A stretch of 36,871 nucleotides of DNA from an uncultured Acidimicrobiaceae bacterium. GTDB taxonomy: Bacteria; Actinomycetota; Acidimicrobiia; Acidimicrobiales; RAAP-2. The notes beneath the pieces were generated by a model. The model did not search any database and was not told the DNA's origin. It saw nothing but the letters and a program-made list of their open reading frames with translations. Location: positions 1-36,871 of the forward strand of contig CAIQOJ010000001.1 of assembly GCA_903873395.1 (NCBI GenBank). Reading direction: 5' to 3'. The translations under genes and the position numbers were made by a program. Of this stretch, positions 1 through 36,871 are shown in pieces. Numbering within the stretch: position 1 is the stretch's first letter; every line of letters begins with the position of its first letter.

Positions 1-369
1 ACCGTGGACCACCGATCGACCCGCCAAGGTGGGTCGACCCCGTCTGGTGACCAACCGACCCCTGCGGGCCGACTGGTCGCTACCGGCAATCACCAACTGA
101 CCATCCGAGAAACCCCAAGCAGCATCGAATGGTTCAGTGTCCGACCGAACTGCATCGGCGCGCCGCACCCGGCCTGCGGCAATTGGCTGGCTGCACCCCG
201 TTCGTTCCCCGCGCGCTGTTCTGCGCGTGCCGTTCTGCGCGTGCCGTTCTGCGCGTGCCGTTCCGGGCGCGCTAGTCCGGGCAGGCTGACGGTCGTGGTT
301 GCAGGCTCACGCCTGCTCCCTCACTCGTGGTGACTCAAGCCCACAACATCCTGAAAGCCACCGTGCCAA
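1..369. other. Gene-free left edge
   Basis: I see no convincing gene here. The only open frame (4-333, plus) is Arg/Pro/Ser-rich low-complexity translation of GC-rich DNA with no ribosome binding site or family resemblance. The stretch holds a 14-base tandem repeat (218-259) and the 3' flank of the glutamate decarboxylase gene. Confidence 0.7.
218..259. repeat. 14-bp tandem repeat, three exact copies
   Basis: The unit GTTCTGCGCGTGCC occurs three times head to tail at 218-231, 232-245 and 246-259, followed by a decaying partial copy (GTTCCGGGC). It lies about 110 bases downstream of the gadB stop codon. No function is evident; it resembles replication-slippage products. Confidence 0.9.
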
Positions 370-381
370 CTAGAGGTGGCT
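356..381 (-). terminator. Possible gadB terminator hairpin
   Basis: AGCCACC (356-362) pairs with GGTGGCT (375-381), giving a 7-bp stem with a 12-base loop that includes the gadB stop codon at 370-372. There is only a very short T run after it on the minus strand, so a terminator role is a weak inference. Confidence 0.3.
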
Positions 382-1770
382 GAATCCACCCGCTTCTTCC
401 TTAGACATGGGAACCGTCTGAGGATGGCGGGTGAAGTGAGCGATGGCCTCGGCCATGTCACGAAGCAGCAACTCGGCAAGGTCTCGACTGACTCCTTGGC
501 GAACCAGCACACGCTGGACATCGATGTGTGATGCATCACCGGTGAGCGGGTAGGCCGGAACCTGCCAGCCTTTGACCCGTAGGCGATCAGCCAGGTCATA
601 GAGGCTGTAGTTCGGATTCTCTCCTTCTCGAATGCGCCAGGTGACTGCTGGAATCCCCGTGGACGGGTCGGCCGAGCACAGCAGTTCGAACGGTCCAAGC
701 AGGGGCACCTGCTCGGCCAGATAGGCGCCGGTCTCGTAGCAGGCGCCGTGCACATCTCGATAACCGTCCCGGCCGAGGCGAATGAAGTTGTAGTACTGCG
801 CCACGATCTGGCCGGCCGGACGGGAGAAGTTGATCTGGAAGACCGGCATGTCACCACCGAGATAGCTCACATGAAAAACCAGGTCGTCAGGCAGGTCGTC
901 GGCATGTCGCCAGAGGACCCAGCCCGTGCCGAGCGGGGCGAGTCCGAACTTGTGGCCCGAAGTGGAGATCGACTTCACCCGGGGAAGTCGGAAGTCCCAG
1001 ACCACCTCAGGCGCACAGAACGGGGCCAGAAACGCCCCCGAGGCTCCGTCCACATGGATGTCAACGTCGAGGCCGGTGCGAGCTTCGAGGTCATCGAGGC
1101 CGGCGGCCAACTCGACCACCGACTCATAGGCACCCGTGTAGGTCACGCCAAAGGTGGGCACCACCATGATGGTGTTCTCGTCCACCCGGGCCAGCATGTC
1201 GTCGACACCCATGCCGTAGTGCCCGGGCCTCATCGGGACCTCTCGAATCTCCACATCCCAGTACCGGGCGAACTTGTGCCACACCACCTGCACCGGTCCA
1301 CACACCATGTTGGGGCGATCCGTCGACTTTCCTTCGGCCTGGCGCCGGGCTCGCCAGCGCCACTTGGCCGCCATACCCCCGAGCATGCAGGCCTCCGAGG
1401 AACCGATGGCCGAGCAGCCCACTGCGCCTCCACCCGAAGGTGCGTTCCATAGTTCAGCCAACATCTGCACGCATCGACGTTCGAGTTCGGCCGTCTGCGG
1501 GTACTCGTCTTTGTCGATCAGGTTCTTGTCGATGGACAGGTCCATCAGCCGGTGGATCTCGTCCTCCTCCCACGTCTGGCAGAAGGTGGCCAGGTTCTGG
1601 CGAGCGTTGCCATCGAGCATCAGCTCGTCGGCGATGGCCTGATAGGCGTCCGCTTTGCGCATCTCACCCGACGGGAAATGATCCGACGGCAGATGGGTTC
1701 GAAGATCGGTGCCTGCGAAGACCGAATCGAGATCGTTGTCTCCGTCGGGGCGGTGGGAATGGAGTGGCAC
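370..1770 (-). CDS. gadB: Glutamate decarboxylase (PLP-dependent)
   Basis: Converts L-glutamate to GABA plus CO2, consuming a cytoplasmic proton; in other bacteria it serves acid resistance or GABA metabolism. From the GTG at 1768-1770 the protein is 466 residues, the same length as E. coli GadB, and an AGGAGG (1777-1782) lies 6 bases upstream, so I prefer it to the upstream GTG at 1806. The PLP motif STSGHKFGLAP places the Schiff-base lysine at about residue 274, and HVDGASG holds the cofactor-pyridine aspartate at about 241. No glutamate/GABA antiporter gene is visible nearby, so coupling to acid export cannot be shown. The upstream region carries a perfect palindrome and 20-bp repeats, described separately. 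Confidence 0.95.
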   Translation of the reverse strand: MPLHSHRPDGDNDLDSVFAGTDLRTHLPSDHFPSGEMRKADAYQAIADELMLDGNARQNLATFCQTWEEDEIHRLMDLSIDKNLIDKDEYPQTAELERRCVQMLAELWNAPSGGGAVGCSAIGSSEACMLGGMAAKWRWRARRQAEGKSTDRPNMVCGPVQVVWHKFARYWDVEIREVPMRPGHYGMGVDDMLARVDENTIMVVPTFGVTYTGAYESVVELAAGLDDLEARTGLDVDIHVDGASGAFLAPFCAPEVVWDFRLPRVKSISTSGHKFGLAPLGTGWVLWRHADDLPDDLVFHVSYLGGDMPVFQINFSRPAGQIVAQYYNFIRLGRDGYRDVHGACYETGAYLAEQVPLLGPFELLCSADPSTGIPAVTWRIREGENPNYSLYDLADRLRVKGWQVPAYPLTGDASHIDVQRVLVRQGVSRDLAELLLRDMAEAIAHFTRHPQTVPMSKEEAGGFSHL

Positions 1771-1780
1771 GTGATCCTCC

Positions 1781-1860
1781 TGGCAGAGATTGACTTGATG
1801 AAACACAGACTGATCTGACGAAACACAGGCTGATCTGATGGAACAGGGGCTGATCTGACG
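1781..1860 (-). repeat. 20-bp direct repeats in the gadB leader
   Basis: Three contiguous 20-base units (1801-1820, 1821-1840, 1841-1860) share CTGATCTGA(C/T)G and a G/A-rich half such as GAAACACAGG. A fourth, degenerate unit at 1781-1800 runs into the ribosome binding site. On the gadB strand each reads roughly (C/A)(G/A)TCAGATCAGYCTGTGTTT. They sit between the ribosome binding site and a palindrome, so they would be in the 5' untranslated RNA if transcription starts near 1855. Confidence 0.85.
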
Positions 1861-1874
1861 AGACTAGGTCTCGT
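1858..1874 (-). promoter_or_regulatory. Perfect 7-3-7 palindrome overlapping a -10-like box
   Basis: ACGAGAC-TAG-GTCTCGT is an uninterrupted inverted repeat of 7 bases with a 3-base centre. On the minus strand it contains TAGTCT (1861-1866), which fits the actinobacterial -10 pattern TAnnnT. The arrangement looks like an operator overlapping a gadB promoter; this is inference from sequence shape only, and no good -35 was found. Confidence 0.45.
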
Positions 1875-1977
1875 GGTCCTCGTTCTGAATGATGGGGCTC
1901 TGCACTCTGGGGTTCGATGGTGCAGGTGGCCAAGGACTGCCGGTCCGAGTCATGCGCCCCATGATGCGCTCTCTGCG

Positions 1978-3369
1978 TCAGAGGCCGACGATGGCGTGCA
2001 CCTTGTTCAGGCGGATGGCCCGGGTGAGGGCCTCATAGTCCCGCTCGTTCTGATCGGCATAGGTTTTGGCGAAGCGGCACATGGCTTGGTCGAACTTGTC
2101 GCTCGTCCCCAGGTAGGCCGTCATGGCGATGGCATCTCCCGATCGGGCATGCGCCCGAGCAAGCGTCCACCCGCACATCTTGGCGTAGATGGACAGTGAC
2201 CTCGGGATCATGGTCTCGGGATCCGGCGAGAGCTTGGCATCCCAAAGCTGTCGGAAGTAGAAGTCCCGAGAAGAGCCATCAGGAGATGCCAGGGTCTCCC
2301 ATCCCAAGAAGATGTCACTTGCGCTCTGCATGAGGCGCTGACCGGCCACCACCCGATGACCCTGGTTGCTGTAGGCACTGGGCGCCAAGAAGGGTGCGAG
2401 CACGGAGCGTTCTGCCTCCTTGATCTGGAGCATCAGCGGGTCGCGCTCGTCACGCCCGATGAACAAAGCCACCCAGCACCGGGTGCCCACCGAGCCGACA
2501 CCCACGACCTTACGAGCAAGATCCACGAACTCATAGCGATCGAAGAGACGGCGTCGGTCACCGATGAGCGTCTTGCTATACCTGGCCAAGGCGCCGGCCA
2601 ATCGACCCGCCACGTCGTCCTGATCCTCGTCGGCGAAGACGTCGGCGGCCGGCACGAGCAAGGGTGGGTCGGCCACGAAGCGCAGTGTGCCGTCGACCCG
2701 CTCGGTGAGTTTGGTCAACGCCTTCAGGCTGTCCTTGCCCCGAGCCTTCTCGATGACCTTGGCCATCCCCGTCATGGCCTCCGGGCCGGCGTCAGCCCCC
2801 CACCGGGTCACCAGTTCGTTGACGTCGAGACGCTGATACCAAAGATCGAGGTTGCCCATGGCGGCGAACTCCTCCATCCCCTGGCGATAGCTGGCCGACA
2901 TGAACGCCACCAGTTCGCCACACCGCTCGGGAGAATCCCCTCGCGCACGTCCGGCAATTTCGAAGCTGGCGGCCAGACGTTTGACGTCCCACTCGAAGGG
3001 GCCGGGCAGGGTCTCGTCGAAGTCGTTGACGTCGAAAAGCATGTCCCGTTCGGGTGAGGCGAAGCCCCCGAAGTTGACGAGATGAGCATCACCGCACAGT
3101 TGGCAGTTCAGATGTGAATGAGGCTCACCGGCCAGGTCGGCAGCCATGACCGCGGCCGCCCCGCGAAAAAAGGCAAAGGGCGAAGCCGACATACGGCCAT
3201 AGCGGATCGGCACCAGCTCGGGCACCCGGGTGGTGGCCTGGAGGGCCAGGATGTCGAGCGGATCCGTCCGGTCGTCGGGAACAGACCATGCGCCGTGGCT
3301 GGACCGAGGAACCAGTTGGCGGGCTTGCCGTCCGTATGCGCTGCGTTCTTCGATGGTCAGTCTGGGCAT
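1978..3369 (-). CDS. DUF2252 family protein
   Basis: Uncharacterised bacterial family (DUF2252, COG4320 as I recognise it). The family blocks are intact: VPIRYGRMSASPFAFFRGAA, LCGDAHLVNFGGFASPER and FDVNDFDETLPGPFEWDVKRLA. The GDAH and ND/DE motifs resemble those of aminoglycoside phosphotransferase/kinase-like folds, so a phosphotransferase-like activity is often suspected but is not established. I chose the ATG at 3369 (463 residues; MPRLTIEERSAYG), since the family N-terminus starts here; a TTG at 3402 would add 11 residues and nearly touch the upstream lapA-like gene. Neither start has a strong ribosome binding site. It probably forms a two-gene unit with the membrane protein upstream. 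Confidence 0.85.
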   Translation of the reverse strand: MPRLTIEERSAYGRQARQLVPRSSHGAWSVPDDRTDPLDILALQATTRVPELVPIRYGRMSASPFAFFRGAAAVMAADLAGEPHSHLNCQLCGDAHLVNFGGFASPERDMLFDVNDFDETLPGPFEWDVKRLAASFEIAGRARGDSPERCGELVAFMSASYRQGMEEFAAMGNLDLWYQRLDVNELVTRWGADAGPEAMTGMAKVIEKARGKDSLKALTKLTERVDGTLRFVADPPLLVPAADVFADEDQDDVAGRLAGALARYSKTLIGDRRRLFDRYEFVDLARKVVGVGSVGTRCWVALFIGRDERDPLMLQIKEAERSVLAPFLAPSAYSNQGHRVVAGQRLMQSASDIFLGWETLASPDGSSRDFYFRQLWDAKLSPDPETMIPRSLSIYAKMCGWTLARAHARSGDAIAMTAYLGTSDKFDQAMCRFAKTYADQNERDYEALTRAIRLNKVHAIVGL

Positions 3370-3414
3370 CGGGCCATCATGGCATCCGGTGAGGCCCCAC
3401 AACAGAGGAAGAGG

Positions 3415-3711
3415 TCAGCGCCGCGCCTTGCGACGATGGCTGACCAAGATCATGAGTCGGTCCACAACGCCACCGAGCACCGCGGAGATCACGATCACCC
3501 AGATAAGGCTGACATTGGCCGAGAGGAACACGAAGCTGACCTTGACCGAATCCGAGTTGGCCACGGCGAAGGCAATCAGAAGAATCAGACCAATCGCTGC
3601 CACCACAAGACGGATGGTCTGAGCCGCATCGGAAGCCTTGGCTTTGGCTCCCGAGGAACCAGCAGCGTGGCCCTTTGCTTCTGGCTGGTCAGGCGATTGT
3701 GCCTGGGTCAT
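3415..3711 (-). CDS. LapA-like (DUF1049) small membrane protein
   Basis: A 98-residue protein. The N-terminal 30 residues are polar and low-complexity (Ala/Lys/Ser/Gln), then two hydrophobic helices at roughly residues 34-53 and 62-82, then a basic tail HRRKARR. The linking stretch FAVANSDSVKVSFVFLSANVS is the conserved core of the LapA/DUF1049 family (N-x-x-x-V-x-V-x-F). In E. coli LapA takes part in lipopolysaccharide regulation, but actinobacterial members lack that context and their role is unknown. The start at 3711 is fixed by AAGGAG five bases upstream, rather than the longer frame from 3741. Confidence 0.8.
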   Translation of the reverse strand: MTQAQSPDQPEAKGHAAGSSGAKAKASDAAQTIRLVVAAIGLILLIAFAVANSDSVKVSFVFLSANVSLIWVIVISAVLGGVVDRLMILVSHRRKARR

Positions 3712-3757
3712 CAGTTCTCCTTGGGTCACGGAGCGCTGCACGTTGCGCCATTTTCGA

Positions 3758-3763
3758 ACTCTA
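3758..3763 (-). promoter_or_regulatory. Candidate -10 box of the LapA-like gene
   Basis: TAGAGT on the minus strand matches TAnnnT and would give a start of transcription near 3750 and a leader of about 40 bases carrying the AAGGAG site. The octamer AGAGTTCG is directly repeated around it. No convincing -35 is seen. Confidence 0.3.
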
Positions 3764-3871
3764 CCGGCGAACTCTCAGGTGCCCACGGACACAGGTCTCG
3801 GGACCAGCCAACTTGGGCCAGTGGCCACTCGGGTGGAATCCCTGACTAACTCCCCAGTGGTTCCGGCGGGG

Positions 3872-5539
3872 TCAGCCCCCGACGATGAGCAGTGTGGCTT
3901 GCTGGGCGAAGTCGAGGAGAGGACCCGGAATGATGCCGAAGACCACGGTCACGGCTACGCACAGGCCAATAGCTGTGGCCGTGAGCGGTGGCACGGGCTG
4001 GATACCTCGTTCGATCACGTCGGCCTCCGGCGGGGCATCGGTCAGGACCTCAAGGCTGGCAATGCCGTCACCCGACGATGCATCGGGTGACGGGATGGGC
4101 ACCGGCTGGCTGGCGTCTTGCTGGCTGGCATCTTCCGAGGTGGGCACGGCTCCTGACCGGCCGACAGGCGAGAACATGGTGACGGCCACCCGGAGGTAGA
4201 AGAAGGCGGCCACCGCCGCCGTGGCCATGGCCACCGTGGCCAAGACGTAGCTCTGCGTCGATTCGGCCGCCTCGATGACGCCCAACTTGGCCAAGAACCC
4301 CGTGGTGAACGGGGCGCCCGCTTGGCCGAGGAGCAGCACACCAAAGGCCAGAGCCAGCAGCGGCTGGCGTTGGGCCAAGCCCCGGTAGTCGCTGATATCT
4401 GTTGCGCTGTCGCCTGGTCCCGCCACCACCGAGATGACAGCGAACGAACCCAACGACAAGAAGAGATAGGCGAAGAGGTAGTACAGCGAGGCAGCCACGC
4501 CCCGGGCCGAACAGACCTCGACACCCAACAAGATGAAGCCGACGTGGTTGATCGACGAGTACGCCATCATCCGCTTGAGATCACGCTGGTTGAGGGCGAC
4601 CACGGCACCGAGGATCAGGCTGAGCACGGCCAAGACCCAGATGATGGGCTGCCAGTCGGCCCGGGCGGTGGGGAACGACGTCACAAAGACGCGCAGCAGG
4701 GCAGCAAAGGCACCGGCCTTGGCCACCGATGCCATGAACCCGGCGATGGGTGAAGGAGCGCCTTGATAGACGTCAGGCGACCACATGTGGAATGGCACGG
4801 CTGCCACCTTGAAGCCGAAGCCAACCAGCAAGAAGGCCAGGCCACCGAGGAGTACGCCGTTCGATGCCACCACGTTGAGAGCCAAGTAGTCGGCAATCTT
4901 GGGAAGGTTGGTCGTCCCGGTGGCGCCATAGGTCAGGGCGATGCCGAAGAGGAACACGGCTGACGAGAAGCTACCCAGCACGAAGTACTTGAGCGCTGCC
5001 TCTCCCGACTCGGCCCGCTTGTGATTGAAGGCAGCCAGCACGTAGAGCGCGATGGACAGGATCTCGAGACCGAGGAAGACAACGATGAGGTCGTTTGCCG
5101 CTCCCATCATCATGGCGCCCGATGCCGACACCATGGCCAGTACGTGATACTCGGGTCCCTCGATGTTCTCCCGCGTCAGATAGCCGTCGCCGATCAGGGC
5201 ACTGAGCAGAACGGCGATCGACACGACGATCTGGATGAAGACGTCGAACCCATCGAAAGCGATCGCCCCGGCGATGGTGACCGACGGACCGTGGTTGGCC
5301 ACCTGGTGCCACTGGACCAGTGCAGCACCCAGTGCGGCGATGGCGACCGTGGCCGCCACCACGGTGCCGACGCGGACGCCGACCATCTTCTTGGTCAGCG
5401 ACGAACCCAGCATCAACACCAAGGCACCGCCCAGCATGATCACCATGGGCAGGATGCTCAGATAGTCAATGTGAGGCACGTGGATCGTCGGGGCCGTCGA
5501 TGCTGCCGTCATCAAGGTGGTCATCAGCGAGGTGGTCAC
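3872..5539 (-). CDS. nuoN: NADH-quinone oxidoreductase subunit N
   Basis: Membrane-arm, antiporter-like proton-pumping subunit of complex I. The 555-residue protein is almost entirely hydrophobic helices, with the family blocks YFVLGSFSSAVFLFGIAL, PFHMWSPDVYQGAPSPIAGFMASVAKAGAFA and MMAYSSINHVGFILLG. The lysine in SVAKAG is the conserved mid-membrane lysine of this family. A Ser/Asp/Gln-rich insertion near residues 465-510 separates the last helices. The start is a GTG at 5537-5539 in a GTGA overlap with the nuoM stop, preceded by GGAGGAGGTC, so translation is probably coupled to nuoM. It is the last gene of the operon. Confidence 0.96.
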   Translation of the reverse strand: MTTSLMTTLMTAASTAPTIHVPHIDYLSILPMVIMLGGALVLMLGSSLTKKMVGVRVGTVVAATVAIAALGAALVQWHQVANHGPSVTIAGAIAFDGFDVFIQIVVSIAVLLSALIGDGYLTRENIEGPEYHVLAMVSASGAMMMGAANDLIVVFLGLEILSIALYVLAAFNHKRAESGEAALKYFVLGSFSSAVFLFGIALTYGATGTTNLPKIADYLALNVVASNGVLLGGLAFLLVGFGFKVAAVPFHMWSPDVYQGAPSPIAGFMASVAKAGAFAALLRVFVTSFPTARADWQPIIWVLAVLSLILGAVVALNQRDLKRMMAYSSINHVGFILLGVEVCSARGVAASLYYLFAYLFLSLGSFAVISVVAGPGDSATDISDYRGLAQRQPLLALAFGVLLLGQAGAPFTTGFLAKLGVIEAAESTQSYVLATVAMATAAVAAFFYLRVAVTMFSPVGRSGAVPTSEDASQQDASQPVPIPSPDASSGDGIASLEVLTDAPPEADVIERGIQPVPPLTATAIGLCVAVTVVFGIIPGPLLDFAQQATLLIVGG

Positions 5540-7191
5540 CGACCTCCTCCAGGGATGCGATGCGATGCGCCAACGGCCGATGAGGCTGAACTGTTCCTGG
5601 CTTCCGCCCTGGCCAGAGCCGTCGCCGGCGTCGTGGCTGCCGCCGTGGCTGCCTCATCGGCGGCCTGGGCCCGCCGCAACTCGGCTGACAACGGGGTGCG
5701 GGTGACGGTGTCCACGCGCACCACGACGCGGTTGACCGAAGGGGTGATCCGATCGAGGACCGGCTTGGGGAAGATCCCTAGGGCGACGATGAGGACGATG
5801 ATCGGGGCGACAACAAGACGCTCGGGCCACCGCAGGTCCGGGGTCGATGCCACATCTTCTTCGGTGGGCTCGCCATGGAACACCTGCTGATAGGCCCACA
5901 GCAGATACACCGCGGCAGCGATCACTCCGGCCGTGGCCGCCACCGCCCACCAGCGGTGCGCCACGAAGGTCCCGAGCAGGATCAGGAACTCCCCCACAAA
6001 CCCGTTGAGCCCCGGCACGCCGATGGACGCCAGCATGGCCACGGTGAAACAGCCGGCCAGCACGGGCGCGGACCATTGGAGTCCCTTGAGCGAACTGGTC
6101 TGCCAGGTCGCTCTGCGTCGATAGACCCATCCGACGAGAAGGAAGAGTGCGGTGCTGATCAAGCCGTGGTTGGCCATCTGGAGCACGCCGCCCGCCAAGC
6201 CCTGAGGGTTGAGGGCAAAGGTGCCGAGCACGACGAAACCCATCGAGGCGAGCGAGGAGTAGGCCAGCAAGACCTTGAGGTTCTTCTGGACTCCCGCCAC
6301 CATCGCCCCATAGACGATGCCGATCACGGCCAACGTCAACAACACCGGAGCCATGGTGCGGCTGGCCTGGGGGAACAAGTTGAGGTCGAATCGGATGATC
6401 CCGTAGGTGCCGATCTTGGCCATGATGCCGATCATCAAGATGGCCACGGCCACCGGTGAGTCCGAGTGGGTGTTGGGCAGCCACGTGTGGAACGGGAAGA
6501 TGGGTGCCTTGATGGCAAAGGCGATCGTGAAGGCGCAGAAGAGGAGAACACCTTCGGTTCCCGAGACGTGGGTGTGCATCAGTTGCTGGAGGTCAAAGGT
6601 CAAGACCCCGGTCTGGCCCCGGTGGATGAAGGCGATGGCCACGATGCCGACGAGCAGGAACGCCGAGCCGGCGAACGTGTAGACGAAGAACTTGATAGCT
6701 GCGTAGCCACGCTGGGCGAAGCCCCATCCCCCGATCAGGAAGTAGGTGGGGACCAGGGTGAGTTCGAAGAAGAGGAAGAAGAGGATCAGGTCGAGCGAGA
6801 CGAAACTCCCCATGCACCCGGCCTCGAGGAGCAGCAGCCACGCGATGAACCCCTTCGAGTCTCTACGTACTCGAGCGCCCAGCATGGCCAGCGGGAACAG
6901 CACGGCGGTCAGCAGCACCAAGAAGAGTGAGATCCCGTCGATGCCCACCGCCCATTGGATGCCCAGATCAGACGCCCAGGTATGGGTGCTCACCATCTGG
7001 TAGCCACCCACACCACTGTTGAAGGAGACGGCCTCAGCTGCAGCTACACCGAGCGTGATGACGGCGACGGCCACACCGAGCGCTTCGTGGAACCACGGGA
7101 CAACCTTCTCCCTCGGCATGAGGGCAACGACACCTGCCCCTACAGCGGGCACGGCGATCAAGACGGCCAGATACGGAAAGGTCGCCGTCAT
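5536..7191 (-). CDS. nuoM: NADH-quinone oxidoreductase subunit M
   Basis: Membrane-arm proton-channel subunit of complex I, 551 residues from the ATG at 7191. Family signatures include WLLLLEAGCMGSFVSLDLILFFLFFELTLVPTYFLIGGWG (with the pumping glutamate in the FFELTL block), PFHTWLPNTHSDSPVAVAILMIGIMAKIGTYG and LLAYSSLASMGFVVLG. The frame stays open upstream to 7617, but those 142 residues are Arg/Pro-rich and lie inside nuoL, so I reject that extension. The start overlaps the nuoL stop as TGATG. A charged, Ala-rich C-terminal tail of about 50 residues follows the last helix. Confidence 0.96.
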   Translation of the reverse strand: MTATFPYLAVLIAVPAVGAGVVALMPREKVVPWFHEALGVAVAVITLGVAAAEAVSFNSGVGGYQMVSTHTWASDLGIQWAVGIDGISLFLVLLTAVLFPLAMLGARVRRDSKGFIAWLLLLEAGCMGSFVSLDLILFFLFFELTLVPTYFLIGGWGFAQRGYAAIKFFVYTFAGSAFLLVGIVAIAFIHRGQTGVLTFDLQQLMHTHVSGTEGVLLFCAFTIAFAIKAPIFPFHTWLPNTHSDSPVAVAILMIGIMAKIGTYGIIRFDLNLFPQASRTMAPVLLTLAVIGIVYGAMVAGVQKNLKVLLAYSSLASMGFVVLGTFALNPQGLAGGVLQMANHGLISTALFLLVGWVYRRRATWQTSSLKGLQWSAPVLAGCFTVAMLASIGVPGLNGFVGEFLILLGTFVAHRWWAVAATAGVIAAAVYLLWAYQQVFHGEPTEEDVASTPDLRWPERLVVAPIIVLIVALGIFPKPVLDRITPSVNRVVVRVDTVTRTPLSAELRRAQAADEAATAAATTPATALARAEARNSSASSAVGASHRIPGGGR

Positions 7192-9116
7192 CAGCCCCAC
7201 CACAGTCGGGTCAGCATGAAGAGGAGGATCACCACAGTGCCGAAGGTGATGCCCAGCACGTAGTTGCGCACGTAGCCGGTCTGGGTCTTGCGAAGAAGCG
7301 AACCCGTGCCATGGACGGCTCCAGCCACCCCCAGAACGGCACCGTCGATCACCTTGGGATCGAGCGTGTTGGCGAAGAAGCCGGCCAGGCGAGTCGCCGG
7401 GCGGCCGATGAGCGCGTCGTAGACCTCGTTGATGTACCACGACCGGAGCAGGAACGACTTCTCCAGAGCAGGTCGGTAGGCCCGCGTCATCCACAGGCGC
7501 AGGCCGATGATCACAAAGACGATGGCCACCGCAGCATCGATCAGGGCCAGGATCAGCGTGGTCGAGGACGACAGGTGGCTCTCGAAGAGCGTGGTCCCAA
7601 AGACGGGATCGATCCACCGAGCCAACGAGAATCGACTACCCGAGAGGGCCAGCACGCCCGCCAACGCAGCGCCTATGGCCAGGATCCACAGAGGGATGGT
7701 CATGATCCACGGTGATTCGTGTGGTTCAGCGATGACTCCTTCAGCATGACGGGTATGCATCGGGTCGAGGTCCGGCTGTTCGTCGGCCTCTCGCCAGCGG
7801 TCGTTGCCGAAGAAGGCCAATCCGGTGAGGCGGCTCATGTAGTAGGCGGTGAGGCAGGCAGTGATGATCCCGACCACCCACAACGCAGGGTGGGCAGCCC
7901 ACGTGTTGTCCAAGATGTCGCCCTTGGCCCAGTAGCCCGAGAGCGGTGGCACGGCGGCCAGGCAAAGCCAACCGATGGCGAAGGTGATGAAGGTGATGGG
8001 CATGTAGGCCCGGAGGTTGCCCATCCGCTTGAGGTCCTGTTCGTCGTGCAGGCCGTGGATGACCGAGCCCGCACCCAAGAAGAGCAGTCCCTTGAAGAAC
8101 GCGTGGGCCACCATCAAGAAGATGGCGGCGGTGTAGGCACCGCACCCGATGGCCAAGAACATGTAGCCCAGCTGCGAGATGGTCGAGTAGGCGAGCACCT
8201 TCTTGATGTCCTGTTGGGCGCAGGCGATGGTGGCGGCCACGAATGCCGTCAGCGCACCCACGATGGCCACCGTCAGCGAGGCCGCGTGCGAGGCGTGGAG
8301 CAGCGGACTGACTCGACACAGCAGGTAGACACCGGCCGTCACCATGGTGGCGGCGTGGATGAGAGCCGACACCGGCGTCGGACCCTCCATGGCGTCAGCC
8401 AGCCACGGGAAGAGGGGCAACTGTGCCGACTTGCCCATGACCCCCACCAAGAGGAGCAGGCAGATGGCCGTCACGGTCGAAGGGGGAATCTGGCCAAGCC
8501 GGGCGAAGACCGTCTGATATTCGACGGAGTGGACGCTCTGCCAGGTGACCAGGATGGCCAAGAGGAAGCCGGCATCGCCGATGCGGTTGTAGACGAAGGC
8601 CTTCTTGCCGGCACTCGCTGCAGCCTCGCGGGTGAACCAGAAGGCAATCAGCCAGTAGGAGCAGGTCCCGACACCCTCCCATCCGACGAAGGTCACCGCC
8701 ATGTTGGCGCCAAGCACCAGGATCAGCATGGAGGCCACAAAGAGATTCAGGTAGAGGAAGAACTTGGAGAAGTCCCGATCGCCGCGCATGTAGCCGATCG
8801 AATACAGGTGGATCAGCGAACTGATGCCGGTGACGAAGAGGACCATGGTCATCGACAGCGGATCGACATAGAGGTCGGCATGCACCTGCAGTCGGTCCAC
8901 GGGGACCCATGTCCATAGGTTCTGGCTGTAGGAGCGCACCGGGGCCTGCACCGTCAACAGGTCGAGGTAGACGCCCACGGCCACGGCGAACGAAGCGGAG
9001 CAGAACGCCGTCGCCACCCAACCAGCCACCGGGTCGCCGAGTCGGCGGCCCACGGCCACCTGGAGGGCGAACCCGATCAGCGGCAGGGCGATGATGAGCC
9101 ACGTCACGTGGAGCAC
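7191..9116 (-). CDS. nuoL: NADH-quinone oxidoreductase subunit L
   Basis: Largest membrane subunit and distal proton channel of complex I, 641 residues. Conserved blocks: VGWEGVGTCSYWLIAFWFTREAAASAGKKAFVYNRIGDAGF, LPLFPWLADAMEGPTPVSALIHAATMVTAGVYLLCR and KKVLAYSTISQLGYMFLAIGCG. The C-terminal region (about 520-641) matches the lateral helix and final anchor of NuoL. The start is a GTG at 9114-9116, 7 bases after the nuoK stop; an in-frame GTG three codons later is an alternative. Confidence 0.96.
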   Translation of the reverse strand: MLHVTWLIIALPLIGFALQVAVGRRLGDPVAGWVATAFCSASFAVAVGVYLDLLTVQAPVRSYSQNLWTWVPVDRLQVHADLYVDPLSMTMVLFVTGISSLIHLYSIGYMRGDRDFSKFFLYLNLFVASMLILVLGANMAVTFVGWEGVGTCSYWLIAFWFTREAAASAGKKAFVYNRIGDAGFLLAILVTWQSVHSVEYQTVFARLGQIPPSTVTAICLLLLVGVMGKSAQLPLFPWLADAMEGPTPVSALIHAATMVTAGVYLLCRVSPLLHASHAASLTVAIVGALTAFVAATIACAQQDIKKVLAYSTISQLGYMFLAIGCGAYTAAIFLMVAHAFFKGLLFLGAGSVIHGLHDEQDLKRMGNLRAYMPITFITFAIGWLCLAAVPPLSGYWAKGDILDNTWAAHPALWVVGIITACLTAYYMSRLTGLAFFGNDRWREADEQPDLDPMHTRHAEGVIAEPHESPWIMTIPLWILAIGAALAGVLALSGSRFSLARWIDPVFGTTLFESHLSSSTTLILALIDAAVAIVFVIIGLRLWMTRAYRPALEKSFLLRSWYINEVYDALIGRPATRLAGFFANTLDPKVIDGAVLGVAGAVHGTGSLLRKTQTGYVRNYVLGITFGTVVILLFMLTRLWWG

Positions 9117-9123
9117 GGTCCGA

Positions 9124-9429
9124 TCAGCCCTTCATCAGGTGGAGTTCGTCGGCATCTGCGTTGGCCCGTCGTCTAAAGACGGCCACGACGATACCGAGGC
9201 CCACCACTACCTCGGCTGCCGCCACTACCAATACGAAGAAGACCAGGACCTGTCCTCCGATGTCGTGCATCGTTCGAGCGAAGGTCACAAAGGCAAGGTT
9301 CGAGGCGTTGAGCATCAGTTCAACGCACATGAACATGATCAGGACGTTCCGGCGCACCAGAACCCCGAGAGCACCGATGGCGAACAGCACGGTGGACAGG
9401 CCCAAATACCACTGTGGGTTGATGCTCAT
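9124..9429 (-). CDS. nuoK: NADH-quinone oxidoreductase subunit K
   Basis: Small three-helix membrane subunit of complex I, 101 residues, the usual length. The segment [22 protein letters not shown] carries the conserved membrane glutamate, and [22 protein letters not shown] carries the second. The ATG overlaps the nuoJ stop as ATGA. Confidence 0.96.
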
Positions 9430-10148
9430 GCCCCCACCTCGGACCCGGCCGTCTCGTCAGACTCACGGCCCGAAGCACCATGGTCGTCACCCTCTGAGGT
9501 ACGTCCCTCGACCACCGGCTCACCGGTCGCATCGATGACATCTTCGTCAGAGCCGGGGCCTGAAAGGGTGTCGGCTGCCGCGGAGGGTGTCTGCGAGGGT
9601 GGTCGCCGGGCTAGGACCACAGCACCGACGACGGCGATGATGAGGAGGGCCGCCGTGGCTTCGAACGGGAAGAGGTAGGTCGTATACAGCGACGTTCCCA
9701 AGAGGTTGACGTTGGCCTGTCCGGTGTCCGGCCCGGCCACACTGTGGGCCCCGGTCGTCCAGTGAGAGACCTGGCCGAGCAGAAGGATGCTGGTGACGCC
9801 GAGGGCGACAAGAGCGATTGCCAGTGGGCGTTGACCTCGCAGGCTGTCGTGACCGAGATCTTCTTCACGGTCCACCCCGAGGAACATGATCACGAACAAG
9901 AAGAGCACGACGATGGCCCCGGCATAGACCATCACCTGGACTGCAGCGAGGAAGCTCGCCCCTTGCAGGACGAAGAGCACAGCGATACCGAAAAGGGTCA
10001 TGATCAGCATCAGCGCCGAGTGGACCGGATTGCGGGCCGCGATGACGCCAACCGCCCCGGCAAGCACCATGGCTGCCGCCACCGAAAAGACACCCACGTC
10101 CGGCAGGGTTGCGTGGGTGGCCAACAAGGACACGATGGCAGTGGTCAC
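9426..10148 (-). CDS. nuoJ: NADH-quinone oxidoreductase subunit J
   Basis: Membrane subunit J of complex I, 240 residues. The pi-bulge helix region [28 protein letters not shown] is diagnostic. Five hydrophobic helices are followed from about residue 190 by a hydrophilic Asp/Glu/Ser-rich tail of about 50 residues not needed for the core fold. The start is a GTG overlapping the nuoI stop as GTGA. Confidence 0.95.
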
Positions 10149-11062
10149 TGCTCGCCCTCGCCGATCGGGACGACCTGATCCCCGTCGCTGGCCGCAGTTG
10201 GGGCCGACGTGGTCCCCGACACCGAGTCACGGTCCACGTTGCCCGCACGCACGGCTGCGGCATAGGCATCGTCGTCTCGCTGGTGCTGCTTCTTGGCGAA
10301 GCCAGGGGCAAAACGCTGCGCCTTCTCGAGGGCACGACCAATGACACCGCGAGGGCCTCGCTTGGACGACGGAAGGTCCTTCGGAGCCAGATGGCGCTCC
10401 ATGGTCTCCCGCAGGGGAAGTGACCCCGTCGAGGCGTCGTCGCGGAGGCCGCTTTGGCCACCTTCGGGAGCACGGGTCCCGTAGCCGAGTTCGCCCGACC
10501 ATTGGACCTGGCCTTCGTGAGCGGCGCTGCCGGCAGGCGACGTGGCCCGCATCCATCCCGACGTATGGAGGTCGTCGCCTTCGCGCCAGTCCTCCCACGG
10601 CATGTGCTGGGGTCGTCCATCGTCGTCGACGAGCAGTTCGGACTTTGTGTAGATGGCGTCGTTGCGATTGGTGAAGGAGAACTCCATCAGCTTGGACTCC
10701 GTGATGGCCTCGGTGGGACAGGCCTCGACGCACAGGTCGCAGTGGATGCAGCGTAGAAAGTTGATCTCGTAGACGTAGCCGTAGCGTTCACCCGGTGACA
10801 CCGGGTGATCGGGCGGGTTGTCGAGGCCTCGCACGTAGATGCAGTTGGCCGGGCACACGCCAGCGCACAGCTCGCAGCCGATGCACTTCTCCATGCCGTC
10901 CTCAGAGCGATTGAGGACATGGCGACCGTGCTGACGTGGCTGCTTGGGGCGCTTCTCCTCGGGGTATTGCCGGGTGACCGGCGGCCGGCCGAGGTGTTCC
11001 AAGGTCAGCTTGAACCCGCCGAAGAAGTTCTGACGACTGGTTGGGGGTAGGGATTCAGGCAT
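10145..11062 (-). CDS. nuoI: NADH-quinone oxidoreductase subunit I with long C-terminal tail
   Basis: Ferredoxin-like subunit carrying clusters N6a and N6b that pass electrons toward NuoB. Two 4Fe-4S motifs are complete: C60, C63, C66, C70 (CIGCELCAGVC) and C105, C108, C111, C115 (CIHCDLCVEAC). The ATG at 11062 overlaps the nuoH stop (TGATG); the frame upstream to 11308 lies within nuoH and is rejected. At 305 residues the protein is much longer than the usual 160-200: about 130 residues after residue 175 form a polar, low-complexity tail (GTRAPEGGQSG, PRGVIGRALEKAQRFAPG, Ala/Thr/Asp-rich end) of unknown role. Confidence 0.95.
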   Translation of the reverse strand: MPESLPPTSRQNFFGGFKLTLEHLGRPPVTRQYPEEKRPKQPRQHGRHVLNRSEDGMEKCIGCELCAGVCPANCIYVRGLDNPPDHPVSPGERYGYVYEINFLRCIHCDLCVEACPTEAITESKLMEFSFTNRNDAIYTKSELLVDDDGRPQHMPWEDWREGDDLHTSGWMRATSPAGSAAHEGQVQWSGELGYGTRAPEGGQSGLRDDASTGSLPLRETMERHLAPKDLPSSKRGPRGVIGRALEKAQRFAPGFAKKQHQRDDDAYAAAVRAGNVDRDSVSGTTSAPTAASDGDQVVPIGEGEQ

Positions 11063-12324
11063 CAGCCAGCGCCTCCTTGGGTTCCCCGACCGGGGCCGAC
11101 CTCGTCCGGTCGGATCCACAGCCGGGCGCCGGATGGCGGGACAACGGCATTGGATTCCTCCCGGCCGGTTCCCACTGCGAAGGCCCGGCGCAGGACCAGA
11201 GAACCTAGGACGACCACGACCACCATGGACACGCCCCACCATCCATCGATGACGAAACCGGCCACGATCAGCAGCCATCCGAGCGAGAGCGGAATGAGGC
11301 GTTTCCACCCCAGGTCCATCAACTGGTCATAGCGCATCCGTGGCAACGATCCGCGCAGCCACACGAAGACGAAGAGGAACAGAAGGGTCTTACCCATGAA
11401 CCACAGGATCGGCCACAGCCACTGGGTGTGAGGGATGTGCGGCACCGGCCCGTCGGGGCCACCGAAGAAGAGGGTCACCGTGATGGCCGACATGGTGATG
11501 GTGTTCATGAACTCCGACAGGAAGAACATGGCAAAGCGCATGGCCGAGTACTCGGTGACGAACCCGCCAACCAGCTCTTGGTCGGCTTCGACCAGGTCGA
11601 ACGGGGGACGGTTGGTCTCGGCGATGACGGCGATGAAGAAGATGACGAAGGGCACCACGGCGAGGCGTATGGCGTTCCACTGCCAGAGGTGGGCGGCCTG
11701 GGCATCGACGATCGTGCGGGTCGACAGGCTGCCGGAGATCAGGACGACCATGACCACCGTCATGCCCAGGGCGGCCTCATAGGAGATCATCTGGGCCGAA
11801 GCGCGCACCGAGCCGAGCAACGGGTACTTGGACCCTGACGACCAACCGGCCAGCAGCACCCCGTATACCCCGATGGCCGACATGGCCAGCAAGAAGAGGA
11901 TCCCCATGGGTGGATCGGCCAACTGCAGTTCGGTGGTGTGGCCGAAGATCGTCACCTGGCCACCGATGGGCACGATGGCGAAGGCGAGGAACGCCGGAAT
12001 CAGCGTGACATAGGGCGCCAACCTGAACACGAACCGATCGGCTCGCTCGGGCAGCAGATCCTCTTTGAAGAAGAGCTTGAGGCCGTCTGCCATGGTCTGA
12101 GCGATGCCGAACGGGCCGGCACGGTTCGGACCGATGCGGCTCTGCATGTCCGAGATCACCTTGCGCTCGAACCAGATCATGAACACGACCGAGAGCAGCA
12201 GGGCGACAAAAACGATGACGACCTTGATCACCACGATCAGCAGGACGGCCCAGTCCACGCCGTTGGCGTAGAGGGGGTCGCCCGCGGCGAAGAGGCCGAA
12301 GGTGGCCATGACCAGGCCACTCAT
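11062..12324 (-). CDS. nuoH: NADH-quinone oxidoreductase subunit H
   Basis: Membrane subunit that forms the quinone-access channel with NuoB and NuoD. 420 residues with the family blocks FERKVISDMQSRIGPNRAGPFGIAQTMADGLKLFFKED, MISYEAALGM, AETNRPPFDLVEADQELVGGFVTEYS and WLRGSLPRMRYDQLM. A hydrophilic C-terminal tail of about 45 residues follows the last helix. The ATG overlaps the nuoG stop as ATGA. Confidence 0.97.
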   Translation of the reverse strand: MSGLVMATFGLFAAGDPLYANGVDWAVLLIVVIKVVIVFVALLLSVVFMIWFERKVISDMQSRIGPNRAGPFGIAQTMADGLKLFFKEDLLPERADRFVFRLAPYVTLIPAFLAFAIVPIGGQVTIFGHTTELQLADPPMGILFLLAMSAIGVYGVLLAGWSSGSKYPLLGSVRASAQMISYEAALGMTVVMVVLISGSLSTRTIVDAQAAHLWQWNAIRLAVVPFVIFFIAVIAETNRPPFDLVEADQELVGGFVTEYSAMRFAMFFLSEFMNTITMSAITVTLFFGGPDGPVPHIPHTQWLWPILWFMGKTLLFLFVFVWLRGSLPRMRYDQLMDLGWKRLIPLSLGWLLIVAGFVIDGWWGVSMVVVVVLGSLVLRRAFAVGTGREESNAVVPPSGARLWIRPDEVGPGRGTQGGAG

Positions 12325-15035
12325 GGGGTCTCCATGCGCAGATCCACGACCGGGAACGCATGATCGATCAAATCGCCTGCGGTCTCTTCACCTAGTGGCA
12401 CGTTGAAATCGGCAGCCACCACCCGGCGGGGCAGTGTCGGGTCCGGCTCCACCGGCACCACCAACGTTGTGGTGGCCGAACGCAGTCGGACGCTGCCGCC
12501 GGCTACCACGCCGAGGTCATCGAGGTCGTGCGGGTTGGCCCGCACGAGACCCGGCGAGAGAAGGCCGGCGAGCGCAGGGACCGACGACGTGGCATCCCCG
12601 GCGTCGTAGAGCCTCCGAGAGACGACGAGCCGGACCGAGTAGCCGTCGATGGGACCTACGTGTGGCACCTCGAGGTCGTCTGGCGTGGCCAGCATGGTGG
12701 GACGAGTCATCGTCGGCGCGGCGATGACCGCCTCGTCGGAGGCAGCGCCGAGCGTTTCGGCCAGGCCAGCCCGCAATGCCGTGCCTTGGCGCTCCACCGA
12801 CTCCACTCCCGGCAGAGCGATGGGATCCATGGGGTCGTGGCGGCGCGTCAAGACGACAGGGCTGGCCACCAGTGGAGCCACGATGCCATCGTCATGCAGG
12901 GCGTCGAGCACCTGATGGGTGATCCCCCGGTGCACCGCTGACACTCGTTCCATCTCGTCCCACACCGAGGTCACATTGTCGAAACCCAGGTCGGCCCCGA
13001 GGTGGACGGCCAGCTCGCTGGCGATCATCCAGTCGGGCCAGGACTGGCCAGGCGGCACCAGCTTCTGTCCGACACGGGTGATTCGACCCTCGATGTTGGT
13101 CGTGGTGCCCGGACGTTCGTGGGCCTCCGCGGCAGGGAGCACGACGTCGGCATACTCCAAGACATCAGTTGGCGAGGAGACCACAGAGACCAAGAATCCA
13201 ACTCGTTCGAGCGCCCGGCGAGCCAGGCGACGATCGGGGAAATCCGTGATCGGGTCAGCACCGAGCAAGATCAGGGCGTCGACGCCACTTCCGTGAGCCT
13301 GGTCACCAGCTGCCGCGGCCAGGATCTCCGACGTCCCGCGTCCGACCACCTCGGGCACCGATCCCCATGCGGCCTCGAACCAACCACGCCCTTCTTCGAG
13401 ACCAACTCGACCGGGAAGGACCCCCGGGGCCAGTCCTGCGTCGAGAGCACCGAGGGTATTTCCCCGGCGTAGAGCCGGAAGGAACCGAGTCGAGGGGAGA
13501 CCCCGAACGGCGGCAAGAATCGCTCCGGCGGACAACTCGCCATCCTCGGCCAACGACACCCGTCCGCCGACCACGACCACGTCATCACCGGCTCCAGCGA
13601 CCAGACGCCGGGCCTCTGCGAGGGCGGTGGCATCCGTGCCGGCAGGAGCCGCAGCCCCCGAAACAAGAGCGGCGACCAGTGAAGCGACCTCCCCGGGGAC
13701 ATGGCGCAAGGAGGCTGCTGCATAGGGAGTCAGTGCCGTGCCGTGGCTCGACACCTCGATGAGCGTCGTGGTCCCGGCCAAGGCTGCGGCCCGGAGACGG
13801 AGGAAGAGGACGGGCAGCTCCTCGCGGAGGTCTCCGGTCACCAGGATGGTCACCTGAGCAGAGCAGGCCTGGTCGATGGTGGCGCGAGGAAGTCCCAGAA
13901 CCACCTCGGCAGGCAGGCCGTCTCCGATCTGGGCATCGACCGAGTCGGTGGCCAGGACCCCCTTGGTCAGGCGTGCCCATGCATAGGCGCCTTCGTTGGT
14001 GGATCGTGACCCACCGATGAGCGCCACGGACGTCGGGTCGACAGCTGCCGCCTTTTGTAGGCCCTTGGCCGCAGCAGCGAGTGCTTCGTGCCATGACACC
14101 GGAACCAGCACCCCGTCCTTGCGGACCATCGGCTCGGTCAGTCGATCTTCCCGATTCACCGACTCGGCGGCAAAGCGGCCTTTGTCACACAGCCAACCGT
14201 GGTTGACCGGGTCGACATCGATGCCCAGCATGCGGGTGAGACGGTTGTTGGACGACTGCACGGCCACCCGGCAGCCCACGGCACAGGTGGTGCACGTCGA
14301 CGCCACCTGATCGAGATCCCACGGTCGAGCGGTGAAGCGGTAGGGAACAGCAGTGAGTGCGCCGACCGGACAGATCTGCACGGTGTTGCCAGAGAAATAC
14401 GAGGAGAAGGGCATCTCCGGGAAGGTTCCGACCATGAGCTGGTCGCCCCGACCGATGAAGTCGATCTGGGCTTCGCCGGCCACTTCGGAAGCGAAGCGGG
14501 TGCATCGGCTGCACTGAATGCAGCGTTCCCGGTCGAGCAAGACAAGTTCCGAGATCGGAATTGGCTTCTCGAAATGACGCTTCTCTTCGACGAAACGGGT
14601 CTCGCCGGGGCCATAGGCCAGCGTCTGGTCCTGGAGGGGGCACTCCCCTCCCTTGTCGCAGACCGGGCAGTCGAGCGGGTGATTGATGAGGAGGAATTCG
14701 AGGACCCCGTCTTGGGCCTTCTTCACCTTCTCGGAGTCGGTCACCACCTCCATGCCAGAAGCAGCCTCGACGAAACAGCTCGGCGTCAACGTGGCACCAC
14801 GTGGGCCCTGCACCTCGACCAGGCACATCCGGCAGACGCCGACCGGCTCCATGCGCGGGTGGTAGCAGAACCGGGGGATGAACGTTCCAGCCCGTTCGGC
14901 GGCAGCAATCAGCGGCTCGCCCTTTTTGGCCCGCACGGAGCGGCCGTCGATGGTCAACTCGATGGTGTCGTCGGTCGGCACGTCCGAGGTTGTGTCGATG
15001 GTGGGGGTTCCGTCAGTCAAAGGGGCACCCCCCAT
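12321..15035 (-). CDS. nuoG: NADH-quinone oxidoreductase subunit G
   Basis: Iron-sulfur subunit of the peripheral arm. From the ATG at 15035 it has 904 residues. Cluster ligands are all visible: 2Fe-2S C57, C68, C71, C87; His-ligated 4Fe-4S H119, C123, C126, C132; 4Fe-4S C172, C175, C178, C222; and the N7-type set C248, C251, C255 with a later Cys in WLCDKGRF. The molybdopterin-oxidoreductase-like domain follows but the C-terminal half is diverged. Start choice is uncertain: a TTG at 15020, just before the nuoF stop and preceded by GGGGGG, is equally plausible and would give 899 residues. The frame upstream to 15257 lies inside nuoF and is rejected. Confidence 0.94.
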   Translation of the reverse strand: MGGAPLTDGTPTIDTTSDVPTDDTIELTIDGRSVRAKKGEPLIAAAERAGTFIPRFCYHPRMEPVGVCRMCLVEVQGPRGATLTPSCFVEAASGMEVVTDSEKVKKAQDGVLEFLLINHPLDCPVCDKGGECPLQDQTLAYGPGETRFVEEKRHFEKPIPISELVLLDRERCIQCSRCTRFASEVAGEAQIDFIGRGDQLMVGTFPEMPFSSYFSGNTVQICPVGALTAVPYRFTARPWDLDQVASTCTTCAVGCRVAVQSSNNRLTRMLGIDVDPVNHGWLCDKGRFAAESVNREDRLTEPMVRKDGVLVPVSWHEALAAAAKGLQKAAAVDPTSVALIGGSRSTNEGAYAWARLTKGVLATDSVDAQIGDGLPAEVVLGLPRATIDQACSAQVTILVTGDLREELPVLFLRLRAAALAGTTTLIEVSSHGTALTPYAAASLRHVPGEVASLVAALVSGAAAPAGTDATALAEARRLVAGAGDDVVVVGGRVSLAEDGELSAGAILAAVRGLPSTRFLPALRRGNTLGALDAGLAPGVLPGRVGLEEGRGWFEAAWGSVPEVVGRGTSEILAAAAGDQAHGSGVDALILLGADPITDFPDRRLARRALERVGFLVSVVSSPTDVLEYADVVLPAAEAHERPGTTTNIEGRITRVGQKLVPPGQSWPDWMIASELAVHLGADLGFDNVTSVWDEMERVSAVHRGITHQVLDALHDDGIVAPLVASPVVLTRRHDPMDPIALPGVESVERQGTALRAGLAETLGAASDEAVIAAPTMTRPTMLATPDDLEVPHVGPIDGYSVRLVVSRRLYDAGDATSSVPALAGLLSPGLVRANPHDLDDLGVVAGGSVRLRSATTTLVVPVEPDPTLPRRVVAADFNVPLGEETAGDLIDHAFPVVDLRMETP

Positions 15036-16314
15036 CCTTGATGTGGATGAGGAACTCGTCGCGGAACCGATGGATGGCGGAGGTGATCGACGAAGGGATG
15101 GATGGACCCAGCACGCAGATCGTCGTCTGCTGAGGTGGCCAAGCCAGCCCGGGTGAGATGTTGTCGCAGGCATCGAGCAGAAGATCGAGATCCTCGGTTC
15201 GACCCTGACCCCGCTCGATGCGCTCCATGATGCGCTCGAGCCAGCCCGATCCCTCACGGCACGGCGTGCACTGCCCGCACGACTCCCGGGAGAAGAACTT
15301 GGTGATCCGCCACGCGGCTCGCACCATGCAGGTGTGGTCGTCCATGACCACCACCGAGCCCGAGCCGAGCATGGAACCCGCTTCGGCTACTTCGTCTTGG
15401 CCGAGGGGCAGCTCGAGATGCTCGGGGAAGAACCATGGAGCCGACACCCCACCAGGGATGAAGGCCTTGAGTGCCCTGCCGTGGTGGACCCCACCGCCGA
15501 GCAGCGGCGCATTGATGAGGTCGTCAAATGTCGTCTTGGCCATCTCGAGCTCGTAGACGCCCGGCTTGTGCACGTCGCCAGCCAGGGCAAAGAGTCGGGT
15601 GCCGGTGGAGCGGCCGAGGCCGAGCGCCGCGAACGCCGCCCCTCCGTTGGTGATGATCCACGGGAGATTCGACATGGTCTCGACGTTGTTGACCACCGTG
15701 GGATCACCGTAGAGGCCGATGGCCGCAGGAAAGAAGGGGGGCTTGATCCGAGGAAAGCCGCGCTTTCCCTCGAGTGATTCGAGCAGGGCGGTCTCCTCAC
15801 CGCAGACATACGCCCCAGCACCCGGATGCACGACGACGTCGATGGAGAAGCCGGAACCGAAAATGTTCCGGCCGGCTGCGCCTTGGGCGTAGGCATCGTT
15901 GACCGCACCCTGCACACGCTCGAGGCCGAGTGCGAACTCACCTCGCAGGTAGATGAACACCCGAGTCACCTGGAGTGCATAGGCCGCGATGAGCACCCCT
16001 TCGACCAACTGGTGCGGGTCCCGCTCGACCAACAGGTGGTCCTTGAACGTGGCCGGTTCAGACTCGTCACCGTTGACCACCAGATAGGTCACCGGGTTCT
16101 TCCGGAGCATCGACCACTTCCGGCCTGCCGGGAATCCGGCGCCACCCCGGCCCAGCAGACTGGCTTTGTCGACCTCTGCACAGACGGCTTCGGGGGTCAT
16201 AGCCAGGGCCTTGCGCAGTCCCTCATAGCCACCGGTGGCCAGGTAGCGCTCGAGTGTGTGTGAGTCGGCGTGGTCGAGACGAGCCGTGACGATCTTGGGG
16301 GAGTCGGTGATCAT
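15013..16314 (-). CDS. nuoF: NADH-quinone oxidoreductase subunit F
   Basis: NADH-binding subunit with FMN and cluster N3. 433 residues. The FMN/NADH glycine-rich loop GRGGAGFPAG is at 55-64; VNGDESEPATFKDH and GAGAYVCGEETAL are intact; cluster N3 ligands are C346, C349, C352 (SCGQCTPCREG) and C400. The ATG overlaps the nuoE stop as ATGA, and the 3' end overlaps the nuoG start. Confidence 0.97.
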   Translation of the reverse strand: MITDSPKIVTARLDHADSHTLERYLATGGYEGLRKALAMTPEAVCAEVDKASLLGRGGAGFPAGRKWSMLRKNPVTYLVVNGDESEPATFKDHLLVERDPHQLVEGVLIAAYALQVTRVFIYLRGEFALGLERVQGAVNDAYAQGAAGRNIFGSGFSIDVVVHPGAGAYVCGEETALLESLEGKRGFPRIKPPFFPAAIGLYGDPTVVNNVETMSNLPWIITNGGAAFAALGLGRSTGTRLFALAGDVHKPGVYELEMAKTTFDDLINAPLLGGGVHHGRALKAFIPGGVSAPWFFPEHLELPLGQDEVAEAGSMLGSGSVVVMDDHTCMVRAAWRITKFFSRESCGQCTPCREGSGWLERIMERIERGQGRTEDLDLLLDACDNISPGLAWPPQQTTICVLGPSIPSSITSAIHRFRDEFLIHIKDGGCPFD

Positions 16315-17012
16315 GCTCCGCCGCCCTTCCCGGCCGATAAGCCCTCGCGTCCAGCTCGGGCTTCGGCTTCGGCGGCGCGCTCAGCGGCGACGTCGGCTGG
16401 GTCGGCCTCGATGCCCACCGTGCGCCGCACCCGGATCAGCGTTCCGTGGGTCGGGATGTCGGCCGAGCGTGTTCCGGCGCGTAGGTCGGCAACGAGTTGT
16501 TCGAAGGACCCTGGAGTCTGGGCGCCGACATAGCGGTGGTTGACCTGGACGCATGGCACTCGGTTGCAGTCAGCCAGGCACTCCGCCTCTTCGAGGGTGA
16601 TCGACCCGTCCGACGTCGTTCCGCCGACACCCACGCCGAGGTGCTCCTCGACGTGTTCGAGCAGCTCTTGGGCCCCACCGAGCAGACAGGCGATGTTGGT
16701 GCACACCGAGACCAGATACGTGCCCACGGGCTCGGTGTGGAGCATGTCGTAGAACGATGCCGTGCCCAGCACCTCGCCCGGGGTCACCCCGACGAGGCCG
16801 GCGATGTCGGCCATGGCCTCCGGCGTCAGCCAGCCATCCTTCTCCTGGGCCAGATGACACAGAGGGATGAGGGCCGACCGGGGCTCGGGGTAGAGACTCA
16901 CGATCTGGCGGGCCCGAACCAAGAAGTCGCCCTTGAAGTGCGTCGGGGCTGGAGCTGGGGCGCCTGGACGACGAGGGGGGGCGACCGGCGTAGCCATGCC
17001 TTCCATGCTCAT
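16311..17012 (-). CDS. nuoE: NADH-quinone oxidoreductase subunit E
   Basis: Thioredoxin-like 2Fe-2S subunit (cluster N1a) of the NADH module. 233 residues; ligands C104, C109, C145 and C149 are in the expected C-x4-C and C-x3-C spacing (VCTNIACLLGG, ECLADC). The N-terminal 25 residues are Pro/Ala-rich and the last 55 residues form an Ala/Glu/Arg-rich tail beyond the core. GGAGG lies 7 bases before the ATG, which overlaps the nuoD stop as ATGA. Confidence 0.95.
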   Translation of the reverse strand: MSMEGMATPVAPPRRPGAPAPAPTHFKGDFLVRARQIVSLYPEPRSALIPLCHLAQEKDGWLTPEAMADIAGLVGVTPGEVLGTASFYDMLHTEPVGTYLVSVCTNIACLLGGAQELLEHVEEHLGVGVGGTTSDGSITLEEAECLADCNRVPCVQVNHRYVGAQTPGSFEQLVADLRAGTRSADIPTHGTLIRVRRTVGIEADPADVAAERAAEAEARAGREGLSAGKGGGA

Positions 17013-18391
17013 CGATCCACCTCCCCCATCACCGGGTCCACCGAGGAACAGGCCACCACGGCATCGGCCACCAGACCGCCGCGCAACATCAGCGGGAGGG
17101 CTTGGAGATTGACGAAACTCGGACCACGGATATGCATCCGATACGGCTTGGGTCCGCCGTCGGAGACCAGATAGCAGCCGAGCTCACCCCGTGGTGACTC
17201 GATGGCCACATACACCTCGCCTTCGGGGACCCGAAAGCCCTCAGTGAAGGTCTTGAAGTGATGGATGAGTGCTTCCATCGACTCGTCGATGCGACCACGG
17301 GGAGGTGGCGTGACCTTCTTGTCCTGCACGCGATAGTCACCCGATGGCATCTTGTCGACGATCTGGCGGATGATGCGGATCGATTCGCGGATTTCGTTGA
17401 GACGGATCGAATATCGATCGAAGTTGTCGCCGTAGGTGCCGACGATGACATCGAACTCGACTTCGTCGTAGCGGAGATAGGGCTCTGATCGACGCAGGTC
17501 CCACGGCACCCCGGTCGAACGCAGCAGCGGTCCCGTGAGCGACAGGGCGAGGGCTTCCTCGGCCGACAGGGCACCCACCCCGTCTTGGCGATGCCGGAAA
17601 ATTGGCTGGCCGGTGAGGAGCTCGTCGTACTCGTCGAGACGGACGAGCACGGTGTCGCAGATGACCGCGACGTCGTCTTCCCATCCATCCGGCAGATCAG
17701 CAGCGGTCCCGCCGGGTCGGATGAAGTTGTGGTTCATCCGCAGTCCGGTGGTCTTCTCGAAGAAGGCCAGGACCATCTCGCGTTCGCGGAAGCCGTAGAT
17801 CATCATCGAGGTGGACGCCATGTCCATCCCGTTGGTGGCCATCCACATCAGGTGCGACGAGACCCGGTTGAGCTCCACCATGAGCATCCGGATCCAGTCC
17901 GACCGGTCCGGCATCTCCAAACCCAACAGCGCTTCGACGGCCAGTGAGAAGACCAGTTCGTTGTGCAGCGGGGACAGATAGTCCATCCGAGTGACATTGG
18001 TGGACCCTTGGACGAACGTCAGCTCTTCGGCCGTCTTCTCCATGCCGGTGTGGAGGTACCCGACCACCGGTTTGGTGCGGAGCACCGTTTCACCATCAAG
18101 TTCGAGCATGAGGCGGAGGACCCCGTGCGTCGAGGGGTGCTGCGGTCCCATGTTGATGATCATCGTCTCGTCGTCGGTCTGCTCGACATCGATGTCCGAT
18201 GGATCGACAGCAACCCCTTCGGGGAGTCGGAGGACAGCACCGACTTCTCGACGCAACGCCTCAGGCGGCGTTGCCGTTCGACGGATCAGCTCTTGGGGTC
18301 CTTCAGAGGTTGCCCCGACGAGCTCTGTCGGGGTGAGGTGCTCAACATTGGTGGCAGCGTCCGTCCCGGCTGCAGGGGCGGCATCGGTCAT
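17009..18391 (-). CDS. nuoD: NADH-quinone oxidoreductase subunit D
   Basis: The 49-kDa-type subunit that lines the quinone site. 460 residues. GPQHPSTHGVLR at 82-93 carries the quinone-binding histidine; GYLHTGMEKTAE, HNFIRPGG, RGELGCYLVSDG and RGPSFVNLQ are family blocks. About 75 residues precede the conserved core, an N-terminal extension that is polar and probably disordered. The ATG overlaps the nuoC stop as ATGA. Confidence 0.96.
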   Translation of the reverse strand: MTDAAPAAGTDAATNVEHLTPTELVGATSEGPQELIRRTATPPEALRREVGAVLRLPEGVAVDPSDIDVEQTDDETMIINMGPQHPSTHGVLRLMLELDGETVLRTKPVVGYLHTGMEKTAEELTFVQGSTNVTRMDYLSPLHNELVFSLAVEALLGLEMPDRSDWIRMLMVELNRVSSHLMWMATNGMDMASTSMMIYGFREREMVLAFFEKTTGLRMNHNFIRPGGTAADLPDGWEDDVAVICDTVLVRLDEYDELLTGQPIFRHRQDGVGALSAEEALALSLTGPLLRSTGVPWDLRRSEPYLRYDEVEFDVIVGTYGDNFDRYSIRLNEIRESIRIIRQIVDKMPSGDYRVQDKKVTPPPRGRIDESMEALIHHFKTFTEGFRVPEGEVYVAIESPRGELGCYLVSDGGPKPYRMHIRGPSFVNLQALPLMLRGGLVADAVVACSSVDPVMGEVDR

Positions 18392-18873
18392 CGGGGCCCT
18401 GGAGCTCCTTTGAACTGGACGGGCACGCGTCCGACTCCGAAGTCCTTGCGCAGCGGATGGCCTTCCCAGTCCTCGGGCAGGAGGATCCTCGTCATGTCCG
18501 GGTGATCCGTGAACACGATGCCCAGCAGATCGAATGCCTCGCGCTCCATGGCCTCGGTTCCGGGGTAGAGATCGAAGAGCGAGGGAATGGTGGCATCTTC
18601 GGCCGGCACCTGTACCCGGATGCGCAGGCGGCGGGCCTGGCTGAGTGACAGCAGATTGATGACGACCTCAAACCGCTCGGGACGCACACCCTCAGGCAGT
18701 TGGCGGCCATGGTGGGTCAGGTAGTCCACGGCACACAGGTCCGCGCACATCTCGAAGCCCTCGTCTTTACGTGAGCCGACGAGCCCGATGTACTGCTCCC
18801 GAGTGGGGAAAAGCACGTCCATGGCCATGCCTCGACGGGCTGGTGCCGAGGGGACGGTCAGGTCGAGGCTCAC
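18388..18873 (-). CDS. nuoC: NADH-quinone oxidoreductase subunit C
   Basis: The 30-kDa-type subunit of the connecting module, 161 residues. The signature EREAFDLLGIVFTDHPDMTRILLPEDWEGHPLRKDF is complete. The start is a GTG at 18871-18873 that overlaps the stop of the downstream part of nuoB as GTGA; this fit supports the reading that the second frame of nuoB is the genuine C-terminus. Confidence 0.95.
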   Translation of the reverse strand: MSLDLTVPSAPARRGMAMDVLFPTREQYIGLVGSRKDEGFEMCADLCAVDYLTHHGRQLPEGVRPERFEVVINLLSLSQARRLRIRVQVPAEDATIPSLFDLYPGTEAMEREAFDLLGIVFTDHPDMTRILLPEDWEGHPLRKDFGVGRVPVQFKGAPGPR

Positions 18874-19531
18874 TTGGGCTTCCCCACGCTGCGGGCGATG
18901 ATGGGATTGCGCTTCGGTGTTCCGAGATGGATGGCATCGGGACGATCAGGTGTCCACCCGGTCGTCGCCTCATCGCTGCGGTCCCTGGCGTCAGCCGTGT
19001 CGCCGCCCTCGTCGCTGGCAAGGCCCGACGTGTCCGGTCGACCGATCAGAGCGGCATCGGGCCGGCGGGTGATCCCGTCGGTCCGCACCTTCTCGTGAAG
19101 CGTGAGGATGGCGTGCATGAGCGTCTCGGGGGTGGGGGACAGCCCGGTGCGTAGACGTCCACGGGCACGATCTGATCGACTCCCTGGACGATCGCGTAGT
19201 TGTTGAACATGCCACCCGTGCTGGCACAGACGCCCATGGACAGCACCCATTTGGGCTCCATCATCTGGTCGTAGACCTGACGAAGAACCGGCGCCATCTT
19301 CTGGGACACCCGACCAGCCACGATCATCAGGTCCGCCTGGCGAGGTGACGCTCGGAAGACCTCCATGCCAAAGCGAGCGAGGTCGAAGTCAGCGGCGCCC
19401 AGTGACATCATCTCGATGGCACAGCAAGCCAAACCAAAGGTGGCCGGCCACATCGAGTAGGTCCTGGCCCAACTCACCAGGTCCTCCAATCGACCGGTGA
19501 AGAAGTTGTGTTGGAGATCTTCGAGTCCCAT
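18870..19531 (-). CDS. nuoB: NADH-quinone oxidoreductase subunit B, apparent 1-base frameshift
   Basis: Subunit carrying cluster N2, the last electron donor to quinone. The frame from the ATG at 19531 (GAGG eight bases upstream) gives [17 protein letters not shown] through [10 protein letters not shown], with all four ligands C36, C37, C102, C131. Right after CPP the frame goes wrong and would end at 19046. The expected continuation [19 protein letters not shown] is present in another frame, ending at 18870. One extra C in the C run (plus-strand G run 19128-19132) restores one 220-residue protein. The corrected end overlaps the nuoC start as GTGA. In an otherwise intact operon, a sequencing or assembly error in the homopolymer is the likeliest cause; a real mutation or programmed slippage remain possible. 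The last 45 residues are an unconserved tail. Confidence 0.9.
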
Positions 19532-19541
19532 GCCTATGGCC

Positions 19542-20024
19542 TCATGCAGCCTGGCCCGGACCGGCCGGGGCAGTAGTCGGCTCGACGCGCCGCACGCGAT
19601 CAGCGCCGATACGAGCGATAGTCGACGACGAGGTGCGAGCAGGCGAGGCATCGACCAAGCGCTTGGACGGGCCCCAGGTCAGCGCACCGTTCCCCACGAG
19701 GAACACGAAGGCGGTGAAGACGGCTGCGGCAAAGACCCCAACCTCGATGATGCCGAAGGACCGGAGCTGGTGGAAGATGACGGCCCACGGATAGAGGAAG
19801 ACCACCTCGATGTCGAAGATGATGAAGATGATGGCCACCAGGTAAAAACGGACAGGGAACCGCGTGGGCGGATCGATTCCCGGGACGATGCCGCACTCAT
19901 ATGGCGCCACTTTGGCCGAGGTCGGACGCTTCTTCGGGGCCACCAGCGCCGACGCCGCGAACGAGACCGCGGCGAAAAGAAAGGCCAAGACGAGAAGGAT
20001 CAGAATTGGCAGGTATGCAGCCAC
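19542..20024 (-). CDS. nuoA: NADH-quinone oxidoreductase subunit A
   Basis: First gene of the complex I operon; three-helix membrane subunit beside the quinone site. 160 residues from a GTG at 20022-20024. Signature [10 protein letters not shown] and [24 protein letters not shown] are diagnostic. A Ser/Thr/Pro/Ala-rich tail of about 35 residues follows the third helix. nuoB begins 10 bases after its stop. Confidence 0.96.
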
Positions 20025-20242
20025 AGCGCTTGCCGTTCTACCACGGGCACCTCTCTACAGGCACATCCTGCAGCCCGGCGTGCGCCTTGAGGCGCGACTC
20101 CACCAGCCGGGGGTGTCGCAACGGCGCCTCTCCGACAGGGGATGGACTGTCCCGATCCGACCGGGTCGCCGCCGGATAGGCGGTCGAGCCTCGGACCCAT
20201 CCACCCGCATCGCCTGAGGATCGCGGCACCTAGCATTGGCGT
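20025..20242. promoter_or_regulatory. Divergent promoter region between nuoA and the reductase gene
   Basis: This 218-base gap must carry the nuo operon promoter (leftward) and that of the reductase gene (rightward). On the plus strand TAGCAT (20231-20236) sits six bases before the GTG start of the reductase. On the minus strand I see only weak -10 candidates (TAGAAC) before nuoA. I found no good Rex operator (TGTGAA-N6-TTCACA) here. Confidence 0.55.
20231..20236 (+). promoter_or_regulatory. Candidate -10 box, leaderless start of the reductase gene
   Basis: TAGCAT fits TAnnnT, and its end lies six bases before the GTG at 20243, so transcription would begin at or next to the start codon. There is no ribosome binding site upstream of this GTG, in keeping with a leaderless mRNA. 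Confidence 0.45.
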
Positions 20243-21580
20243 GTGCACGCAACGACCACCTCTGAACCTGCATTCGGCTCCTCAGGCACTGCGCCCACCG
20301 ACGGACACGTCCACGACGTCCTGGTGGTCGGCGGCGGCCCGGCGGGGTCGTCCTGCGCCTACTGGCTGGCCGAGGCTGGCTGGGACGTGGCACTCGTCGA
20401 GAAAAAGGTCTTCCCGAGGGTCAAGACCTGTGGTGACGGCCTGACGCCTCGATCTGTTCGCCAGATCCAGGACATGGGTCTCGAGGGCACCTTGGTCGGA
20501 GCACATCGCTACACCGGTCTGCGAGCCCATGCCTTCGGCAAGGTGCTCGACCTCCCGTGGCCCGAGCATCCGTCGTTTCCATCACATGGCTACGTGATCA
20601 CCCGTCACGACCTCGATGCCCAGGTGAACGAGCGTGCAGCAAAGGCCGGCGCCACGGTCTGGCAGGGCACCGAGGCGATCGAACCGATCCTCGACGATGT
20701 CGCCACCCGACAGCCTGGCGCACCACTGGCATCGTGCATCGGAGCCGTCGTGAAAGACAAGGCCACCGGACAGACGCGTGAGGTGCGAGCCCGCTATGTG
20801 GTGGTCGCCGACGGGGCCAACTCCCGGTTCGGCCGAGCCCTGGGGACCGCCCGGAACCGCAGCCAACCCATGGGCATGGCGCTACGCGGCTACTACACCT
20901 CCCCCGGCCACGATCAGCCGTTCATCGAGTCACACCTCGACATCCGCGATGGCGAGGGGAACGTCGTACCCGGCTACGGATGGATCTTCCCGCTCGGCGA
21001 CGGCCGGGTGAACGTAGGTGTCGGTCTGCTTTCCACCGATCAGCGGTGGAAAGGGGTCAACACCACGACCCTCATGCAGCACTTCGTGGCCTGGGCCCCC
21101 AAAGAATGGGAGCTCTCGGACGACACGTGCCTGGGGCCGGCCACCGGCGGACGGCTGCCCATGGGCCTCGCCGTCGGACCTCGGGTAGGTGCCACCACCC
21201 TGGTGGTCGGCGATGCCGCTGGCACCATCAATCCCTTCAACGGCGAGGGCATCGCCTATGGCTACGAGACAGGTCGCCTGGCCGCAGCCTCGCTCGGCGA
21301 AGCGCTGGCCGGCGACGGCCTCGACGCTCTGCTGCGATACGAAACTCGGCTCGAGGATGCCTACGGCCTCTATTACAAGGTGGCCCGAGCCTTCATCCGG
21401 GTCATCAGTCGGCCAGAACTCATGCGAATCTGCGTGGGGACCGGGATGTACTCCGAGACCCTCATGACGTGGGTCCTGCGGATCATGGCCAACTTGGTGC
21501 GGCCCGACGAAACCGGTCCCGCAGAAGCGGCCTACCGAGCGCTGTCGGCCCTCGCCCGCTTGGCTCCCGAATCAGTCTGA
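20243..21580 (+). CDS. Geranylgeranyl reductase family FAD protein
   Basis: Flavin-dependent reductase of isoprenoid double bonds. 445 residues from a GTG start. An N-terminal Rossmann FAD motif VVGGGPAGSS is at about 28-37, followed by KTCGDGLTPRSV, the Cys-containing block of the family, and a second FAD motif VVGDAAGTINPFNGEGIAYGYETGR. Actinobacterial relatives include MenJ, which saturates one isoprene unit of menaquinone, and related genes commonly sit next to the nuo operon in actinobacteria. From that context I infer that it acts on menaquinone (or another prenyl chain) used by complex I; the substrate is not shown by sequence. The first 22 residues before the FAD domain are polar and low-complexity. 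Confidence 0.85.
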   Translation: MHATTTSEPAFGSSGTAPTDGHVHDVLVVGGGPAGSSCAYWLAEAGWDVALVEKKVFPRVKTCGDGLTPRSVRQIQDMGLEGTLVGAHRYTGLRAHAFGKVLDLPWPEHPSFPSHGYVITRHDLDAQVNERAAKAGATVWQGTEAIEPILDDVATRQPGAPLASCIGAVVKDKATGQTREVRARYVVVADGANSRFGRALGTARNRSQPMGMALRGYYTSPGHDQPFIESHLDIRDGEGNVVPGYGWIFPLGDGRVNVGVGLLSTDQRWKGVNTTTLMQHFVAWAPKEWELSDDTCLGPATGGRLPMGLAVGPRVGATTLVVGDAAGTINPFNGEGIAYGYETGRLAAASLGEALAGDGLDALLRYETRLEDAYGLYYKVARAFIRVISRPELMRICVGTGMYSETLMTWVLRIMANLVRPDETGPAEAAYRALSALARLAPESV

Positions 21581-21614
21581 AGCACCAGCCCACGCTGCTG
21601 CCTGGACCCCACGC

Positions 21615-21669
21615 GGCCTCTACGCCTCGAGGCGGCCAGAGATCTAGCGGGTGGCGGCAGCCGCCACCC
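21615..21669. terminator. Hairpins between convergent genes
   Basis: Two inverted repeats lie in the convergent end region: CGCCTCGAGGCG (21623-21634, flanked by GGCC/GGCC) and a stronger GGGTGGCGG-CAG-CCGCCACCC (21649-21669, 9-bp stem, 3-base loop). The second falls inside the last codons of the membrane-protein gene on the other strand. Neither is followed by a T run, but GC-rich hairpins without T tracts are common at actinobacterial gene ends. Confidence 0.4.
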
Positions 21670-23401
21670 GATCAGCCACCTTCTTGTATGCGGCACCGAA
21701 CACATCGCTCGGGATGGACTGGCCAGCAGTCGACGGGGTGATCTTGGTGAGGACTCGGCCGCCCAAGATGAACGCCTGGCCGACGACCTCGGTCCCGGTA
21801 CCCGGCAAGGTGTAGGTGGAGACCACGCCGAACGACTGGGTTCCCGACGGTGCCGGGAGCGTCACCGGTTGGGTCAACACGGTGGCCCCAGGCACAGCGG
21901 AGGCGGCCACTGCGTTCTCATACTGAGTCAGGCAGGGAAGGAAGTTGGCACTGGAAAGGGCTGAGCCCAACGCTTGGGCTTGACCGGCCGAGGCCATGGT
22001 GCTGGTCCACGCTGACATCTCGAATGACGGGCCAGCCGTGCTCTGGAAGGTCGGTGACGTGGCCTCAGCGGTAGCCCCAGGCAGTTGGCCTGGGCCGAAG
22101 AGACCCGACACGGTGGCGGCATCCGTGCCCAAGCAGGTGCCCATGGTGGCGTCGGCGGCACTCTGTGCAGCGGCGGGTGCGACCGGCGGGCGCACGGCCG
22201 TCCCGACCGGCGTCGTCGTCGACCACCCCGGGGGCAGGTCGCTCAGATGGAGGTTCACCGTCTGAGCCACCAGGGCATCCGAACGGGTGGAGGCAGGGTT
22301 GGCCGGCGGCGGGCTGGTCGAATCCGAAGATCCGGCGAACAGCGCCACGCCGGCAGCCACCAACGTCCCAGCAACGGCCACACCAGCAACAACGAGTCCT
22401 ATGCGACTGCGGGGCGCGGAGTCGGCCAAGACGACACCGGATCCCTGTCCTTCGATCGCCGGGGAAGCGTCGGTGGCCGTCTTCGGTGCGGCCGCTGCTC
22501 CATCGCCTGTGGCCGCGGCAGTCTCCGGTGCGCCGCCCGAGTCGCCCGCAGGGGGGCCGGTAACGGCAGGTGGCGGCTGGATGCCGAGCGGCTTGGCATC
22601 TATCGGTGGAGCGGTGGGGGGCATCCCCGTGACCGCAGGCCCGGTCGATGCCAGTGCCGCTCCAGAAGCAGGTGCCGATGCACCAGAGCTGGCCGGTTCG
22701 GTGCGCGGAGGCGCCGAGGTGGCCTCCTCTACGGCTGGTTCGTCCACGACCGTCCCGGCAGTGATCATGGTCGCCCCGACGGCGGCCGTGGCCGCCTTGC
22801 GCCGTGCGAACGGGAGGCGGTGCCGCCGCGGCATGGGGTCGTCTCCCGCCATGCGGGCATCCTCAGACAGGCTGTCCCACGGAGTCGATGAGCCCGTCCC
22901 GGCCGTCGTTCGAGCGGCGGCGCCGACGCCTGCGGTGGCCAGCATCGGCTCGGAATCTGCCGTGGCCTCCTCGGACACGTCTGGTTCCGGTGCTCGCTCC
23001 ACCGGGGCAACCGATGGAGCGGCGGCTGCCGGCTGTGGTGCACCTTTGTAGCGGGCCAACCAGGCGGGAAGAGCTTGATCCAAGTAGGCGACCTGACCGG
23101 GCGAGACAGCGGGAGTGGGCAGAAGGAACCGGATGGACTGCCCGCCCGAGGTGAGTTCCATGATGGCCGCAGAGCGGCCATCGGGAAGGTCGATCTTCTC
23201 GTGACACGTGGCGGAGTCGAGGCCGGACCAGACGAGCAGACGTTCGATCTGGGGCTGAGGACCTTGGACCGTGATGCCTGAGGTGGTGAACAGCAGGCTC
23301 AATCCATCAGTTGTGCGAGTGCCGCGCTCGGTATCACCCGCAAGGGCGACACCCCCAAGCTGCATGCCCTCGGGCGGCAACTCCGTGATCCCCACCGTCA
23401 T
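21644..23401 (-). CDS. Single-pass membrane protein with long Pro/Ala linker
   Basis: Not recognised. From the ATG at 23401 (GGAGAG upstream) it has 585 residues in four parts: a compact N-terminal domain (about 1-120) containing LLFTTSGITVQGP and LPDGRSAAIMELTSGGQSIRFLLP; a low-complexity Ala/Pro/Thr/Ser linker (about 120-330) with a basic patch MPRRHRLPFARRK; one transmembrane helix (about 334-357); and an outer C-terminal domain of about 225 residues starting LHLSDLPPGWSTTTP with two cysteines (GTCLGT, FLPCLTQ) that could pair. The outer domain resembles in style the DLP-GW sensor/lipoprotein domains of actinobacteria, but I cannot name a family. Topology suggests a cytoplasmic domain tethered to an outside sensor. 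The outer domain contains no kinase or enzyme motif that I can see. Confidence 0.75.
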   Translation of the reverse strand: MTVGITELPPEGMQLGGVALAGDTERGTRTTDGLSLLFTTSGITVQGPQPQIERLLVWSGLDSATCHEKIDLPDGRSAAIMELTSGGQSIRFLLPTPAVSPGQVAYLDQALPAWLARYKGAPQPAAAAPSVAPVERAPEPDVSEEATADSEPMLATAGVGAAARTTAGTGSSTPWDSLSEDARMAGDDPMPRRHRLPFARRKAATAAVGATMITAGTVVDEPAVEEATSAPPRTEPASSGASAPASGAALASTGPAVTGMPPTAPPIDAKPLGIQPPPAVTGPPAGDSGGAPETAAATGDGAAAAPKTATDASPAIEGQGSGVVLADSAPRSRIGLVVAGVAVAGTLVAAGVALFAGSSDSTSPPPANPASTRSDALVAQTVNLHLSDLPPGWSTTTPVGTAVRPPVAPAAAQSAADATMGTCLGTDAATVSGLFGPGQLPGATAEATSPTFQSTAGPSFEMSAWTSTMASAGQAQALGSALSSANFLPCLTQYENAVAASAVPGATVLTQPVTLPAPSGTQSFGVVSTYTLPGTGTEVVGQAFILGGRVLTKITPSTAGQSIPSDVFGAAYKKVADRVAAAATR

Positions 23402-23770
23402 CAGACTCTCCGTTCGCAGCCCGACACCTCGCCCCAAGTGGCGGCCGCGCCCTATGGGATACCCGGCGCCTCACCGGCGTGTGCCGGCCGACGCGCAAGT
23501 CAACCTCTGGTCGCGTGCTGGCCCATTGTGCCTCATGGACCGGTGTGAGGAAAGACCTGATCAAGACAAATCCCAGTGGGCCTTGCCGCCCTGATTGGAC
23601 CTCTTCGGTGTCTCAATCCTCGGGCTGGCATGTCCCCGTCCTCCCGTGCTGCGAGGGGGGACGTGACAAAGCAGGACGTACTGGGACAGGAAGTCCCGAG
23701 GCAGTGCGTGCTGAGGCGGTGCGTGCTGGGGCAGTTGGTGATGAGAGGGCTGAGCCGATGGCACGTCGAA
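23402..23770. other. 369-base intergenic region with a degenerate tandem array
   Basis: No gene is supported. It holds the leader of the membrane-protein gene and, at 23660-23749, a 15-base tandem array just downstream of hemL. A minus-strand TTGACT near 23500 resembles a -35 but has no -10 at proper spacing. Confidence 0.6.
23660..23749. repeat. Degenerate 15-bp tandem array, six units
   Basis: Unit ends (GCAG, ACAG, GCAG, GCGG, GCAG, AGGG) fall at 23674, 23689, 23704, 23719, 23734 and 23749, exactly 15 bases apart. The best pair is GAGGCAGTGCGTGCT / GAGGCGGTGCGTGCT (23698-23727). The array begins some 20 bases beyond the hemL stop on the minus strand. Confidence 0.75.
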
Positions 23771-25102
23771 TCAGCCGGCCAGGACCTCGTCTGCAGCTGC
23801 CGATGCCACCTCGAGTGCCATGGTCATCTCCTCCTCTCCATGAGCCATCGAGGGGAAGGCAATCTCATAGGGTCCCGGGGCCAGGGCCACGCCTCGGTCG
23901 AGCATGGCCCGGAACATTCGGGCATAGAGCCCGGTGGCAGCCGATGCCGAGGCGCCGGGGTAGTCGACGACGTCTGGCTCCCCTTCCGGTACGAAGAACA
24001 GGCCGAAGAGCGGCCCCACCACCGGCACCCTGGCCGTCAGGTTCCTTCCTTCGACATCCGTGACAGAGCCGGCGACTAGGGCATCGTTGAGCACCTGGGC
24101 GAAGCGGGCACCGAACTCGGTTACCCGCACGGAGAGATCGGCATAGGCATCAGGGTGCAGTTGGTCGAGGACCGCCAAGCCCGCCGCAGTGGCCAACGGG
24201 TTACCCGAGAGGGTCCCGGCTTGGTAGACGGGCCCGAGCGGGGCGAGTACGCCCAGCACATCGGCCCGACCTCCGAAGGCTCCGACCGGTAGGCCACCGC
24301 CGATGACCTTGCCGAAGCACCACAGGTCGGGGACCACCCCGGTGTGGGCACCAGCACCTCCCTCCCCGAGCCGGAAGCCGGTGATCACCTCATCGAAGAT
24401 CAGGAGTGCGCCCACGGCATCACACGCCGCCCGCACTCCCTCCAGGAAACCCTCGGCAGGCGGAACCAGGCCCATGTTGGCGGCCACTGGCTCCACGATC
24501 ACGCACGCCACCCGTTCGTCGAGTTCAGGCACCACGTTGTAGGGAGCCACCACGGTGTCGGCAACGGCGCCGGCCGGCACACCCGCTGAGTCGGGAAGCC
24601 CAAGTGTGGCCACCCCGCTGCCGCCGCCGGCCAGCAGGCCGTCCGAGTGTCCGTGATAGCAGCCGTCGAACTTCACGATCCGGTCACGACCGGTGAACCC
24701 GCGGGCCACCCGGATCGCACTCATCGTCGCCTCGGTGCCCGACGACACCAGGCGGATCATCTCGCACCCGGGGACCCGAGCGCGGATGGCCTCGGCCAGA
24801 TCCACCTCGGCTTCGGTCGGAGCGCCGAAGGTCGTCCCGCGCTCCGCTGCTCGGGCGACGGCACGGACCACTGCTGGGTGGGCGTGCCCGAGGATCGAGG
24901 CACCGTAGGACTGCACGAAGTCGAGGAGCCGGTTGTCATCGGCGTCCCAGACGTAGGCACCTTCCCCTCGGGCCACAAAATACGGGTGTCCTCCGACCGA
25001 CCTGAAGGAGCGGACCGGGGAGTTGACGCCACCAGGAATCACCTGCGAGGCCCGTTCGAACAGGGCCTCGGATGTGACGCGGGATGCAGGACGTTCAGCC
25101 AT
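23771..25102 (-). CDS. hemL: Glutamate-1-semialdehyde 2,1-aminomutase
   Basis: Converts glutamate-1-semialdehyde to 5-aminolevulinate, second step of the C5 route to tetrapyrroles. 443 residues. The PLP lysine is K265 in FGKVIGGGLPVGAFGG, the same number as in E. coli. Substrate/cofactor blocks IPGGVNSPVRSF, SSGTEATMSAIRVARG, KFDGCYHGHSD and FDEVITGFR are intact. The ATG overlaps the 3' end of hemB by 8 bases, so the two are probably co-translated. Confidence 0.97.
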   Translation of the reverse strand: MAERPASRVTSEALFERASQVIPGGVNSPVRSFRSVGGHPYFVARGEGAYVWDADDNRLLDFVQSYGASILGHAHPAVVRAVARAAERGTTFGAPTEAEVDLAEAIRARVPGCEMIRLVSSGTEATMSAIRVARGFTGRDRIVKFDGCYHGHSDGLLAGGGSGVATLGLPDSAGVPAGAVADTVVAPYNVVPELDERVACVIVEPVAANMGLVPPAEGFLEGVRAACDAVGALLIFDEVITGFRLGEGGAGAHTGVVPDLWCFGKVIGGGLPVGAFGGRADVLGVLAPLGPVYQAGTLSGNPLATAAGLAVLDQLHPDAYADLSVRVTEFGARFAQVLNDALVAGSVTDVEGRNLTARVPVVGPLFGLFFVPEGEPDVVDYPGASASAATGLYARMFRAMLDRGVALAPGPYEIAFPSMAHGEEEMTMALEVASAAADEVLAG

Positions 25103-26126
25103 GGAGCACCTCGGCCAGAGCGCCGGCGAAGTAGGTCAAGACGATGTCCGCCCCGGCCCGGCGAATGGCGGTCACCTGCTCGAGAGCCACCGCTGGACCG
25201 TCGATCCAGCCCCGTTCGGCTGCGGCCATCACCATGGCGTACTCACCACTCACGTGATAGGCGGCCACCGGCACATCCACCATCGCCCGGACGTCAGCCA
25301 CCACGTCGAGATAGGTGAGCGCCGGCTTGACCATCACCATGTCCGCCCCTTCGGCAACGTCGAGCGCCACCTCCACTAGGGCCTCGCGCCGGTTCCGGGG
25401 GTCCTGCTGATATCCCTTGCGGTCGCCACCGCCGACGATGGTCACATCCGCTGCCTCGCGGAACGGGCCATAGAGAGCCGACGCATACTTGGCCGCGTAG
25501 GCCAGCACTGCGGTCTCTTGATGCCCGGAGCCATCAAGGGCCGATCTCATGGCTGCCACCTGGCCATCCATCATCCCGCTCGGCGCGATGACCGCGGCTC
25601 CGGCGTCCGCTTGGGCGACAGCCAGGCGGGCATAGAGCTCAACAGCGGCATCGTTGTCGACGTCACCCGTGGCGGCATCGATCGGCCCACAGTGGCCGTG
25701 GTCGGTGAACTCATCCAGGCAACAGTCGGCCATCACCACGATGTCGTCCCCCACGGCATCACGGACCTCACCGATGGCCCGAGCCGTGATCCCTCCGGGA
25801 GCCCACGCCGCCGAACCGGTGGCGTCTTTGTCCTCGGAACGGGGAAGGGGAAACACGATGACCCCGGGGACACCTAATCCAGCCAACCGGCGCACCTCTG
25901 CCACCAGGGATGGGACGGTGTGCTGGACGACGCCGGGAAGCGACGAGATCGGTCGGGGCTCATCCAAGCCGTCGGCCACGAACAGCGGGGCCACGAGGTC
26001 ATCGACTGACAGCCGGGTCTGGGCCACCAGGCGGCGCAATGCCGGAGTGCGGCGCAGTCGACGGGGTCGGAACCCACCAGCGACGCTGGGCACGCTGATG
26101 ACCGGAGGTCGCGGGGATATCGACAC
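25095..26126 (-). CDS. hemB: Delta-aminolevulinic acid dehydratase (porphobilinogen synthase)
   Basis: Condenses two 5-aminolevulinate molecules into porphobilinogen. From the GTG at 26126 it has 343 residues; the frame stays open to 26180, but a TAGGAT box lies eight bases before 26126, favouring that start. Schiff-base lysines are K213 (AYAAKYASALYGPF) and K267 (MVKPAL). The metal-binding segment reads DCCLDEFTDHGHCG (about 134-147): the zinc-type enzyme has Cys-x-Cys followed by HGHCG, while here the second Cys is Asp, giving a mixed Cys/Asp/Cys site plus an adjacent extra Cys. It is separated from the upstream hemD by a 16-base repeat array and may have its own promoter. Confidence 0.96.
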   Translation of the reverse strand: MSISPRPPVISVPSVAGGFRPRRLRRTPALRRLVAQTRLSVDDLVAPLFVADGLDEPRPISSLPGVVQHTVPSLVAEVRRLAGLGVPGVIVFPLPRSEDKDATGSAAWAPGGITARAIGEVRDAVGDDIVVMADCCLDEFTDHGHCGPIDAATGDVDNDAAVELYARLAVAQADAGAAVIAPSGMMDGQVAAMRSALDGSGHQETAVLAYAAKYASALYGPFREAADVTIVGGGDRKGYQQDPRNRREALVEVALDVAEGADMVMVKPALTYLDVVADVRAMVDVPVAAYHVSGEYAMVMAAAERGWIDGPAVALEQVTAIRRAGADIVLTYFAGALAEVLHG

Positions 26127-26134
26127 GAATAACA

Positions 26135-26140
26135 ATCCTA
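26135..26140 (-). promoter_or_regulatory. Candidate -10 box for hemB
   Basis: TAGGAT on the minus strand ends eight bases before the GTG at 26126. This would produce a leaderless or nearly leaderless hemB-hemL transcript and supports 26126 as the hemB start. Confidence 0.5.
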
Positions 26141-26254
26141 CGGCAGGTCGTCGTGGTCGGGTCCACGCCATCACCGGCATCCCACGACCCGACCAACTCC
26201 GATCTACCCAACCGACCGAACCCGCGCTTCTCGCCGACCGATGTCATGCACTAC

Positions 26255-26350
26255 GTCAGGCGGGTAGTTAGTCAGACGGGCACTACGTCAGACAGGCATC
26301 CGGTCAGACGGGCATCTGGTCAGACGGGCAACTGGTCAGGATGGATCAGC
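26255..26350. repeat. 16-bp tandem array, six units
   Basis: GTCAG begins at 26255, 26271, 26287, 26303, 26319 and 26335, exactly 16 bases apart. The inner four units agree with GTCAGACGGGCA followed by four variable bases; the outer two are degenerate. The last unit contains the hemD stop codon (26336-26338). The array fills the space between the end of hemD and the hemB promoter region. Confidence 0.93.
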
Positions 26351-27106
26351 CATGACGTCCAGGAGAGCAGCGACGACGCCATCCAGGTTGTGCGGTTCGG
26401 CTTCGACATCGGGTGTCCGGCCAACGGCCCCGAGGGCGGCCGACGTGATCGGGCCGATGGAGACGATGATCGGTGGCAGTCCGGCGGCGCCCAGCAGTTC
26501 GACGGAACGGTGCACGGTCGACGATGAGGTCATCACGATGACATCGGCGCTGCGGGCGGCGTCCAGAGCCTCGGCATCTGGATCACCGGCCACGGTTCGA
26601 TACGCGATGGCCTCGTCCACGATCCATCCCTTGGCGGCCAATCCGGGAGCGACGATGGGCCGCACGTCCTCAGCGCGAGCGAACAACACCGAACCTCCCT
26701 CAGGTCCCGCTTGTGGGAAGGCATCGACCAGTGCCTCCGATACCGCCTCGTTCGGCACCAGGTCGGCCGTGATTCCAGCCGATGCCAAGGTTCGCGCCGT
26801 CGCCGTGCCGACTGCAGCCCACCTGGTGCCTTCTGGCGGATGCCGGCCGGCCAGTGCGTCGATCAGGCGAGGAACGGCATTGGCTGACGTGACGACGATC
26901 CATTGGTATGCACCAGCGACCGCACGATCGGCCGCAGCGGTCAGGGCCGCACCACCATCGTCAGGATCGGCGATGGCGATGACAGGGAGCTCGATGACGT
27001 CCGCCGCGAGCGCAGACAGCCGGGCCACAAGGTCTGAAGCCTGTGCCCGGGCCCGGGTGACGACCACGGTGCGCCCGGCGAGAGGCCCGACATCTGACGC
27101 AGCCAT
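26336..27106 (-). CDS. hemD: Uroporphyrinogen-III synthase
   Basis: Cyclises hydroxymethylbilane with inversion of ring D to uroporphyrinogen III. 256 residues, a usual length for this poorly conserved family. Visible family features: GRTVVVTRARAQASDLVARL at the start, WIVVTSANAVPRLIDAL, ARAEDVRPIVAPGLAAKGW and VIVMTSSSTVHRSVELLG. The ATG overlaps the cobA stop as TGATG. In several actinobacteria HemD is fused behind the methyltransferase in one polypeptide; here the two are separate but translationally coupled. Confidence 0.92.
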   Translation of the reverse strand: MAASDVGPLAGRTVVVTRARAQASDLVARLSALAADVIELPVIAIADPDDGGAALTAAADRAVAGAYQWIVVTSANAVPRLIDALAGRHPPEGTRWAAVGTATARTLASAGITADLVPNEAVSEALVDAFPQAGPEGGSVLFARAEDVRPIVAPGLAAKGWIVDEAIAYRTVAGDPDAEALDAARSADVIVMTSSSTVHRSVELLGAAGLPPIIVSIGPITSAALGAVGRTPDVEAEPHNLDGVVAALLDVMADPS

Positions 27107-27852
27107 CAGTCAGGACCGTCCGCCACTCTGCCGTCAACCTTGACGACGCCGGTGACATCAAGGGCGGCCACCGGTCCGATGACGATGGTGGCCGGGGCCG
27201 CCAAGCCGACGTCGGGCAGGCCGGCCAGTGTGGTGCGCACCACTTCCTGGTCAGCGGTCGTTCCCCAGCGCACCACGGCCACCGGCTCGTCGATCGGACG
27301 CCCGGCGGCGAGCAGTTCCTGCACGATCTCTGCTCGACGCCCCATGCCCATGAGGATCACCAGCGTGCCGCCCGTGCGAGCCAGAGCCCCCCAATTCACT
27401 CCAGGAAGGTCTGGATCGCCGGCATGCCCGGTCACCACGGTGAACGAGGTCGACACGGTGCGATGCGTCACCGGGATGCCCGCGGCCCCAGGAGCAGCCA
27501 CAGCCGACGTCACTCCAGGGACGACCTCGACGTCGATACCGGCCTTACGCAGTGCCTCCGCCTCTTCACCTCCTCGTCCGAAGACGAACGGATCGCCGCC
27601 CTTCAGTCGGACGACGCGTCGGCCACTACGCCCAAGGGTCACCAGAAGCTCGTTGATGTCCGCCTGGCGTCCTGACTGACCTGGCCCCTTGCCCACGTCG
27701 ATCAGTTCTGCATCGTCAGGGACGAGATCGAGGAGTGCCCGATCGAGGAGCCGGTCATAGAGGACCACCTCGGCAGCCCCCAAGAGGGCAGCCCCTCGCA
27801 GGGTCATGAGGCCGGGATCCCCCGGCCCTGCACCGACCAGCGCAACCGTCAT
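27106..27852 (-). CDS. cobA: Uroporphyrinogen-III C-methyltransferase (SUMT)
   Basis: Uses two S-adenosylmethionines to make precorrin-2, the branch toward sirohaem and cobalamin. 248 residues from the ATG at 27852, which overlaps the hemC stop as ATGA; the GTG-type extension to 27864 is unnecessary. Signature VGAGPGDPGLMTLRG at the N-terminus, VRLKGGDPFVFGRGGEEAEAL and VVPGVTSAVAAPGAAGIPVTHR are diagnostic of SUMT. No sirohaem chelatase/dehydrogenase domain is attached. Confidence 0.95.
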   Translation of the reverse strand: MTVALVGAGPGDPGLMTLRGAALLGAAEVVLYDRLLDRALLDLVPDDAELIDVGKGPGQSGRQADINELLVTLGRSGRRVVRLKGGDPFVFGRGGEEAEALRKAGIDVEVVPGVTSAVAAPGAAGIPVTHRTVSTSFTVVTGHAGDPDLPGVNWGALARTGGTLVILMGMGRRAEIVQELLAAGRPIDEPVAVVRWGTTADQEVVRTTLAGLPDVGLAAPATIVIGPVAALDVTGVVKVDGRVADGPD

Positions 27853-28796
27853 CCTGGGCTCCACGGCCCAAGTTCAGCACCACCGGCATCGTCCAGCAGG
27901 TACCGGGCAACCCGTCGACCCAGCGCAGGACCGTCCGCTCCTTGGTCCGTGTGACGCAAGACCACTCGACCATCTGCGCAGCCCATGATGCCCGTGAGCC
28001 GAAGATGGGGACGGTCGTCACTCTCGCTGTCGGCGAACACGGCATGGGCGCCGACGGGAAGCGTGCACCCACCGCCGAGCTCGGCAAGGAACGCTCGCTC
28101 AGCCTCGACCTGAGCTCGGACACCAGCGTCGTCGAGCAACTCGAGGATGCTCAACACCTCGTGATCTTCATGGCGACACTCCAAAGCCAAGGCTCCTTGA
28201 GCCACTTGGGGCACCATCGCTGAGGGCGAAAGGGTCTCCATCGGCATCCCGTCGGGCGCCTCCCACTCCAGGCGATCGAGAGCGGCTCGGGCCACCACCA
28301 CGGCAGTTGCGCCCCCTGAACCGACGCGGGCCAGTCGTGTGGCCATGTTTCCCCGAAGATCAGCAAACGTCAGGTCGTGGCGCAGATCAGCTAGCTGCAC
28401 CCGGCGGCGGGCCGATCCAGTGGCCACAGTGGCGCCGGTGGGCAACGTGGCGAGGGTGGCGCCGACCAGAACGTCGCGGGGATCCGCTCGCTCAGGCAGG
28501 CAGGCCAGGATCAGGCCAGATTCGCCAATTCCAGGGGAGGCCGGGAGATCCTTGGCCGAGTGGACGGCCACATCGGCATCACCCCGAGACACGGCTGCTT
28601 GGACCTCGGTGACGAACACACCCTGGCCGCCGATCCGAGACAAGGGAACGTCGGTCCTGCGGTCCCCATAGGTCTCCACAACCACCAGCTCGGTGGCCAC
28701 GTCGTGCGCTTCCATCAAGAAAGCGACGCGGCGAGCCTGCCAGAGCGCCAGAGGCGAACCACGGGTGGCGAGCCTGATCGTCAGGGATCCGGTCAT
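27849..28796 (-). CDS. hemC: Hydroxymethylbilane synthase (porphobilinogen deaminase)
   Basis: Polymerises four porphobilinogens into hydroxymethylbilane. 315 residues. Catalytic aspartate D83 is in DVAVHSAKDLP, and the dipyrromethane-cofactor cysteine is C244 in LGGGCTLPVGAHA. The N-terminal IRLATRGSPLALWQA is the family start. hemA ends 38 bases upstream. Confidence 0.97.
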   Translation of the reverse strand: MTGSLTIRLATRGSPLALWQARRVAFLMEAHDVATELVVVETYGDRRTDVPLSRIGGQGVFVTEVQAAVSRGDADVAVHSAKDLPASPGIGESGLILACLPERADPRDVLVGATLATLPTGATVATGSARRRVQLADLRHDLTFADLRGNMATRLARVGSGGATAVVVARAALDRLEWEAPDGMPMETLSPSAMVPQVAQGALALECRHEDHEVLSILELLDDAGVRAQVEAERAFLAELGGGCTLPVGAHAVFADSESDDRPHLRLTGIMGCADGRVVLRHTDQGADGPALGRRVARYLLDDAGGAELGPWSPG

Positions 28797-28834
28797 CGCA
28801 CCGACCCGGCGAGCTGGTTTCGGTGGACCACCAG

Positions 28835-30118
28835 TCAGAGGTCGAAAAGGATCCGGAGCGCGTCGGTCAGCCGCTCACCACGGGGGGTGCCAGCCGCCTC
28901 CTTCAGAGCCAGCGTCGGCTGGTGAAGCAACTTGGCCACCATGGCACGTGTGGCCATGTCCACCTGCTCCCACTGCTCGTCGTTCAGTTCGGAGCGCTTG
29001 GCTCGCAGGCGGACCAACTCGCTCTGACGGGTCTCTTCGACCAACGAACGCAGTGCGGAGATGACCGGAGCCGCATCGCGAGCACGGGTGGCGATCCGAT
29101 AGCGCCCGACCTCTTCGCCCACGATGGTGCTGGCCGCAGCCACTTCGTCCTGGCGGCCGGTGATGGCTTCAGCCACGGCAGCTCGCAGGTCATCCATGTC
29201 GCAGAGTTCCACCCCGCCAAGACGTCCGGCATCGGGAGCCACGTTGCGGGGGACCCCGAGGTCGACCACCAAGAGCGGGGGCCTCCCACCGCGACCGGCC
29301 AACGATGCCTCGAGCAATGGACGGTCCACAATGGGGTGGGCCGTCCCCACCGAGGTGAAGACCACGTCGGCCGAGGTGAGGAGGTCTTGGAGATCGTCGA
29401 GATCACGAGTCTCGACGACGCCTGCAGCATCATCAGGTAGGGCGCCGGCCAATGCCTGGCCTCGATCCGAGCTCCGGTTGGCCACGGTGAGATGGGTCAC
29501 ATCGTGGCCCGGAAGCGCCTGAGCAACCCCGGCACCCATCTCGCCAGCCCCCACGATCAAGACCCGAGCGCCGGCCAGACCCCCGCTGCGACGATCGGCG
29601 GCCAGAGCGACGGCGCCATGACTCAGCGACGTGATCCCTCGGGCGATGGCCGTCTCCGAACGAACCCGCTTGCCCGTCTCCACCGCGTGTCGGAACAGTG
29701 CACCGAGCACTGGGCCCGACGCCTCTTCGCCATGGGACCGCTCCCACGCCCTGCGGACCTGGCCCAAGACCTCGGACTCACCAAGGACTGCCGAATCGAG
29801 GCCAGAAGCCACCGTGAAGAGGTGGGTAGGTACATCGTCGTCGAAGTGGATGGTGCACAGCGGCGCCAGATCTTCGACGGCACTTCCGCTCAGCTCGGCC
29901 AAGAACCCTTGGATCTCGTCGACGCCATCGTGGAACCGCTCGACGACGGCATAGACCTCGGTGCGGAGGCAGGTCGACAGAAGGACCGCTTCCGAGAGGT
30001 TCGGCTGGTCGCGGAGGCGACCCAGCGCCTTGGGCAGATCAGTCTCGGTGACCGACACCCGGTCCAAGAGATCGAGCGAGGCGAGGCCTTGTCCGAGGCC
30101 GACGACGATCACGGACAT
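28835..30118 (-). CDS. hemA: Glutamyl-tRNA reductase
   Basis: First committed step of the C5 tetrapyrrole route: NADPH-dependent reduction of glutamyl-tRNA to glutamate-1-semialdehyde. 427 residues. The catalytic cysteine is C50 in LLSTCLRTEVYAV; the SGLDSAVLGESEVLGQVRRAW block and the NADPH motif VLIVGAGEMG are intact; a C-terminal dimerisation helix region with LHQPTLALKEAA follows. The ATG lies inside the end of a 49-codon ORF (30109-30258), which could couple its translation. Confidence 0.97.
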   Translation of the reverse strand: MSVIVVGLGQGLASLDLLDRVSVTETDLPKALGRLRDQPNLSEAVLLSTCLRTEVYAVVERFHDGVDEIQGFLAELSGSAVEDLAPLCTIHFDDDVPTHLFTVASGLDSAVLGESEVLGQVRRAWERSHGEEASGPVLGALFRHAVETGKRVRSETAIARGITSLSHGAVALAADRRSGGLAGARVLIVGAGEMGAGVAQALPGHDVTHLTVANRSSDRGQALAGALPDDAAGVVETRDLDDLQDLLTSADVVFTSVGTAHPIVDRPLLEASLAGRGGRPPLLVVDLGVPRNVAPDAGRLGGVELCDMDDLRAAVAEAITGRQDEVAAASTIVGEEVGRYRIATRARDAAPVISALRSLVEETRQSELVRLRAKRSELNDEQWEQVDMATRAMVAKLLHQPTLALKEAAGTPRGERLTDALRILFDL

Positions 30119-30258
30119 TGTGGTGTCCGCTTCGGTCGCTGTGTGGCGGTCTCGATCACGTGGGGGCCAGTCTCCTCAGGCTTGAACGCGGGCTCGAGCA
30201 CAGGACGTGAACAGCAGTTCCGGTGCCCGATGTACCTGCACCGCAGGCAGTTCCTCAC
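30109..30258 (-). CDS. Small Cys-rich ORF between rex and hemA
   Basis: A 49-residue frame below usual gene-calling cut-offs. It reads MRNCLRCRYIGHRNCC at the start: Cys at 4, 7, 15, 16 and 48 and His at 12, giving C-x2-C...H-x2-CC, a plausible small metal or disulfide centre. The GTG start is preceded by TAGGCT with a five-base gap, matching other leaderless-type starts in this window. Its TGA overlaps the hemA start region by 10 bases. In other actinobacteria a small redox protein (glutaredoxin-like) can sit just before hemA, but this one shows no thioredoxin fold and I do not recognise it. Third-position GC looks fairly high but lower than neighbours toward the end. Chance ORF remains possible. 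Confidence 0.45.
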   Translation of the reverse strand: MRNCLRCRYIGHRNCCSRPVLEPAFKPEETGPHVIETATQRPKRTPQCP

Positions 30259-30263
30259 ATCGC

Positions 30264-30269
30264 AGCCTA
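30264..30269 (-). promoter_or_regulatory. Candidate -10 box upstream of the small ORF and hemA
   Basis: TAGGCT on the minus strand ends five bases before the GTG of the small ORF at 30258. It could drive hemA-hemC-cobA-hemD independently of rex. A loose Rex-like element lies downstream at 30207-30224 (minus strand CCGGAA-N6-TTCACG); only the TTCAC half is convincing. Confidence 0.35.
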
Positions 30270-30349
30270 CCGACCCTGCAGAGACCAGGGAGCGGGGCAG
30301 ATGTCCCTACCCCGTCGACGAGGCCGTGGCACCACCTCGCTGGCCTGGT

Positions 30350-31090
30350 TCAGCCGACCCTGGGGGTTCTGCCGCTCGAGCCGAGCACGGGCATCGGCTC
30401 GGCTGGTTCGTCGGATGCCGTCTGCCGCTGAGCCTCGAAGAAGCTGAGGATCTGCAGTTCGATGCTGAGGTCCACGTAACGGATCAGCACGTCGGCGGCG
30501 ACGTCGAGCACCTGGGGGGCGAAGTTCAAGAGGGACCGGACCCCAGCACCCACGAGCAGATCGGCCACGTGCTGTGCTGCGCCAGCGGGCACGGTGATGA
30601 CTCCGATGGCCGGGTGGGCCTCGGCCATGATGTCGGGCAGGTCTTCAGGTGGTCGCACCCTGATGCCGTCGACCACCAGTCCCACGATGTGGGGATCGGA
30701 GTCGATCAGGCCGACAACGTCGAAGTTTCGGGCGGCAAACCCTTGGCTCCGAGCCAAGGCTCGGCCCAGGTTGCCCACCCCGGCGATGACCACAGGCCAC
30801 ACCTGGTCGAGTCCGAGACGGTGGTCGATCTGCTTGATGAGGAACGCGGTGTCGTAACCGGCTCCGCGCGTGCCGAACGACCCGAGCAACGACAGGTCTC
30901 TGCGGACCTTGGCGGCATTGACCCGGGCCGCCGATGCCAGGAGTTCAGAGGAGACCGTGGTGACCCCGGCCCGCAGCAACTCCTCGAGCGTGCGCTGGTA
31001 GACAGGAAGCCGGGCCACCGTCGCCTCGGGAATCCGGCGCGGCGAACCGGACAGTGGTGCATCGTCTTCAGCGGAGCGCTCGGTGGGCAC
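30350..31090 (-). CDS. rex: Redox-sensing transcriptional repressor Rex
   Basis: NADH/NAD+-responsive repressor that in Streptomyces controls respiratory and haem genes. 246 residues from a GTG. An N-terminal winged helix (about 20-80) includes VSSELLASAARVNAAKVRRDLSLLGSFGTRGAGYD, a strong Rex signature; the Rossmann motif GVGNLGRAL is at 104-112; the C-terminal domain-swapped helix region YVDLSIELQILSFFE is present. It is followed by the haem genes, as in Streptomyces. Its own start shows a TACGAT box six bases upstream. Likely targets in this genome would include nuo and hem promoters, but no strong operator was found in this window. Confidence 0.95.
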   Translation of the reverse strand: MPTERSAEDDAPLSGSPRRIPEATVARLPVYQRTLEELLRAGVTTVSSELLASAARVNAAKVRRDLSLLGSFGTRGAGYDTAFLIKQIDHRLGLDQVWPVVIAGVGNLGRALARSQGFAARNFDVVGLIDSDPHIVGLVVDGIRVRPPEDLPDIMAEAHPAIGVITVPAGAAQHVADLLVGAGVRSLLNFAPQVLDVAADVLIRYVDLSIELQILSFFEAQRQTASDEPAEPMPVLGSSGRTPRVG

Positions 31091-31096
31091 CCGGTG

Positions 31097-31123
31097 ATCG
31101 TAGGACGCGTGACTCCGAGTCGC
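31097..31123 (-). promoter_or_regulatory. Candidate rex promoter with internal inverted repeat
   Basis: TACGAT (31097-31102) ends six bases before the GTG of rex. GACTC-C-GAGTC (31111-31121) is a perfect 5-1-5 inverted repeat just upstream, where it would lie between -35 and -10. It does not match the known Rex operator, so any regulator is unknown. Confidence 0.4.
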
Positions 31124-31156
31124 ACGTCCATGACATCCGACCAGTCGCCCGTTTGG

Positions 31157-31960
31157 TCAGCGCCCGAGTTGGCGGGACCGCTCGACCGCGGCGGCCACGG
31201 CCTCGATGTAGGCCGAGCGCACCGCCTTGAACTCCAGGGTGCGGATGGCCGCGGCAGTCGTACCTCCAGGCGAGGTCACTGCAGCCCGCAGGTCGACGGG
31301 GTCCTCCCCCGTCTCCTCGAGCATGCGGGCCGAACCCAACAAGGTGCCCACGACCAATTGTCGGCTCACATCCCGGGACAGCCCGGCGGTGACTCCGGCA
31401 TCGATCATGGCTTCGGCCATCAAGTACACATAGGCGGGACCCGATCCCGACACGCCGGTGACGGCATCCAGCAGGCGCTCGGGCACCCGGACCACCGTTC
31501 CCACTGCGTCCAAGATCCCCTCGGCCCAGTCCAGATCTTCGGCATTGGCCACGCTGCCGCCCGACAGGCCCGACGTGCCAGCTCCGATCAGCGCCGGCGT
31601 GTTGGGCATGGCCCGAACGACGATGCGGCCTGGGGGCAAGGCGGCCTCCAGGCGCTGAGCCGACAGACCGGCGACTACGGACAGCACCCGCATCACCCCG
31701 ACGACACCGAGTGTCCGCAGGACGCCTTCGGCAACATCGGGCTTGACGGCAAGAAGAACGTCCTGGGCTGCGATGGGGGCATCAACCACGGTGATGCCGG
31801 GATGCGCTGCAGCCAACCGGTCGCGTTGAGCGGAATCCGGCTCGGAGACAACGATCTCGGCCGGGCTGGCCCACCCGGCGGCCAGAAGTCCGGCCAGCAG
31901 GGCCGAGCCCATCTTGCCGCCGCCGACCAGGAGAAGTTTGGGTTCCAACGTGGATGCCAT
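31157..31960 (-). CDS. proC: Pyrroline-5-carboxylate reductase
   Basis: Last step of proline synthesis, reducing pyrroline-5-carboxylate with NAD(P)H. 267 residues from the ATG at 31960; the frame open to 32434 runs through the next gene in another frame and is rejected. The nucleotide motif LLVGGGKMGSALL is at about 10-22, with VRAMPNTPALIGAG and the family signature GVSGSGPAYVYLMAEAMIDAGV toward the C-terminus. Confidence 0.96.
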   Translation of the reverse strand: MASTLEPKLLLVGGGKMGSALLAGLLAAGWASPAEIVVSEPDSAQRDRLAAAHPGITVVDAPIAAQDVLLAVKPDVAEGVLRTLGVVGVMRVLSVVAGLSAQRLEAALPPGRIVVRAMPNTPALIGAGTSGLSGGSVANAEDLDWAEGILDAVGTVVRVPERLLDAVTGVSGSGPAYVYLMAEAMIDAGVTAGLSRDVSRQLVVGTLLGSARMLEETGEDPVDLRAAVTSPGGTTAAAIRTLEFKAVRSAYIEAVAAAVERSRQLGR

Positions 31961-31970
31961 GGCTGGCACG

Positions 31971-32498
31971 CTATCGGGCGTTGGGGGGTCGACGGCGGTA
32001 GCGACCCTCGTATCCGATGGACATGGCGGTAGGGAAGCATTCATCGGTGTAGGCCAAGGAGGCTCCGATGATGCGGTCGAGTTCGGTATCGCCCACCCGT
32101 GCGGTCGGCACCCGTCCCACCAGGTAGATGGCGTCTTCGTGGCCCAGAGCGAACGCCATGCCCAGTAGGTCGGCGTTGCGCTTGAGGAGGTACTGCCAGG
32201 TTGCCTCGACGTTGACCTCGGGCGCAGGCATGAACTGTGTCTCGTGCCACAGCGTCCGCTGGCGCAACGTGAGCCAGACGGTGACGAACTCCTTTTCGTC
32301 GCCAGCGAGTCGCAGGTACCACCGAGGAGCTCCGGTGACCGGGTCCCCACCCTGTTGGCGGTCGACGGCCACCAGGGCTCCGCCCTCGGCCAGCGTGCGC
32401 TCGGCCCAACTGTCGATGCGGGCACACACGGCATCCCGCTCAGCGGGCGTGAGGATCCCGGCCCACTCGTCCTCGTCGTCGTTCATCGGGTCGTGCAT
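31971..32498 (-). CDS. YbjN-domain protein
   Basis: A 175-residue cytoplasmic protein of the YbjN / type III secretion chaperone-like fold. Recognisable segments: WYLRLAGDEKEFVTVWLTLRQRTLWHETQFMPAPEVN, LLKRNADLLGMAFALGHEDAIYLVGRVP. It lies directly downstream of mshA, and in M. tuberculosis a YbjN-like gene also follows mshA, which supports the assignment. Function is unknown. I prefer the ATG at 32498 with AAGGAGG 11 bases upstream; a GTG at 32528 and an ATG at 32486 are alternatives. proC begins 10 bases after its stop. Confidence 0.85.
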   Translation of the reverse strand: MHDPMNDDEDEWAGILTPAERDAVCARIDSWAERTLAEGGALVAVDRQQGGDPVTGAPRWYLRLAGDEKEFVTVWLTLRQRTLWHETQFMPAPEVNVEATWQYLLKRNADLLGMAFALGHEDAIYLVGRVPTARVGDTELDRIIGASLAYTDECFPTAMSIGYEGRYRRRPPNAR

Positions 32499-32556
32499 GG
32501 CAGTGCCGTCCTCCTTGGGTTCGAACACGCGACGCCGACGTGCGAAGGCCGGACCG

Positions 32557-33813
32557 TCATCGGCACTCCACCAGACGACCGTCGGTCAGGTCGGCGTAGG
32601 TCTCCATCAACAGGTGAGCGGCGCGGGACCATGTGTACCGGCTGGCACGGCGGGCCGCATGGGCGGACAGCTGATCAGCCAGTGCCGGCTGGGCCAGGAT
32701 CTGGCGGATCCACCCGGCGTAGACCTCAGGGTCGGACTCCTCCACCAGATAGCCGGTGCGCCCGTGATCGACGAGGCTGCGCAGGCCACCGACATCCGAG
32801 GCCACCACCGGTGTGCCACAGGCCGCTGCCTCGAGAGCAACCAGGCCGAACGACTCCGAGCGGCTCGGCACCAGACACACGTCGGCAGCCCGGTAGAACG
32901 AGGAGAGGAGCTCGTGGGCTTGGGGGGGCACAAAGAGCACCCGGTCATCGAGGTTGAGATCCGAGACCAGTTGCGTCACCCGATCGACCTCGGCGGCACC
33001 GCGAGGTCCACTCGGCCCGCCGACAACCACCAGATGGGCGTCGGGATGATCGTTCCTGAGCGCAGCCAGCGCCTCCACGGCGACGCTGACGCCCTTGAGC
33101 GGTTGAATCCGACCCACGAACAGCAAGATCGGCCCGTCATCTGGCAGGTCCAACGCCCGACGGGCTTGGGGCCGGTCTCCCGGACCGAAGAAGGCATGGT
33201 CCACCCCCGGAGCGATGATGCGGATCCTGGAGGGATCGGCGCCGTAGAGGTCGGAGATCTGAGCAGCCTCCACCGAGCACGAGGCGAGCACGGCATCCGA
33301 GCAGCGGATGACGGCCGCCTCCGCCTCGGCCCGCAGATACCCAGCGTGGGACTCGACTTCCTCAGGGCTGGCCTCGGCCTTCACCCGGTCGAGTGTGTGG
33401 AACGTGGATACCAGAGGCAGGTCCAACTGATGCTTGATGGCGTGGCCAGCAAGGCCGCTGAGCCAGTAGTTGGCATGAATGGCGTCGAAGGGTGGATCGT
33501 CCTCGGATCCACCAGCTGCGTCCATCGACTTGAGGACTCCGTCGGCGAACTCGTCCACCACACCAGGCAGCGCCTCTTTGACGACCGGTGCCGGCGGGCC
33601 TGCGGGGACATGGTGGACCCGAAATCCCGGCTCGATGTTCACCGTGGGGGCGAGATCGTCCGACCAGGCTCGGGTGTAGACGTCGCAGATGACGCCGGAC
33701 CTGGCAAGAGCAGAGGACAACTCGCGTACGTAGACGTTCATGCCGCCGCCGTCTCCCGTGCCCGGTTGGGCCAAGGGAGAGGTATGGAGAGAAAGGACGG
33801 CCAGGCGCCTCAT
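32557..33813 (-). CDS. mshA: D-inositol-3-phosphate glycosyltransferase
   Basis: First enzyme of mycothiol synthesis, transferring GlcNAc from UDP-GlcNAc to inositol phosphate. 418 residues, GT4 family GT-B fold. N-terminal LHTSPLAQPGTGDGGGMNVYVREL is the MshA signature; HANYWLSGLAGHAIKH, VSTFHTLDRVKAE, LLFVGRIQPLKGVSVAVEAL and the nucleotide-sugar block SESFGLVALEAAACGTPVVAS are intact. A TAGGAT box nine bases before the ATG suggests a leaderless transcript and favours this start over a TTG six bases upstream. An XRE regulator gene ends 30 bases upstream. Confidence 0.93.
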   Translation of the reverse strand: MRRLAVLSLHTSPLAQPGTGDGGGMNVYVRELSSALARSGVICDVYTRAWSDDLAPTVNIEPGFRVHHVPAGPPAPVVKEALPGVVDEFADGVLKSMDAAGGSEDDPPFDAIHANYWLSGLAGHAIKHQLDLPLVSTFHTLDRVKAEASPEEVESHAGYLRAEAEAAVIRCSDAVLASCSVEAAQISDLYGADPSRIRIIAPGVDHAFFGPGDRPQARRALDLPDDGPILLFVGRIQPLKGVSVAVEALAALRNDHPDAHLVVVGGPSGPRGAAEVDRVTQLVSDLNLDDRVLFVPPQAHELLSSFYRAADVCLVPSRSESFGLVALEAAACGTPVVASDVGGLRSLVDHGRTGYLVEESDPEVYAGWIRQILAQPALADQLSAHAARRASRYTWSRAAHLLMETYADLTDGRLVECR

Positions 33814-33822
33814 GCGCAACCG

Positions 33823-33828
33823 ATCCTA
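33823..33828 (-). promoter_or_regulatory. Candidate -10 box for mshA
   Basis: TAGGAT on the minus strand lies in the 30-base gap between the XRE gene stop and the mshA ATG, which starts nine bases after it. No ribosome binding site is present, in keeping with a leaderless mRNA. Confidence 0.5.
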
Positions 33829-33843
33829 CCCAGGAGGGCCCGG

Positions 33844-34329
33844 TCAGCCGACGGTGGCTGTGGCTCCAGCATCCGTGGGTAGGTCGCTGTCGAGCGCACC
33901 GTGGAGCTCGTCATCCGCATCAGCAACCACCTGGTCCTCGTTCTCGTGCCGAAACGACAGATAGATGCGCAGAAGAGCCTGGCGCTGCTCTTCGGTCAGA
34001 TACCGGTCGGCAAAGATGTGACGGGTGAGATCCGTGTCGCCATCGGGGCGCTCGAGGATTCCCGCTTGGACGTAGAGCGTCTCGGCCGAGATGCGCAACG
34101 CCTTGGCGATCTGCTGAAGGATCTCGGCAGACGGACGGCGCAGGCCACGCTCGATCTGGCTCAGGTAGGGGTTGGAGATACCAGCCAACTCCGACAGGCG
34201 CCGCAGGGACAGCCGAGCGGAACTGCGCTGCTCACGGATGAACGAGCCGAGTTCATTGAAGCGCTCGGGTAGTTCCTTGACGAAGCGGTCACCCTCGGAG
34301 GCCGCGTCGCGGGCGGGCGCCGGTGTCAT
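33844..34329 (-). CDS. XRE-family helix-turn-helix regulator
   Basis: A 161-residue DNA-binding protein. The HTH (about 27-86) contains LGSFIREQRSSARLSLRRLSELAGISNPYLSQIERGLRRPSAEILQQIAKAL, a textbook XRE domain. The C-terminal part has HIFADRYLTEEQRQALLRIYLSF, a conserved tail shared with mycobacterial relatives, then an acidic end. The ATG overlaps the stop of the rsiG-like gene as ATGA, so the two are co-translated. Target genes are unknown; mshA immediately downstream is one candidate. Confidence 0.9.
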   Translation of the reverse strand: MTPAPARDAASEGDRFVKELPERFNELGSFIREQRSSARLSLRRLSELAGISNPYLSQIERGLRRPSAEILQQIAKALRISAETLYVQAGILERPDGDTDLTRHIFADRYLTEEQRQALLRIYLSFRHENEDQVVADADDELHGALDSDLPTDAGATATVG

Positions 34330-34874
34330 GACAGGAGGCCGTCGACCGATGCCTGGCCCGACTTGTGTCGGGCCACGAGCTCAGCCTGCAGCGTGTCGAT
34401 CCGCTCGTGCAGCCCACGGCGCTCGGTAGACACGCGGTTCTCCAGTTCACGCAGTTGCTCGACCAACTCGGCCAACTCGGTCTGGTCGAGGTTGGCAAGA
34501 CCACTCAGATTGTCGGCTCCCAAGATGGCATCGAGTTCCTGGGTCACTTCATCGAGCGATTCGGTGTTGGGCGAGTGCAGCACCGGGTTGCGACCCGGAC
34601 CTCCGATGGTCCGTCCGCCGCCTCCGGCCAAGATCTCCGGGAGGGCGTCGACGACACTGGACAGGTCGCGTCCTTCGGCATCGCCGGCGCTGTTGACATA
34701 GGCGAGCACGATGTCCAGGCGCCCCTGGACCAGTCGCCGGAGGTAGGAGAGTGCCGTTTCAGCTTCCTGACACTCGAAGCGCATGCGACGGATGTCGTCG
34801 AGCGACAACCCCCCGACATCGGCGAGGTAGTTCGGAGTAAGGATGCGGGCGAGGTCGTCCTGGAGCGTTGCCAT
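34326..34874 (-). CDS. rsiG: RsiG-like c-di-GMP-binding anti-sigma factor
   Basis: 182 residues from the ATG at 34874. Streptomyces RsiG holds the sigma factor WhiG inactive when bound to c-di-GMP, which is recognised by E-x3-S-x2-R-x3-Q-x3-D motifs on two coiled-coil helices. Here helix 1 has the full motif: E39, S43, R46, Q50, D54. Helix 2 has E145, S149, R152, H156, D160, with Gln replaced by His. A Gly-rich loop (about 83-105) and an acidic stretch join the helices. The start overlaps the sodX stop as TGATG and the stop overlaps the XRE start as ATGA. No WhiG/FliA-type sigma gene is in the window, so the partner is unknown. The motif match is seen directly; the regulatory role is inferred from the family. 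Confidence 0.85.
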   Translation of the reverse strand: MATLQDDLARILTPNYLADVGGLSLDDIRRMRFECQEAETALSYLRRLVQGRLDIVLAYVNSAGDAEGRDLSSVVDALPEILAGGGGRTIGGPGRNPVLHSPNTESLDEVTQELDAILGADNLSGLANLDQTELAELVEQLRELENRVSTERRGLHERIDTLQAELVARHKSGQASVDGLLS

Positions 34875-35356
34875 CACCCAGAAGCGTACCGCGGAGGCCA
34901 AGGTGCCCGGCTGCTCCGTCCCACCGGGGCGTAGCGATAGATGACGCGCCCGAGCAGAGCCCGTCGGGGAACCGCTCCAAAGGTGCGGCTATCCGTGCTG
35001 GCCTCGGCGGCATCACCAAGCACTGTGACCGTGCCAGCGGACTGGTCGATGTCGGCAACCCGCTTGACGAGAACCCTCATGGGCTCCCGTGGATCGTTGA
35101 GGGCCACCACATCTCCAACGGCTGGCCATCCAGGAGACCCCAGGGGTCGACGGAGGAGTAGCAGGCGGTCGCCGGGAAGCAGCGCCGGGGCCATCGAACC
35201 CCCCACCACCTCGACCCGACCCAGCGAACGGGCAAGCACCACCACCCCAAGTGAGAACAGCGCGGCGACACCACCGATGGTGATTCGAGCGGCCCAATGG
35301 TGCGAACGCGATCCACCTGGGCCGATCCTGGGTACAGTGATTGAGGCGTGACCCAC
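34874..35356 (-). CDS. sodX: Nickel-type superoxide dismutase maturation protease
   Basis: S26-type signal-peptidase-like enzyme that removes the N-terminal propeptide of Ni-SOD so that the nickel hook can form. 160 residues: one transmembrane helix (about 24-43), catalytic Ser54 in GGSMAPALLPGD, Lys98 in VLVKRV, then LGDAAEASTDSRTFGAVPR. The divergent neighbour is sodN, which confirms the role. The GTG at 35356 is the first start in frame but has no good ribosome binding site; if it is right, the 5' end of the gene contains the sodN -10 box. Confidence 0.92.
   Translation of the reverse strand: MGHASITVPRIGPGGSRSHHWAARITIGGVAALFSLGVVVLARSLGRVEVVGGSMAPALLPGDRLLLLRRPLGSPGWPAVGDVVALNDPREPMRVLVKRVADIDQSAGTVTVLGDAAEASTDSRTFGAVPRRALLGRVIYRYAPVGRSSRAPWPPRYASG
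35333..35338 (+). promoter_or_regulatory. Candidate -10 box for sodN
   Basis: TACAGT fits TAnnnT and would give a leader of about 40 bases that contains AGGAGG (35372-35377), eight bases before the sodN ATG. It lies inside the first codons of the divergent sodX gene. I saw no clear Nur-type nickel operator. Confidence 0.4.
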
Positions 35357-35385
35357 GCCCCACTCTGCACCAGGAGGAACGATCC

Positions 35386-35802
35386 ATGCGCATTGCCGAC
35401 CATCTGCTCGCCCTTATCGACCGAGTGTCCGCCCCCACGGCGGCCCACGCCCACTGCGACCTGCCCTGCGGCGTCTACGACCCCGCCCAGGCCCGCATCG
35501 AGGCCGAGTCGGTGAAGGCGACCATGGAGAAGTCCAACGCTTCGGACGACGAGTCGTTCAAGGTCCGGGCCGCCATCATCAAGGAGGAGCGCTCCGAGCT
35601 GGTCAAGCACCACCTGTGGGTGCTGTGGACGGACTACTTCAAGCCTGAGCACGCTGAGCGCTTCCCCGACCTCCACTCGATGTTCTGGAAGGCCACCAAG
35701 ACGGCCGGCGAGTGCAAGAAGACCAACGACGTGGGCGTGGCCGACCGTCTGCTGGCGGAGATCGCAGCCATCGATGCCATGTTCTGGGAGTCAAAGAAGT
35801 AG
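35386..35802 (+). CDS. sodN: Nickel superoxide dismutase precursor
   Basis: Dismutes superoxide with a nickel centre, in the cytoplasm of actinobacteria. 138-residue precursor: a 22-residue propeptide (ending TAAHA) followed by the mature N-terminus HCDLPCGVYD, in which His1, Cys2 and Cys6 ligate nickel. The rest forms the helical bundle (ARIEAESVKATMEK, LWVLWTDYFKPEH, MFWKATKTAGECKK), mature length 116, the usual size. The start at 35386 is fixed by AGGAGG. The maturation protease is encoded divergently upstream. Confidence 0.97.
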   Translation: MRIADHLLALIDRVSAPTAAHAHCDLPCGVYDPAQARIEAESVKATMEKSNASDDESFKVRAAIIKEERSELVKHHLWVLWTDYFKPEHAERFPDLHSMFWKATKTAGECKKTNDVGVADRLLAEIAAIDAMFWESKK

Positions 35803-35841
35803 TCAGCTCGTTGGTTGGTCGGCCCAGCCGACCGTGACGTC

Positions 35842-35876
35842 ACAACGGCCGCTCCCCCCGAGGGTGCGGCCGTTGT
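35842..35876 (+). terminator. sodN terminator hairpin
   Basis: ACAACGGCCGC (35842-35852) pairs perfectly with GCGGCCGTTGT (35866-35876), an 11-bp stem with a 13-base loop, 40 bases after the sodN stop. No long T tract follows, which is common in high-GC actinobacteria. Confidence 0.7.
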
Positions 35877-36055
35877 CGCGTCCGGTCCCGTCGGGTCAGC
35901 CAGAGACGGCATGACGGACCTCATGACAGGCGGTGACGCGACGATCACCAACAGTGCAAGATTGGCAAGAATGTGCCACGCTGATGAGTGAAGGCATCAC
36001 TGCATCGAGGGGGGCACGTGTTCGTCGCCTCCTTCTGAAACGAAGGGCACCGATC

Positions 36056-36871
36056 ATGCGAAAGTTCCGTCGACTGGCTTGCGTGAGCGCTGCGGCGATC
36101 ATGGCCACGGGCACCGTGGTGTACGCCGCCGATCTCCAGGGAAGCTCCCGAGCGGCAGCAACCTCGAGTCCCACGCAGTTCGGGACACTCTCGAACTTCG
36201 ACGTGTTCAACGACACCGGCCAAGAGACCCACGGGTTCGAGATCGAACTCGACGGCGTCTCGCCCTCTGACGTGCAATACATCTTCGGTGCCCCCTACGA
36301 GCGCTACGGGGACCCCGTCATCACCGCCTTCTCCGGCGGCACGATGGTGACCTATGCCAGCGCCTACGACCCCGCCACCCAGACCTGGCAGGTCGGCACC
36401 CCAACGGCCCCATCGGTCATCACCCCGACCATGGGCCACCAGTGCTGGACCGGCGGATCGGCCACCTACCTGACCGACGGCTGCGACCACTTCGGCTTGG
36501 GCCTCGGTGTCAACCCGACCAACGTCGTCTACAACTGGCTCGTCGCCAGCCCGACGCAGCCCGGCCAGCTGGAGCATTCGGCCGGCGGAAGTGTCACCGT
36601 CCCTGCCCCGACCTTCAACGTCACGCCGGCCCCGGCAGGTGCCGTCAACCAACAGCCGGTAGTCCAAGCTGTCGTCAACGCCTCCGACAACCCGGGAGAC
36701 CCTCAGCTCGGGGATGCCTTCTGGGCCAAGGTCTACATGTCCCAGTCGCCGTCGAAGGCCGACCTCGGACATCTGGTGACCGGCGACAGCCAGGTGCCAA
36801 CACAGATCGAGACTGAGTGGGCCATCCTCCAGCCTGGCGCAGGAGGCTCGCTCGCCCAGCAGCTGTCCAAC
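36056..36871 (+). CDS. Secreted protein, N-terminal part (runs off window)
   Basis: Open without a stop from the ATG at 36056 to the window edge, 272 codons. An N-terminal signal peptide is clear: MRKFRRLACVSAAAIMATG-TVVYA, with cleavage likely after VYA. The exported part starts with a Ser/Ala-rich linker and then NFDVFNDTGQETHGFEIELDG, IFGAPYERYGDP and a Cys-containing HQCWTGGSATYLTDGCDHFGLGLG, followed by a Pro/Val/Asn-rich beta-like region. I do not recognise a named domain; the pattern suggests an extracellular beta-sandwich protein. A purine-rich GAAGGG lies about 10 bases before the ATG. The long frame on the opposite strand (35945-36772) is a shadow. The C-terminus, and so any cell-wall anchor, lies beyond the window. 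Confidence 0.8.
   Translation, partial: MRKFRRLACVSAAAIMATGTVVYAADLQGSSRAAATSSPTQFGTLSNFDVFNDTGQETHGFEIELDGVSPSDVQYIFGAPYERYGDPVITAFSGGTMVTYASAYDPATQTWQVGTPTAPSVITPTMGHQCWTGGSATYLTDGCDHFGLGLGVNPTNVVYNWLVASPTQPGQLEHSAGGSVTVPAPTFNVTPAPAGAVNQQPVVQAVVNASDNPGDPQLGDAFWAKVYMSQSPSKADLGHLVTGDSQVPTQIETEWAILQPGAGGSLAQQLSN

Follow-up and report, generated by a model that had tools for sequence, protein, structure and literature searches.

The window analysed here is the whole 36,871-nucleotide stretch of DNA from an uncultured Acidimicrobiaceae bacterium. On its minus strand, rsiG lies between a signal peptidase-like gene and the gene of an XRE-type regulator, with a group 1 glycosyltransferase gene beyond the latter (Table 1). 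The genes are tightly joined. The stop of the Peptidase_S26 gene and the start of rsiG overlap by one base (TGATG), and the rsiG stop is overlapped by the ATG of the regulator (ATGA). The ATG at 34874 gives the product described here, and an alternative TTG start is possible at 34901. In 52 of 111 rsiG loci a homologue of the XRE-type regulator follows rsiG on the same strand, and in 58 of 111 a homologue of the glycosyltransferase, presumably MshA-like, does so; both counts include the window. The regulator is a candidate functional partner of RsiG.

Table 1. Genes and protein features at the rsiG locus (window coordinates)
Feature	Position	Strand	Remarks
Signal peptidase-like gene, directly upstream of rsiG	34874..35356	(-)	Peptidase_S26, Pfam 1.6e-14
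rsiG, c-di-GMP-dependent anti-sigma factor of WhiG (predicted activity), twin-motif	34326..34874	(-)	182 aa, ATG start
Long helix 25-63, alpha1 counterpart	34686..34802	(-)	AlphaFold2 model
Motif 1, E39-S43-R46-Q50-D54, canonical	34713..34760	(-)	inside model helix 25-63
Long helix 131-171, alpha5 counterpart	34362..34484	(-)	AlphaFold2 model
Motif 2, E145-S149-R152-H156-D160, His at the Gln position	34395..34442	(-)	inside model helix 131-171
XRE-type helix-turn-helix regulator, directly downstream of rsiG	33844..34329	(-)	HTH_3 8.3e-13
Group 1 glycosyltransferase	32557..33819	(-)	Glycos_transf_1 5e-43

The RsiG of the window matches the Pfam family RsiG (PF22802) with 99.4 bits (E-value 9.1e-29, cut-off 27). 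The closest solved protein is Streptomyces venezuelae RsiG (6pfj_T, 1.6e-14, residues 27-190); both comparisons used a 191-aa reading, and in both the homology spans the whole length. Rubrobacter radiotolerans RsiG matches the window protein at an E-value of about 9e-4 in a sequence search. The AlphaFold2 model (mean pLDDT 89, pTM 0.81) is an antiparallel coiled coil matching 6pfj and 6pfv, and a Foldseek search with it returned four chains at E <= 0.001, each an RsiG. The top-listed relatives (best 80 of 129) come from Acidimicrobiaceae or Acidimicrobiales metagenome assemblies. A sequence-only reading had proposed a twin-motif RsiG with the coiled-coil fold in a non-Streptomyces setting, and homology, predicted fold and relatives bear this out. 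The protein is a genuine and ordinary member of the known RsiG family, with the usual residue at the disputed site discussed below. A spurious open reading frame at 34326-34874 is ruled out by homology and fold.

Two motifs and the histidine of the second helix

Translation gives E39 TAL S43 YL R46 RLV Q50 GRL D54 for motif 1 and E145 NRV S149 TE R152 RGL H156 ERI D160 for motif 2. The first is exact and the second has Gln replaced by His at H156, just as the sequence-only reading had it. The protein thus has two E(X)3S(X)2R(X)3[Q/H](X)3D motifs, one per helix; a strict Q would fail motif 2, and the form with [Q/H] at the fourth position is the one written in PMC8325347 itself. When the residues of the protein were shuffled 20,000 times, one exact motif arose in 2 trials and a pair of Q/H motifs in none. 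The class of single-motif, homodimeric RsiGs is ruled out for this protein by the finding of two motifs.

The residue at the fourth position was compared across 111 RsiGs of the class, made up of the window, 30 loci and 80 further loci among the matches listed, with 184 genomes positive. The commonest pair for motif 1 and motif 2 is Q/H, as in the window (50 of 111), followed by Q/F (20), H/H (14), H/Q (13) and H/Y (10), with H/F (2), Q/Y (1) and Y/Q (1) rarer still. The Q/Q pair occurs in 0 of 111, each of these proteins having H, F or Y in at least one helix. The alignment and tree were extended to 165 rows with S. venezuelae RsiG and 53 proteins from the rest of the phylum. The latter derive from 70 loci (30 + 40) of 200 positive genomes, the better-scoring among the matches listed and biased to long frames; 17 of the 70 were left out of the tree, 16 with one motif found and the two-unit L310. 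Q/Q is present in 18 of these 53 rows, eight of them belonging to a Streptomyces-like family (f109).

In the 165 aligned rows the fourth position of motif 2 is the least conserved among the ten motif positions, with H in 73, Q in 34, F in 27, L in 13, Y in 11 and I in 4. The other positions are held closely. S is conserved in 165 rows for motif 1 and 163 for motif 2, R in 165 and 165, E in 138 and 162, and D in 147 and 153. On the tree, which was built quickly and leaves many forks unresolved, the fourth site changes 27 times in motif 2 (alpha5) and 13 times in motif 1 (alpha1).

The sequence-only reading had suggested that the protein might be an intermediate or might bind c-di-GMP differently. 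According to this alternative the His copy weakens or alters binding, and the protein is either half-degenerate or a step between single-motif and twin-motif RsiGs. The deviation of motif 2 from the strict signature and the excess of changes at its fourth site on the tree speak for it, but motif 2 retains its E, S, R and D. His is the commonest state of motif 2, in 50 + 14 of the 111 class rows counting those with Q or H in motif 1, and a genus mate (L114) with a 59% identical RsiG has the same Q/H pair. Since His and other residues are usual in motif 2 of the class, the substituted motif is the normal class state and not an intermediate. The tree consists of twin-motif rows only, so it places the window protein among these and not relative to single-motif RsiGs. 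Nor is the idea of differing binding supported, as a His-motif RsiG, that of Conexibacter, binds c-di-GMP with a Kd of 25 uM alone and 1.7 uM with WhiG (PMC8325347). A half-degenerate or intermediate protein is accordingly judged quite improbable. In the accessible text of PMC8325347, His is described as often replacing Gln in motif 1, as the sole exception there, and is argued to be able to make the same stacking contact. By analogy, H156 would most likely take the guanine-stacking role of Gln in motif 2.

A different arrangement emerged from L310 / L402 (G457:C2, ORF around 238.7 kb, - strand) and L288 (G515), where a 174-aa RsiG-like frame has two tandem alpha1-type units. Both units have H and are 49% identical to each other; a single-motif RsiG of a same-family genome is 67% and 52% identical to the two. 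This suggests that a single-motif RsiG was duplicated within its gene a second time, independently. Pfam RsiG matches number six in G457 and five in G412, and one or two in the other genomes listed; the multiple matches are possible RsiG paralogues.

WhiG in the same genome and across the class

A search of the genome for a WhiG-like sigma factor, the proposed partner, found one. Among four sigma hits a single one, at G000:C27, exceeds the FliA_WhiG cut-off (265.9 bits vs 189.6). Its best PDB match is S. venezuelae WhiG at 309 bits, with FliA at 152 bits. The residues K57, G61 and R62 through which S. venezuelae WhiG contacts c-di-GMP are retained as K/G/R. The same three are retained in 24 of 24 WhiG rows compared, two of which are the protein of this genome. 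Eight rows come from RsiG-negative genomes and all eight retain K/G/R, so these residues are no marker of RsiG partners. The gene beside whiG, recognised by eye, is presumably rpsB, encoding ribosomal protein S2. Local synteny of whiG-like genes is noted in the accessible part of a review (PMC4255298).

In a survey of 296 genomes of the class, RsiG was found in 184 and WhiG over the cut-off in 191. A strong WhiG match, defined as FliA_WhiG E < 1e-55, also yields 191 genomes. RsiG and a strong WhiG match occur together in 177 of the 296 genomes, RsiG only in 7, WhiG only in 14 and neither in 98; that is, the strong match is present in 177 of 184 RsiG-positive vs 14 of 112 RsiG-negative genomes. 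The association persists after dropping 42 genomes of one genus that have neither gene (Fisher 7e-35), a P value that, like the others for this co-occurrence, is too small because the genomes of a class are related and not independent. Within the window's family both genes are present in 2 genomes of its own genus and neither in 17 genomes of four other genera.

The coiled coil might instead belong to an anti-sigma factor that acts on another sigma factor, or one without c-di-GMP control. Three further sigma-70-type proteins are encoded in the genome, and 7 of the 184 RsiG genomes have no strong WhiG match, some of these assemblies being incomplete. Against this, no sigma factor of the genome other than WhiG exceeds the FliA_WhiG cut-off, WhiG retains the residues that contact c-di-GMP, RsiG and WhiG co-occur, and both RsiG motifs are kept, which makes a different partner or a ligand-free protein very improbable. 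The preferred reading, an RsiG-WhiG switch with a working second motif, draws on homology, predicted fold, the presence of WhiG and co-occurrence, with binding predicted from these; its probability is put at about 0.85.

Candidate WhiG promoters and a proposed switch

The genome has ten GGDEF genes, six of which also have EAL domains, so the means to make c-di-GMP are present. Type IV pilus genes include those for T2SSE-family ATPases, PilM and an N-methylated pilin, identified by Pfam, and pilC-, pilD- and more pilin-like frames recognised by eye. The flagellar protein FlhA has no match in the genome.

The sequence-only reading had called the targets of such a switch unknown. Candidates can now be named among type IV pilus and GGDEF genes from promoter-like sites, which narrows the question. 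The published consensus at N15 with <=2 mismatches gave 26 sites in the genome vs 34 for reversed-pattern controls, no excess. The exact consensus at N14-16 gave 35 sites in 22 genomes vs 24 reversed controls across 99 genomes of the order. The frames behind 30 of these exact sites were viewed by eye. Two, both in G334, lie before a pilin and a flagellin gene, both confirmed by Pfam, and G334 also has RsiG. At <=3 mismatches, sites were found in 3 of 16 upstream regions of the genome's own pilus, GGDEF, whiG and parA genes, and shuffles predict about 3.3; at the spacings examined, its own pilin genes lack a site even with 3 mismatches allowed. No WhiG-type site lies within 350 bp upstream of the rsiG, signal peptidase, regulator or glycosyltransferase genes, so there is no sign of autoregulation.

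Upstream of pilM, the pattern TAAA-N14-16-GCCGATAA was found within two mismatches in 5 of 11 genomes, and 1000 permuted patterns reach at most 2 of 11. Four of the five sites have N16 spacing. The sites occur in 5 of 10 RsiG-positive genomes with pilM, the other 5 having none upstream of this gene, and the one RsiG-negative genome has none. A refined pattern, T[AC]AAG-N15-GCCGAT[AG], was written after the pilM sites and the two G334 sites had been seen. With no excess at 3 mismatches, the promoter signal rests on this refined pattern.

About 197 kb of the genome's own sequence (394,646 strand-bases), comprising the surroundings of the pilus, GGDEF and whiG genes and the window, was scanned with the refined pattern and gave six matches. 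Four, on contigs C63, C81, C22 and C54, are upstream of GGDEF genes, 8-25 bases before a start, one is before an NlpC/P60 gene and one before no clear gene. One of the four GGDEF sites had been seen earlier as a 3-mismatch site, so three are independent of the making of the pattern. Exact sites are present in 3 of 10 GGDEF 5' windows; permuted patterns hit a single gene in 1 of 1000 cases and never more. The fourth GGDEF site (contig C54, position 119177) falls within the longest frame that can be read there, and an in-frame GTG follows it after 8 bases. The genome's own pilM has the refined pattern with one mismatch, 187 bp upstream. The exact site before the NlpC/P60 gene is 38 bases upstream of a secreted-looking protein (L393:113-1404; G000:C54:103112 onward).

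The surroundings of rsiG in the class, 1.66 Mb in all, contain 5 matches to the refined pattern; the mean for 60 permuted patterns is 0.4, but one of them gave 10 and another 3. When pilus or flagellin regions of relatives (four stretches, 45 kb) were scanned with a slightly looser pattern, five matches appeared, each upstream of pilM, pilin or flagellin genes. Four of these were previously known; downstream of the newly found one, in G244, a pilin begins 38 bases from the site. Candidate flagellar-type sites are enriched by position at GGDEF and pilM genes, but there is no genome-wide excess of the N15 consensus and none at 3 mismatches.

At high c-di-GMP, the RsiG motifs on the two antiparallel helices would hold a c-di-GMP dimer, and RsiG so armed would sequester WhiG, which is encoded elsewhere in the genome. 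Falling c-di-GMP would release WhiG. Free WhiG probably transcribes GGDEF/EAL and type IV pilus genes from the T[AC]AAG-N15-GCCGAT[AG] promoters, and since GGDEF/EAL genes would be among those transcribed, a feedback loop on c-di-GMP would close. Judging from the promoter-like sequences, type IV pili and c-di-GMP enzymes, and not spore formation, may be under the control of the switch. The balance tilts, on these sites, to a feedback switch that would serve type IV pili, DGC/PDE genes and a secreted wall hydrolase of the NlpC/P60 type; in a relative, flagellin would be included.

The switch could also operate as described while WhiG does not use the promoter-like sites and controls another regulon; this alternative bears on the regulon alone and partly coincides with the preferred reading. 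The missing genome-wide excess of the N15 consensus, the count of 35 exact N14-16 sites against 24 reversed controls in the order and the lack of excess at 3 mismatches speak for it. Against it, sites lie just before pilM, pilin, flagellin and GGDEF genes, either exceeding permuted patterns or with no other match in the vicinity, and Rubrobacter WhiG has predicted targets of the same kind (PMC8325347). A different regulon is therefore held to be unlikely, though it deserves serious weight. On the likeliest reading, type IV pili and c-di-GMP turnover are under the twin-motif RsiG switch, similarly to Rubrobacter, through promoters whose use is predicted.

Relation to known RsiG-WhiG systems

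In the RsiG family, c-di-GMP silences the sigma factor WhiG through RsiG, and the accessible text of PMC8325347 already records twin-motif RsiGs in three of four species of Acidimicrobiales. The window protein shares with these its order-level group and its architecture. The protein itself is expected, and the regulon predicted for Acidimicrobiia is what exceeds the known. In a literature search on RsiG and WhiG in Acidimicrobiia, with most subscription journals outside its range, the papers listed beyond PMC8325347 and PMC4255298 had titles on microbiomes. A Pfam search of a phylum sample found RsiG in 200 of 296 genomes. This proportion is higher than in a 2021 report (PMC8325347), which gave 135 homologues for 673 actinobacterial genomes; the two differ in sampling and search method. 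In its accessible part, the 2013 review (PMC4255298) suggested that WhiG acted early on in biofilm dispersal and called the roles of WhiG in motile simple actinobacteria unanalysed.

S. venezuelae RsiG (6pfj, 6pfv) has Q/Q motifs, whereas the window RsiG has Q/H. The proposed reading would also relax the family signature, the Gln of motif 2 being no constraint; if it is true, the fourth motif residue of alpha5 can drift freely, with Q, H, F, Y and L all allowed. The targets in S. venezuelae are whiH and whiI, whereas those predicted here are GGDEF and pilus genes.

R. radiotolerans RsiG (7lq2-7lq4) has the same motif in alpha1 as the window RsiG. It has a single motif and forms a homodimer, whereas the window protein is expected to be a twin-motif monomer. 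Type IV pilus and DGC/PDE genes are among the predicted and start-site-supported targets of Rubrobacter WhiG (PMC8325347), and the targets predicted in the window's genome resemble them. If the proposed regulon is true, the Rubrobacter-type T4P/DGC regulon recurs in a distant class with a twin-motif anti-sigma factor, which bears on the role of the switch before Streptomyces sporulation. Because Rubrobacter, with its single-motif RsiG, shares this kind of regulon, surface motility and c-di-GMP turnover would then be what the switch originally served, and Streptomyces sporulation would be a derived use of the RsiG-WhiG switch.
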